Assembly: GCA_018902385.1 (NCBI GenBank)
Contig: JABSSW010000004.1
Coordinates: forward strand, 1,240,001 to 1,304,000
Reading direction: 5' to 3'
Source: Physcia stellaris
Taxonomy: Eukaryota > Ascomycota > Lecanoromycetes > Caliciales > Physciaceae
Length of the DNA stretch: 64,000 nucleotides
The notes beneath the pieces are model-generated. The model made no database searches and was not told the DNA's origin. It worked only from the letters and a program-made list of their open reading frames with translations. The position numbers and the translations under genes are program-made. This document shows, piece after piece, positions 1 through 64,000 of this stretch (positions are counted from its first letter, which is position 1; each line of letters opens with the position of its first letter).

Positions 1-1107
1 GTGAGCACCTCACTTATTGGTAGGCGCGTCAAACATTATCATTTCATGTAAATGAAAATCTCCTACTTTAAAGATATACTTATTGCGATACAACTCGTAA
101 TATCTGACTCGACATCTGGGACAGATTGGACATCAGTCTCAAGTAAGACTTGAAACACGAGAGGCTAGGATACGCAGTATGTTCGATGAGCACTCGAGGC
201 AGAGAGTGGATGTCAAGGTAACCTAGAAAAGGACGAGAACCGCGTTTCTGGCGTTACGAGTTCAGAAAGAGCGTAAGATCGGGTAGGATGGAGTTCTATG
301 AGCATAATGACAACTTGGCTGAGTGAGTCAAGCAACACATACTACGGAGCTGTACAAAGGAAGCTTCATATTTGAGGCTCTCGGAGAACGAGCTTCCGCA
401 CAGAGTGACATGAACAATCACAGGGGTAAAAGCAATAACGTGGTTGACTCACCTCTATCTACCCCCTGGAAATGGAACCCCAAGCCCCCAGTGAGAAAGC
501 TCCGTTGCCTGGAGATTTGGGAGTGCACGTCTTCCCACCCACTTTGAAAGGGCTGCATTAAATGAGATACCCCTGCGTGCTATTAAGAGAGACCCTACTA
601 GCTGTTCAGTCCTAAGATACCGAGAACATCGTACCATTTGGGGTCTTGCTTCGATATGTTGACAACTTTACTCACAATGTTGGAAAGAGCGCCGGTACTC
701 GAATCAAAGAGGTGCGTACACTCGGCGTCATTGTGGCTTGATTACCCAATGAGCTAACACCGAAGTGCGAGGAGATGTGATACCCAAAGGACATACCCCG
801 GATCCTTGAGAGTGTCTGATCTACTTTTCTAGAGGGAAATTGCTACCCCCAGAAGCCAAGAGGCTAGCGCGCCAAGAACAATTACGTACACAAAGCTTCC
901 ATTTGCTCTCGTCTTCGCATCTTCTCCAGGCATTTCGTCCTTCGATATGATGCTCACCGGTGGCGCTTCTACTTAGGAGTTCACATCTATCTGAAACGTG
1001 GAATAGTCAAATCTCAGCCTTAGTGTGCAAGATGAACCAGAGCGGGACTTGAGAAATAATACTCCGATGATGTTGTGAGAGTTGTTGTGACGTCTTATCA
1101 CACATTA
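1..1107. other. intergenic, nothing recognised
   Basis: Normal base composition. The open frames here are short, overlap on both strands and show no domain, signal peptide or convincing splice structure. I see no tRNA and no repeat pair. Confidence 0.5.
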
Positions 1108-1679
1108 GAGGTCGTCAGAGTAACTTTTTCTCGACCTTCTAGATCTCGTTAGCCGATCGACCTATTAGACTTCGTAGAGCTCGTTAAATGATTTTATCGT
1201 GAGAAACCCATTTGCGATGATTAATTAATCCCCAGATATGCTAGACTTGATGTAGTTAGTCGTCTGATTTTGACGCATTAGAATCATTGCGTTTTATTCA
1301 TTTTTTCATTGCTTTCGTTTCTACTTCGATAACAAAAATCGAAGACGCAGACGACGTGTAGATGCAATAACGATAACAATAAAAATAACAGTAGTATCAG
1401 TAGTGTTGACAAAAGCAACGTACGAAAAAATGAAAAGAAAATTTGCGTCAAAACATTCAAGATTTGAATTAATTCGTAAAAAGAGTTTTCAACGAGATCA
1501 TTAACGAAGTCGTTAACGAGATCTAATCGATCGATTGAGTTCAATTAGCTAACGAGATCTACGAGTACTCGTAGATCTCGTAGATCTCGTAAGTCTAGCG
1601 TGAGAGAGGATGTTTCAGGTCTCTGCTTACGAGATCAACGAGGTCTACGAGGTCGAAAAAAAGTTACTCTGACGACCCC
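1108..1679. mobile_element. MITE-like element with ~44-bp TIRs, TA duplication
   Basis: The ends are inverted repeats: GAGGTCGTCAGAGTAAC at 1108 and, on the other strand, GGGGTCGTCAGAGTAAC ending at 1679. The match runs about 44 bp with about five mismatches. A TA dinucleotide flanks each end (1106-1107 and 1680-1681), as in Tc1/mariner-type insertions. The 572-bp interior is AT-richer than its flanks. Near the right end, around 1550-1600, it carries short palindromic runs built from ACGAGATCTACGAG. No transposase is visible, so it would be non-autonomous. The superfamily is inferred only from the TA flanks. Confidence 0.75.
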
Positions 1680-3237
1680 TATTGAGAGTGTACCAGACAT
1701 GGGGAAGATACACTTTTCGAGTGAAAACCCGATCAATTATGAAAGCTGATTGACAATGTGCGACACGACGACCTAACCTTTGAGCAGATGGCTCTGTTTC
1801 CAAGCATTATCTTGATCATGGAACGTCATCAAACGTGATCGAAGCATCAATTTATCATTACTCGATCAACACAAGAATAAATACACTCCATTAATGGCTG
1901 CGGTCTGATGGCGATTCATATGTGCACCCTGTACATTTACCTGAAAAGAGGCAAAGTGCTGTTGGACGAGATGATACGGTGGTGCATGTTTACCCCTTTA
2001 TAGGTCTGAAGGTCCTAACAGGCTTGGGGTTCTCAAAGCAGTGACTTATTCGCTTCCGTTTGAGTCTATCTACAGATTAGGACCTCGCTGGCGCCCAGGC
2101 TATGCTCAGAAACCTTTATTGGATCCCGAAGCGGGCCAGGCACCAAGACCCAGCGGCACTTGAGCGCAAACAAATTCCCACTATCTTCAGCGAGTGGAGA
2201 GAGGGAGAAAATTAAACCGCCGAAGGCTGCGAAGCAATGGATGCTGAGGAACGAGAGAAGCAGGAGATGCCTGCTTTATATCTCCACTCGACCTCATACA
2301 AGTGGCCACCCACTCCTAACGAATGATTGAGAATCTCGTATGCATCACACCCGAATCAATTTTGCCACCGCAGTGCCATTTGCTCTACCGACGCTTCTAG
2401 TCCCCCACTGTTTCATGCATGGCCGAGCAATTTCATTGTCGATTACTTCTCAGCAGACTCTGCAGCGAAGTCTGTGATAAGTGAGGGTCAAGTTGTGGTC
2501 CAATCCTCAACAATGATTGTTACTTGACTTGGCTAAAGAGGCGAGTTTAGATGTTACTGACCATCGGTCATAGGGACGCGTCTGTTGAAGCTAATGGGCG
2601 GTTCGCATCAGCCCGCGACCGGAGCACACTTCTCATGCATCTATCCGTTGATCGGACGGACACCAGCGGAAGGGATGCTTCCCTTGAAAGGCTAGTGAGC
2701 TCTTGGTGCCAAGATGAGATCATCGCTGCATCCAAGACAATGTGGATGATCTTCTCACCGACCATTGACATCTCACACTCTCACCGACCACTGACATCTC
2801 ACAGTAGACGAAGTATAATCCAGCGTCTGGTCGCACAAGCCAACAGTGTCTGACATACAGATGCCAGTGGTGTATTGCGTCGAATTTCCACTGGGGAATC
2901 TGCTTCCAAGATGGAAATCTCGCCGATGTCGACCAGCCACTTCAAGGAGCCAAGGTTTCTTTATCGCAGTTGTTCCCGGCTTACCTGCATTCAAAGTGCT
3001 TCCTGCGTTGTCGCTTACAAACCACACCAAACGCGATAAATTGAGTGGAGATAACGCACTCGAGGATGAGAAAGATGCATAACAATTATTGGCGCCAAGA
3101 AGAGCCTCACTTGGCAGGCTGTGACCATCGGTGTAGGCACGTACATCTCGTCGTAACGAACCTTGCAGTTATAAATCCAGAAACCTTCGCTTGCTCTCGC
3201 CAATAGATCGAGCTTTCAGTCCGTGATTCTAGTGACC
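1680..3237. other. intergenic, nothing recognised
   Basis: No supported gene. The open frames at 2327-2527, 2551-2853 and 2846-3082 lack domains and overlap antisense frames of similar length. A small tandem duplication at 2754-2803 is listed separately. Confidence 0.5.
2754..2803. repeat. 26-bp tandem duplication
   Basis: Two adjacent copies begin CTCACCGACC at 2754 and 2780 and run to ATCTCACA, with one internal T/C difference. This looks like a simple duplication. Confidence 0.8.
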
Positions 3238-3561
3238 ATGTCCTTCATAGAACGTCCTCAACGTCCTAGGCTTTCGAGAGAACGTCGATACCACCCTTAT
3301 CATCTCCTAGAAGACAATACCCTGCATAGCAGCGAAGAATCCCACCCAACAGTCCATAGGAGTACAGCGGCTTTGCTCCTTGGTGCGCTCATACTATCAC
3401 TATTCGTCAACGCATTCCTATCAATACACTTCTATCACTCTCGATATCATGCGACCTACCACACTCCACAGTCAAATGGTGAGCTTCTCGCGAGAACTGA
3501 TCAAACGCCACGCTCATCTTGCAGTAGCTGGCTTAAAAGCCGTCCGAATGTAAAGGGATAG
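3238..3561 (+). CDS. hypothetical single-pass membrane protein or first exon
   Basis: The ATG at 3238 opens 107 codons. The first 40 or so residues are basic and polar. A hydrophobic stretch (LLLGALILSLFVNAFL) at about residues 45-60 looks like a single transmembrane helix and is followed by a His/Tyr-rich segment. The layout of a short cytosolic tail, one helix and then a lumenal region recalls the N-termini of fungal UstYa/DUF3328 proteins, but the HxxHC motifs of that family are not visible downstream, so I do not assign it. The ORF may be only a first exon or a relic; no downstream exon could be placed. It has no neighbours that inform its role. Confidence 0.3.
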   Translation: MSFIERPQRPRLSRERRYHPYHLLEDNTLHSSEESHPTVHRSTAALLLGALILSLFVNAFLSIHFYHSRYHATYHTPQSNGELLARTDQTPRSSCSSWLKSRPNVKG

Positions 3562-6500
3562 CCAGGTGGGAAGGACTAATTACAAAATTCTTTTGCACTG
3601 GTGTGATGGAGTTCTTCGGTCGGTGACTGGATCAAAGACCGTTGCTTTATATGGGAACCGCCTTTTTGAGTCTCCATGTCTGGCTCGATCGTCTTTGTGA
3701 TAGAGTTGGAGGTGTGCACGCTTAGCTGTGTGACCTTAATCCATATGGAAACACTGCCATGTCCGCAGGCCAGCAGTGGGCATGTCGAAAATCAGTTCTG
3801 GATGGTGATCAGGTTAATTTTTGTGGATGCCTCTTCTGTCACTGCTCCACTTTCGAAAGCCTCCGTGTAGGTTTTAGTGTACGTTCCAGACCATAGCTTG
3901 GCATTATTACGTCTCTCTTTGTTTGCGTTATAAATCTCTACTTACTGATCCTTCTTCAACTTTGTCGTTCTCCCCAATGCTGATGTGGCGATCCTGGTAT
4001 ACGAAACCATAGACATCGGAAAGACTTTATGGAATTCCGAGTGTTCTACCTCTTAATCACTCCGGGACTGTATTGCCTTTCACATCAACGATTTGATGTT
4101 ATGAGTTCCGCGGCGGCAAGGAGAGCCCATCCACATCCAGCAAGCTCGCCGTCTGTGATTGCGCTCGCTTTAGATCACCAAGATCGCCCTCTTTCGAAGT
4201 TTGGAATGAATTTTCAATAGCATTGCTCACTCAATGCTGGATCGTAGAATGTGGCTGAAACGATCTTGAGAGAGTATCCCTTCTCAACAGCCTCCAAACA
4301 TTGCAGTTCATACAGCAGCGACCACGCTTGATGTTGCACCGTCAAGGTCGGTCCCTCTGAAAGCAATGATGGCCATCGAGGCATCACGCTCATCTGGCAT
4401 TGACTTGTGAACAATGTCTTGACTCCAGGCTGTCCACTTTATTTGAAGAGATGCGAATGGCATGGATTCCTCCAGAGTGACAGATGATCTGAATAATAAA
4501 TCACCAAAGTGGGTCGAATGGAACGTATCTTATCGCAGATACTATCTTACTCGATGACCGTGCTACACCAGCCCAGCCGCTCGGCCCCATTACGCGGCCC
4601 GCCTAGAGTTGCCCGCCGGGGGGGCGCACGGTGTCCCGACTCCCGATCGAGCTCAGTGTTTTTAGTGATGAGCACCTGGACGTTGTAGCCATAACTTCAC
4701 TCTCCTTTCGTGCAATTTTTTCTAGGTGCTAACGCGTGTTTCAATTGCCCAAAGCGCATTTTCATACACTCGCTCTTACTCTGGGGAAAGTGTACTGCCA
4801 AAAAGTGACAACGGGTTTGCGTCCCGGTCTACAGACAGCCTCGCATACGATTGTGTCTGATGCCGCACCCTGGCAAGCATGTGGTCGTTCGGCCCAGCGA
4901 ATATCCATTCTGAGATCGCTTGGTTCTCTTGCCAGCCTCTTCATCTTCAATTCAGGTTCAGAGGTGCAGACATCCTGTGCGACCACTTCTAAGAAGGATA
5001 GCTGGCTATCGTAGGCTGATGATCTCCACATTTGCCTTGCAAGATGGGGAGAAGGCGACCACATGTCAGACGCGCAGCTCACACAGATGTAATAGCCCCT
5101 ATGCACTGGTAGAGGGTGAAACCCTCTCTCTAGAGCCTGGAGGCCGCCTAGATGTTGGTGCCCATGGACATTGTCTTATGCGCGGAGTGGGTTTTGGGCG
5201 CCTCGGCTCACCTGGAACGCTATATGTAGAAAAGGCTCCATACCGGTCCATGGGATGATTATCTCCATGTGCCATAGCTTTCTGCTCCAGTAGCCTATCA
5301 TCAGACGTCACCCCTCATCATTACAATCTTTTCTCTCGAGACGCATGAATTCAAGCATTTCTTTTCTCTTTTCCATCTTCCCGGTCTCCTCCTACGGCTT
5401 CGTCGTCCGATCCGCCGTTTTTCTTTGCGTTGAATGCGCAATGATCACCTGCATTTTCTATCAGCGATTTATCAGTTTCGCCATCATCGACTGTGTCAAG
5501 AATTCGTACCATCTCTGTGACCTCGAGAACGCTCATCTCTTCGATAGCTTCGGACACGGTCATCAACACCTCACTTGCATTGCTTTTATGGAGCACGGCA
5601 ACAGCATTTTGCTCCGAACTCTGACTTCGCTTCGTAGGTTGACCAAGAAGTAAGGTATGCGCATCCAGCGCGATGAGCCGGCGATGGACAGAAGATTTTG
5701 GACGAGAACGGAGAGGGCTGCGAAATTAAGATTCATGCACCGCACCATACCGGAAGTGAAAGACGTAATTCTGTTGACTCGAGAGATTTGGTTGAAAAGT
5801 TTGCGATGGTAGTGCCAATAACAACTCACAGCCACAGATAGAGGTGCTGTAAATGGTAGCTTCTCTTTCTCGATCTGGAATTGACAATCCTGCGCTTCCT
5901 CACGCATCCTGTCATCGTATATTAGAGCGAAAACCAAATTCCGGCAAGAATTACTCTACGCTGATTTGAACTACTACTGAGACTATTATGGCTAAGATCT
6001 GAAGTTCTAAGGCTACTAGTTATAGACTGTAGGCGCGGGCGCGGCCGGTTCTGCGAAGGAGGGCGCGGTTGCAAAAATCACTTTTCGAGCTTAATTTCCA
6101 AGCTCTCTGACCCTAGCAATTTGACGATTTAGTCTTGAATGGCTTGTTGAGTGGTCTTTCGTGCACCCAAAGCATTCTACGGGTTGAAGTATGATTGGAT
6201 CTTTTTGGCTCTTTGAATTTTGCCAATATCCCTAGCTATTGTATGTGTGGAGTATAGTCCCCTCAGGAGCTTAGCTATCGAATTGTCATTGAATAGAGAT
6301 ATTGAAACCTACTCTCTGATTCTAAACCTCAAAAATATCCACAGAATTCCGAAGTTCATTACATTAACTTGAGAAGCACCATTGTTTCTCAGCTTATATT
6401 TCGTTCTAACGTAACAATCAATTTCTCCAATGAAATTATATTCAGAATATTGTATATAATTAATGTGCTCTAATCATCGTTCTATAAACTCACTGTTATC

Positions 6501-6672
6501 CGCAATCACTTGAGCTTTAACCGGGAAGCAGAGTGTTTGATCCGTTGACCTAGAATCCTATCATTATCTCATCTCCAGAACCAGCACTTCATTATATTCT
6601 CAAAGTAGACAGCAATATTCGAATTGCAACTTCTGTTCATCTTGCAGGTCGATCAAAATAATTGATCTTAGA
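3562..6672. other. 3.1-kb intergenic region, no supported gene
   Basis: Several 60-120-codon frames lie on both strands (for example minus 4762-5106 and minus 5351-5596), none with a recognisable domain or clear exon chain. Positions 4570-4640 are unusually GC-rich. From about 6100 to 6650 the sequence is AT-richer and would include the promoter of the gene starting at 6673. No tRNA or repeat was recognised. Confidence 0.45.
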
Positions 6673-8472
6673 ATGTTGCTGATGCAACTGTTATTCAGAC
6701 TCTGGTGGCTCCCGACGCTATATTTCTTTGTTGCAGCCCATCCGTCACCACATCATAATGTCACCTCAGTCGAAAATGGAGAGAACCCGATCAGCTGCGT
6801 TGTGGAGCAGTTCTGGAACCCTAAGCTTCCTACACCCAAGGATTGGCATGAGCATGACATGAACAAGAGGCTCCGTGCATGGTGGGCTGAGCACGAAAAA
6901 GACATCAAGGCGCATGGATTTGCTGCTGCAGTTGGGATATGGGCACTTGATACCCCTGATTTCGATTGTAGGCTGGGTGGCTCTGATGCGAATTGCGAAT
7001 TCCAAGTATCATGTCAATATCGTTCATTAAATTGCATGAGCGAGGACGACGCAAGATTTGCATACTACCTATTGAAGTCGATACAGAATGTTCACGCCTA
7101 CTTCAATGTCCAGGCCAAGGCAATTGCGACCGCCGCTTCCGACGCCGCTTTCAGGAAAGATGGCTTTGCTTATCACTTTGACCACAACGAGCAGAGAGAC
7201 CTAGGAAAACTGGCGCTCATTCTGGGTATATCACAAGCGCTTTTCAGCTTAGGAGCAGCTGTAACACCAGCACTTGTTCCAGAGGCAAGTGCCATGATGG
7301 CAGGCGTTTGGTCCGCTGGTGCCAACAATCTTTTCGCCGGCCTCAATAATGTGTTTCTCACAGCGTTGGAGACACAACCTCAAGATCAGGGCGTGAAAGC
7401 AGCTGAACTCGGAATAAAAATGGGTAGAACTTTCACGGAAGTTTCAAAGCAGCTGGTCATAATGAACGACGCTCTAATGAAAGGGGAGACAGTTTCTGAC
7501 TTAGGAGATATGCGGAAGTTGCTCGAGAGTGGTCTTTGGCTCAGCTACGATGGTTTCGATCGAATTAAGATGATAGAGGCTTTTTCTGACCGTCTAACCG
7601 CGCAAGCCATCAACATACTTTGGCGCGCGCAGAAAGTCTTTATCATAGGCGGTGGCAAGTGTGGTGATGGCCAAGGAGTGGGTACTGGTCCATCGGACGG
7701 AGTGTGGTGTCGTGAAAGCGACAATACAGCTTGGTATCTCTATCATTGGCAAGATTTTCACGGCCTTCTTAGTTTCACTGACAGTAAATATGGCTATATC
7801 ATGTGGCCCCACGGCATGCATGATTTAGGAAAAGGCGATTACGCTCGTATTACTGTCAAGGATGTCATCGAATCATCAGTCAGGACTTACGAGGCTCAAA
7901 AAGCTGCTGCCCCTCCTGGATCCATGGAGTTCAAACAGACGGCCCAAAGTGAGCTCGACGCTACAATAAAAGACATCATGTCCGGCAAGAGCGTTCTGGA
8001 AGAGGCCGTCAGAGCTCCATTTGTCTTTACCATTCCTGTTGCCAACATCAGCAAAGCCGCCAATGGCGTACCTACGCATCCTCCCATCCGTTTGAAAAAT
8101 AAAATCCTGAGGCCATACACCACTAAGCCCAAGAAGCATCAACACCGTGCTCATTTCTGCGGTCCTATCGCTGAAGGAGACCTCTCGATAACTAGACATT
8201 GGATGGACGCAGCGAATATGCATGACTTCGAGAGCCCTATTCACAAGTGTGAAGAGATAAAGCCTTACTGCCCCATCAACAGAATCCCAATTACTGGGGA
8301 CGGCTCTTCGGATTCTACCGGGTTTGTCCATAATCCATATATAGAGGACTTTTGTGTTGGAGGGAAACCACCGGGAAAGGACGAACCGGGTGATCCGGAC
8401 TGTATTACTGACGGGGAGGGTAATTGTTTTCCACACGCCGAATCCAAACTTCTACAGGAGCTGGACGGATAG
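6673..8472 (+). CDS. secreted protein of unknown function, 599 aa
   Basis: A single open frame of 599 residues runs from an ATG with in-frame coding character throughout. Residues 1-22 form a signal peptide: a hydrophobic core followed by VAA before HPSPHHN. An N-glycosylation site (NVT) follows closely. A cysteine-rich stretch comes next, at about residues 98-120 (FDCR, NCEF, SCQY, LNCM). A Gly/Ala-rich hydrophobic region with LGISQALFSLGAAVTP and VWSAGANNLFAG spans about 177-225. The C-terminal third (about 490-590) has many Cys and Pro. I know of similar uncharacterised secreted ascomycete proteins but cannot name a function, and no catalytic motif is visible. Alternative end: a GTAATT donor at 8420 and a CAG acceptor at 8533 would remove 114 nt including the stop and join, in the same frame, an exon to 8739 that adds cysteines (ECWQEVFDEFSKC, PPACSYSPYC), giving about 650 residues. 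No good branch site supports that, so the shorter form is the default. Confidence 0.8.
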   Translation: MLLMQLLFRLWWLPTLYFFVAAHPSPHHNVTSVENGENPISCVVEQFWNPKLPTPKDWHEHDMNKRLRAWWAEHEKDIKAHGFAAAVGIWALDTPDFDCRLGGSDANCEFQVSCQYRSLNCMSEDDARFAYYLLKSIQNVHAYFNVQAKAIATAASDAAFRKDGFAYHFDHNEQRDLGKLALILGISQALFSLGAAVTPALVPEASAMMAGVWSAGANNLFAGLNNVFLTALETQPQDQGVKAAELGIKMGRTFTEVSKQLVIMNDALMKGETVSDLGDMRKLLESGLWLSYDGFDRIKMIEAFSDRLTAQAINILWRAQKVFIIGGGKCGDGQGVGTGPSDGVWCRESDNTAWYLYHWQDFHGLLSFTDSKYGYIMWPHGMHDLGKGDYARITVKDVIESSVRTYEAQKAAAPPGSMEFKQTAQSELDATIKDIMSGKSVLEEAVRAPFVFTIPVANISKAANGVPTHPPIRLKNKILRPYTTKPKKHQHRAHFCGPIAEGDLSITRHWMDAANMHDFESPIHKCEEIKPYCPINRIPITGDGSSDSTGFVHNPYIEDFCVGGKPPGKDEPGDPDCITDGEGNCFPHAESKLLQELDG

Positions 8473-8533
8473 CAGAAACAAGCGAATACGCTATCTGTAT
8501 TATAAATGAAGGCAAAGTCCACCGTTCAAGCAG

Positions 8534-8739
8534 ACATTTGGTTTTCATTTCGAGGCATGATGCAATTAGTAACCAACAGCCAGAACGAGTGCTGGCAAGA
8601 AGTATTTGATGAGTTCAGCAAATGTGCCAAGAATTCACACATACCACCTGCGTGCTCCTATTCGCCTTATTGTTCCCAGCCCGTCAATGTGTCGAGCACG
8701 GCATTGAACAACGGGTTTGTTATTTCTAGACGGAGCTAA
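8534..8739 (+). CDS. possible last exon of the 6673 gene
   Basis: This frame is in phase with the 599-residue ORF if 8420-8533 is spliced out. It encodes about 68 residues with four cysteines and ends at TAA 8737-8739. It could instead be a separate small ORF starting at ATG 8506. The Cys pattern resembles the style of the preceding region, which is why I link them; the splice signals are only moderate. Confidence 0.35.
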
Positions 8740-8790
8740 AATTGAGCATGTCATGCAAGCAGTCTGACGTACACATACTACCCAACTCCA

Positions 8791-9808
8791 CTACCTCTTC
8801 GCCACAGCAATCAACGCAACCATGCGAACACCGAATGACCCCTCCGTATCGCCCTTGATGAAAAACTGCTCTCTCCTCCCTTCCCACAACGCCCTCAAAC
8901 CCCCCTCCAATAATCCCTTCTCACCCTCCGTCATCGACTCGCCAGCCAGCAACCCTAGGGTCGCCGCAAAATTCCCCATCCACTCATCCAATCTAGTCTC
9001 CTCACCCCAAATGGCCGTCTCTATCTCCTTTATCACAACATCCTCCCTGCTAAATCCTCCGCCACACAGGCACCCCACCAGCACATCCTCCCTCCTCCAC
9101 TCTTCGATCAACGCAGACTCAAACCTCTTCTTACCCGGCATCATCACCGCCTGCACCGCCCTCAAAATCGGTAGCCACCCTACGAACCTCCAACTCGTCA
9201 CCACCGCCTTCCTGCCTGTTTTTAACGTCCTATAGATCTCCCGCGCCCCTTGCTCCCGTGAACCAAACATAAAGATCCCGAAGTTCGTCACACTGGCGTC
9301 GAAGGTTCCGTCTGGAAAGTCGAGCGCGCAGCTATCCATGACTGCGGCGTCGACGTGCCCGGCCCAGCCTACGCACGAAGCGATGCGGGAGTCGATGAAG
9401 GCGATCATGCCAGATGCGTTGTCCGTGCAGGAGACGTGAGCGCTCGGGTGTGCGGCGAGGATGGCGGCGCAGGCTATTCCGGGTCCGGAGGCATTATCAT
9501 GGATGCGGGCGTCTGGGAAGAAAGAATCAGAGTCAGAGTTGGAGAGTTGATAGGGTCAGGGGTAGGGTGGTTAATACGATGTCTCTTAGGGTATCGGAAT
9601 ATATGGCTTGCAGAGAGGAACGAACAGGAGGTTTGGGAGCAGGAGTAAAGTTACCCTTGGGCAAGGGGTCGAGAAACGGCACTATTGCCTCGGCGATCGC
9701 GCGCGTGGCACCGCCGGCGCGGATCTCGTAGGTTGCGGCGCCAGTGTCGAAGTATGCGTGGAGGGACGATGATGCATTCGAGATGAAATGAGAGTCTGGG
9801 GCGGTCAT
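8791..9808 (-). CDS. SAM-dependent methyltransferase, two exons
   Basis: Exon 1 is 9808-9655 and exon 2 is 9512-8791, separated by a 142-nt intron with a GTAACT donor and a TTCCCAG acceptor. The product is 291 residues. Splicing creates motif I of a class I methyltransferase at residues 57-63, in the fungal form HDNASGPGI in place of the usual GxGxG. It is followed by an acidic beta-2 end (SCTDNASGM) and DFPDGTFDASVTNFGIFMF, the usual post-motif region. Later segments (LKTGRKAVVTSW) fit the beta-4/beta-5 region of small-molecule methyltransferases. The substrate cannot be inferred; such enzymes methylate secondary metabolites or other small molecules in the cytosol. The start at 9808 was chosen because MTAPDSHFISNAS is followed by the normal N-terminal helix; an ATG upstream at 9931 only adds low-complexity residues. 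It is a complete gene by eye. Confidence 0.85.
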
Positions 9809-9997
9809 ATCGATTTCTGGGAGTAATAGAGGATGAGATATATGGTGCGGGTGAAATGATTGTGGACGGATAAAGCCTTTCAACGACTGGCTACTGTTAG
9901 AATCAAAGTGTAAGGTAGCATGCCTGAACAATGATGTTGAAGGAAGAAACTTATTTACAGGCAGCGGAGAGTTGTTATACCTGTTGACTAGTGCTTA

Positions 9998-10112
9998 TTC
10001 CTCGTTCCTCGTTTAAGCAGCACCTCCCTTATGGCTCATTTTCGATATAACTAGGCAATTTATGGTCAAGCGTACCACTAGAGATGTGCTGCTTAAACGA
10101 CGAACGAAGGAT
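9998..10112. mobile_element. 115-bp MITE with 29-bp TIRs
   Basis: The left end (9998-10026) reads TTCCTCGTTCCTCGTTTAAG..., and the right end (10084-10112) is its inverted complement with a few mismatches. The shared core is CGTTTAAGCAGCAC. TA occurs just outside both ends (9996-9997 and 10113-10114). It has no coding capacity. The small size and the foldback shape fit a MITE mobilised by a Tc1/mariner-type enzyme. Confidence 0.7.
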
Positions 10113-13100
10113 TACAACATACTGCCAAGGCTCTTGAGCAGATTTTCGGGCAGACACAGAAAGAAGAGAATGAGAAAAAGCGAGTAGGGCATTAGGAGGG
10201 AAGGACATACTAGCCTTCTACATACACCACCTCGATCTATACATCTAGAGCAACTTTTCAACGTTTCCAGGGGAGTCCCGGCGCCATCTCGGAGACAGTT
10301 TGGCAGGGAATGAGATGGAGTATCCTCGCGTGATGGGTATCCACTCCAATCCCGGATACAACCTATGATAGATCTCAGGACATACTCACCTTTCGTGCTA
10401 TAATCAAGTATAAATGTTGCTCCCATTGACTGGTAACCTGTTCTTTGTGGCAAATCCAGGCGACATAACCAGGGAGTTGGACGTAATTTGACGTTGAAAT
10501 TGCAACCATTTCAATCGTCTTTCATGTACTCATGCTCCATATTATATCATCATTGTGTCTAGCCAGTATCTCCTGAAGCGCATGATCGAAAAGAGCTAAT
10601 CGCAGCCTCGAATTGTGCGTTGTAGGCTAGGTCGAATAGTCACAGATGCAGACAATCTGTATCACGGGACACCTCTTTCTGTTGAAGGCGACTGGCTAGT
10701 ATCCAATTCCGTGACCTCTGACTCGGAGACACCGTTTCTATCATGGCTTTCTGCAATATCCCTGTCTGGCGTTCGAGTCCACAATTATGGGAGTCAAGGT
10801 CATGAGAGATGAGAGGCCCGTCGTGTTTGAACATCCAGGGAGGATCAGAAACCACTTCTCCCGGGACTGAAGATGCAGCACTCGCTGCAAGAAGTGGATT
10901 TGCCTTCGTTATCAAGGTCAGGATCGTTATCGCTGTGTAGAGTTTGCTGTGATGCAGCCGCCTGCCCGTCATCGTATCCATCCGCTGATGTTCCACCTCG
11001 CATGATGGAGAAGTGGTGGTATGGGATCAGAATCGTGTTTGAGGTTCTTTCGGATTGCCCCATTCCTCCAACTGTGCGGTTGTCTGTTCCTCGGACGAGA
11101 TGATGTCGATGTGGAGTGACAAGGAACAGCCGAGGCCGTAAGGGTCCTCTGGCGCTATTGGTGGAGCTCTGAGCATTCAAAGGTTTTCTGGCGAGGCAGC
11201 CGTATTACCGCGACATGAGACATCTGGTTCAGGCCTCTCGGACTCCTTGGGTGGTATTAATTAGTTGTTGTTGTGTAGGGCCTGTCTTCCACTCATCTGG
11301 GGGGATAGATTCGTTCTCCGAAAGTATTACTCGCACCCAACACCTACGCCCTGCTCTTGCATGCTATAGTTGTCATGCGGAGTCATTAAGTACCTTGTAC
11401 ATCGGCCGTGGGCGCCCGATATAGACTGCCGTTTTGTGAGTAAAATAAGTAGCGTAGAAAGAGCATGTCATTCTCCCAACAGGTTGCGGCAGCTAGACTC
11501 GGCGTTGGGCCTGCAACAGTCGTGGTAACGGCTTTCAATGTAGAAGGACAGCCTGCAGGCCATGTCTGTCGCTTGCTTCAAGTGTGCAATGATTTTCTTA
11601 GCCGTCCAAGCCCTTCGCTCCAAAAATCGGGTTACCAGATATGAAGCGTTGTTATCAGGCAAGTATCCAACTAAGCCCTCAACCACTCCGATCAGAAGGA
11701 AAACTCGAGTCTCCCTTCCCAGCTTTTCCAGCTTTTCCTTGTCCCTTCACCTCTGTACTCCGCCTCTGTGCCTATCACCAATCTCCTTCGGAGCCATCCA
11801 TCGCCAGTTCCTCTCGGTATAGTTTCGAGAGACCAATGGCATTGTGAAGCTAAGGAAGGAGTCGATCTCTGCCTTCTTCGGATCGACCGTTGACTGCGGC
11901 GTCGAGATTGCAGGTCCGAAGGTGGCCGCCAAGATGGGCTTCGGGGAAAGGAAAGAGCTGAATGCCTTGGCGAGCTACTTCGCGGACGATTACATTGAGA
12001 GTGGAGAGAGTAGCGGAAGTGGTGGGGAGGGCGTGGAATTAGGAAACGCCTAGGGTGAGACGCTGAGCCATGAATGGAAACCGTGTGTCGCGGACAGCGT
12101 GCATTGGAAGCGTGGCGTAGCAGCGAAGGCGCGACACCTGTGGTTACATGGACGAGAAGGGCCCATGGAGGATAAGTGTTGGGGCTTTCTAGGGATCAAG
12201 TCTCGTTAAATCTCCGTTTAACGCTCGAACTAGTCATATCGTCTAATGCTAAGATAGCCGCGCGTCTTGCGGGGCGCAAGAAATAGGGGCCATATCACAA
12301 TAATCAGTGGCACGCAAGTGGACGGTGTGCGTTGGTAAGACACATACCTTATCATTGCTGCTCTCTTGATGCTATAGTGATATTACATACTATGTAAAAG
12401 TCCTGTGCTAGTTCTAACGGTTACTACTACTCCTATTGGGGTTACAACAATGCCCTTTGCGCTCCTTGGTCTTCTGAGCGGCATGTCCGCCAACAGTGGG
12501 TATCACGCTTCCAGTCGATGGATCGCCTCCTGATCATTGATAATCCTCGCTCTCTCTTTCACTTTCTGTTTCCTTCTCTTTCCCTCCTCTTCCATCGTCT
12601 CACTGTCCTTCTTGACACAGGCCTGTCATGTTCTCGGCATTGGAGTCGCGAAATGTCTGACATACCCAGCCTGAAAGGGAGTTCGAGCGACGCTCACTGT
12701 TCCTTTGATGGCGATAAAGGCAACGAAAGTCAATGGTCAAGAGCGGACGATAGCTCTACACTATCCAGCATTACCACAGTGAGGTATCTGATGTCTTCGA
12801 GTGACTTCTTCTAGGCCGCAATGGAGAGTATCGCGTCATGCCTAGCCAAATCCTCAACGGCGGGGATTCAATATGACTGGATCTTCTATGATGGGTTTGA
12901 GGTGCTCACTGTTTCGTTCTAGCCAGTGAAGTCGACTTCGTGTTTCTGTCAGCTTCCATTATCGGGCATCCCCCTTTATTCCTACCTACGTTCTCTTTGT
13001 AGAGACTCCAAGGTGGGTCGCTGAAGCAGAATTTTCTATCGCTACAAGATTTTCGGCTGTGGGGTCTGTAGCAAATGAAGGGGAACACTTGTCAATTGCG

Positions 13101-14395
13101 CTACAATAGCTGTGGTCGCTTCGCTCGCGAGCCAGGCCACTCGTCCAGTCACCGCCAATGCTGAAGCGTCAACAAATAATTAGGCTTCGCCGAATGTTTC
13201 ATCACAATGGTCTCAGGTGCGCGCCTGAATGAAAACCGTTATCGAGAATGTCAAGGTAGGGGGAAGTCAGAACGTGTGACGCAACAGGAGCGATAGGGGC
13301 GAAACCGTCTCCCGTCCCCCAATTACGATGTTGATGTTGGGTTATCGGCAACAAGGACGTCCATGTTATCGTTAATACTAAAGCAGATCACCTTCTAAGT
13401 CCCCAGCTCCAACAAATACGCCCGCCGGCCAAGTAAAGAGCCCCGTCATTGACAGCGCCATGAGCAACAAGATCAAGAATTCCAAAGCACCAACACCCTG
13501 GATGACTCGAAGGAAACATGCGGCCGCTCCTGCGCCGCCAACCCCCTCTGCACATCGACTGCTTTCGCGAGCCAATGTTTCCGTAGACCAGCAGTGCTTT
13601 CAGGCAGTCTCCACCCAAGACACGCGTGCTGTTGACTCGTACTCCCTTGCGGCTGTGATGACTTATGCTCCTCTTCCTGCGGATGCGGGCTATCTCTTAA
13701 GTAATGTCAGTTGTGGGTTTATGACTCAGTCACATCATGCTAGAGAGATTGCGCTGGTAGCACTGGGGGTGGGGTGGAGGAGGAGAAGGTGAATGGACGA
13801 GACCAGTTTCAAGGAAAACAGAGGCAAGACGCCTGCTACTGTCTTTGACTAACAATTTTATTTGGGCATACAGACTAGCGATGTTAACCAATTTGCTCTC
13901 GAGATCCTTTGAATGCTGGTGCTTGGACACTCCAAGCAACAGATAGTACTCATTTTGGTTTACTAGCAGATCTGGAAGAAACCGAATGCTTAGAGCATCG
14001 GGTTTTACAGCGGCTCACGACAAATGAAAGCCTCTAACAGCCAAGTCCCTAGCTGACGCACGCTGATCGATAGAAGAGATGCTTAAAATAAGTCATTCAA
14101 GAGACTCAAAGACGTCATCGGGCTTCACCGGATCATCCAATAAGATGTCACTGCATAATTCATTGAACCTCGGCTTGGCACGTTTCTTTGTCAACCTGGC
14201 CGGCAGCTCCTTCCTCCCCACTTCGTCAAACCAAACCACCATCTAGCAATAACTTTTGCGACAAAGAACACTGCGCTTCGAAAAACCGCGCGATATTATC
14301 ATCCAGTCATACTTCACGAGCGTGGTAGAGTACCACCACTGCCAACACCGGACCAGCTCCCCCCACGTGTTTACAGAACTCCATTGCCATCGATC
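10113..14395. other. 4.3-kb intergenic region, no supported gene
   Basis: Many short frames, none convincing. The best coding-like pieces are plus 11844-12053, a hydrophobic minus frame at 13378-13575 and plus 12518-12814. None has a recognisable domain or a clear splice partner. No tRNA was recognised, although isolated GTTCGAGTCC-like B-box strings occur near 10768. Confidence 0.45.
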
Positions 14396-14935
14396 ATGTC
14401 TTCAACCTGGGACCAGGTAGAGAATATCTTTGACCAAGCCGCCGACACCAAAGGGCAATCCTTCGAGAACTCTTACGATAATGATGTGAACCGCGCGGCG
14501 TCGTCGGTGGACAACGGCGTCAATGACTTCGCGCAGTCAGTTCATCATCAATACATCTTCTCCCAAACATGATACTGAGAGGCTAATTTTTCCCATAGAG
14601 ATGTCGAGCATCCCGAAAATGCCTTCGAGCGCGCCGAGGGCGACGTCGAGGCCCCTTTCCGCGCCGCAGAGAACAAGTTCGGCCGCGCGGAAGATGATGT
14701 CGCTGGAGAATACCAGGATGTGAAAGGAGAGTTCCAAGATGCAGGCCAGGATGCTGAGAGGTATGGACAAGAGGCGGAACAAGAGCACCCGTTCCAGGAA
14801 GCAGGACAAGATGCGGAGAACTGGAAGGACCGCAATGAAACGGAGGTTGCGGATGAGCTTTATCAGGATTCGGGGAGTCGGGGGTATGGGCAGGGAGGGT
14901 ATACCCAGGAAGACAACGACCAGGGCGGTTACTAG
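14396..14935 (+). CDS. small acidic repetitive protein, two exons
   Basis: Exon 1 is 14396-14535 and exon 2 is 14599-14935. The 63-nt intron has a GTCAGT donor, a GGCTAAT branch region and a CCATAG acceptor. The product is 158 residues, very rich in Asp, Glu, Ala, Gln and Asn. It carries repeated short units around Phe: IFDQAAD, SFENSYDNDVNRAASSV, AFERAEGDVEAPFRAAENKF, EFQDAGQDAERYGQEAEQ, PFQEAGQDAEN. The periodicity suggests amphipathic helices or a disordered, hydrophilin/LEA-like protein. The C-terminus is Gly/Tyr/Gln-rich. There is no signal peptide or transmembrane segment. The start is ATG 14396, preceded by an in-frame TTG only. Similar small proteins occur widely in filamentous ascomycetes with no assigned role; a stress-protectant function would be inference. 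Confidence 0.75.
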
Positions 14936-16368
14936 CTTCTATGGCTGTTATTGAGGTATGCTTGGACCGCCATGTTAAGCAAAGCCTTTCCTTGACGTGA
15001 TGATGGTGTATCTTGAACCTGCAAGATAACTGTATGTTCGAGTCCACCAGACGGTCGGAGCATATTTCAGCTTGCTAGAAATCCATTCTTAAAATAGCGT
15101 CAAGACCCTTCTCAGTTGTGAGATTTCATTTCTTCGCTGTCATTTGAACGCGTCATTGGATACGAGTGATCGAAGGGGGAAACGATCCTCAGGTACTATC
15201 CCTTGGTTTATCAACATGGCCAGCGCTGAAAACTCTAAACCCAGCATTAAGTGCCTAGCGTCAGGGTTGATATGAAAACCAGTAGGTCGTGATAGAGAAA
15301 TTCAGGGTTGATCTCAGGATTGAGTTGTATCACGCGCTAAGTACTACGTATCCAGCATTTTATTTCCTAATACGTCAAGGCTGCATGGGTCTCTCAGAGC
15401 TACACTCTCGTCTAGTAGCTTTCATATACACTTCGTATATTAATTTGTATGACAGGGTATCTTCATAGTTTTTCAACAACAGTAAAGAAAATGGAAAAAG
15501 CCCTGTTGTTGATTTCAAGCGATACAAATGAAAAGCACACGAATTATTGAGCAATATCTTTGATTCAATTGCACAGGCTGTATGGTAGATTATATGACAG
15601 CCAGCCTGTTAACTTGGGACCCCTTCTGGATTTTTCGTCTATCTCAGGGTCCTCTCTACCCCCTGCTGATTTGGCACACTAGGATATAACATGCTGGCAA
15701 TTTTGGCGACGGAATATAACAAATGAAAGTCATGATGTATGCAATGCGCATCGAGCGCATCAATGCGAGGCTAAGTATGCCCGCTGACTGATGAGTGTTG
15801 TATCTACACCGGACAAACGAAGTTTAGATACCTTGTAGGGGGCTTTGAGAGAGGAGCTGTCCGCAGAAAGATTGCAAAATGGTAATGCAAGAGGCGATGA
15901 AGCAGACATTGTTGGATTGGAAATATCGAATCATCTTCCTAAAATTCGGTCCCGCTCTCTGGCGAGCCTTTTTGTATTACCGGGATTCCGAGGCTTCAAA
16001 TCTACAGACCTTGCACAGAACAGATGGATGTTTGCCGAGGTCCTCCGCGCACCGGTCATCGAGGTCTCATCAGGTCATCGAGGTCCCTCAACTGCAGGTC
16101 TTCTTAAGTCATGGTCCCCCACTCACCCCCAACGAGCTTTTGGCCAGCCAAAGCGAGCTCACAGATCGAAGCTCGTTGCGATCCTAGAGCTAAGCCTCAA
16201 TTCTTCGAATCAACTGAGATATAGGACTTGAAGCTTATGCAGTATATCGATGTTACATCGGTCAAGACGTAGAATACAAGCGCATGTCATTTTCCCGGGG
16301 TTTTTTGACGACGCCATGAGTCTGACGCATACCTTATTTGACATGGGTATGAATCCGTGTTAAATGAA
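14936..16368. other. intergenic, nothing recognised
   Basis: No supported gene. The plus frame 15845-16231 (128 codons) has no domain and overlaps another frame. The sequence becomes AT-richer at about 15400-15600. Confidence 0.45.
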
Positions 16369-16448
16369 GGTAACCGGTATTTACACCTACCACTTCGGTA
16401 GACACACCTGCAGTCTCGGTATACACACCTTCAGGGCTCTAACTCTCG
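16369..16448 (+). repeat. left terminal inverted repeat
   Basis: This is the 80-bp arm of the 635-bp element. It contains subterminal iterations of ACACACCT/ACACACC that could be transposase-binding sites (inference). Confidence 0.9.
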
Positions 16449-16923
16449 AATAATGCTCGGATTCTCCTTCTGGAAGCCTGCAAAGCTCCTACCCGTCATG
16501 ACATGTTGCAAAGACCTCGGATTCGAACGATTCAACATGTATTGAAAGCTGTTCAACATTCATTGAAAGCTGACTTGTTTACAGAAGATGAGAGCCATTT
16601 AATATGATGAAATGATCGTTTTTTTCGAGCTTATCAATACATTCAATCATTTTCGTTCTTCTTGTCATCACGAGGTTTTCGAAACCGTCCTCGCTCTTCT
16701 CGTTCTCCTCGCTATCGCTAAATATCTCGATAGAATGATCGATGATCATGCTCTTGATCGCAATCAAAATGAAATCGACGTTGCCGATCGTTTCAGAGGC
16801 CGAAGGACTGTTTTCGGTCATGACGAGGTAAGTGGGTGGATAGGATTCTTGGTGTTTTGGCAAATTTTTCGAAAGTAAACAAGGCTCGGGACCCTGAGGC
16901 GACGATTTTGTGGTAGGGGTATC

Positions 16924-17003
16924 CGAGGGTTAGAGCCCTGAAGGTGTGTATACCGAGACTGCAGGTGTGTCTACCGAAGTGGTAGGTGTAAATACCGGTT
17001 ACC
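16924..17003 (-). repeat. right terminal inverted repeat
   Basis: Inverted complement of 16369-16448 with a single mismatch, close to the inner end of the arm. Confidence 0.9.
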
Positions 17004-17011
17004 TAAATGAA

Positions 17012-18102
17012 CCACATGTAGCTAGGCTGTTTAGAAATCCGAAAACAGAACTGGAGAGATATTTCTGATGTATTGTTCAATAAATGATACTAATCACTGT
17101 TATCATCACAATAATGTCAAGTCGATAGCACTTCGATATACCATCGACCGACATCGAATATTCGTTACGCCTTCTCTCTTTTCAGAACAGAGAACAAATT
17201 GCCCAGAAGAACCGCAATTCCGTTCTCCCTGCGTCTCCCCGCATTTCCCTGCATGATCTTGGCCATCGCGCCGAACATCTCCAATCGAATCGTTACTCCC
17301 AGCTTTTGGGGATAACACTACAGCTGTATCTAGTCGTGCTGCTCAGGTCCAGATTTATGAAAGCTCCCTCGCATTATCAGCACAGAGAAACCACATGCCT
17401 AATGGTACAGGGATGCTGCTCGCTACAGCATGCCGCAAGTAAAGGTCAACACGACTGCATTCGCGTAGTCCATGTGTGGCGTTTGATACACTCCTTCGCC
17501 AGAGTACATCGTGGTTCCAAGGTAGCTACGAAAGCCGATCAAGAACTCAGTATTCGGCTCAACTCACTCACCCTGATATGTTTACGTCAACTTCGGCCTT
17601 ACTCCAATACTCGCAATCAACTATTATGTATTTGTCCGTCAACAGTAAGATTGCAATGATGCTCCAGTAGGATCTTGCATCCGCCTCGACCGAAAGCAAA
17701 TCGACTATCAGGACTAGCATGGCGCCTTAGCAATGTTACATAACTAAGTTAGCTGAGATTTACCTCGTTGAATCGGATCTGGTTCTCTCGAGCATCTGCG
17801 TTGCTCCGCGCTGCAAAAGGTCCGACCACATGACATGCAGAATGTAGTCACCGTCTGACCCTGAAATCATCTACGATGGGCCAAGGTGTTCTCATGGCAG
17901 TCCAGGATGAGTACGGCACACACTTGAGTAGATGAATGTCTCCTACTGCACTTCGCTTGGTTGCATTTCTTATATGACTTCCCATGTGCGCTCGATTTCA
18001 ACCACCATTGCGCCTCGCTACCCTTGAGTCTTTCTTGTTTTCTATTAACTCTCCACGAAATCACAAAAGCCCCATCGTGTATCAATTTGAACCGACTACA
18101 CC
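17012..18102. other. intergenic, upstream of esterase relic
   Basis: No supported gene; only short overlapping frames. The last few hundred bases would hold the promoter of the 18103 gene. Confidence 0.45.
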
Positions 18103-20431
18103 ATGAAGTACCGTGCGATTGCCGCCCTGCTCTCCTTTGGCTTGCACGTACAAGCTGTTTCCGTTCACCTTGATGTTTCTGATGATGGAGACATTGCACT
18201 TGACGTGGGTATGAAGCCAAAATTGGCTTCTCCCCTTGAGCGTGGTCAGTCCAGTCCGCCTGTTTATCCTTCGAGGCATGCGGCCAAAGTTCTCGAGGAG
18301 TATCAGGTCGATCTAGACTATGAGGTTCACGCTGGTACACTTTCGGTGAGCGGAAAGGTTAGCCCGCCCTAGGGGACTCAAGCCTAACGAACAACGACCA
18401 GGAAAATGGGAAATACCTGAAGTTCAAGAATATCCCCTATGCGGAACCGCCCCTTGGCGACCTACGCTTTTTTGAACCTACGGTGGTTATGAGCAGCAAC
18501 GAAACTGTGAATTACGGTTGGAATGAAAACGTCTGTCCACAAGTCCAGGCGGGTTGGGCTCCAAAGGCCATGGATTTCTTGACAGATTTTGAGAACCCAT
18601 CCGCTCTAGCCAACTGGACAGATCCAGTCACTCCAGCGGATTACGGTCCCGTCCAATATCCACCTAAGCCTGGTTTGTCGTTCGCAAGGCTCTCCAAAAC
18701 ATGTACTAACATAATCAATTCAGTGGGCGAAGATTGCCTTACATTGGACGTTCTAGTGCCCAAAACAGTATGGGATAAGAAAAACGAAAGGGAAATTTGT
18801 AAACGTAAGATGAATGCTTTTATGCCAATCTAATACTGACTTGTGCAATTAGCCGCCGTTATCGTTTGGGTACATGGCGGAGGGTAAGCTCCCTCAACGC
18901 CCTCAAGGTCACTGGTTTATGGTGTCTTCCAGTTTTGGCTCTGGCTGGAAAGATCAACATGGCAGCCCAGAAGGCCTATTCGATGCTGCGTCAAACGTAA
19001 ACGAACAAAATATCGTCTACGTATGTTCTGTCTGCCCCCGTTCGATTAACCACAATAGCCATGTGTGCTGAAACCTCTACTTTACCATGAACTACCGACT
19101 TGGGGCCTTTGGATGGTTGGGTGGCGGAAAATATATCAATGATGGCGGTCAAACTAATCTTGGCCTACACGATCAGGGGTTCGCAATGAAGTGGGTCCAA
19201 AACCACATACATTTATTTGGCGGTGATTCCAAGAGGCAAGTGATCGTTTTTCCACGCTCGATATTATTTGCCGTTGAATAACCAGAAATGTAGGGTGACC
19301 ATGATGGGACAGGATGCCGGGGCGTCGTCTATCATGCATCACATTACCGCCCCCCTATATCACAAGCCAACAATGAGCGCAGCAATCATACAGAGCCCTG
19401 CGTTCTTTCCCCAGCCAGACGTCAAACCCAATGACGAAATGTACGCCAAGTTCCTAAAATTAGCCAACGTGAAGAACCTGGAGGCGCTGTTTACAGCGGA
19501 CACAAAAACCTTGCAGGATGCCAATGCGAAGTTGGTCCACGACTCTAAGTACGGATATTTTAGCTTCGGTCCAACAATAGACAATCGATACGTCCGGGAT
19601 CTGCCAGGCAAGATTCTGGCCCAACCTTCCGATGAACTTTTTCTCCCACCAATGCTGCTAGGAAACGAGAGACGCGATGGCCTCCTCTTCACGCCGCCTT
19701 GGATCCGGACTACTGAGTAACTTTTAGAGCACGTTCGTGGGCTCTTCCCAAGTATCTCAAAACCTGTCTTGGACATGATCGCGTCCAATTATTCGGTTCC
19801 GACCAAGCTTGGCCCAGAATCGTCCTTGTTAGCTGTCGCTGACTTTTTCGATGTGGGCTGCTGCTATTCATGTCACTGGGAAATTCCGCTAATACGGTTA
19901 TGTAGGATATTGCAATCCAGTGCAATACAATGTACCTTACCGAAGCTTCGTATAAGTCGAAACAAAGCCTCTATAATCCAGTGTACAGGTACGAATTCAA
20001 CGCCCTGCCTGCAGTTCATGGCTATGATACTGGATATACCGTAAGCTCGACCTTTCCACACTTTGTCAACCCATCACTGACTTCTCTCGGAAAAGTTCTA
20101 CCCCTCTGCTCCACTGTTCTCTCACGTCGACGAGCAGCTCGCCAAATTCTTCCAACGAGCCATTGTCGACTTCGTGCGCTATAAGGATCCGAACCTTGAA
20201 GACGTAGAGACATGGGAGACCTATCCCACAAATAGGAACGTCATGAATATGGGTAAACCTGACCAAGTCAAACCGGACTACTCTACCATCTTCGGGTCCG
20301 ATTTAATGGACAGGGCTAGGTGCGAGTACTGGCAATCGGCGCCATTTTCCACTACCGCAGGAGGGGAGGGAAGTGATCGGCGTATCGTCGTGCAGGACGG
20401 GGCGCCTCATGCGTATACAGAGGAATTGTAG
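18103..20431 (+). pseudogene. type-B carboxylesterase/lipase relic, nine exons
   Basis: Exons as read: 18103-18345, 18402-18672, 18724-18804, 18853-18883, 18933-19020, about 19081-19235, 19294-19852, 19906-20040 and 20096-20431, about 632 codons. An N-terminal signal peptide (residues 1-18) indicates secretion. Family landmarks appear in order: NIPYAEPPLGDLRF, GEDCLTLDV, the oxyanion loop HGGGFG (206-211), MNYRLGAFGW, NLGLHDQ, HLFGGDS, the nucleophile elbow GQDAGASS, an acidic residue in GNERRDGLLF, and the catalytic-type His in PAVHGYD (about 514). Three oddities stand out. The nucleophile Ser is Asp (about 297). An in-frame TAA lies at 19718-19720 with clear homology continuing in the same frame. 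Intron 5 (donor 19021) has no AG acceptor that restores the frame. One intron, 19236-19293, uses a GC donor (GCAAGT). Other introns are 48-58 nt. I call it a pseudogene of a secreted hydrolase; an inactive truncated product is possible. Confidence 0.85.
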
Positions 20432-20488
20432 ATCGTTGCGTGCCTGAACGCTACGAGACCTATGTTTAGTATATGCAGCAGATCTGGT

Positions 20489-20542
20489 GAGGAGAGTATG
20501 AGGAGAGAATGAGGAGAGAATGAGGAGAGAATGAGGCGAGAG
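20489..20542. repeat. 11-bp minisatellite
   Basis: Four copies of GAGGAGAGAAT (the first with one change) and a partial fifth lie just downstream of the esterase relic's stop codon. Confidence 0.85.
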
Positions 20543-20741
20543 GTAAAGGACAGATGTGTGTTTACAGCAAAGGCGGTATGTGTTTAAAGCGGAGAACAAG
20601 AGGGAAAAAGCAATGCCATTGATGAGAATGAAGACCATGTTCTGGAGCAATACTGGAAGGAATGCGAAAAAGATAAACCGTCACGCTCTCGAAAAGCTGC
20701 AATTCGGGTTCAGGATCATTGTTATCATTTTTGCGAGATAT

Positions 20742-21404
20742 TCAATGCGCTGGAGTAGAACTAGCAATTACGCCAACAGTCCGATAATATCGGTTGCGCG
20801 AGCGTATGCTGCAGAAAACTCTTCGTTCTTTAGCTTTTCTGACCTGACTAATCGGCGGCTTCTGATTGGTTACAGGCAGGAAGTAGGCCGTGATTCGTGA
20901 ATGATGTGGTTTAAGGGTTTGCGGAGAAGGACGGCGATATTGGTGCTGCGGCAGGCCAAATGGTCTTGGATTTTCAGCAAACATGTGAGTCAGGTCATCG
21001 ATTATGAAGTGAGGCCTCTGGGGTTTTCGAAGCATTGATGTAGATGTGACGAGCGGAGTAGGTAGAGGTGTAAGCGGTGTATTTCTCGGCCATTCTTGGG
21101 GCGTAAATGGCCTAGTAATGAAAAATCTTGTTCTTGTTCTTGTTGAGGTTGATTTTGGGGTTCTTGGTGGAGTTGTTGAGGTTGATGGTGAGGTTTTATC
21201 TGCCTCTCTATTAAAGCGAGGTCGCATCACTTTAATTACTTCCTTCGTTGGCGTGTCGTGATGTTGGCGGATGTGCTCGTGCAGCTTGTTATTTGAATCA
21301 AAGGTCTTCTCGCATTGCCTGCAAACGGCTTTTCGGTAGAGGCGGATTGAGTATGCTGCAATAGCTGGGCTAATGACGAAAAGGATGTAGAGCAATTGGG
21401 ACAC
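20742..21404 (-). CDS. C2H2 zinc-finger protein fragment, repeated family
   Basis: The minus frame is open for about 220 codons from 21404 to a stop at 20742, but the first codon is not ATG. The true start, or an upstream exon joined at an acceptor-like TTAGCCCAG, is unknown. It has one classical finger, CRQCEKTFDSNNKLHEHIRQHH, then a Thr/Pro/Ser-rich linker, then a block around FIIDDLTHMFAENPRPFGL and a terminal block with SRITAYFLPVTNQK. The same order of finger, linker, DLxxMF block and RITxYF block recurs in mutated form on the minus strand at about 36540-37400, so this is a multicopy family. I recall similar ORFs in ascomycete repetitive DNA. Function is unknown; nucleic-acid binding is the reasonable guess. 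This copy lies in normal-composition DNA and is not heavily mutated. Confidence 0.6.
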   Translation of the reverse strand: MSQLLYILFVISPAIAAYSIRLYRKAVCRQCEKTFDSNNKLHEHIRQHHDTPTKEVIKVMRPRFNREADKTSPSTSTTPPRTPKSTSTRTRTRFFITRPFTPQEWPRNTPLTPLPTPLVTSTSMLRKPQRPHFIIDDLTHMFAENPRPFGLPQHQYRRPSPQTLKPHHSRITAYFLPVTNQKPPISQVRKAKERRVFCSIRSRNRYYRTVGVIASSTPAH

Positions 21405-21928
21405 GAGTTATATTGCGGCGGGGAACTAGCAGCCGAAGAAAAAGGGGTTTGAATTCAAGATTTCGCAGGAGATTCAACAGAAAATGCAGTGATCAAGGCC
21501 TCTAGCCACTCACTTAGGTCCTTCTTGGCGAGTTTTTTGCTTTCGGATCCGCTTTGTATCTTGTATCATGTCAATGCAGGCTCTCGAAGGCGTTCGAACA
21601 ACATAGCCAGCAAGTTCGAATCACCATATTGTTAAGTAATGAGACGAGATTGCAACGATTGAGATTTGACACGTCTACCTATGAACGATCTTTGCTCTCG
21701 AACTTTTGATTGCTGCAAGTTTCGTTTCTTTTTTCTTTTTTAATAGGTTCACATCTTATCGTTTTTCTTTTCAAATCGTGATTGTGGTTGCTTCTTTCAA
21801 ATCTATTTAATGTTTCTCTCGTCCTATTAAGGGTCCCGCCCCACTTCCATCTCGCTCTATGTGACAAAATACCAAGTCCCCGAAAAGAACCAAACACCGT
21901 ACCGCCGATTCGTCACCTACTGAAGGCC

Positions 21929-22493
21929 TCACTTAGTATATCTACTAAACTTCACACTTTTCCAACCGTTCTTCCATGCACCGTCATGTTGTCCTACATG
22001 CACACACGTCGCGTCTTTGTTCAGCGGCGCTAATATCGTGGATCCAACTGGGTTTACGCAATCCTCGTCTTTAAACACCGTGATGCCACCGCCTGTGACT
22101 TGTGAAGACTGAGCAAAGCTGTTAGTTGCAGGGGTTCTGAGACAGCGGGCAAGAAATGATGAAAGAGGGAGGGAATGGAGAGTTGAAGGAGGGAGAGGTA
22201 GGGGAGGAGGAGGAATGAAAGAGAGAAGAAGAACACACCCAGTTTATCCCTACCCAATCACTAAGAGGCGACCACTTTACACATTCTTTGCCTGGCAAGT
22301 CGGGCGCTGCTCCAACCTGTTTCCCTATGCAAGCGGCGCTGGGATAGGCGCTTATGTAGCCGTGGACTCCCCGCGCCTCTATTGTTGATGTGTCTGTGGT
22401 GTTCGTGTCGACTTGGAAGCCATCATCGATCGGAGCCGCGAAGGTGCTGGCGCTCAGAAGGGTGAGAAGGAAAGCTGTGAATGAGATGTGCAT
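21929..22493 (-). CDS. small secreted cysteine protein, two exons
   Basis: Exon 1 is 22493-22239 and exon 2 is 22108-21929. The 130-nt intron has a GTGTGT donor, a CTAAC branch site and a GCTCAG acceptor 13 nt later; an AG right beside the branch site is skipped. The product is 144 residues. Residues 1-20 are a signal peptide (MHISFTAFLLTLLSASTFAAP). The mature part has four cysteines (SAACIGK, KECVKW, DEDCVNP, ATCVHV), enough for two disulfides, and ends in HDGAWKNGWKSVKFSRYTK. The ordered, low-Cys domain is typical of small secreted fungal proteins, some of which act as effectors. No named family is recognised. The gene looks intact. Confidence 0.8.
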
Positions 22494-22914
22494 TTTGATA
22501 AGCGTGACTGGCCGGCAGTGCGAATTCTTGATCGTTTTTCAAGTTATAAGATATGTATGGAGAATTGAATGAGTATCTGTCTGGTGAATTTTGGTGGACG
22601 GATGCTGGGAAAAGTTGGAATAGTCATATATTATCCTGTCATTGTTGCAGTCAACCGTCTTTATGGAATAGGAGTGGCTGACATCTGTGCTGATTATGCG
22701 GAGAAGTTGATTGACGGGATGATAAAGAACGTTGAGAGCGGACAAAGAGAAGTGGCTTTTCGCTTTTGAGAAACGATAAGAATGATGGTCGCTAAACTCT
22801 TCAGATCCTAACAATGACAACCACAACAATTACGACTTTCAAGGATAAAAAATCACGCTCTATTGTAAGTCTTTGATTTCTTTCTGAACACTACGAGGAA
22901 CCAACTATACCAAT

Positions 22915-23121
22915 TTAGCACTCCAGGTCAGTCATCACGCTACAGACAACAACGTACATCCCAAAACAGCTCTCCTCCTTATAGTAATATGCGTCAACAC
23001 ACAGCTTCTTCTCCTCGCCAAACATAAGCATCACCTTCAACTCCCATCTCATATCCCAATACGCGTCAAAGACGGCCGAAGCATCGTCCACGAAGCTAGA
23101 GATCGCAGATGGACAGATCAA
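22915..23121 (-). CDS. possible C-terminal exon of unknown protein
   Basis: The minus frame of about 68 codons ends at TAG 22915-22917. It reads like ordinary protein: SSFVDDASAVFDAYWDMRW, then MLMFGEEKKLCVDAYYYKEESC. It has four cysteines and many aromatic residues. The first codon is not ATG, so if real it is a last exon; no upstream exon could be placed with confidence. It may be a relic. Confidence 0.3.
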   Translation of the reverse strand: MICPSAISSFVDDASAVFDAYWDMRWELKVMLMFGEEKKLCVDAYYYKEESCFGMYVVVCSVMTDLEC

Positions 23122-24912
23122 CCCCTGACTTCGTCGTCAAATTCGCAGCTACCGTGTCCCATTGAACTCCCTAAGGAGCCAGAAATGTCGATATCAAATG
23201 AGATAGCGCAGGCGCGCTCGATATGTTTACTGATCAGAACTGTTGGAAAAAGATTGTCTTCATGAAAGCGAGAAGTAAGAGCCGAACTTGGAAACTATAA
23301 GAATCAACAGGGCAGAGCCGTAACACCATTCTGTAAACGTTTTCTGACGTCATGATTTTCAATAATCAAACCACTATATACAAGCGCATTATTCAACAAT
23401 TCGATTTTCGAACCCATACCTTCGGTCCTATTTATCCACTTGTTTTCGTTACAAAACTCCGCAACACCATACAAAATCCGGCTTTTGCATTGCGCCAGCT
23501 GTTTTCGCGTTATCTATCAGCCAGAACTCGCTATTGCTGCTTAGGGTTTTGTACTTTTCGATATTCTAGAATTAGAGACCACAAATCGATAATATAAACC
23601 AAATCAACAACACTAATAGTGTACACGATGCAGGGTGGGTATTCGCACTAGACTGTACGATATGGCAAATGCCTCGTACTACAATACTATCAGTGTAGAT
23701 CAATAGTGCACGATTAGCACGGTGAACACGGTGTACGATTTCGAGCTGTGCGCTGAGGGCCCATTGGGTGCTCATAGTGGTTTTTGTTGGCTTCGTCCAA
23801 ACATCTTTGTACTTGTACATACTCGAGTAGTGACTTGCTCCCAGCAGTAAGAATAAGGCACACGAAGCAAAAGCCAATCCCATAGCACTCACAGCCTCTT
23901 GCTAAGCCTTGGTCTGACTAATTCCCATAACGATCGCCCACACTTGTATAACGAGGATCGGCTTGCGTCTCCACGACAAGTTGGTTTACAATTCCCATAT
24001 CAGCGTGATAGACAGACATCAATACCTTCTCTTACGATAGGTTTGGCATTTAGATCTGCTTTCTCAAGCGCGGAGGAGCTTGGATGTACTCTTGAGCCTT
24101 TGATCGGTGATACACGCATACCGTGAGATTATCAATGATTCGACACGCTTAGAGTGCACATTATTCTAGCTCTGAATGGAATCTTTGGACTTAGTAAACA
24201 ATGGAGAAGTTCTCTGCACTTTCTCATGAAAAGTCATACGGATCCGGGGGCGTCCAAAGGAGAAGAGCACCAGCCATTAGCTTGACCTTGAAGATTCAGT
24301 CACCCTTCGCTTGGCATCTTATGTCTCAGGATCACGAGGCCACGTGTCCAAAAAAAAAAAAAACCGATCAATCTGACGCCAAGGGAATTCGGCTTGGTCA
24401 TCTCCCGTTGTCATCGCGTTAAAGGGCATCTCCTCTGCAATATGAAGAAGCTCAAGATTTCCACACAAGTTTGGTCTCTAGGATAAACATATAACAGGAT
24501 ATGGTTGGCGCTCCAGTTACCACACGCTTCTTGTCGCATTTGATCTAAGAAGCTGGGCTGGATCAATTCGCGCTTCACTAGGTCAAGGATTATGCAATGA
24601 TGGTGTGATTAGGTCAGCCGAAGACAAAGATACTGCAGTAATGAAGTCAAGAATATGGCCTCAGGAGAACTGGTAGGAATGCGCAGTGGCAGTTGGCTAT
24701 GTAAGCAAATATTCTACCATATATGGCCATTAAAGAACAGCAGAAGTCCAACAAGAGGGTGTGAATCCAGCTCTGGGCTGGTATGGCATGATAAAGAGTG
24801 TATCTGCGTTGATCAAGGGAGACTTTGAGATAATATCCTCTGACATGTCCGAGAGAAAAAAGAAAGAGCCAGTGCTTGGCAATCCTGTGGTAAACAACAC
24901 AAAGCGGGTAAG
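23122..24912. other. intergenic, no supported gene
   Basis: The minus frame 23572-23892 has a hydrophobic start but no other support, and plus 23899-24126 and 24201-24422 show no domain. A 13-base A run lies near 24350. Confidence 0.4.
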
Positions 24913-25764
24913 ATGTTCGTCAACAATCTGGCACTCGAGACTGCCCTCATTTTGACTGCCGATTACAAGAGCAGTTCCCTCTCCACTGACAAAACCGTGG
25001 CGAAGCATGCTCCATTTGACTGGGATGTTCTCGAAAGGCTAATGAAGGTCCCGGGGCCACGTGTGCTGATTCCTCTAACCGCAGAGGTCGAAGAAGTCTC
25101 CCCCTCCACCGGCATTTCCGTCGACAAGTGCAGCGCCATCTTCGTCGCTGAGGTATTGATGGTGTTGATTTCCGTTTTCGGCCTGATTTTCAGGCGACCA
25201 ATGGGCTTTTCAGAGTTGAGCTCGAGGCTTGATCTGCTTTTTCTGACAACAAAGATCGGTGAAGTCATTATCAACATCATTCGAACAGATTTCGTCAATA
25301 AGTGCAGCGTCATTTTCGTCGCTGAGAAACTGAAGACTTTTCCTCATGGTGTTACTCTTAGGAGACCAATTGGCCTTTCAGGGTTGAACTCGAGACTTGG
25401 TCTGCTCTTTCTGGCAGCAAAGATCGGTGAAGTCATTATCAACATCATTCGAACAGATCTCGTCGACAAGTGCAGCGCCATTTTCGTCGTTGAGATATTG
25501 ATGGTGTTGATTTTCGTTCTCGATTTGATTTTCAGGCGATCAATGAACTTTTCAGAGTTGGACTCGAAATTTGATTTGCTTTTTCTGGCAACAAAGATCG
25601 ATGAAGTCATTATCAACATCATTCGAACAGATTTCGTCAATAAGTGCAGCGTCATTTTCGTCGCTGAGAAACTGGAAATTCTTTTTCATGATGTTATTTC
25701 CAGAAGATCAAATGACTTTTCATGGCTGAGATCTGATTGTCATGATGACAACAGTGATAAATAA
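24913..25764 (+). CDS. repeat-built open frame over tandem array
   Basis: The ATG at 24913 opens 283 codons. From about residue 70 the frame is made of four tandem units of 56-58 residues, with recurring CSAIFVAE, LLFLATKI and EVIINIIRTD segments. The DNA units begin AAGTGCAGCG near 25126, 25300, 25468 and 25642, spaced 174, 168 and 174 bp. All spacings are multiples of three, so the frame survives. The order is A-B-A-B, a 342-bp higher-order unit. The antisense strand also has a long open frame through each half, so the coding strand is uncertain. The second A and B units carry many more C-to-T and G-to-A differences than the first. No known domain was recognised; it may be a plain satellite rather than a gene. 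Confidence 0.4.
   Translation: MFVNNLALETALILTADYKSSSLSTDKTVAKHAPFDWDVLERLMKVPGPRVLIPLTAEVEEVSPSTGISVDKCSAIFVAEVLMVLISVFGLIFRRPMGFSELSSRLDLLFLTTKIGEVIINIIRTDFVNKCSVIFVAEKLKTFPHGVTLRRPIGLSGLNSRLGLLFLAAKIGEVIINIIRTDLVDKCSAIFVVEILMVLIFVLDLIFRRSMNFSELDSKFDLLFLATKIDEVIINIIRTDFVNKCSVIFVAEKLEILFHDVISRRSNDFSWLRSDCHDDNSDK
25100..25760. repeat. tandem array, 174/168-bp units, 342-bp higher order
   Basis: Four units alternate between two types. Type A holds GTATTGATGGTGTTGAT and type B holds GAGAAACTG at the same place. The pairs A1/A2 and B1/B2 are more alike than A and B. Confidence 0.9.
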
Positions 25765-25972
25765 ACTTGTTCACTCGCAGATATTCAATACTATTCAAAA
25801 AAAACGAAGAACTGAAAGAAAGAACTTCTTACGTTCGACTGAGAAGAAAGCAATGTATTTATGAAAAAAGTTGATTACGCTAATGTTTGTCAAACGACAT
25901 TAAAATGCTTGAAGTTTCAGCCGAGCTGATTCACGAACTTGCTGTGATTCTAAACTTTGTCTAATCATTTTT

Positions 25973-26358
25973 TCCGCATTCAATTTGTGAAATTTAGCGC
26001 GTTTTTTATTATTAAAACTATTACTACTTCACGAAATATACATATATTTCAATATAACTTAGTAGAGAGTATCAATAGTATAGAAATATTCAATCGCTGC
26101 AATATAAAATCCTTTCGAAATCAATTGAGATCACTAGTATACTTTAAATCGTCTTCACACGTTTTCAGATCTTATTATAAAGCAGAACATTCGTATTGCA
26201 CTTCTTTTGATTCATAACAGCTTTTAAAACATTCACGTGATACGCAAAAGCTTTTTTTTACAAATTATACAGTAATTGAACGTTTCACGACCTGAACGGT
26301 GCTGTATACTACTACTTAATAAAAAAAAACGCGCTAAATTTGACAAATTGGATGCGGA
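25973..26358. mobile_element. 386-bp inverted-repeat element
   Basis: The left end (25973-26015) and the inverted complement of the right end (26316-26358) both begin TCCGCAT, share AATTTAGCGCGTTTTT and end ATTAA, with about four mismatches over 43 bp. The interior is AT-rich with no transposase. No clear target duplication is seen at these boundaries, so the exact ends or the superfamily may differ. It could be a MITE or a pair of arms from a longer element. Confidence 0.7.
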
Positions 26359-27083
26359 GGGACAACCCCACTTCTACTTCCTCCCGCTAACGAGACTGAA
26401 GCTCTATCTCGCATACGAGGTTGGCGATTAAGGCTAGCTCAGCGCGTATCTCACCCTAAGAGCTCAGATAACCGAAGACACTGTTACAGTCTGCTTGGCG
26501 ATGTCTGTCAAAGTTGAGAAAAGGCTGGTGCAGGGTGCCAGTGATCAAACCACGAGGCAAAGATCAGAAGCTGTATCTCAATACTATCACCGTAAAACAA
26601 AACCGAGCTCAAGATTGTGTAGACTGAGGGACAACATGCAAGGGCAATCTTCCTTGCAGGCTTGCTAAGAACCCAGGGATTGAAACAATCGATGATCCCA
26701 AGGGCAAATAAGTCTGTATAGAGCCAAGAACCCCCTAGGAGGTGATTGGCTCGGTTGTTTTTAGCCGCATAACGGACACTTAAGGTCGGTTTCGAGTGCT
26801 TAATGAATCAATCAATCAATCGGGTCTTGCTTGCGCGAGGTAATTTGGAGGCTGGAGTGGAGCCCAAGTTGCACTAGGAATGCAGAGGTGGTCCAGGCCT
26901 GTAGGATACAGCCGACGACCGAACTTGTGCGGCAGCCACAGTTCCCATTCGTCACAACCGTCAATTTAGGCTGAACGAGAAAGTCTTCTTGACCCCAAAT
27001 AAATACTCGTCCACTTGATGGTCTCAAAGCTCAGTGCCATTATCCTGCGACCCTCCTGCGACCCCTCTCCCATATCTACCATC
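26359..27083. other. intergenic, upstream of AsaB-like gene
   Basis: No supported gene. TCAATCAATCAATC near 26808-26820 is a short tetranucleotide run. The region immediately before 27084 would be the promoter and 5' leader; a CATCATGG context supports that start. Confidence 0.45.
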
Positions 27084-28228
27084 ATGGCAGCAGCAGCAGT
27101 CCAAACGTCAATGAATTTCCTGGCCAGCGATCCATCGCTCTACGAAACGGAGAAACCATACCAGATCAAATATAAAGCCCCGCCAGGCATCCCCCTTTCC
27201 AATCTCCGCATCGAGAAGCAGTCGCCCCTAACCATCTCCAGTATCCGGGGCCGCGAAGCTGATTTCTCCTTCGAGAAGAACGGCTTTACGGTCCTCAAGC
27301 TCAACGGCACTACGCCCTCATATGAGGAGTTCGATACGCCTGAAGGTGTGCGTAGATACCTTCTCGCTGTCACAGGAGCTCTCAAAGAACTATTAGGCGC
27401 GCAGAAAGTGCAGGCCTATCAGTATGTGGTGAGTCAATGAGGCATCACGTCGTTAATAAAATTAGGAGTAATGTTCGTCACCCTCACAACAGATTCGAAA
27501 GCGGGACAAGGACTATCCAAACGTCAAGGACAAGACCATCGAGGTTAGCCAACCATCAACTGTCGCTCATATTGGTGCGTAAAGCTTGCTCATCCTAGTC
27601 ACTCAGACCCTGCTCACTGCCATAAACTGACAAACACCATGGTCGTAGATCTCACCAAAGCAGAAGCCGAGACGGTTTTCCAAAAGGTTAACGGTGCAAC
27701 GCTGAATGGGCAGTCAAAGCCCCATTTTCAAGTCGTCAAGTCAGTTCCCCAATCCACATCTACGTTGATCCATCACCCAAAAATCTTCTCAAGCTTGTAT
27801 TGAGCCATTTTACTGACAATGTCAATTATAAGCCTCTGGAAACCCCTACGCGGACCTCTCAATGACTGGCCACTCGCCCTTTGCGACGCCAGCACGATTA
27901 ATCCCAACACAGACTTCGAGCCATGCGACCAGGTCTTCGCAACGCACGCAGCCGAGAACACCCAAGTCAGGTTCCGTGAACAGCACCGATGGTATTATCT
28001 CGAAGGGCAGAAAGTAGACGAGGTGCTTGTATTCCGGCAGAGCGATAGTAAGCAGGAGCCGTGGTGCGGTGAGTCTCATTTTCCTCTCCTTATCTATCCT
28101 CCTAGGGAGTCAAGATTGATGTGGTGGGACTAGGCACGCCGCATTCGTCATTTTTCAATCCGCTGGTTGGGGAAGGGGAAATGCCCCGAGAGAGTATTGA
28201 AGTAAGGACGTTGGTCTCGTACGGCTGA
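27084..28228 (+). CDS. AsaB/GA4-desaturase-like oxidoreductase, five exons
   Basis: Exons: 27084-27428, 27493-27574, 27649-27739, 27833-28068 and 28134-28228, giving 282 residues. All introns (64, 74, 93 and 65 nt) have GT...AG ends and two have clear CTGAC branch sites. The protein follows the fungal family annotated as GA4 desaturase / hydroxylase-desaturase AsaB-like, related to the CmcJ cephem-methoxylase P8 subunit. Landmarks are FEKNGFTVLK, the ISSIRGRE region, NLWKPLRGPLNDWPLALCDA, HRWYYLEGQKVDEVLVFRQSDS and the terminal TPHSSFFNP...MPRESIEVRTLVSYG. Members are thought to be oxygenase-like enzymes on small molecules and often occur in metabolite clusters, but no other cluster gene is adjacent here. 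Length and all conserved blocks are normal, so it looks intact. The start at 27084 fits the family better than the upstream ATG at 27015. Confidence 0.92.
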
Positions 28229-29589
28229 GATCGCCAAGTGAGGGGACTGCATAAGCCTTCTTTGCACTGGTACTAGTATAGTCACAGTCATCGATAGGGC
28301 ATTAGTCTGAGCGTGAAACGCCGATGGTTCTAGTGTGTATCTCGTAATATCTGGAAGACGACTTTGGCATTCAGTCAAACCGCGAAGAGCTTCTACTTTC
28401 TTCAGCATTAGCCGTCCAGACCACGTACCATCTCTGACACACTGACGTCTCTGCTCTCTCATTGGATTTACCAAATTCTTTCTATTCGCCTTCGCCTTCG
28501 ACTTGGCCGTCTAGTCCTGCTTCTCCACCGCGCTTAGTATTGCACTTTCAGCTCTGCCACTAGCCCATGTAGATATCGATTAACGAGTCATGGGAGCCTC
28601 ACTTAGCCAATGGCCAACGCTCAATTGGATAGAAGCTGACGGATCGTTTCGATAGACGTTTAACACGCACAAATCGTAATGCAGCATAGTTACTATCAAC
28701 CGCCTTCATATACGAGATTGCTAACAAAGGCAATGAAAATCCAAATCAATCAACGTGCCCAGCCAAGCCTAATCAAGAACGAATCAGATGAAGAACAGAG
28801 CGCTTATAGTCTTTGGCCAAACATTTCCGAGCCAACAGACGGATGCAAATGGTGCTAAACCGTCAATATCCTCTTGATCGGAAATTGTGACTACACAAAA
28901 CCCAGTATATCGGATTTCACTAAAGTCAGAAACACGGATTGGGCCAGCCGTGGAGAGCGCTCCCGAGAAGCCAGTGTCTCTACATCTCCTGGATAATCCA
29001 AGCGAGTGAGCGCATAGTACAGCAACACAAGCAGATACCAGCCCAGGTGCTCGAATATCTCTGCAGGAACCTTAAATGCCATGAAAACATACTTAAGACT
29101 ACGACCTTAACTTAGATCTTACTGCGTCCCCACAGCAGCTCCTCCCTTGATACTGCCATATCCAAAACCCTCTCGCGAATAAAATTAACGTGCTATGACC
29201 ACTATTGCCTTAGAGAGCTGCGTTGAAGGTCGCAATCGAATACTTTAAATCTTAAACAGAATTGAGAAGACAGAATTGCGAATCGTGCTGGAGATAAGTT
29301 TCCGGCCTCTTCGGCTTTCGAGCCATTCAGCCCCAAATAAAAGAGCTCCGACCTATGGTTCTCTCGAAAATTTTCCGTTTGACGCGGAAGAGGGGAGGAA
29401 GGGTTTCGCGCAGACCAGTACTTAGGAGCAGGCACGGATGATCCACACCATGGCTTACCAATTGTCTCCTCTCGATTCCATCGTCTAATTACCGGCGAGG
29501 GTGGCAGTTTTTGAGAACACTCTTGAATCCGAGCAGGAAGCTCCGACTGCTTGACTGTCTGCATTTCTGCTGATATAACATCATTTCTC
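28229..29589. other. intergenic up to the AT-rich boundary
   Basis: No supported gene. The minus frames 28891-29082 and 29202-29564 show no domain. The composition is normal until about 29590. Confidence 0.45.
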
Positions 29590-30139
29590 GATCAAAACGG
29601 TCGTCTTTTTAGGTCGTCTTTTTACGAAATATAAAGAAGAAAAAATAGATATGCATTGAAGAAAATATAAAACGAAGAACACAAAACATCATCAAACATC
29701 ATTTCTGAAATCTTTAATGATTTCTGATTCAAATGCAAAACGTTTTTCATCGATGCATAAAAATTGATCAATATTTCTGACAAAAATAATTCACGATCAT
29801 TAAGTTAATTTCATTCATCGACTTTAAAAATTCATTCAATCGTTATCTATTTTTGATTTGACAAAATGATTAGCAAATATCATGCAGACGCAAATATCGT
29901 AAAAAATTGAAAATACGACGTTGAAAAAAATGACGATTCAATATTATTTTCAAAAAATAACATTTTCTGTGAATGAAAATTACGTATGAAAAAAATATTC
30001 ACGCGACGTAAATGCATAAAATAATTAAATTCTAATACGATATAAATAATTAAAAAATAAAAATCGTAACGCAAAAACATTATTTTGATTATCGATAAAA
30101 TAATTTCACGCGATTTAATTTGCTGTTTTTGTTAAAACT

Positions 30140-30345
30140 TTACATCATTGAATTTTCATTTTTCATTTTATTTTCATTTTTTCATTTCGTTTTTTTTTTT
30201 CATTTTTTCAAGTTTTTTTTTCATTTTTTCAAATTTCATAATTTTTTATTTTTATTTTTTTCTTTTTTTCTTTTTTAGTTTTCAACTTTGTATTTTTCAT
30301 TTTTCATTTACAATTTTATCATTTTTCTTATCGAAAATTCGTTTT
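30140..30345. repeat. low-complexity TTTTTCA-type tract
   Basis: A pyrimidine-rich run dominated by TTTTTCATTTTTCA-like strings, with no stable unit. The 66-codon frame over it is all Phe/Ser and not a gene. Confidence 0.8.
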
Positions 30346-33289
30346 TGAATTATTTTCATTTCAACAAATTTCGAATTCATTTGAAATTCAAATTTTCTTT
30401 GCATTTCGTTTTTTTATGTTTATAATTTTCAAACAATATTACATGTTTTTGTTTCATATTTGCACATTCGTTTTCGTTATCAATGAAATCATTAACGCGC
30501 ATGAAAAAAACATTAACAAATTGTAATTTAAAACGCGATTTCGAATCGTTAATCATCAACGATGAACGCGAAAAGAAATGATTGATTTCGAATTTGAAAT
30601 CGATGATTTGAAACTGAAACGAATTGTTTAAAATAAAAAAATCGAAACGAAAATTGTCGTTAAAATTGAATCGAAAACGCGATTTGAAAAAAACGAAAAT
30701 AAAAATTTTGTAAAAATTGAAAAAAGAAAACGTTTTTGTGAAAAGAAAAAATGATTTGAAATGTCTTTTCAAATTGAATTTTTTTTGTAATTTTTGTGTT
30801 TTTGAACGTTTGAAAAATAAAAAAAATGACAGAATTTTCGAATTATATATAGAAAGTTTTCGAAATCGAAAATTGTTTGTATTGATTATTTTTTGACAAA
30901 TTTTGTCAACTCAACGTGTTCGATGACAAACGTGTATAAATGAAATAAAAATCGTAATGTAAAAAAATAAAATGAAAATTTGAAAATAGAAAAATGTTGA
31001 CAAATAAATGTAATATACAAATATACAAATTTTCGTTTGAGTCAGAAAAAATTTCAAAATCAAAAATTTTGAATTCATTCGTTATCGTTTGTAAAATGTT
31101 GCACAAAATAACATTCATTAACAAATGATCGAAATATCAAACAATTGTTCGATATTATAATTAAACGAAATGATTATCATTTTTGAAAAATAATAATTTG
31201 ATTTGTTTGATAACGAGAAAATTTTGTAATCAATTTTTAATATAAAAATTCAAAGAATTTTTGAATTAAATGTAAATTTGTCGAAGTCGAAATATGAAAA
31301 ACACGACAAATCAATCATGAAATTCGAAAATTAATACAAAAATTCGTTTGTTTCAAATTCGTTTCAAATTTCGTAATTCGATTTCGATTCATGAAAAATT
31401 CAAATGACAAAATTCAAAAAAAAACAAATTCATGAAAATTCATCGATCGATCGATTTTTCTGTTGAAAAAATAACGTTGTGTTAATTCAAATGACAAATT
31501 TTTGTGTGATTTTAAATATTATTGTTTTGTAACGTTCAATGAATTCAAAACGATAAAATCGAAAAACATATTATATTTCACAAATTTATGAAAGTCGTAA
31601 CATTAAATCGAAAATAATAAAAAAATGAATGAACATGCAAAATGTATTCAATTGATATTTTAAAATTGTAAAATATTCAAAATTCAAATCGACATAAAAT
31701 ATGATCGAATTTCGATAAAATCGAAATATGTATCATGATTATATGCAAAACAAATATCGAATTCGAAAAAATGTTGTTTGCATTTTTTTGTACAATAACA
31801 AACAATAAATCGAATAATTTGCAATTGAAATTTTTTATTTTTTTTATTCGTACATTTGTATATAACGAGAAAATAATAATTAAAATTTTTGATTTTTTAA
31901 AAATTAATCTAATTATCAATCAAAAATTATACATTTTTAATGTTATATTTCGTATTTTACATTTTAATTTTTATTATAATTATTAAATTAATATCATTCG
32001 TGTATATAGCACATCAAATTAACAACATGTTTTTTTTTCACGAATATCAATGAATCGATTTTTGATTTTTTAAAATCAAACGTTATTTCGCAAAAATATC
32101 GAATATACATTTAATAACAAATTGTTCGATATAAAATATTACGCAATCGAATCATTTCATTAATCGTTCAAATTATTTTAGTTAAAAAAAATCATTTTAC
32201 ATCAAAATAGTGAATGACAAATTAAATTTATTTTTAAAAAACAATTACAAAAAATGAATTCAATACGTTTGAAAAATGAAAAATTAATTCGACATAAATT
32301 AAACGAACGAATATGTCGATAATTCGAACAAAATCAATTTTTTTTGTCGTCATTTTTATGAAAAGAAAATTTAATGTTTAATTATAGAACACATTCTATA
32401 AAAAAATATTTATCGTTTTTTTTACAAAAAGTTTATTATCTTATTGAATTAAATCAATCTTGACGAAAAACATCAAAGTTTTGATGCAATTTCTTCGCAC
32501 ATTGCACATTAATTAAAAACTTGATATGATTTTTGTTTATGTAATCAAAATTGTAAAATTCAATGAGAAAAATTCAATGTTGCAATATTCGTTGAATTTT
32601 GACGTGAACGCATTGAATCATTGAAATGCGAAATTTTGATCGTATCAATTTCAATTTCAACTTCATATCAATTCAAACAAAGTTTTTTTTAAAAAAACTT
32701 TCGAGTTTATTTGTTGTAAAATGTTAAAATCAAAAACAATTCAAATAAAAAATATACATGAAAAAAATATGTTGATTTTTTCAAAAAAACATTCAAAAAA
32801 TTTTCATTAAAAAAGAAAACAATTTTTAAAAATATAAAAATTATACACAACGAATCAATTAATCGATAAAAAATTACGATGCATATCGTATTGTTTTCGT
32901 TACGAATTTGTATTCGATCATGAAATTTTCATTTGCAATAAAATTACAAAATTTCATTTTGAATTTCATTTAAAATAATTAAAACTTTTTCGCAAAACAA
33001 AATATCGAAAACAACAAAAAAGAAATTTTGAAACGTTTCAAATATCGAAAAAATAACGAACGTAAAAAATAACGCAATACAAACAAAAATAAATTTAAAA
33101 ACGATTACAATAAACGCAAAAATGACGAAAAAAATTTCGACAAAAAAAAAACAAAAATCAATGTCGATTCAACAAAAATCGAAAAATAAAAACGATAAAA
33201 AATTCAAAATTAATAATTTTAATCAAAAATCAATCAAATTCAAAAAATTATGACGTTGAATCAAAAACGAATTCAAAAATATTATAAAC
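30346..33289. other. AT-rich, unidentified degraded sequence
   Basis: I could not assign this stretch. Its right part probably belongs to the gag region of the Gypsy fossil that follows. No LTR boundary could be placed. Confidence 0.4.
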
Positions 33290-34985
33290 AACAATAAATG
33301 CAAAAATTGCGATAAATCGAATTTTATTTTCAAAAATTGTAAAAACAAAAAATCGAAAAAACATACATGAAAAATAGCATTCGATTCAAAATCAAAAAAA
33401 TAATCGATTTGATGATTTTCAATCAAATTGACACAACGAAAAATTCTATATTGAATGACGAAATTGATTTTAATTTTGACGAATCGTTTACGATCGATAT
33501 CGAAATCAAAAACGTTAAACGTTGTCGAAAAAAATTTCGCATAACTAAATGCAAAAAAACAATGATAAAAATAAATAAAAAATCAAACGAGAAAAACAAA
33601 TTAAAATTCGAAACAATCATGAATTCAAAAACAAAAATCAATTTGATAAATAACATTTTTGTTAAACAATTCGAATTAAAATTATTCAACGTGTTTAATT
33701 GCGAAACAATAATTATCGATAATCATTTTTTCAAAATTTATGATGTTTATTTTGAACAATTCGAAATGTAAAACGAAAACGATGTGAATCGTTTTTTCAA
33801 TAATAATTTTTTAAAAACGAATTTGACATGAAATATAACGTTAAATTTATTATGAATGCAATTATCAAACGCAAAAATAGATTGAAAAATTGACAAAATC
33901 GAATCGTAATCATTGATTGTAAAATCAATTTTTTTTATCGTAAATTGTATCGAGAAAATCGAATCAAAAAAATTAATCAACGTTGTCATCGATAATAAAA
34001 AACAAATTTTTGTTATGTTCGTACGAATTTTTCATGACGAGAAAAAAAACATGAATAACGTACACATCGAACGACGAACACAAATTAATTCGATTTTTGC
34101 GAAATGAAAAATGAATCAAACATCAAAATTATTATATTCGAAATTTTGAAAAAATTCGTTAATTTGACAAATGAAAACAAAATATACGAATAATTTGATT
34201 ACGAATTAAACGATCATGTTATTGATTTAAAATTAAACAAAAAATCTTTTTACGATTTTATTTATTCATTGTCAAAAAACGAATTTAAAATATTACGAAT
34301 TTATTTAAACAAACATTTAAAAACGATTTCATCAAATTTTTCATTTTTTCAATCGAAATATCGATTCTGTTCGTCAAAAAAAAAACGAAATTTTGAAATT
34401 ATGTGTAAATTGCAAAAATTTGAATTTTTGACGATAAAAAATAAATATTCTTTGTCGTTAATCGATGAAAATTTAAATCGTTTGAACAAAATTCGCATTT
34501 ATACAAATTTCGATATAATAACAATATACAATAAATTACGTATTAAAAAAAAACGAATGAAAAACGACGTTCAAAACACGATATGAATATTTTGAATATA
34601 TCGTTTTATTTTTCGATTTTATTAATGCATTTGCGACGTTTCAAAATTTTGTTAATAAAATTTTGATCGAACGATTCGATTTCATTGTTATAATTTATTT
34701 GAACGATATAATTATATATTTCATGAACGAAAAACAATACATCGAAAACGTCAAATAAATATTAAATCGTTTGCGAAAACATAAACTTTTCATCAACATG
34801 AAAAAATGTAAATTTTTTAAAAACAACATTGATTTTTTAAATTTCGTTATATTTTCAAAAAAAATACAAATGCGAAGAAATAAAATCGATGTTATACAAA
34901 AATGATCGACGTTCAAAAACGTATCAAAAATTTTGAAATTTTTTGAATTGTGCAATTTTTATAAACGATTTATTAAAAATTTCTA
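33290..34985 (+). mobile_element. Ty3/Gypsy LTR retrotransposon fossil, partial
   Basis: Parts in order on the plus strand are a gag-end zinc-knuckle-like segment (about 33297-33350), an aspartic-protease region (about 33600-33990) and a reverse-transcriptase region (about 34260-34980). The order fits Ty3/Gypsy. The element is broken in many places, heavily AT-shifted and ends abruptly at the GC island. No LTR pair was found for it. It looks old. Confidence 0.65.
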
Positions 34986-35190
34986 TTGAAAGAATCATGA
35001 GTGACTATCATTCTATTGCTCTGAATCTCGTTGTTCTAGTAAGTTACATGCAGGTGGGAGCACAAGAAGTGTGCGGATGCCAAGGCACTAGTTCCAACAA
35101 GGACGCACTAGTCCTGCTTTCGTCAGGTTATACCAAGTGGATCCTGACTGCAGCACCTGCACAGCACACCTGCGGAGGCTGTATTTCCAA
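34979..35190 (+). repeat. unmutated copy of 0.2-kb direct repeat
   Basis: Starts CTATTGAAAGAATCATGAG and ends GTATTTCCAAC. It aligns without gaps, by eye, to 38090-38300 in the same orientation. Confidence 0.9.
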
Positions 35191-35244
35191 CACTCCCCCA
35201 CAGCAACCGCTTGTGCCACCTGCCCTGTATCCTAACGAGCCCAG

Positions 35245-35371
35245 CCTGGAGCTTCCGTGCAAGCTCCCCAGCGATGTAACTCCCCAGCGATGTAACTCCC
35301 CAGCGATGTGGCCCCCAGCGATGTGACTCCCCCAGCGATGCATTGCCTGGAGCTTCCGAGCAAGCTCCCCC
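35245..35371. repeat. 16-bp minisatellite with flanking repeat
   Basis: CAGCGATG starts at 35269, 35285, 35301, 35316 and 35333, giving five units of 15-17 bp with CTCCC spacers. The array is bracketed by two copies of CCTGGAGCTTCCG(T/A)GCAAG, at about 35245 and 35346. Confidence 0.9.
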
Positions 35372-35971
35372 AACCTGGTATGACGTAGGTCCTAACGGGC
35401 TAGGCCATACACCGATGCGAAGACTGCAGAAACGAACGAATCGAGGTCCGATTACCTGTTGGCGTTCAGATGTGACGTAAGGCCGAAATGTAAGGCGTGC
35501 GACCGAGCATCTGAAGGATTGCGACGTTCTGGGTTTCTCCATGAGGTAAAGCATCGATGTGAGATCCGGTACCTAGAATTGGATGGAAGGTATATCATGG
35601 AGCAAGTACCAATTGCCTGAGTAGTGCGATATTGACGAGAGTGCGGGTCACACCATGATCTGGAAGCATCATTGTGGATTTCAGGGTTCTCAGGTACTTT
35701 TTGCGACATCAATGGTTCAATCCTTATGTAATTTGGCTGTAGGAAGTCCATAAGGTATGCCAACGATGTGGGACAGACAGAAAATGGTCGAGAAATCGAT
35801 AAGAAAGGAGTGTACCGATGTAAAGAGTGCAGATTCGGGCTTTTCGGTTCTGACTAAGTCCTGCCAGAGAATCAGGTCGATTAGTATGCGAAAAGGTCAG
35901 ATATCTCCAGCACTATTTGTCCTTCTTGATCGAGTTCCTGCTCTGCAAGGCCGGGTATGTAATATGGCTGC

Positions 35972-36059
35972 ATAGTACGCTCCCCCGAAGCGGTACTATG
36001 TGACTCTATCGAGTTCCGAGTGTGTAATGACTGGATAGTACGCTCCCCCGAAGCGGTAC
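35972..36059. repeat. duplicated 25-bp hairpin-like motif
   Basis: Two identical 25-bp copies (35972-35996 and 36035-36059), 63 bp apart, contain AGTACGCT...AGCGGTAC. The arms can pair with one bulged G around a CCCCCGA loop. Function is unknown. Confidence 0.85.
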
Positions 36060-36539
36060 AATCTAGTCTGTTCCTTCTCTTCTAACAACTGTTCGTACAG
36101 TACGTCAAGTACGACGACTGTACTCATTCTCTCTCTTTCGTATTTATCGGGCGACTAAGTCTCAAAAATAGTAAAAAAAGAAACAATTGATTAGTCGTGT
36201 TAGATCAAAACGAAATCACAACAAAGATAAGTTTTTATCATATTCGTTAAACAATAAACAAACAAACAAAGCATACAACAACTTGTAAAACTTTTTCAAA
36301 TCGATGATAGAACGAAAAAAACGAAACATCGAATTCATTAAAACAACAACTTTTAGCTTTTTCAAATCGATCAACGATTAATAGAAAGAACGAGCGAGCA
36401 AACAAACAAACAACATGTTAATTTTTTCAAAGTAATGATTTCGAAAAGATCAATACTTTTTCAAAGTAAAATGAAGAAAAACGAAACGTCAATAACGTTG
36501 TTTCATGAATATTTCATTATTTTCAACTTTGAAGACATT

Positions 36540-37400
36540 TGACATAACTCAATCGATAAATCGATAAATGACAAAACGTTTTTGACAATGTTTGCAAACA
36601 GAAAATGAACGCGAAAATGTCGAAAAAAGAAACGCATCGAAGCAAATCGAAAAAAAAAAATAAATGAAATCGAAAATCATCGCGAAATCGAAAATTGACG
36701 CGAAACGTTTTCGCGAACATGTGTTGATTCAAATGTTTCGAATTTGATCGATTTCGAAACAAATGAAATCGTCGCATGAAAATATGACGTAATGCGATTT
36801 TGTATGAAATCACATTTGTTTGCGAAATTGCATTTGTCAAAATCGCGAAAAGAAAGCGAGCGCATTTGATGTCGTTGCAAATCAAATGAATTCGACTTTT
36901 CAACGAATATGCGAAACAAATCGTTTACGATGAAATAAAATCTCGATGCAAAAGTTCGAGACGAAGTAGACGAGCAAATAATGTTTGCATTTTTCGAGAA
37001 TTTGCACATCGATTTGAATGTCGCAATCGAAAAACGAGAAAGTTTCGATGCAACGACTGATCGTGAGACGATTTCTGTTCAAGATATCGACTTTCTTGAT
37101 GTTGCAATCGACGAGAATTTTGATGAAATAACTGATGACTCGATTATTGATTTCGATGATGCGTTTTCTGAACGTTCGCGTACAATTTCTGATGCGAGCA
37201 TCGAGAGAAATAAGAATTTCGACGACGAGAAAGATGAGAAAATTATCGATTCAGATGACGAAACAGAAAAAATAAAAAATAAAACAACAGACTCAACAGA
37301 TTGTTGAGCAGACTGTTTCGATTTTTTCGCATGTCGATTGCGAATATGTTCGTGTAACTTGATGTTGTTGTCAAATTTGATCGTTTTGCAACGTTTGCGA
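36540..37400 (-). mobile_element. degraded copy of the C2H2 repeat-family ORF
   Basis: Reading on the minus strand, a finger-like segment ending KLHEHIR lies near 37330-37390. A block with VNDLFRIFVEKS lies near 36900 and one with NRITSYF near 36770. The order and the motifs match the 20742-21404 copy. The copy is broken and AT-shifted. Whether it belonged to an LTR element or another mobile element is not clear. Confidence 0.55.
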
Positions 37401-38089
37401 CGTATATTTTCTCTGCTCGTTTTTGAGCTAATCGAGTTTTTTCTTTTGTTTTAATAATTTCTTCGTTTTCTGTTTGAGTTTGTTTTTGATTTTCGATTCA
37501 TGTTTACGCATCAAATAATTCTCTTGTGCTTTTTTTGTTTGAACGAATCAAGCGCACTTTTGATTGATTTGATTCTGTTGATGTTGCTCGTACAAACATC
37601 GAAAATTTTGCGTTATTGACTTATTCGCGAATATGTCATTGACTGAAATGCAAATGCATAGAAAAAAAAATCAAAAAAGAAAATCAGATGCGAATTCGGA
37701 AATGAACGATGCGAAACTCGCAAAAAAAATACGAATCGTCATTCTGACTGAGTGATAAATAGATTTCGCGTAGAAATTCGATATCGTAAATACGCGAATT
37801 CGTGACGAATTCGAAAGATGAATGTTTCGAAAAGCTCGTAGATAAATGAATAGATAAATGTTATCGATGTAATTGAGAATGTATCAAGATATTGAATATT
37901 GCTCGATTGCAATTGAGTCGATTTCTGATTTGACAAGATTGAATATTTCATTGAGTTGATATTGTTGTTGTATTGCAAATCTGTTGTATTTCGTGCGATT
38001 AATTACTATTGTTCATGACGTGTTTCGACATGTTGTTGCTGTAATTGATACTAAATGTAACGAAAACTGTTAATTCGATTCTCATAATC

Positions 38090-38300
38090 TATTGAAAAAA
38101 TCATGAATGATTATCATTCTATTGCTCTGAATCTCGTTGTTTTAGTAAGTTACATGCAGATAAGAGCACAAAAAGTGTGCGAATGTCAAGACATTAATTT
38201 CAACAAAAACGCATTAATTTTGTTTTCGTCAAATTATATCAAGTGAATTTTGATTGCAACATTTGCACAACACATTTGCGAAAATTGTATTTTCAACAAT
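38090..38300 (+). repeat. mutated copy of 0.2-kb direct repeat
   Basis: Gap-free counterpart of 34979-35190, with about 38 transitions in about 200 bp and essentially no other change. It ends where similarity stops, near 38299. Confidence 0.9.
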
Positions 38301-39084
38301 TTCAATAAATTGACATTATTTTTAATTTTAATGTTAAAAAAATCAACAAAATTTTATTAAAAAAATTAAACGAAAACGTAATTCAAACAAAAATCGAAAC
38401 AAAAATTACAACAAAAAACGATTATCGAATGATTTTTTGATTTTCGAAATTTACGAAATTTTCAAACATTTACGAAATGCATTTTTAAAAATATTTATTT
38501 TATAATATTTCGATTCGATTAAATTTATACGTTTGAAAATCGACGTTTCGAACAAAACAATAAATAAAATTTTTTGATAATTCGACGATCAAAATCATTG
38601 ACATTCGATAATTTATTTTTTTAAAAAATTAAATTTAACGAAATGCAATTATGAAATTCACGACAAAAAATTTTTGATTATAATTTTCGCATTCAAACAA
38701 TAACGTCATTATTTCGAAAAAACGAAAAAACAAATATTCGTTTTGACGAATTATCGAAATTTCAATCGTTTTATAATCACAACGAAATTATCATTTCGAA
38801 AAATACGATGAACGTAAAAATTGTTTCGTTACAATTTCGTTATCGATTATCGTTTTGACAACAAAAATTTTGCAAACGATTTATTTCGACGATTTGATTA
38901 TATAATCACAATTAAAAAAAAATTAAAAATAATCGTTAAATTTTAACGCGTTTGCGACAATTTTTGCAATCGATTTCGAACGAATTTTAAATTTGCGTGA
39001 ACGAAATTAAAACGACAATGTTCGAATTTAATAATGAAAAAAACAAATTTGCGAATGATTTTTTTGATTTTCAAAAATTATATT
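38301..39084. other. AT-rich, nothing recognised
   Basis: No domain or repeat unit could be seen. Confidence 0.4.
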
Positions 39085-39350
39085 GTTAAATGAATTCAAA
39101 TTGAAATGATTTTCGTCGAATTTAAAAATTTTCGACATTTTGAAATTTTTTTCAATTATTTCGATTATTTCGTTATATCAAACGCAATTTTCAAAATGAA
39201 ATTATAATTTTGTTTATAAAAATCTTTTTTTTATATTTGATTTACAATTTAAATTTAATTATAATATATTATATATTCAATGTTAAAAAGTATTTTATTA
39301 CGTAATATTGCGACAATCAAAATTTATTCAAATAATGTTTTTTCACATTT
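39085..39350 (+). repeat. dispersed repeat, copy 1
   Basis: About 265 bp similar, same orientation, to 46140-46405. Shared strings include GATTTTCGTCGAATTTAAAA and AAACGCAATTTTCAAAATGA. This copy is the more mutated of the two. Confidence 0.85.
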
Positions 39351-39360
39351 TTTAACATTC

Positions 39361-39610
39361 ATTTTAACGATAATCGATATCGATTATCAATTGATTTTGA
39401 TAAATGAAATTAAAATTAACTAAATTCATTATCAACAAAAAAAATTTTGTTGATAATGAATCGAGTTTTCAATGAATAATGTTCGTATCAAAAATCTGAA
39501 ATCAGATTTGAAATTTACGCAAAATTTTCATCAAAATACACATACATTATGACTCGATCGAATTAACGTCTGATTTTTTAAAAATTTTTGAAACTTTTTT
39601 TGAAACGAAA
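39361..39610 (+). repeat. diverged relative of the 42440 satellite
   Basis: Segments match 42453-42600 in order: TTTTAACG, GATTTTGATAAATGAAATTA, the paired TTGATAATGAATCGAG arms, and GAAATTTACG. It is much more AT-shifted than the 42440 copies. Confidence 0.65.
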
Positions 39611-42439
39611 ACGTCGAAAAATGTTCGATTGATTTCGACGCTCGAAATCGATTTCGAGTCGTTTAATCAAATAGTCAAAATCATTGTTTTTCATTGTTTC
39701 AAATCAACAAAAATTCGTCAAAAACAAATTTCAAACGATTGAAATTTGTTTTAAATCGTTCATTGTTGATTCAAAATTTACATTTGAAATATTTAATTGT
39801 TTTAAAATGTTTCAAAATTCATCAAATTGTTTTCGTATTTTCAACAATTTTGTTTATTGAACGTTTTTATGTTTTTTTCATGTTGTTTCGTGCGCGTTAT
39901 GTATCATTTTGTATTTTCGTTTCTTTAATGATTTTTTCATTTATGTCATTTTTTTCGTTTTGAATATTTATATCGTTTTTTTCATTTTGAATATTTATAT
40001 CGTTTTTTTATTTGATTATTCATATCGTTTTTTCTGTTTTGAATATTTATATCGTTTTTTTTAATTTGAATATTTATAACGTCATTTCGATTTTTGAATC
40101 ATTGACAATTTATATTGTTTTTGTAATATTAAATTTGTTTTATTTTTCTCATTTCGCGCACGTTTTGAATTTTTTGTTTTACGATGATCGTTAACGCAAT
40201 TTTTATCATTGTATTTATTAATTCGTATTAAATTATTAATTAAATTTTAATTGATTGTTTTTTTTAAACACGAAATGCAAAATTTTTATTCAATATATAT
40301 TAAATCGTTTTCATCATCACATTATTTCGCATCGTTATTGATTTTTCGAAATATTTTTTATAATTTATTTGCAATTTTTTTTTCATTGAATTGTAATTTT
40401 CATTTGTTTTGATAAATCAGAATTTTCGATGCAAAATATATTTAAATATTTTTTCGTTTTGTATATTCATTTTTTTACATCATGTTTATCAATTCAAATC
40501 GTACGAAAACGTTCATTTTTGATTGTTTTGTTGTTCAATAAAATGATAAATTTCATTTTTTTCGACGATTCGATTTCAAAATTTGCGTTTTTTATATTTT
40601 GTTATTTATGATTGAACAATAAACACATTGACATCGCATGTGTGAATTCGATTTATCAATTTTTCAACACGTTTTTTAGTTTTTTCGTTTTCGTATGAAA
40701 TTCGTTTTTTTTTATTTCGCGTTGTTTTTTTTGTTTTCAATGAATCGACATTTGAATTTTCGACAATTGATATCACGCGATCATTGTTTGTAGAAAATTT
40801 AAAAACGAAACGACATTTTGAAATCGTGTCAAATTTTTTTTTCAAAAAACATGATATGATTTTGTTGTAATTGACATTAATATTTCGATTGACGATTTCA
40901 TCGATTAAATTCGAATTATTAATATCAATTTGACAATTGTTGAACGTAAAAATTCGTAAAACAATTTTTTTGTTGTTTCGCAAAATTTTGATTGTTTCGA
41001 TCGAATAATCACATTTTAATGAAATGATTTTTGATGTTTCATTGTTTTTTGCGTTAATTGTGATTCGATTTTAAATTTTGTTTTGAAAATATTTGCAAAT
41101 TTCGTTTTAAATTTGAAAATTCAAATTTTTTCATGTTAATATGTAAAATTCGTAATTGTTTATTGCATATCAATATTTTAAAAAATCGAAACGACGTGTA
41201 TTATATTTTTCATTGTCAAATTTTCGAATATCATGTTTGTTTTTTTGTCATTCGCAAAGAATTTTCTAATCGCATAATATATGATTGTAATTACAAAAAA
41301 TGTTATAACAAAACGAAATTTATTAAATATGTTTTTGATGTACATTTGAAAATCGAAATCATTTTTGAAATTTTTGAAAAACAAATCGTAAATCGCGATG
41401 ATTATAATATCGATTATAAATGATATAAATTACACAAACATTTGTAAATTTGTATCATGATTGTTGACACGCAATTATTTATTCTCGATTCAAAATTCTT
41501 ATAATTAAAACGAATGAAAACATGATTGTGTAACAATTTTGCAATCAATTGATGAAAATTGACAATGATTTCGATTTTATAATACGAAATCATTATGTTT
41601 TTGATTTTGTAAATTGCATTAAATCGAAAAACGTCGATTGAATCGTACATTTGTGTTGAAATTAATATATTTGCATATATTCGACGTAAATAATTTTACG
41701 ATTCGCGTTTCGAAATTTTGCGATACATTTATAATTTTCGAATGTCGTTTTATGTTGCGTTCAAACATTCGTTTGTATTTTTGTTACATTTTCAAAATAA
41801 AATCGTTGATCGCATTGAGATTATATTTTGTTCAAATATTTAATTTGATTTTGATACATTCATTGAATATTAATGTTTGAAAATAAAAAAAAATTCGTTT
41901 CATCAAATTTGCATGTTCATCATTAAAGAAATTTTTTTTGTTTTTTCGTCGTTTGATGATTTTTCAACATCATCGTGTAATCGAAATTTCGTTCGAACAT
42001 TCATGTGACAAATAATTTTGTCGAAAAAAATATCGATTTATATCATGTCGATATTTTCGATTGTTCGTTTTTAATAAAAAAATGAATTCGTTTGATCTGT
42101 TTCGATTTAATGACGATTTTTTTTCACGATCGATGTAAAAATGTTTGAAATATTAATTAATATCGAAATTTTAAATTGTAAATGATTTAATACATTGTTT
42201 GATATTTTTTGAATAATATGATTTACAATAATGATCAAACGTCGTTTTGATGTGATATTCATATTCTTTTTTGAATTTTTATTGTTGTTGTCGTTTTTTG
42301 TATCGATTTTGTCGTTCGATATATTTTTGAAATTATTCGAAATAATTTTGCGTTTTTGAATGATTTTTTTTGTTTTTTTTCTGTTGTATTGTTTAGATGT
42401 ATTTTATTATATGCGTGCAAATGATTAATTTGTTTTTAA
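39611..42439. other. AT-rich, T-rich plus strand, unidentified
   Basis: Long T-rich frames with no recognisable domain, for example minus 40606-40983. No repeat unit was recognised. Confidence 0.4.
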
Positions 42440-43215
42440 ATTTAACATTTATTTTAACGGAAGTGATGCATCACTTTCAACCGATTTGATGAATGAAATT
42501 AGAATTACTTAGCTTCACTTTCAATCACTAGAGAATCTGTTGAAAGTGAAGTCGTTTCTCGATGAATATTGCATTTATCGAAAATCTGAAACCAGTTCTG
42601 AAATCTACGTAAAAAATGAAGTTAAAAAGACATATGGTTTGTCCGGATCGGGTTAGCGACTAATTTGTTACGAATTTTTCAAATTTTGTTCACTCGAAAT
42701 TTCTCGAAGTCTCGAGATTTGGTTGGAAGTGAAGTCGTTTCTCGATGAATGATACACGTATCAAAAATTTGAAACCAGTTCTGAAATTTACGTAAAAAAC
42801 AGAATTGAAAAGTGATAAGATTGGGCCGAATCGGGCTAGCGACTAATTTGTTACGAGTTTTTCAAATTGAAAACTTCGAGATTTGATTGAAAATGAAGTC
42901 GATTCTCGATGAATATTACACGTATCGAAAATCTAAAATCAGTTCTGAAATTTACGTAAAAAATGTTATTGAAAAGTGATGAGGTTGGATCGAATCGGGC
43001 TAGCGACTAATTTGTTACGAATTTTGAAAATTTTGAACTCGTAAATTTTTCGAAATTTCGACTTTTAATTGAACGTGAAGTCATTTCTCGATGAAAATTA
43101 CACGTATCGAAATTCTAAAATCAATTATGAAATTTTCGTGAAAAATGAAATTAAAAAGTGATAAAATTGAAATTAATCACATTAACGATTAATTTTATAC
43201 GAATTTTTGAAATTT
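42440..43215 (+). repeat. satellite, four ~164-183-bp units
   Basis: Units are marked by GTGAAGTCGTTTCTCGATGA or close variants near 42548, 42729, 42893 and 43076. Each unit also has AAATCTGAAACCAGTTCTGA- and GCGACTAATTTGTTACGA-like segments. AT-shift increases from the first to the last unit. A palindromic ACTTTCAA...TTGAAAGT pair precedes the first unit. Confidence 0.9.
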
Positions 43216-43900
43216 TCGTCGAAAAAATGATTCGAATATCGAATTTTCTTGCGTACAATTGATTTAAAAATTGACGTAAAATTTGACAATTTTATGAAAA
43301 AAAAAACGTTATTGAAATTGCTATTAAAATTGATATATAAATTGTAAATAAAAGAAAATTAACATGTTATCATTGTATATTAAAAATAAATTAATAATTT
43401 AAATCAATATAATTCGAATTTCAAATTTACATTGTATTTCGAAAAATTATTGAATTTTATGATCACAAATTCTCAAAATAATTTTCTTGTTCGTTCGAAA
43501 ATGAAATAAATTTCTATAACAATTAAAATTTTATAATTTTTAATACAAATTATTGATCATTTACATTAAATCGTTTGTATTCACGAATGATAATTTTATT
43601 CAATCGTTTTTTATCGTTTTCGTCGTCATAAACAATATTTATTCAAAAATAATTTTCGATATTTTGTTTTGATTTAAGCAAATAAATCAAAAATTCGTCA
43701 TTGATTATAAAATTTGAATCAATAAAATCAACAAAATATGTTTCGAAATCGTCAATTGTTGTAAAGTAATTGTTAGAATTTTCGTGTACAAAAATCGACA
43801 TATTTATGTTGAATAATAAATATATTCATTGTATGATGAATTTTGATTGAATAAATGATTTGAATCAACAAAAAAAATAAACGTGAAATGATGATTGTTT
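43216..43900. other. AT-rich, nothing recognised
   Basis: No domain or repeat unit was seen. Confidence 0.4.
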
Positions 43901-43929
43901 AAATAAACATGAAAATTCATTCAAAAATA

Positions 43930-44560
43930 AAATTAATTCATAAATAAATATTTTTATTCATGTACGAATAAATTGAATATTATTTACAATAGAAATTTAT
44001 TTATGCACGATTAAATAAATATTCATGCACGAATATAATTTAATTGATGCACGAATAAAATTTATTTAATACACGAGTAAAATTTAATTTATGCACGAAT
44101 AAAATTTAATTCATACACGAATAAAATTTATTTGATGCATGAATATAATTTAATTTATACACGAATATAATTTAATTCATGCACGAATATAATTTAATTT
44201 ATGCACGATTAAAAATTATAATAATAAAAATAAATATTCATGCACGAATAAATTTAATAATTCTAACAATACAAATTAACTTTTACACGAATCAATTTAA
44301 TTCACGCACGAATAAAAAAATATTCGTGCATAAATAAATAAATATTCGTGCATGAACAAAAAAATATTCGTGCATAAATAAATAAATATTCATGCACGAA
44401 TAAATTTAATAATTTTAACAATACAAATTAATTTTTACACGAATCAATTTAATTCACGCACGAATAAATAAATATTCGTGCATAAATAAATAAATATTCG
44501 TGCATAAACAAAAAAATATTCGTGCATAAATAAATAAATATTCATGCACGAATAAATTTA
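43930..44560. repeat. TGCACGAATA minisatellite with 152-bp higher order
   Basis: Dense iterations of TGCACGAATAAAATTTAA, and of its partial inverse TATTCGTGCATAAATAAATA. In the right half a 152-bp higher-order unit recurs, starting ATTCATGCACGAATAAATTT at 44236, 44388 and 44540. Confidence 0.9.
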
Positions 44561-44649
44561 ATAAATTCAATAATAAAATTTTAATTTTTTTGCAATATAT
44601 AAACAACGAAATTTTCTTTGTAATTTTTTTTCAATCATTCACATTTTTT

Positions 44650-44870
44650 ACATTTTCACATATTTACACACGAAACATACACACGATACACATATTCGCA
44701 ACAAATATACAAAATATACACACGAAACACACATACGACATATATATTCAAACGATATACACAAAACACAAACACGAAACACACGCACGAAATATACACA
44801 AACAACATATTCACAACACATATACACGTATAACGTTTACACGTATTACATACGCGAAATACAATTCAAA
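44650..44870. repeat. ACACGA/ATACAC-rich microsatellite-like tract
   Basis: Degenerate iterations of ACACACGAAACAC and ATATACAC. The 107-codon frame over it is composition only. Confidence 0.8.
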
Positions 44871-44939
44871 TATAAAAAAAATTTTCAACGTTAAATTTAT
44901 TTCAATTTGTTAATTTGTTTTTTGTTTGTTTTTTCAATT

Positions 44940-45102
44940 GTTTTTTCATTGTTGCTTTATTGCTTTATTGTTATATTGTTTTATTGTTTTTTGTTTATTG
45001 TTTATTGTTTTATTGTTTTATTGTTTTATTGCTTTATTGTTTTATTGTTTTATTGTTTTATTGTTTTATTGTTTTATTGTTTTATTGTTTTATTGTTTAC
45101 GT
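44940..45102. repeat. (ATTGTTTT)n 8-bp tandem repeat
   Basis: Near-perfect 8-bp units, longest between about 45008 and 45100, with a few GC-containing variants (ATTGCTTT). It sits just upstream of the OrsD-like ORF. Confidence 0.9.
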
Positions 45103-45144
45103 TCTTATTTCTATTTGTTTCATTAAAAAAAACAATTTTTGAAA

Positions 45145-46167
45145 ATGTCTTTTTACGATATTAACAATTCTAACGTTATTGACAACGTTCAACAAATTAA
45201 CGATTTTCTTTATTACAATGAAAAAGTCAAAATTGTTTTTTGTACAAAATGTCACGTCGTTATAAACAACGAAAATAACGACAAATCGATTATTCATTTC
45301 AATTTTAACGTTCAACATCGAAATTTAATTTTCAACGAGAAAAAAACAATTATCAACGAATTGAAAAAATATTCATTTGTTTCAACGAAAGATATTCAAA
45401 TTTCGAAAAATTTCAAACATTTTTTTTCGTTTTTATACACATATAACGACGTTTTTTCGTGTAAATATTGTTCGTATGTTGTACGAAACAACAAAACAAT
45501 GCGTATACATTGTAACAAAAAACATAAATTCAAAAATACGATTCATTCAACAAAATCGTTTTACGATTCGAATATTCACGCACAAATTTTTACAACAAAT
45601 CGATATCGAAAATATTTCGCTGTTTTATTCAATGACAATCAAATTAACGATACACGTCAAAATTCAACGTTACAAACAAAATTTACAAACAACGAAACAA
45701 ATCAAATTAACGAATATAATTAACAATTAAACGATATCAAAATGCAATCAATTTAACGAAACGAAACGACGCAATTCAAAAAATACAATTTGTTTTTACA
45801 ACAATCATATTTTCACGAATATTTCGAAAACAAAAATATTGACGATTTAATACAATTTGTCAATACAAAATTCTTGAAACAACACGAACAATTACGTCGT
45901 TTACACGAATTAACGTTTGAATTCGCAATCGAATCAAACGAATTAATTCAAAAATTCGATATTCGATTAAAACAATTGTTACATACAAATAAAGCAATCG
46001 ATATTGCTTTACATAACAAAAAAATGAATTCGTTTCAAAAATTACAAAATACGTTGTCAATTAAAAATTATTATTCGACGTTTGCAAATTTAATTTGTTA
46101 TATTTATTATTCAATCGAAATTGAAAAATCAAATATTATATTGTTGAATGAATTCAGATTGAAATGA
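45145..46167 (+). pseudogene. OrsD/DUF3505-like zinc-finger ORF, degraded
   Basis: The first frame runs from ATG 45145 to 45723 (192 codons) and the second from about 45790 to 46167. The first has a FCTKC pair (Cys 33 and 36), a spacer with HFNFNVQHRN and ELKKYSF, then a finger CKYC-x12-HCNKKH (Cys 106 and 109, His 122 and 127). It ends with FTTNRYRKYFAV. This order is that of fungal OrsD/DUF3505 proteins. The second frame ends in LICYIYYSIEIE, which resembles the segment following OrsD domains in RecQ-helicase-linked fungal ORFs. The domain is established in the orsellinic-acid cluster protein OrsD, but most copies are in repetitive DNA. The first frame is less damaged than its surroundings; the whole is a relic by composition and breakup. 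Confidence 0.65.
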
Positions 46168-46405
46168 TTTTCGTCGAATTTAAAAATTTTCGACATTTCA
46201 AAAAATTTTTCAGTTATTTCGATTATCTCGTCATATCAAACGCAATTTTCAAAATGAAATCATAATTTCGTTTATGAAAATGTTTTTTTACATTTGATTC
46301 ACAATTTAAATTTGATTATAATATATTGTACATTCAATGTTGAAAAATATTTTATTGCGCAATATTGCGACATTCAAAATTCATTCAAATAATGTTTTTT
46401 CAAAT
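46140..46405 (+). repeat. dispersed repeat, copy 2
   Basis: The less mutated copy of 39085-39350. It begins inside the end of the OrsD-like second frame, so the 39085 copy may be another remnant of the same mobile gene. Confidence 0.85.
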
Positions 46406-46624
46406 TTTCAAATTAACAAAAATAAATAACAATTATTTGCAATCATAACATGATTCGATCAATAAAAATTTCGACATTCAAAATTTTAAAAATTTAAATT
46501 ACACGCGTGTCGCAATGTCGAAATTTTCATTAATTGCATATTTTTGTTTATGTTTACATTTTTGTATTTTTTCAAAATGTATCATGTATTAATCAAACAA
46601 TTAAATTGTTTTTTTATGTTTGAA
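46406..46624. other. AT-rich spacer
   Basis: Short stretch with a palindromic-looking ATTTCGACATTC / GAATGTCGAAAT-like arrangement around ACACGCGTGT near 46503. No gene. Confidence 0.4.
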
Positions 46625-48475
46625 AATTTTTTTCAAATTATTTGTTGTAACAATCGTAACATCAAATTCAACGATCGCAATATTTAATTTTTTTGTAATA
46701 TTTTTTTCATTAAACAAATTTGCAAAATTTACATCAATGTTTGCAATGATCGTCATATTTACATTTTTTTTTATATTATAACAAACATTTGTTGCAATTA
46801 TCGCAACATCAAATTCAAAAATCACGATATTTATTTTTTTCGCAACATTTTTTTCATCAAACAAATTTGCAAAATTTATATCAATGTTTGCAATAATCGT
46901 TATATTTACATTTTTTTTATATTATAACAAACATTTGTTGCAATTATCGCAACATCAAATTCAAAAATTATAATATTTATTTTTTTTGCAACATTTTTTT
47001 CATTAAACAAATTTGTAAAATTTATATCAATGTTTGCAATAATCGTCATATTTACATTTTTTTTTATATTCAAACAATCATTTGTTTCAATAATCGTAAT
47101 ATCAAATTCAAAAATCACGATATTTATTTTTTTCGCAACATTTTTTTTATTAAACAAATTTGTAAAATTTACATCAATGTTTGCAATGATTGTCATATTT
47201 ATATTTTTTTTATATTTAAACAATCATTTGTTTCAATAATCGTAATATCAAATTCAAAAATTACGATATTTATTTTTTTCGCAACATTTTTTTCATTAAA
47301 CAAATTTGTAAAATTTACATCAATGTTTGCAATGATCGTTATATTTATATATTTTTTTATATTATAACAAATATTTGTTGCAATCATCGCAATATCAAAT
47401 TCAAAAATTACGATATTTATTTTTTCGCAATATTTTTTTTATTAAACAAATTTGCAAAATTTACATCAATGTTTGCAATAATCGTCATATTTACATTTTT
47501 TTTATATTATAACAAACATTTGTTACAATTATCGTAATATCAAATTTAAAAATCACGATATTTATTTTTTCGCAACATTTTTTTCATTAAACAAATTTGC
47601 AAAATTTACATCAATGTTTGCAATGATCGTCATATTTACATTTTTTTTTATATTATAACAAACATTTGTTGCAATCATTGCAACATCAAATTCAAAAATC
47701 ACGATATTTATTTTTTTCGTAACATTTTTTTTATCAAACAAATTTGCAAAATTTATATCAATGTTTGCAATGATCGTCATATTTACATTTTTTTTTATAT
47801 TATAACAAACATTTGTTGCAATTATCGCAACATCAAATTCAAAAATTACGATATTTATTTTTTTCGCAACATTTTTTTCATTAAACAAATTTGTAAAATT
47901 TATATCAATGTTTGCAATAATCGTCATATTTATATTTTTTTTTATATTTAAACAATTATTTGTTTCAATAATCGTAATATCAAATTCAAAAATCACGATA
48001 TTTATTTTTTTCGTAACATTTTTTTCATCAAACAAATTTGCAAAATTTATATCAATGTTTGCAATGATCGTCATATTTACATTTTTTTTATATTTAAACA
48101 ATTATTTGTTTCAATAATCGTAATATCAAATTCAAAAATTACGATATTTATTTTTTTCGCAACATTTTTTTCATTAAACAAATTTGTAAAATTTACATCA
48201 ATGTTTGTAATGATCGTCATATTTACATTTTTTTTTATATTATAATAAACATTTGTTGCAATTATCGCAATATCAAATTCAAAAATCACGATATTTATTT
48301 TTTTCGCAACATTTTTTTTATTAAACAAATTTGCAAAATTTACATTAATGTTTGTAATAATCGTCATATTTACATTTTTTTTTACATTATAACAAACATT
48401 TGTTGCAATTATCGCAACATCAAATTCAAAAATCACGATATTTATTTTTTTCGTAACATTTTTTTTATCAAACGA
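46625..48475. repeat. 13-copy satellite, 146-147-bp period
   Basis: The landmark ATCAAATT occurs at 46661, 46808, 46954, 47101, 47247, 47394, 47539, 47685, 47832, 47979, 48125, 48272 and 48419. The spacing is 145-147 bp. Each unit also has TTTTTTTCGCAACATTTTTTTC-like and CAATGTTTGCAAT segments. Two subtypes interleave (TTGTTGCAATTATCGCAAC and TTGTTTCAATAATCGTAAT). Long minus-strand frames over it repeat a 49-residue pattern where the period is exactly 147 and break where it is 146, so these are not treated as genes. Confidence 0.95.
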
Positions 48476-48959
48476 TTCAATATTCGTGTTTATATCATTT
48501 AAATTTCACGAAATGATGTCGAAAATTTTATTTTCGAACACATCATTTGTCATATCATTTGTAATATCAAAAAAATCAATATTTTGAATCGAAAAAATCA
48601 CGCGCAACTGTTGTATCAAATTTTAATTTTTTTGTTTTTGTATTTTTTTACATTAAATTCATCATGTTGAAAAAGCGTGTTCAAAAATGTTAAACAATTT
48701 ATTGTTGAAAAAATTTCAAAATTCATATCGTTGAAAAAATTCGTTTTGAAAAAGTTTCAAAATTTATTGTTTAAAGAAAAATGTACACAAAAATTTCAAA
48801 TCGATTTTGTTAAAATTTTGAACAAACATCACAAACAAATTTCGTGAAAAAATGATTGACAACACAATTTTTCAAATATTGTAATCGAAATTCAATTGTA
48901 CAAATCGATCAATTGAAATTAACGTGTTGACATTACATTTCAATGCATTTCATTTTATT
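48476..48959. other. AT-rich, nothing recognised
   Basis: No repeat unit or domain was seen. Confidence 0.4.
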
Positions 48960-50230
48960 GAATTCACAATATGCGTTCAATTCAAATTTCAATTTGATTA
49001 ATTATGCAATTTAAATTTTCAATGTTATAATTGTTTTGCATCAATATATAATTTAACAATTAATGTTGCATTGATTTTTTTATCAGAAATTGCGTCATGT
49101 ATCACATGAAAAATTTTTTAATCAATGTTTATAAATCAATTCAAATAAAACATTGTTTATATTGCATCAACAATATTTTTTTGTTATAACATTGTCATAT
49201 TTCAATATTTCATTTTCGTAAAAATATTTTATAATTTTCAAATCAATTCAAACTCAATAATAATCGATTGAATTCGTCACAATACGCGTTCAAATCGCAT
49301 TTCGATTTGATTGAACGTACAATTTAAAATTTTAATATCATGTTTATTTCGAATCAATACATAAATTAAATTTTAATGTTATATTAATTCATTTGTCAAA
49401 AATTGCGTCATGCATTAATTTATTTGTTAAAAATCGTGTCATGCGTCACATGACAAATTATTCATTGTTTTTTCACAAATCATTTCACATAAAACATTGT
49501 TTATTTTGAATTTACAATCTCGATATAAATCACGATTTACGACATATTCAAAGTGAAAATATATTTCATCGCATAATAATTTTGTGTTATTCAAAATTTT
49601 CATTCAAATGAATATTTTCACAATTTTCAAATCAAAATTTTTCAATAATCGATTGACATCGTCATTATACGCGTTTTATTTGAATTTCGTTTTAATTCAA
49701 CGTGCAAATTTAATGTTTAATTTCATGTTCATTTTGAACAAACGCGTAATTTAAATTTTAATGTTATATCAATTCATATATCAAGAATTTACGTCATGCA
49801 TCACAAAAAACATATTTTATTATTTTTTTTTATTTAATGCAAACAAAGAATCGTTTGTCGTGAATCAAAAATTTCGAATCGAATCACAATATATTGTACA
49901 TTTGATATTAAAACATGTTCATTGCATAATCATATTGTGATATTGAAAATTTTTTTTCGACGAGAAGAAATTTTGCGAAATTTTTCAATTCACGCTTTAT
50001 AAAAATTCATTGAATTCTTTTCAATATGCGCTCGATTCGAATTTTGATAATTAAATTTTCAAAAAGTTTCAAATTTGATGTCATGTTTATTTTGAACAAT
50101 CGTGTAATTTTAATTTTGATTACATTCGTTCACATATCAGAAATTTTCATTGATTTGAATGTTTTTGTTCAATTTTGCATTTTATATCAAAATTTTCGAA
50201 CGTCGCGTTTATAAAAAAATATTGTTTATT
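48960..50230. repeat. diverged satellite, four ~312-376-bp units
   Basis: Related blocks begin near 48965, 49277, 49653 and 50019 (AATATGCGTTCAATTC, AATACGCGTTCAAATC, TATACGCGTTTTATTT, AATATGCGCTCGATTC). Each is followed by an AATTTAAATTTTAATGTTAT-like block and an ATTGCGTCATGCATCACATG-like block. Divergence between units is high. Confidence 0.7.
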
Positions 50231-53084
50231 GAATTTTTTCGTGCAAATTAATAATAACAATAATTTAATAATAACATCGTTATCGAAATGTTGAAATTAT
50301 TTATCATTTCAACGAATTTTTTTCGCATCAAAACAATAATTTTGATTAAAAAACAAACAATCGTTTTTCATCATTTTTGAAAATTTGATTAATCATAATT
50401 TATTATTATTGATTTTTTTTATTTCATTACATCGAAAATTTGTTTTTTTTCAAGTTTAAAATTTCATTTTCGCAATTTTTTTTTTTTTTTTTATGTTTAA
50501 ATCATTCATTTATGAATGTTCTAATCAAAATCAAATTTGAATCAAAACGTGAACAACAAAACGTTAAAAAAAATTACGACAAATTAACAAAAATTATTGT
50601 CAAAACGTTCAATATCAATTTGATTTTTTCAATTAATCACGATTATTATCGAATGTTTTCATTATTCGATCAATTTTTTTACAATAATTATGCAATTTTC
50701 ACATCAACAATTTTTGCAATTTTACAATCATTTTGTAAATTTTTCAAAACAATTGTTTAAATATTACATATTTATGTTGATTGCAAACAATGTTCAACAA
50801 CATATATTGTTTCAATTTTTTATACATGTTTCATTCAACAAAACATTCGATTTTTGTTATAAAAATAACATCGATAATTTTACAATTCGCAACACATTTG
50901 TATCGATTGTAATTTTATTTTTTCGTTTATCGTTTTTCAAATTTTTTATTTTCAATCGTTTATTTGTCATTTTTACAATTTTATCAAATGTTAAATTGTT
51001 TTTTTTCAACAATCACAATATTTCATTGTCATTATTTAAATTTTTTTCAAATTTGATATTTGAAAAATTTCAAACGAATTTTACGAAATTAATTTTTTTT
51101 TCATTCAACAATTTTTTTATCGTTGACATTTTTGAATTAAATTCGAATAAAAAAAATTTCATGTTGAACGATTTCGACGAACAATTTGTTATTGATATAT
51201 TTTATAATATTGATGTCGTTCGATTTTTATTTATTATTTCGTCATTCACAAAACATTTCGAAAATTTCGTTTCAACAAATCTTTTCGAAAATTCGACATT
51301 TCAATTTTTTTTTTCAAATTTTTTTTTTTTTTTCACGATTTAATTTTAAACGTTTTCGATTCATATCAATTATATTTTCAATGAAATTTTTATCATTTTT
51401 CAAACGACATAATCAATTTCGTCAATTTTCAATTTATTTTTCAAAATTTTTTGTTCTTTTCGTTTGAATTCAAATATCGAACATTTCGAAAATTATTATT
51501 TTTATATTTTCGTTTAGCAAATTCGAATTGCAAAATTTTGTAATTAACAAATTTATCAATAATTCAAATCATATTTCATTTTCAATCGTGTTTTTTCAAT
51601 CAAATCATGATTTCATTCGATAATTTGTCAATGATGCAAATCATTCAATCGAAAATTTTTTTTCAAAATTCAATAATTTTGTATCGATTGCACAATTTCG
51701 CAACAAATTTAATTCAACAAATTTGATTGAATTGAAGCGTTTGTTTTTCAACGCAACAAATTTGATATATTCAAACGATAAATTTCACGATCGATCATTT
51801 TTTCAATTTTTTGTTTATCAAAATCACAATTTACATTTTTATTTTATCAATCGAAATCGAAAACAAAAAAAACATGAAACAAATAACGAATTATCAAACA
51901 AAATTTCGATTTTCACGATCGTTTTTTTTGAATCGATTTTTTTATTAAAATTATCGTGTTATTTCGCAATGAACAATACGACGATTATATTAAACAACGT
52001 TTTTTGAAAAATTGTTATGCGAATATTCAATTTTTTGAATTTTAAATTTTGATAAATTCGAAAACAAATTTTTTTGCGTTAATCGAATTTCGTTCAAATT
52101 ATTTTACGACGACATTTATGATATCGACAATTTCATCGCATGTATTTACATATTGAATATTTTCAAACACGATTTCAAATTTTGTTATTGTTCGTTTTTT
52201 TTTTCAACAAAATTACATCAAAATGCGTCGAATCATATCGCACAATATCATTATTGAATGAAAAAATTAAACAATTTGTCATCGATGTCGAAATGATAAC
52301 AAAAAAATTGAATTATCACGTGTATATTTTTTTCATAATCGATTTCGAATGTTCAAAAACATTATTTATTTGAACAATGAAAATCGTTTTTTTGAATCGA
52401 TCACATCGTGTTTTTTAATATTGAAAAATTATGCGACATCAACATCGTCGTGAAACATTTTAATTCGTTTGTATATGTTCGCAATATTTCAAAAAATGAA
52501 AAACGAAATTCAAAAACGAATTGAATCGATCACGTTTTTTTGTCAAAAATGTTAATTTTCGCAAAACAATTTAAATTTTTTGAAATTTTGTTTTGCGTAA
52601 CATCAATCAATTCGACAAAATTTTTTTATTCGAATCGATAACGAAAAATTTTTTTTTGTTTTATTCGTTTATGATTTCAAAATTTTCATTAAACAAAACA
52701 CGATACAGAAAATGCAAAAATTTCGAAATTATTTCGATTTTTGTTTTAATTGATTATTCGATTTTATTTTTCGAAAAATCGTTTGAATAAATTTTGAAAT
52801 TGAAAACATTTCGAAATGTGTTGATTTTTCAAACATTACATTTTTGTGAAAAAAACATTGTTTTGAACGATAAATTATCAAATTTCGTGATTTTTTCATT
52901 TCATTTTTCAAATCACGAATTCGAATCGAACGATATATTTGAATTTTGACACGTAATGTCGCGTCGTGTTTTGTTATTATTATTACATCATTTTCGTTGC
53001 ATCGAAATTTTCAATTTGCGTATATCAAAGTTTACGTTTTGTTTAAATAATTTTATTCGAAAACATTAAATTGTTGTTCGCAAA
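50231..53084. other. AT-rich, unidentified coding-like remains
   Basis: The plus strand holds several long Phe/Asn/Ser-rich frames (50440-50760, 50690-51343, 51723-52007, 52140-52373). Words such as NHDYYRMFSLFDQFF hint at an old coding sequence. I recognise no family. Confidence 0.35.
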
Positions 53085-53310
53085 TTTCAGATTTGACAAA
53101 TTGTTGACAAATTATCATTTTAATAAATCGTTCGATATGATATAATCGAACAACGAATTATGTTTATACGTCGAGATTCGTCGAAAATTTTCAAAAATTT
53201 GACGTCGATTTTTGCAATTTCAACATTTTGTATTTATTTGTTTTTCAAATCTTATTGTTTTCGTTTAATTAATCAAAACACGTCAAACGATTCATGATAT
53301 TCGATAAATT
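53085..53310 (+). repeat. left LTR-like repeat of Gypsy fossil
   Basis: Matches 59487-59730 in patches over about 220 bp. The exact boundary is uncertain because the two copies have drifted. Confidence 0.6.
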
Positions 53311-56300
53311 TTGAATTTTTATCGCTCGTGATACGCGAACGTTCAAAAATAAAATTTCAAATCGATCAAATTTTTCACGTTAAAAAAAACAAACGACGAA
53401 AATTTTTTTGACGAGAAAAAACGACGAAAATCGTGTAATTACAAATCGAATTTACACGCAAACAACGAATTTTCGACGATAAAAAACGACGAAACGACGA
53501 CGATTTTTATCGCATTTTTTTTATTTTTCGAAATGATTCGAAAATCATGCAAACAATTTCATTCAATTCATTTCGTCAAAATTTGAATATCGACAAATAC
53601 AAAAAACGTTCAAATGTTGACGAAATTCACGAAATCGATGAAAAATTCACGATTCGTTACAAATTTCGTAACAATTTTTTTATTTCAAAACGTTGTGTCG
53701 AAGAAAACGACATTGTTAAAAATCATCATTTTTGAACATAAAAATTGTTCGTTAATTGAAATATTGAATTCAACATCATTTCGAAATTTTTTGAACGTGT
53801 TCAATTTTTACGCATCGATCGAAACAAATATTCGATCGTTTTAAAAAATTCACGAGTTCGTCAAGTTGTTCAAAATTCAAAAAAAAATTTATTCGATATC
53901 GATAATATTTTACGAGCAAATACGCGACAAATTTAAAACGTTCGAAAAAAAATCACGAATTTGAATTAACTCGTTGACAAACGTATGAATATGACGATTT
54001 GATTAAATTAAATAAAATTCATCGTTTTAAACGTGTTTTTAATTTCGATTCAAATGAAAATTCAAATAATATTGATGTTAACGAAAAAAATTTGTTGATG
54101 ACGATTCGATCGTTACAAATTTTGTTAAATTTTCGAAAAAAAAACGCACGAACAAACATTCGAATTTCGATAAATTCACGAACGATATGAATTTTGATTG
54201 ATTCACGTAAAAAATCAACGTTCACGATAAATTCACGATCAACAACGATTGATACGAAATTGTTCGATTCATGATCACGACAATAATTGACTGAATTGAA
54301 AAAAAAACAGTCAAACATATTCAATCTCGTCGATATAACAATTTGAATTATTTCGAAAATGAAATAATGATAATCAATTTTTTCGAAAACATTTATGAAA
54401 ATTCAAATCATCAACGCAACGTACGTCGAAAATATGAAAATTTGATCATGTTCGACATTCAAAATTTTCAATTTTTTTATTCGAATTTTTATCGTTTAAA
54501 TATTCAAATCAATTTCGATCAATTCATCTTGATAAAAAATTTGATTGACAAATTCATCATGTCGTTAAAACAAATTTTGAACAATTCGTTTCGTCATCAT
54601 TTTTTTTGTTCGCGTGAAAAAATGACATTCAACAAATTTATAACGATTTGATCAGCATTCGAAAAAAAAAACTCGAATTCGAATTCAAAATCAATTTTAA
54701 TGATTTTCAAATCGACGTTTGTTGTTTCGATTGCAACATCGTTCGTCAAATCAATCACATCGACGTTTTTTGTCAAATTCAAAAACGATCATAAATATGA
54801 TTTTGTCACGAATCAATTGATTGTCACGAACAAATGTTTCACGTGTGAAAAATTCGATCACATTTGAAAATTCTGTTTCAACGTCAATAAGTTTCAAAAC
54901 GTCAATGACATAAATTACAAATACATCAATTGAATTTCGATATCGATTCGAACGAATTTGATTCGAAAAATTGACGATTCACGTCAAAAACGCGATTGAT
55001 AAATGTTTAAAAATTTTTTTATTCACGATGATAATATGTTTGATTTTTTCATCAAACGATTTCTAATCATCATTTGTACGTTATTATTCAACGATAATAA
55101 ACATAAATTAAAAACTTTAATAAACATTGATGCAATTGATTATGCGTTCATTGATAAAAAATCGCGCAATTTGTATGCAACATGTTGAACATGAAATTCG
55201 TATTTTTATTGAAATCGAAATTATTGATTGAATTCGACGATCGTCATGTTTTTTTTATAATTCACGCGATATATTTCAAATTGACGATAAAATTACATTT
55301 CGAATTGATCGTTTTTTTGTTAATCATTGATTTCGATAATCATTCGATAATTTTAGAAAAATCGTGAATGAACAAACATGAAATTATATTGAACATAATT
55401 TACGATAAATTGATTTTTAAATCGTTCAAATGCAATTATCACGACAACATATTCAATCAAACGATGCAAATTCGTCGTTTAAAAATTTTCAAATCAAATC
55501 GTCGATGAAATATATTTAATTGACGTCGCGATGCAAAATTATCGCAAAAAAATAATACAAAACACATAACGACGATGAAATTTCGATATATCATTTTGTT
55601 TCGTTTCAAAATCAAATTTTTATTTTTTATTGTTGAAAACGAATCAGATATAATCGATTCGAAATGTTTCGAATGTTCAATTCATTCAAAAATCGATATC
55701 GACGACGAGTCGTCAACAATCGAATCAAATAACTCAAAAATTGATATTACGACTGTTACGAAAACGACATTCGTCAAAAAAAAATTGAAAAATCAACGTA
55801 ATAAACAATGAAAAACGAAAAACAACAATCAAATTTCGTTATTTTCAGAGTTGAATTCTGACGATTCGATAAATATCGCAATAATTGATGCAATTTTTTT
55901 TGTTTGTTAATCGATGTCAAAAATCGAAAACAAAACGTTCAATGTTTTTTTATTACGATCAATCAAATCGATTTCGCGTTCAAAACATTACAACGAATTT
56001 TGAATCGTTAAAAATCGTCGTCATGATCAAAAAAATTTTAAAACACGAACAAATCAAATCGATATTCGAACGCATAATGAAAAAAATATCAAAATATTTT
56101 CGTCATTTATCAAAAATATTCGATTTTCAAAAAATTATCAAATTGTTTTTTCACAAATTATATGATCATAAAATCGAATTGTTGAACGATAATAATTTTT
56201 TATTTCGCAATCGAATGTATTTTTTATTCGAATTCAAATTCAAAAAATTCAAAAAGTATTTGAAAAAAAATTTGCAAAAAAAATTTATCGTATTTAATCA

Positions 56301-59300
56301 AACGACGTATGTTTTATTTGTTTTATTTGCGATCAAATTCAACGATCAATTACGTTTGTGCGTGAATTATCGTCGATTCAATCACATCACAAAACGAAAT
56401 CGATATTTTATTTTTTTGATCGAAAAAATTTTGATCAAAATTCAAAATTGCAAATATTTGATCAAGCTGAATATCATATCGATTTTCAATAAATTTCGAA
56501 TGAATGAAAAAAATGAAAAATTCATCACGTTCGTCACTTTTATGAAATCGTATAAATATCGAATATTATTTTTTGAATTAATCAACGATTTTGCAAATTG
56601 ACAACATTACATGAATGATTTTTTGTTCAATTTTTTGAACGAGTTTTGTCAAATTTATTTGAATGACATATTCATTTACAACAAATTCAAAAAGAAACAT
56701 ATCGTGCACGTTCGAACAATATTGAAAAAATTCAAAAAAATCGATTTACAAATAAATATTGAAAAATGCGAATTTTTAAAAAAAAAATGATTTTTTTTGA
56801 CGTTATATTTTCGATGAATGATTTTCGCATGAATTCAAAAAAAATGCAAATCATAATTGATTGAACACGTTTTATCAATTTCAAAAAAATACAAATTTTC
56901 GTGAATTTCGTCAATTTTTATCGACGTTTCATTCGTGACTTTTTCAAAAAAATCAAAATTTTCATTCGAATGATCAAGAAATTCGTAAAATTCGAATGAA
57001 AAACGAAAACAAAAAAAATTTTCAATTTATTCAAAAAAACGATAATCGAAATTTTCATATTTCGTCATTACGATAAAATCAAACAAGTCATTTTAAAAAT
57101 CGATTTTTCAAATTACGTCAATGCGAAAATGCTATCGCAATACGACGACGAAAAAATTTTACATTTCGTTGTTTTTTACAATCGAAACATGATTTCAATC
57201 GAATGCAATTACGAAATTTATAACAAAAAATTATTGATCATCATTCGTTGTTTGAAATATTGACGTTCAAAATTCGAAAACATTGACGAATCGATTAAAA
57301 TTTTCATCGATCACAAGAATTTGAAAATTTTCATGATTTCGAAAAAATTAATTTTTCGTCAAATTCGTTGAACAGAAATTTTATCGAAATTCAATATCGT
57401 CATTCAATTTCAATCAAAAATTCAAAACGTTAAAACAAACGTTTTAATTCGCATGTCGAATTCACGATTTAAAAACGATAACGATAAACGACATCAATAT
57501 AAAAAACAAATATTGTTCATTTTAAAACGATTCGAAATTCATGTCGTCGAATTTGACGAATTAATTTACGAACGAGTTTTCGTCGTAAACAAAACAAACG
57601 ACGATTGTTAAACATATCGTGAAACATTCAATCAAAATTTCATTTTCGTGAATAAAATCAATTTACGCGATTGTCAAAAAAAAACGATGTTTTATATTAC
57701 AAAATCGATTATGAATGTTCGTCGATGTTTTTTTTGCTCGTTGATTTTTTCAAAAAAATTCATGAATTTTTCGCATCGAATCATTTTGAATTTAATCGCA
57801 TGAAAAATTTTCTACGTCGTGATTATTATTGATTCAATATGCGCAAAACAATTCGTCGATACGTACGTAATTGTCACGAATATCAACGAATTAAAATTTT
57901 CAAAAATCGTAAAAACGAATTATTTATTTTTTGATCATATTTTTGCAACGTTGAACGAATATATTCATTGATTTCATCACGAAATTATTTGACGTTCACG
58001 ATCATAATGTCATTTGCACGATAATCGACAAATTTAATAAAAACGTCATTATGCATTTTGTACAACGAAGAACGAAAACACAAATGTTAAAATCATAACA
58101 AAATATTCATTCAATACGTTTTTCGTATTCATGATTTATTTTTTTATAACATTTGATCGAAATTTTCAATTCGTGTTTTTCGTATAACAAACTTTTTTGC
58201 AAAATTCTCGACATCAAATGTAAGTTTTTCACGATTTTTTACTCGAAAACTGATAATCAAATCGAGAAAATCAATCAAAACATCGAGAAACAATTGCGAC
58301 AATACTGCAATTACATGCAAAACGATTGAAACGTCTGATTATTTATGATCGAATTTACAAACAATAACGCAATTTTTGCATTCATTGAATTATCACTTTT
58401 TTTCGTCAACAAGAATTTTCATTTTCGTATGAGTTTTTCATCGAATTTTATTTCGTATGTTACGACAAAGAAACGATTTTTGATCGTTAAAACGAAAAAC
58501 ATTACGAACACAATGCAAAACATTTTCGATTATGTACGAAATCACGTCGAAATAATTCAAAAACGCATGACGACACAAATCAACAAACATCGCAAAATCG
58601 TCGAATACGTCGAAAAAAATTACGTTTTTTTGAATCGACGAAACATCAAAATCGTTAAATCATTCGACAAATTTGATGACAAAAAATTTGATTCATACAA
58701 AATGTTAAAACGTATGAACAATTTTTATCAATTTGAATTATTTGAAACAATGCGAATTTATGATGTGTTTCATTGCTGATTTTTGCGCAAAAATTTTTGT
58801 GATTTTTTCGAAAATCAAATCAACGAATCATTCGATTTCGTTGTAATCAACGAAAATTTCGAATGAAAAATAAACGACATTTTAAAATTTCGATATCATT
58901 ACGATCGTTTTCAATATCGTGTTAATTGATCAAATTGATCACATAATCGAATTTGATATTACGTCGACAACGAAAAATTCGATAATGTTCGCGACGTGAT
59001 GAATGATTTCATCGAAATCATTTTCGTCGTCGCAAATTCGAAATCATTCAAAATCACATTTTTCGTTTTTCAAATCGTCGATCAAAATTTTGCGAATCGT
59101 CGTCGTTTTCGAAAAAAATCGTCGTTTTGACATTCATTGAAATTACGTTCGATTAAAATCTGAAAATTTTAATCGAATTTGAATTCATTTTGATTTTTCA
59201 TTCGTTTCAGAATTTTTTTTTTCAATTTCAAATTTCATTATTATCGTTTCGACGTTATTTACAATCAAAATTTACGTCGCATGAAAAATTGAATCGTATT

Positions 59301-59486
59301 AAAAACATTTTCAAAAATTGTTGTTCGATTTTATTGAATTGTGAATTGATGCAACATATTGAAAAAATCAAAAAATGATGATCGTGAAAATTTCGAATTT
59401 TGAATTCGTTTAAAACAATCGACAACGTTTTCGTTTCGAATCAACGACGAATCGTCGAGACGACGTTCGCGAAAAGAAAAAAATAA

Positions 59487-59730
59487 TGTTACGAATATGT
59501 TTGACAAATAAATTTGACAAATGTTTGACAAATAAATAATTGATATGATATGATCGAACAACGAATTATGTTTTAATTTTACGTCGAAATTAACGTGATT
59601 TGAAATTTGACGTCGCACATTGTTTGCAATTTCAACATTTTGTATTTATTTGTTTTTGCAAATTTATTGTTTTCGTTTAATTAATCAATCAATAATCATA
59701 CAAACACGATTCATGATAATAGCAATTCAA
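59487..59730 (+). repeat. right LTR-like repeat of Gypsy fossil
   Basis: Begins with a TGTTACGAATATG string typical of Gypsy LTR starts and contains tandem TTTGACAAATAAA. It ends near GATTCATGATAATAGCA. Confidence 0.6.
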
Positions 59731-59742
59731 CATTTTCATCAA

Positions 59743-61750
59743 AAACATTAAATTATTCGCAAATTTCATGTTTGAATTGTTGAATTATCATTTTAATCAA
59801 ATCGTTCGTTGATACGAAATCAACAAAAAAAATTCGAATGTTTATATCGATTTTGTCGAAAATTTTCAAAAATTTATTCGTGATTTTCGACGCGTTCAAC
59901 AATTTCAATTTTTTTTGCATGTCAAAATTCGTATCGATGAAAATTTTCGTTTTTCGATCGAAACACGTCAAAATTACGAAATTCGATCGAAATTTCGTAT
60001 CGAATTTTACGATTGTTTAAATTTAATCGAATGAAAAATACAACAATTTGATTTCGTCACGTTCATCAAATTATTTCATGAAACATTTTCGAAATCGTTT
60101 GTCGTCAATTTATCGTTCGACGATTTCGAAATCAAAAACAATTGTTCATCATTGTTGTTTGTCGAAAATGATGATTTCATGCGAAAAAATCGCGTTGAAT
60201 TTCATCGCATGTTTTGAATTTTTTTTATCAAAAAATGCAATCAGTTTTTGACAATTTTTTTCAATCGATTTTTTGAATCGACAAAAATATTCGCGTTTCG
60301 AATCGTCGACGAAATTTTTTGTTTATCATTAACGAATTACGAAAATCAACAGCGAAACAATTATATGATCAATGTCATGATGAGAAATTTCATTTTCATC
60401 GTTAAAAATATTAATTTTGTACAAATGTTTGAATTTTGACGCGATTATTGAAAGTTTTGTTATTGCAAAATTTTGTTCGATCACGAACAATCGCGACGTC
60501 GACGACGAATTGAATTAAATTACGAACAAAACATTAACATTTACGAAATTGTTTATTTATCACGAGATAAAATCATTTGAACTTTTTTATTTAATTTTCA
60601 ATTTCATATTATTTCACGATTCGTTTTGATTCGCAATCGAATGCAATTTTTTTTCAAACATAATCAATTTCAATTCAAATTGAACAATTTTTCGCGCAAA
60701 TTTATTTTGTTCATTCAACATTTGCATGTTGATTTTATTTTCAACGAAAACATTTTTTTTCAAAATACGTATACGTTTGTCGTCGAATTTTGTATTCAAA
60801 TTTATGTGATAACAATGTTTGCACAAATTCAAAAATGATAAATCAAAAACGATTTTCGATATTGTTTTTTTGACATCGACAAAACGATCATTAAACAATT
60901 TATTATCGATCGACTCAATGCGAATCAGAAACAAAAATGTCATGATTTGAATTATTTAATTTTTGAACGTTTTTTTCAAATTTTTTTTTTGATTATTTCG
61001 ATGTCAACGAATTTTTTTTATTTCAATTCAATTCGATCGACACGTTTTTCGAAATATCATTACATCGATTTATGACGTGATCGATTGAAAACATTGTTCA
61101 ACATTCAAAAACATGATTTTATCGATTCAGTCAATCGAAAATGAAAAAGAAAAGATTTTCGTCAATTGATTCGAAATTTGTATCACGTTTTTTTTATCAC
61201 GATTAATCAACGATTTGTTAAACATTTTATGAAAGTTCTGTTCGATCATGTCGTTTTTCATTTATTGACGATTGTTCATTACGATTTCGATCATTTGATT
61301 ATCATGAAACGAAATCGAATGAAAATTTCGCAATGAATTGTCGTTCGCGTTTTTGAAAAATTACAAAACAATGTGAAAAATATTTTAACATATCGTAATT
61401 TGAAACATGTCGATCAATTTCATCAATTCGAAAAATTCGATTGAAATTTCGATTATCATCGATTTATTTCTCAAAATTACGAGATATTTCTGATTCGTGT
61501 GTTGATGTTGAATTTGATTTCAAAACATATAAAGATTTTGTGCAAAAATTTTTTTAAATCGATCATAAAAAAACTGTTCAAAAATTCGAAAATAATGAAA
61601 CAAAATAACAACATGAATTTGATTACGACATTTTTGAACGATATGAAAATCGATCAAAATGACGACATTTTCAATAACGATATCGATTTCAATAACGATT
61701 CGATCGAGTCGAAAAAATTTGTCGATAACGATTTTCGAATATAAAATTAC
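59743..61750. other. AT-rich, outer repeat and unidentified remains
   Basis: Positions 59743-59880 repeat sequence that lies before the left LTR (around 53065-53140). That suggests the Gypsy element lies inside, or beside, another copy of a related repeat. Plus-strand frames to 61744 (for example 61499-61744, Asn/Asp-rich at its end) look like old coding sequence, but I recognise no family. Confidence 0.4.
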
Positions 61751-64000
61751 GTTCAATCAATATTTACAATCGTCATTGTATTATCATCAACATTTCATCA
61801 AACAAAATGAAAACTTGATCAAAATTTCAATTTGAATTGATATTTTTTAAAATGTTCGATTCAATTTCTGTTAATTCAATGCAAAATTTGTTTTTTTTCG
61901 ATTTTTTAATACGAAAAACACAATTTGCGAATATTTGTTGCATTGATACGATTTTTTTTTTCAAATTAGAAATTTTGATGAATCGAAATTCAAAATCATT
62001 TTCATCAAAATCGTGAAAAAAGTTTTCGAACGTTAATTTGTATTTGTTTTTTCGCTTTTTATATAAAAATTTAATTCAATCGTTGTAATTTTGTATTCAT
62101 CAATCAATTATTCATTTCATTCAAACATTTCACATCAAAAATTTCGCTGTCGAATATGATTCGTGTTTATCAATTATTTCGTTCAAATTCAATGTTTCGA
62201 TTACATTTAATTCGTTCAAAGTTAATTCAAATTAAAATTATATCATTGTTTTGTGTTGAATTTCACGATTTGAAATTTCAAATCGAATCACATGTTACAA
62301 ACATATATATTCATCGTCGATATATTAGATGAATATTGATATATTTTTCACGATTCGTTTTATCGATTAGATATAACATGAACAAAAACGTTTAATCAAT
62401 TTAAATTATGTCAAATTATTATTTCGAATTTCACAAAATAATTTACAACTGTATTACGAATTGCATGCAAAATTCGATCAAATGAATTTTGTATTTCACG
62501 TTTTCGACAATATATTTTTTTCGAATTTATCGTCAAAAACGACGAAAATATCGAATATTTTGTAATATTATTGAATATTACATCATGTTCAATCGCAATT
62601 ACATGACAAACATAAATTTGAAATTTGTATTATTTTTTTATCATTTCATTTCCGATTCAGAATTCGTTTTTTTGAATTTGTCACAGAATATTTTCTGTTG
62701 AAAACATAATTTCGTTTCGAATAAATTAAACGAATGAATCGTCAATCGTCATCATTTCAAAAACAAAACGCGAAATGTCGATTTGTATCAAAATTTCGCA
62801 AAAACGCGTTAATTTTTTTCGATCAAATCATTTCATTTTCAATTTCACGTGAAAATTGAAACGACACAAACAATCGATACAAAAATCATGTTTGTCAATA
62901 CAACATTGACATCAATATTCACATCGATTTTTTCATCGATTCATTACAAATTGTTTAAAGTTATTTTTAAACGTTCAATCGATTAATAAACATGAATGAT
63001 GTAAAAAAAAAAAAATGAATTTATTTTTGTTTTTGTTTGATATAAAGTATAAATACATTATATATCGATAATATTGATCATTCAATCGTCATCAATTTTC
63101 ATTTTTGTCATTTTTCGATTCATCAATTTTTGAAAACTTGTTTTTTTTGTTTTGAGATTTGTTTTGAATTGTTCAAACAAACATTCGCGATTTTTCATTT
63201 TTCATTATTCAACGTTTTTTGAAATTTTTTCATTTTGTCGAATCAATTATATTATTTGTTTTATCATTCACATATTCGAATTTTCTTTTGAAATTTTTTT
63301 TCATTTTTTGATTTAATTCGTTTTTCGTTTCGATTTTTTTTGTATTCGAATTTGTTTGAAATGTTTGAACAACGAACATTCGTTTCGATTTTTGATTTTT
63401 ATCGCGTAATATGTTATTTTCGAATATCATGATCATTACAAAACAAATTTATCGATGTTTTGTGTCAGACATTAAATTTGTAATATTGTTTTTTTTCATT
63501 TTTTTTTTTTTCAAATTCAATTTTGTTTTTTTCAAAATTCACGTCATCAAAATTTTTTGCGAAAATGAAATCGATACGAAATTTCGATATTTGTATCACG
63601 ATCGATCAATTTTCGATGTCATTGTTTTCAAAATTTCAAAATAATCACAATTTTTTTTTGTTTCATAATGATTTCATTTTCGTATCGATTGTTTCATTAA
63701 ATGTCACATCGTCACAATTCGAATTGTTGACAATTTCGATTTTTTTTTTCAACAATGTTTGTGTTTTTGTTGCGTTGTCATTTTCGATATTTCGCTAATA
63801 ATCATTTGTGACAATGTGAAATTTCTGAACGATGACGAAAATTTTTGATGATTTGTTTGTCGATTTTTCGCACAACGACGTGTTTTTGAATGTTTTCGAC
63901 AAAGACGAACACAACGATGTGTTTTTCAATGACGAAAACGATGACAAATTGATTGAAATTTTTTTCGTGATTGATATCGACAACGTCGTGATTATCGATT
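61751..64000. other. AT-rich, nothing recognised
   Basis: Short Asn/Lys- or Phe-rich frames only. The feature may continue beyond the window end. No repeat unit was seen. Confidence 0.4.

Follow-up and report, generated by a model that had tools for sequence, protein, structure and literature searches.

In the lichen-forming ascomycete Physcia stellaris, both strands of repeated DNA carry C-to-T changes whose first target is CpC and whose second is CpT, and CpA and CpG in the mutated repeats stand at or near background. The process is RIP-like mutagenesis with the order CpC > CpT >> CpA, CpG, almost opposite to that of Neurospora, and the 5′ base is of little weight for the choice of target. 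A RID-family C5-methyltransferase-like enzyme that mutates duplicated DNA at CpY, to saturation, is probably responsible. The pattern was met in a 64,000-nucleotide stretch, here called the window (GCA_018902385.1, contig JABSSW010000004.1, positions 1,240,001 to 1,304,000, forward strand), for which an initial annotation had proposed a process that reads the 3′ pyrimidine and is distinct from CpA-directed RIP. Support for that proposal comes from the repeat of the window (family 1), three copia families and 23 AT-rich loci.

Two forward-strand segments of the window, 34982–35192 and 38088–38298, align without gaps over 211 positions at an offset of 3106, so that the gap-free pairing first seen by eye is confirmed with revised bounds. 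In each of the 39 differences the second copy carries the mutated base, as had been claimed; 19 read as C>T and 20 as G>A, with zero transversions and zero reverse changes across the 211 positions. Sorted by 3′ base, the changes affected 17/18 CpC, 21/33 CpT, 1/39 CpA and 0/10 CpG sites, that is, 38/51 CpY against 1/49 CpR (Fisher p = 3e-15); the counts made by eye (CpT about 20, CpC about 17, CpA one, CpG none) were correct to within one, and CpA and CpG are indeed spared in this pair. The first copy, lightly mutated, opens a GC-balanced repeat (family D15) that reaches approximately 36170, whereas the second is heavily mutated, 38 of its 39 C>T changes lying at CpC or CpT. The whole element (34979–36170, forward strand) is the end fragment of a retroelement-like repeat present in high copy number; this younger copy is embedded in older mutated DNA, with 67 matched pieces genome-wide (some copies split; 40 of 210 candidates scored). 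By eye, a gag-like zinc-finger frame in antisense orientation adjoins other copies of this repeat.

Among 30 copies of family 1, the signature is carried by the six most decayed (GC under 48%), with changes at 317/747 CpC, 150/875 CpT, 50/892 CpA and 15/579 CpG sites. CpC is thus preferred over CpT in these partly mutated copies (42% vs 17%), and in the ten lowest-GC copies CpC was mutated with its 3′ C kept at 328 of 1025 such sites. The CpY rate was 0.25, 0.23, 0.18 and 0.25 after a 5′ A, C, G and T, respectively. CpA was changed at 5.6% in low-GC against 4.1% in high-GC copies (p = 0.06), which counts against a strict sparing of CpA.

The same CpC/CpT signature is carried by three copia families, represented by 13 stretches chosen from 137 RVT_2 matches. 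In the cleanest pair (L057>L056), which contains no transversion, 48/51 CpC, 51/77 CpT, 1/94 CpA and 0/79 CpG sites were changed. A second pair (L049>L054) gave 81/85 CpC, 57/74 CpT, 5/91 CpA and 10/99 CpG, and a third stretch, L051, gave 45/48 CpC and 68/84 CpT when compared with L060, and 47/48 CpC and 73/82 CpT with L061. Against an indirect reference, CpA was changed at 11/88 sites in L060 and 15/88 in L061, again an argument against strict CpA sparing. Across the four copia pairs CpC was mutated with its 3′ C kept at 118/118 such sites; because CpC is changed even where the 3′ C is retained, CpC is a target in itself. The CpY rate in these pairs was 0.82–0.89 whichever base (A, C, G or T) stood 5′. 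L058 and L059 are both saturated, with CpT at 11/17 and zero CpC remaining. L050 was left out, being only 58% identical to L049 (CpA 18/74, CpC 57/79, CpG 34/82, CpT 47/65), and L053, 91% identical to L051, does not fit, showing 17 C>T changes with no context bias. Taken together, alignment of the repeat families places CpC ahead of CpT and shows that CpA is not the main context, and the recurrence of the pattern in independent repeat families on many contigs excludes chance resemblance of the window pair.

Outside the younger copy, much of the window is saturated AT-rich DNA. The segment 30000–34970 contains no CpC or GpG (CpT o/e 0.14, CpG o/e 4.1), and the 25.7 kb of 38300–64000 retain six CpC and fifteen GpG, with o/e values of 0.09 for CpT, 1.5 for CpA, 3.8 for CpG and 0.47 for TpA. 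In the gene DNA of the window, CpC o/e is 0.92, and at the edge with mutated DNA (29650) CpY falls from 12.2 to 1.2 per 50 bp; boundaries of mutated DNA were abrupt in 4/4 examined. AT-rich 500-bp windows, present in 23 of 32 loci (one of which, L005, is the window itself), show o/e values of 0.02 for CpC, 3.54 for CpG and 1.31 for CpA. Less extreme AT-rich stretches retain more, CpT o/e being 0.71 in L011 and 0.62 in L033, and CpC o/e 0.24 in L010. A combined analysis of 20 copies gave evidence of strand coordination (p = 0.006 for switches and 0.0005 for imbalance; 59:10 in L031, for example); taken singly, four had significantly few strand switches, five had significant imbalance and 14 had neither.

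Stop codons, tallied from transcribed match tables, are dominated by TGA, with 401 TGA, 101 TAA and 3 TAG in RVT_2 relics (137 matches; 150 of 165 candidates scored) and 250 TGA, 33 TAA and 3 TAG in RVT_1 relics (150 matches scored of 527). This dominance is as expected from TGG>TGA through CpC changes on the opposite strand, although CpC changes alone do not account for the 101 TAA stops of the RVT_2 relics. A decayed reverse transcriptase fragment (55885–56598, forward strand), Ty3-like by eye and with PF00078 in several relatives, lacks Trp and is open in the ordinary genetic code. A change of genetic code was considered and set aside; counts of open runs 150 or more codons long in 38300–64000 gave no decision (29 with TGA ignored vs 8.6 in shuffles; 27 with TAA ignored vs 13.3).

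A genome search for RID/DIM-2-like methyltransferases, as the initial annotation had suggested, yielded three DNMT genes: a DIM-2-like gene, a canonical RID (RID1, on C5; the 932-aa public gene model P0121) and a divergent paralogue, RID2 (C6:791557). Like RID/Masc1, RID2 has PF00145, the PCQ motif with the catalytic Cys and the motif Glu, and no BAH Pfam domain was found in it; BAH is described as absent in RID/Masc1 in the part of the source consulted (PMC7862722). Unlike them, it has an altered stretch after the catalytic Cys (KPEDFEDKQ-type instead of GKDDDMNTA-type) and a MEETFG motif, and it is short, lacking the long N-terminal part of RID1. In a quick tree of 164 columns (the best 120 rows of 3080 and of 150 hits, P0030 and P0036 left out), RID2 fell among RID-type rows in a 34-row clade of its own (98*), separate from RID1; the outgroup was one distant DIM-2-like sequence, which carries a long-branch warning. 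A profile of the RID2 clade and other RID rows matches the structures of DNMT1 and of HhaI/HaeIII.

We propose that a RID-family C5-methyltransferase-like enzyme would act upon duplicated DNA and pick cytosines with a pyrimidine as 3′ neighbour, each of which would become T, either directly or through methylation followed by deamination. Successive rounds would strip nearly all CpC and most CpT, leading to a G+C of about 20–25% in which C is followed almost solely by A or G. Both the dependence on duplication and a premeiotic timing are inferred. More tentatively, RID2 rather than canonical RID or DIM-2 may provide the specificity and is the best candidate enzyme for CpC/CpT; it is linked to CpY by sharing a genome in which the canonical RID and the DIM-2-like gene also occur. 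It is conceivable, though we would not favour it, that the RID2 clade represents a second RIP enzyme that evolved separately, has CpC/CpT specificity and works in many lichen fungi; were it so, relic frames would be broken mostly by TGA, which gene callers would take as Trp, and RIP would be hidden from the usual indices.

As a special case of the RID-family explanation, the canonical RID itself may have shifted to CpY, with RID2 serving another role. The RID1 gene is present and Neurospora RIP requires RID, according to the available part of PMC4352252, but the active-site sequences of RID1 resemble those of other lichens and the unusual enzyme is RID2, leaving such a shift rather unlikely. 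Somewhat less likely still is a route in which the DIM-2-like enzyme, whose gene is present, methylates heterochromatic repeats at CpC/CpT, followed by slow or mitotic deamination without homology scanning. In the consulted portion of PMC8016269, CT is reported as the preferred methylation context of N. crassa DIM-2, and Dim2 of Z. tritici as promoting CpA>TpA change in mitosis; the DIM-2 preference given there is not for CpC, which leads among the targets in Physcia, and the abrupt edges, together with one-strand runs in some copies such as L031, suggest delimited multi-site events. Of the two enzyme types suggested initially, the divergent RID-type methyltransferase fits, RID2 being present in the genome, and a deaminase of AID/APOBEC type does not. 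AID/APOBEC enzymes read the 5′ neighbour. Editing of repeat DNA or replication intermediates by such a deaminase agrees with C>T on both strands and with eight PF00383 matches in the genome, but the nearly flat 5′ preference in copia pairs and family 1 makes it very improbable, and it was set aside; APOBEC_N had no match in the genome, nor in the control genomes. AT-rich isochores are typical of RIP, yet ordinary CpA RIP under saturation, or a general tendency of heterochromatin to mutate towards AT, was rejected as virtually impossible on the context counts, CpA (o/e 1.31) and CpG (3.5-fold) being enriched rather than depleted and CpC leading in partly mutated copies.

With classical RIP, as in Neurospora crassa and most Pezizomycotina studied, P. 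stellaris shares C>T on both strands of repeats, AT-rich gene-poor islands and the RID and DIM-2 genes; it differs in its order of contexts, in having no CpA preference and in its mostly TGA stops. The order is CpA>CpT>CpG>CpC in N. crassa and, with one sign missing in the source text, CpA~CpG ahead of CpT>CpC in T. reesei (PMC5496416, in part). CpT>TpT changes, as in Physcia, mark Magnaporthe, Botrytis, Sclerotinia, some Colletotrichum families and Anisogramma, but there CpA is also changed, at least in other families, and CpC is the leading target in none of the partial accounts consulted. Amselem et al. 2015 (PMC4352252) linked RID/Masc1 genes to CpA as well as CpT signatures. Strong CpT changes are described for N. 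crassa Tad1 and, without CpA, for short S. nodorum rDNA repeats (PMC2621366), as well as in alignments of RIP-capable control fungi (PMC7882544); such repeated reports from ordinary RIP genomes count against the proposed explanation. The CpG target of Microbotryum (TpCpG) and of other basidiomycete signatures, likewise C>T in repeats, is spared in Physcia (PMC4352252). RIP in another lichen fungus, Cladonia rangiformis, likewise goes with sharply compartmentalised DNA, a local GC peak of approximately 16% and RID and DIM-2 homologues (PMC12542154); its main text gives no dinucleotide context (dinucleotide, CpA, CpT and TpA are absent).

CpC-first RIP was not found in searches of open-access literature. 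A survey covering 1,239 fungal genomes concluded that a preference for CpA is common to RIP-like defences (PMC12543289), a rule that a CpC-first process breaks. The canonical and divergent RID of P. stellaris form a natural pair for testing the unsolved catalytic step of RIP and its choice of target. As had been anticipated, standard indices under-call such DNA: both common RIP indices score the mutated DNA as ‘not RIPed’ (thresholds as quoted in the available part of PMC6180176). For genomes of this kind, the ratio (CpC+GpG)/(TpC+GpA) offers a practical index: it is 0.715 in gene DNA and drops to 0.007 in mutated DNA.

Within the window, the repeat of family 1 occurs as a lightly mutated copy at 34982-35192 and a heavily mutated copy at 38088-38298. 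The two segments align without gaps at an offset of 3106 bases, in agreement with the alignment reported in the initial annotation, and differ at 39 positions, all of them C>T or G>A in the direction of the second copy and divided almost equally between the strands (19 versus 20). Read as C>T on either strand, the changes had hit 17 of 18 CpC, 21 of 33 CpT, 1 of 39 CpA and 0 of 10 CpG sites (CpY versus CpR, Fisher p = 3e-15), so that the CpY-directed pattern with CpA and CpG nearly untouched, first counted by eye, was reproduced to within one site.

The same signature was found well beyond the window. Family 1 has at least 67 matched pieces in the genome, part of them split copies, and 30 copies including those of the window were each compared with their majority. 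Six copies with G+C below 0.48 had lost 317/747 CpC (42%) and 150/875 CpT (17%), versus 50/892 CpA (5.6%) and 15/579 CpG (2.6%); the corresponding values for the 17 copies with G+C of 0.50 or more were 6.3%, 3.1%, 4.1% and 1.7%, and the CpA excess of the low-GC over the high-GC copies was not significant (p = 0.06). Among copia-type pairs, drawn from 13 stretches out of 137 RVT_2 matches, L057>L056 showed 100 C>T changes, 99 at CpY, with zero transversions, and L049>L054, L051>L060 and L051>L061 agreed with this pattern. Pooled over AT-rich 500-bp windows at 23 loci, one of them the present window, observed/expected ratios were 0.02 for CpC, 0.17 for CpT, 1.31 for CpA and 3.54 for CpG, with weaker depletion at a few loci (L010, L011 and L033); gene DNA in the window gave 0.92 for CpC and 1.03 for CpT. 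From gene DNA to AT-rich DNA, the index (CpC+GpG)/(TpC+GpA) fell from 0.715 to 0.007 and (CpT+ApG)/(TpT+ApA) from 0.891 to 0.025. The CpC/CpT-directed mutation is thus real, strong and widespread across the sampled parts of the genome. In 20 of the 30 family-1 copies (L005-L034) the 1.5-kb left flank was under 35% G+C, pointing to a tendency to insert into DNA that had decayed before.

CpC is a first target in its own right, independent of a prior hit on the following C, because CpC sites with an intact 3' C are mutated: 118 of 118 in four copia pairs and 328 of 1025 in the ten lowest-GC family-1 copies, where CpT sites gave 197 of 1451. The second 3' base had little influence, CpCpC being somewhat lower, and so had the 5' base, with CpY hit fractions after A, C, G and T of 0.82, 0.85, 0.86 and 0.89 in the copia pairs and 0.25, 0.23, 0.18 and 0.25 in family 1. 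At the end state C stands almost exclusively before A or G.

The process is RIP-like with a new specificity. PMC5496416 gives the order CpA>CpT>CpG>CpC for N. crassa, to which that of Physcia is close to the reverse, and CpA~CpG ahead of CpT>CpC for T. reesei (one sign uncertain in the text), again nearly reversed. CpA, CpT and CpG signatures have been described, the first two tied to RID/Masc1 genes (Amselem et al., 2015, PMC4352252); strong CpT changes are reported for N. crassa Tad1 and short rDNA repeats of S. nodorum (PMC2621366), and in control fungi capable of RIP, alignments are reported to show CpT as the prevailing change (PMC7882544), so that a CpT signature by itself would not be new. 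Monilinia combines CpA-type RIP with CpC>TpT double changes (PMC8959702), and section 9 of Badet and Croll (2025, PMC12543289) presents the CpA preference as shared. Strong RIP is described for Cladonia rangiformis, the main text giving no dinucleotide context. No CpC-first RIP turned up in the literature searches, which covered open-access text.

Stop codons in reverse-transcriptase relics carry the same imprint. The 137 RVT_2 matches contained 401 TGA, 101 TAA and 3 TAG (4 matches stop-free), and 150 scored RVT_1 matches of 527 candidates contained 250, 33 and 3 (10 stop-free). TGA dominates, as expected for TGG>TGA changes from CpC hits on the opposite strand; CpA-directed RIP would instead give TAA and TAG, from CAA, CAG and TGG. 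CpC hits alone are insufficient to account for the TAA stops. A Trp-free, decayed reverse transcriptase fragment at 55885-56598 had 70 relatives, of which 69 were ENA proteins (P0240-P0308). Gly was entirely absent from 68 of these 69 and Pro from 62 (the exceptions being P0282, with 5 Gly and 2 Pro, and six others with 1-2 Pro), at a mean His+Gln of 5.3% and Arg of 5.2%; the loss of CCN and GGN codons with retention of CAN and CGN is a protein imprint of CpC/CpT mutation. The single JGI relative, P0309, a distant match, had 5.2% Pro and 4.9% Gly. Only frames remaining open get recorded, the query itself being one, so that this biased sample says nothing on frequency, but it does show the imprint recurring in other assemblies and element lineages. 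Trp was present without any Gly in 36 of the 69, although both require a GG step; since CpC hits convert TGG to TGA, gene prediction may have applied code 4 to these proteins and translated TGA as Trp.

Slow random deamination fits the distribution of changes less well than RIP-like events do. Gene DNA gave way to mutated DNA abruptly, within ~50-250 bp, in 4 of 4 cases examined, by a method that assumes a single change point, some of the edges having a step of a few intermediate bins. Among 20 partly mutated copies with at least 15 CpY changes each, strand switches were significantly few in 4 and strand imbalance significant in 5 (L031, 59 to 10), with neither signal in 14, and over the whole set the combined p was 0.006 for switches and 0.0005 for imbalance; changes in such copies tend to form one-strand runs. 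Abrupt edges and strand runs therefore favour delimited multi-site events, in which, as in RIP, a single event would hit multiple sites on one strand within a delimited stretch. A 96-bp inverted repeat (16357-16452 and 16920-17015, 93% complementary) sits in DNA with ordinary G+C (about 0.45) and may be too short to trigger the process.

As to the enzyme, AID/APOBEC deaminases choose by the 5' side and C5-methyltransferases by the 3' base. An APOBEC (PF08210) profile search of the genome gave zero matches, as it did in the control genomes. The RID/DIM-2-like methyltransferases for which the initial annotation had suggested looking are present: PF00145 gave four matches, representing three genes, namely a DIM-2-like gene on contig C3, a canonical RID (RID1; motifs SPPCQFFSDAHT and LEQTSG) on C5 and a second RID-type gene (RID2; SPPCQSFSPAQ and MEETFG) on C6. 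The C5 protein is 100% identical to a database protein from P. stellaris. By eye RID2 has three exons, the two TGA flagged in the match falling in presumed introns, and both RID types carry the methylase domain as their only Pfam domain. Among the matches listed, a quick tree separated RID2 from the canonical lichen RIDs and placed it in a clade of 34 rows (98*), the others being 42-96% identical to it; in Heterodermia, the named source besides Physcia, a canonical RID occurs as well (P0001 and P0131, shared prefix Q9195). RID2 retains the catalytic PCQ and Glu, and the stretch past the catalytic Cys, the mobile catalytic loop region of C5-methyltransferases, is GKDDDMNTAS-like in RID1 versus KPEDFEDKQAVI-like in RID2. 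By correlation alone, this changed stretch is a plausible site of the altered 3'-base choice. Teloschistales and Lecanora have a further short RID-type protein (P0043, P0059, P0066, P0087, P0120 and P0113) apart from RID2 in the tree, and Loekoesia and Calogaya have short and long forms together.

P. stellaris is a lichen former of the family Physciaceae (Ascomycota, Caliciales), and its draft genome was obtained from an axenic, ascospore-derived culture; the excerpted genome description makes no mention of repeat-induced mutation (PMC7513301). The assembly analysed comprises 43.97 Mb in 147 contigs (window at C4:1240001-1304000), against 46.57 Mb in 184 scaffolds for the published one (43.32% G+C), and given its smaller size it may have been filtered. 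With 47.4% and 23.3% G+C in the two compartments of the window, the published G+C would put the AT-rich share of the genome very roughly at 17%.

Further repeats were seen in the window. At 46611-48521, within AT-rich DNA, lies a tandem array of 11 copies of about 147 bp (spacing 146/147/291), a unit of nucleosome length or 49 codons, with a repetitive minus-strand open frame at 47562-48101. Tandem 22-bp units at 43966-44594 form long inverted arms, 70-78% complementary (I2-I13), and an array of the 8-bp unit TTATTGTT occupies roughly 44949-45104. In the GC-balanced half, an open frame at 24913-25764 is internally repetitive, with three units of about 170 bp that are 61-86% alike. A C2H2 zinc-finger gag-like frame on the minus strand (20742-21404) resembles, by eye, antisense frames adjoining the family-1 copies L006, L012 and L020.
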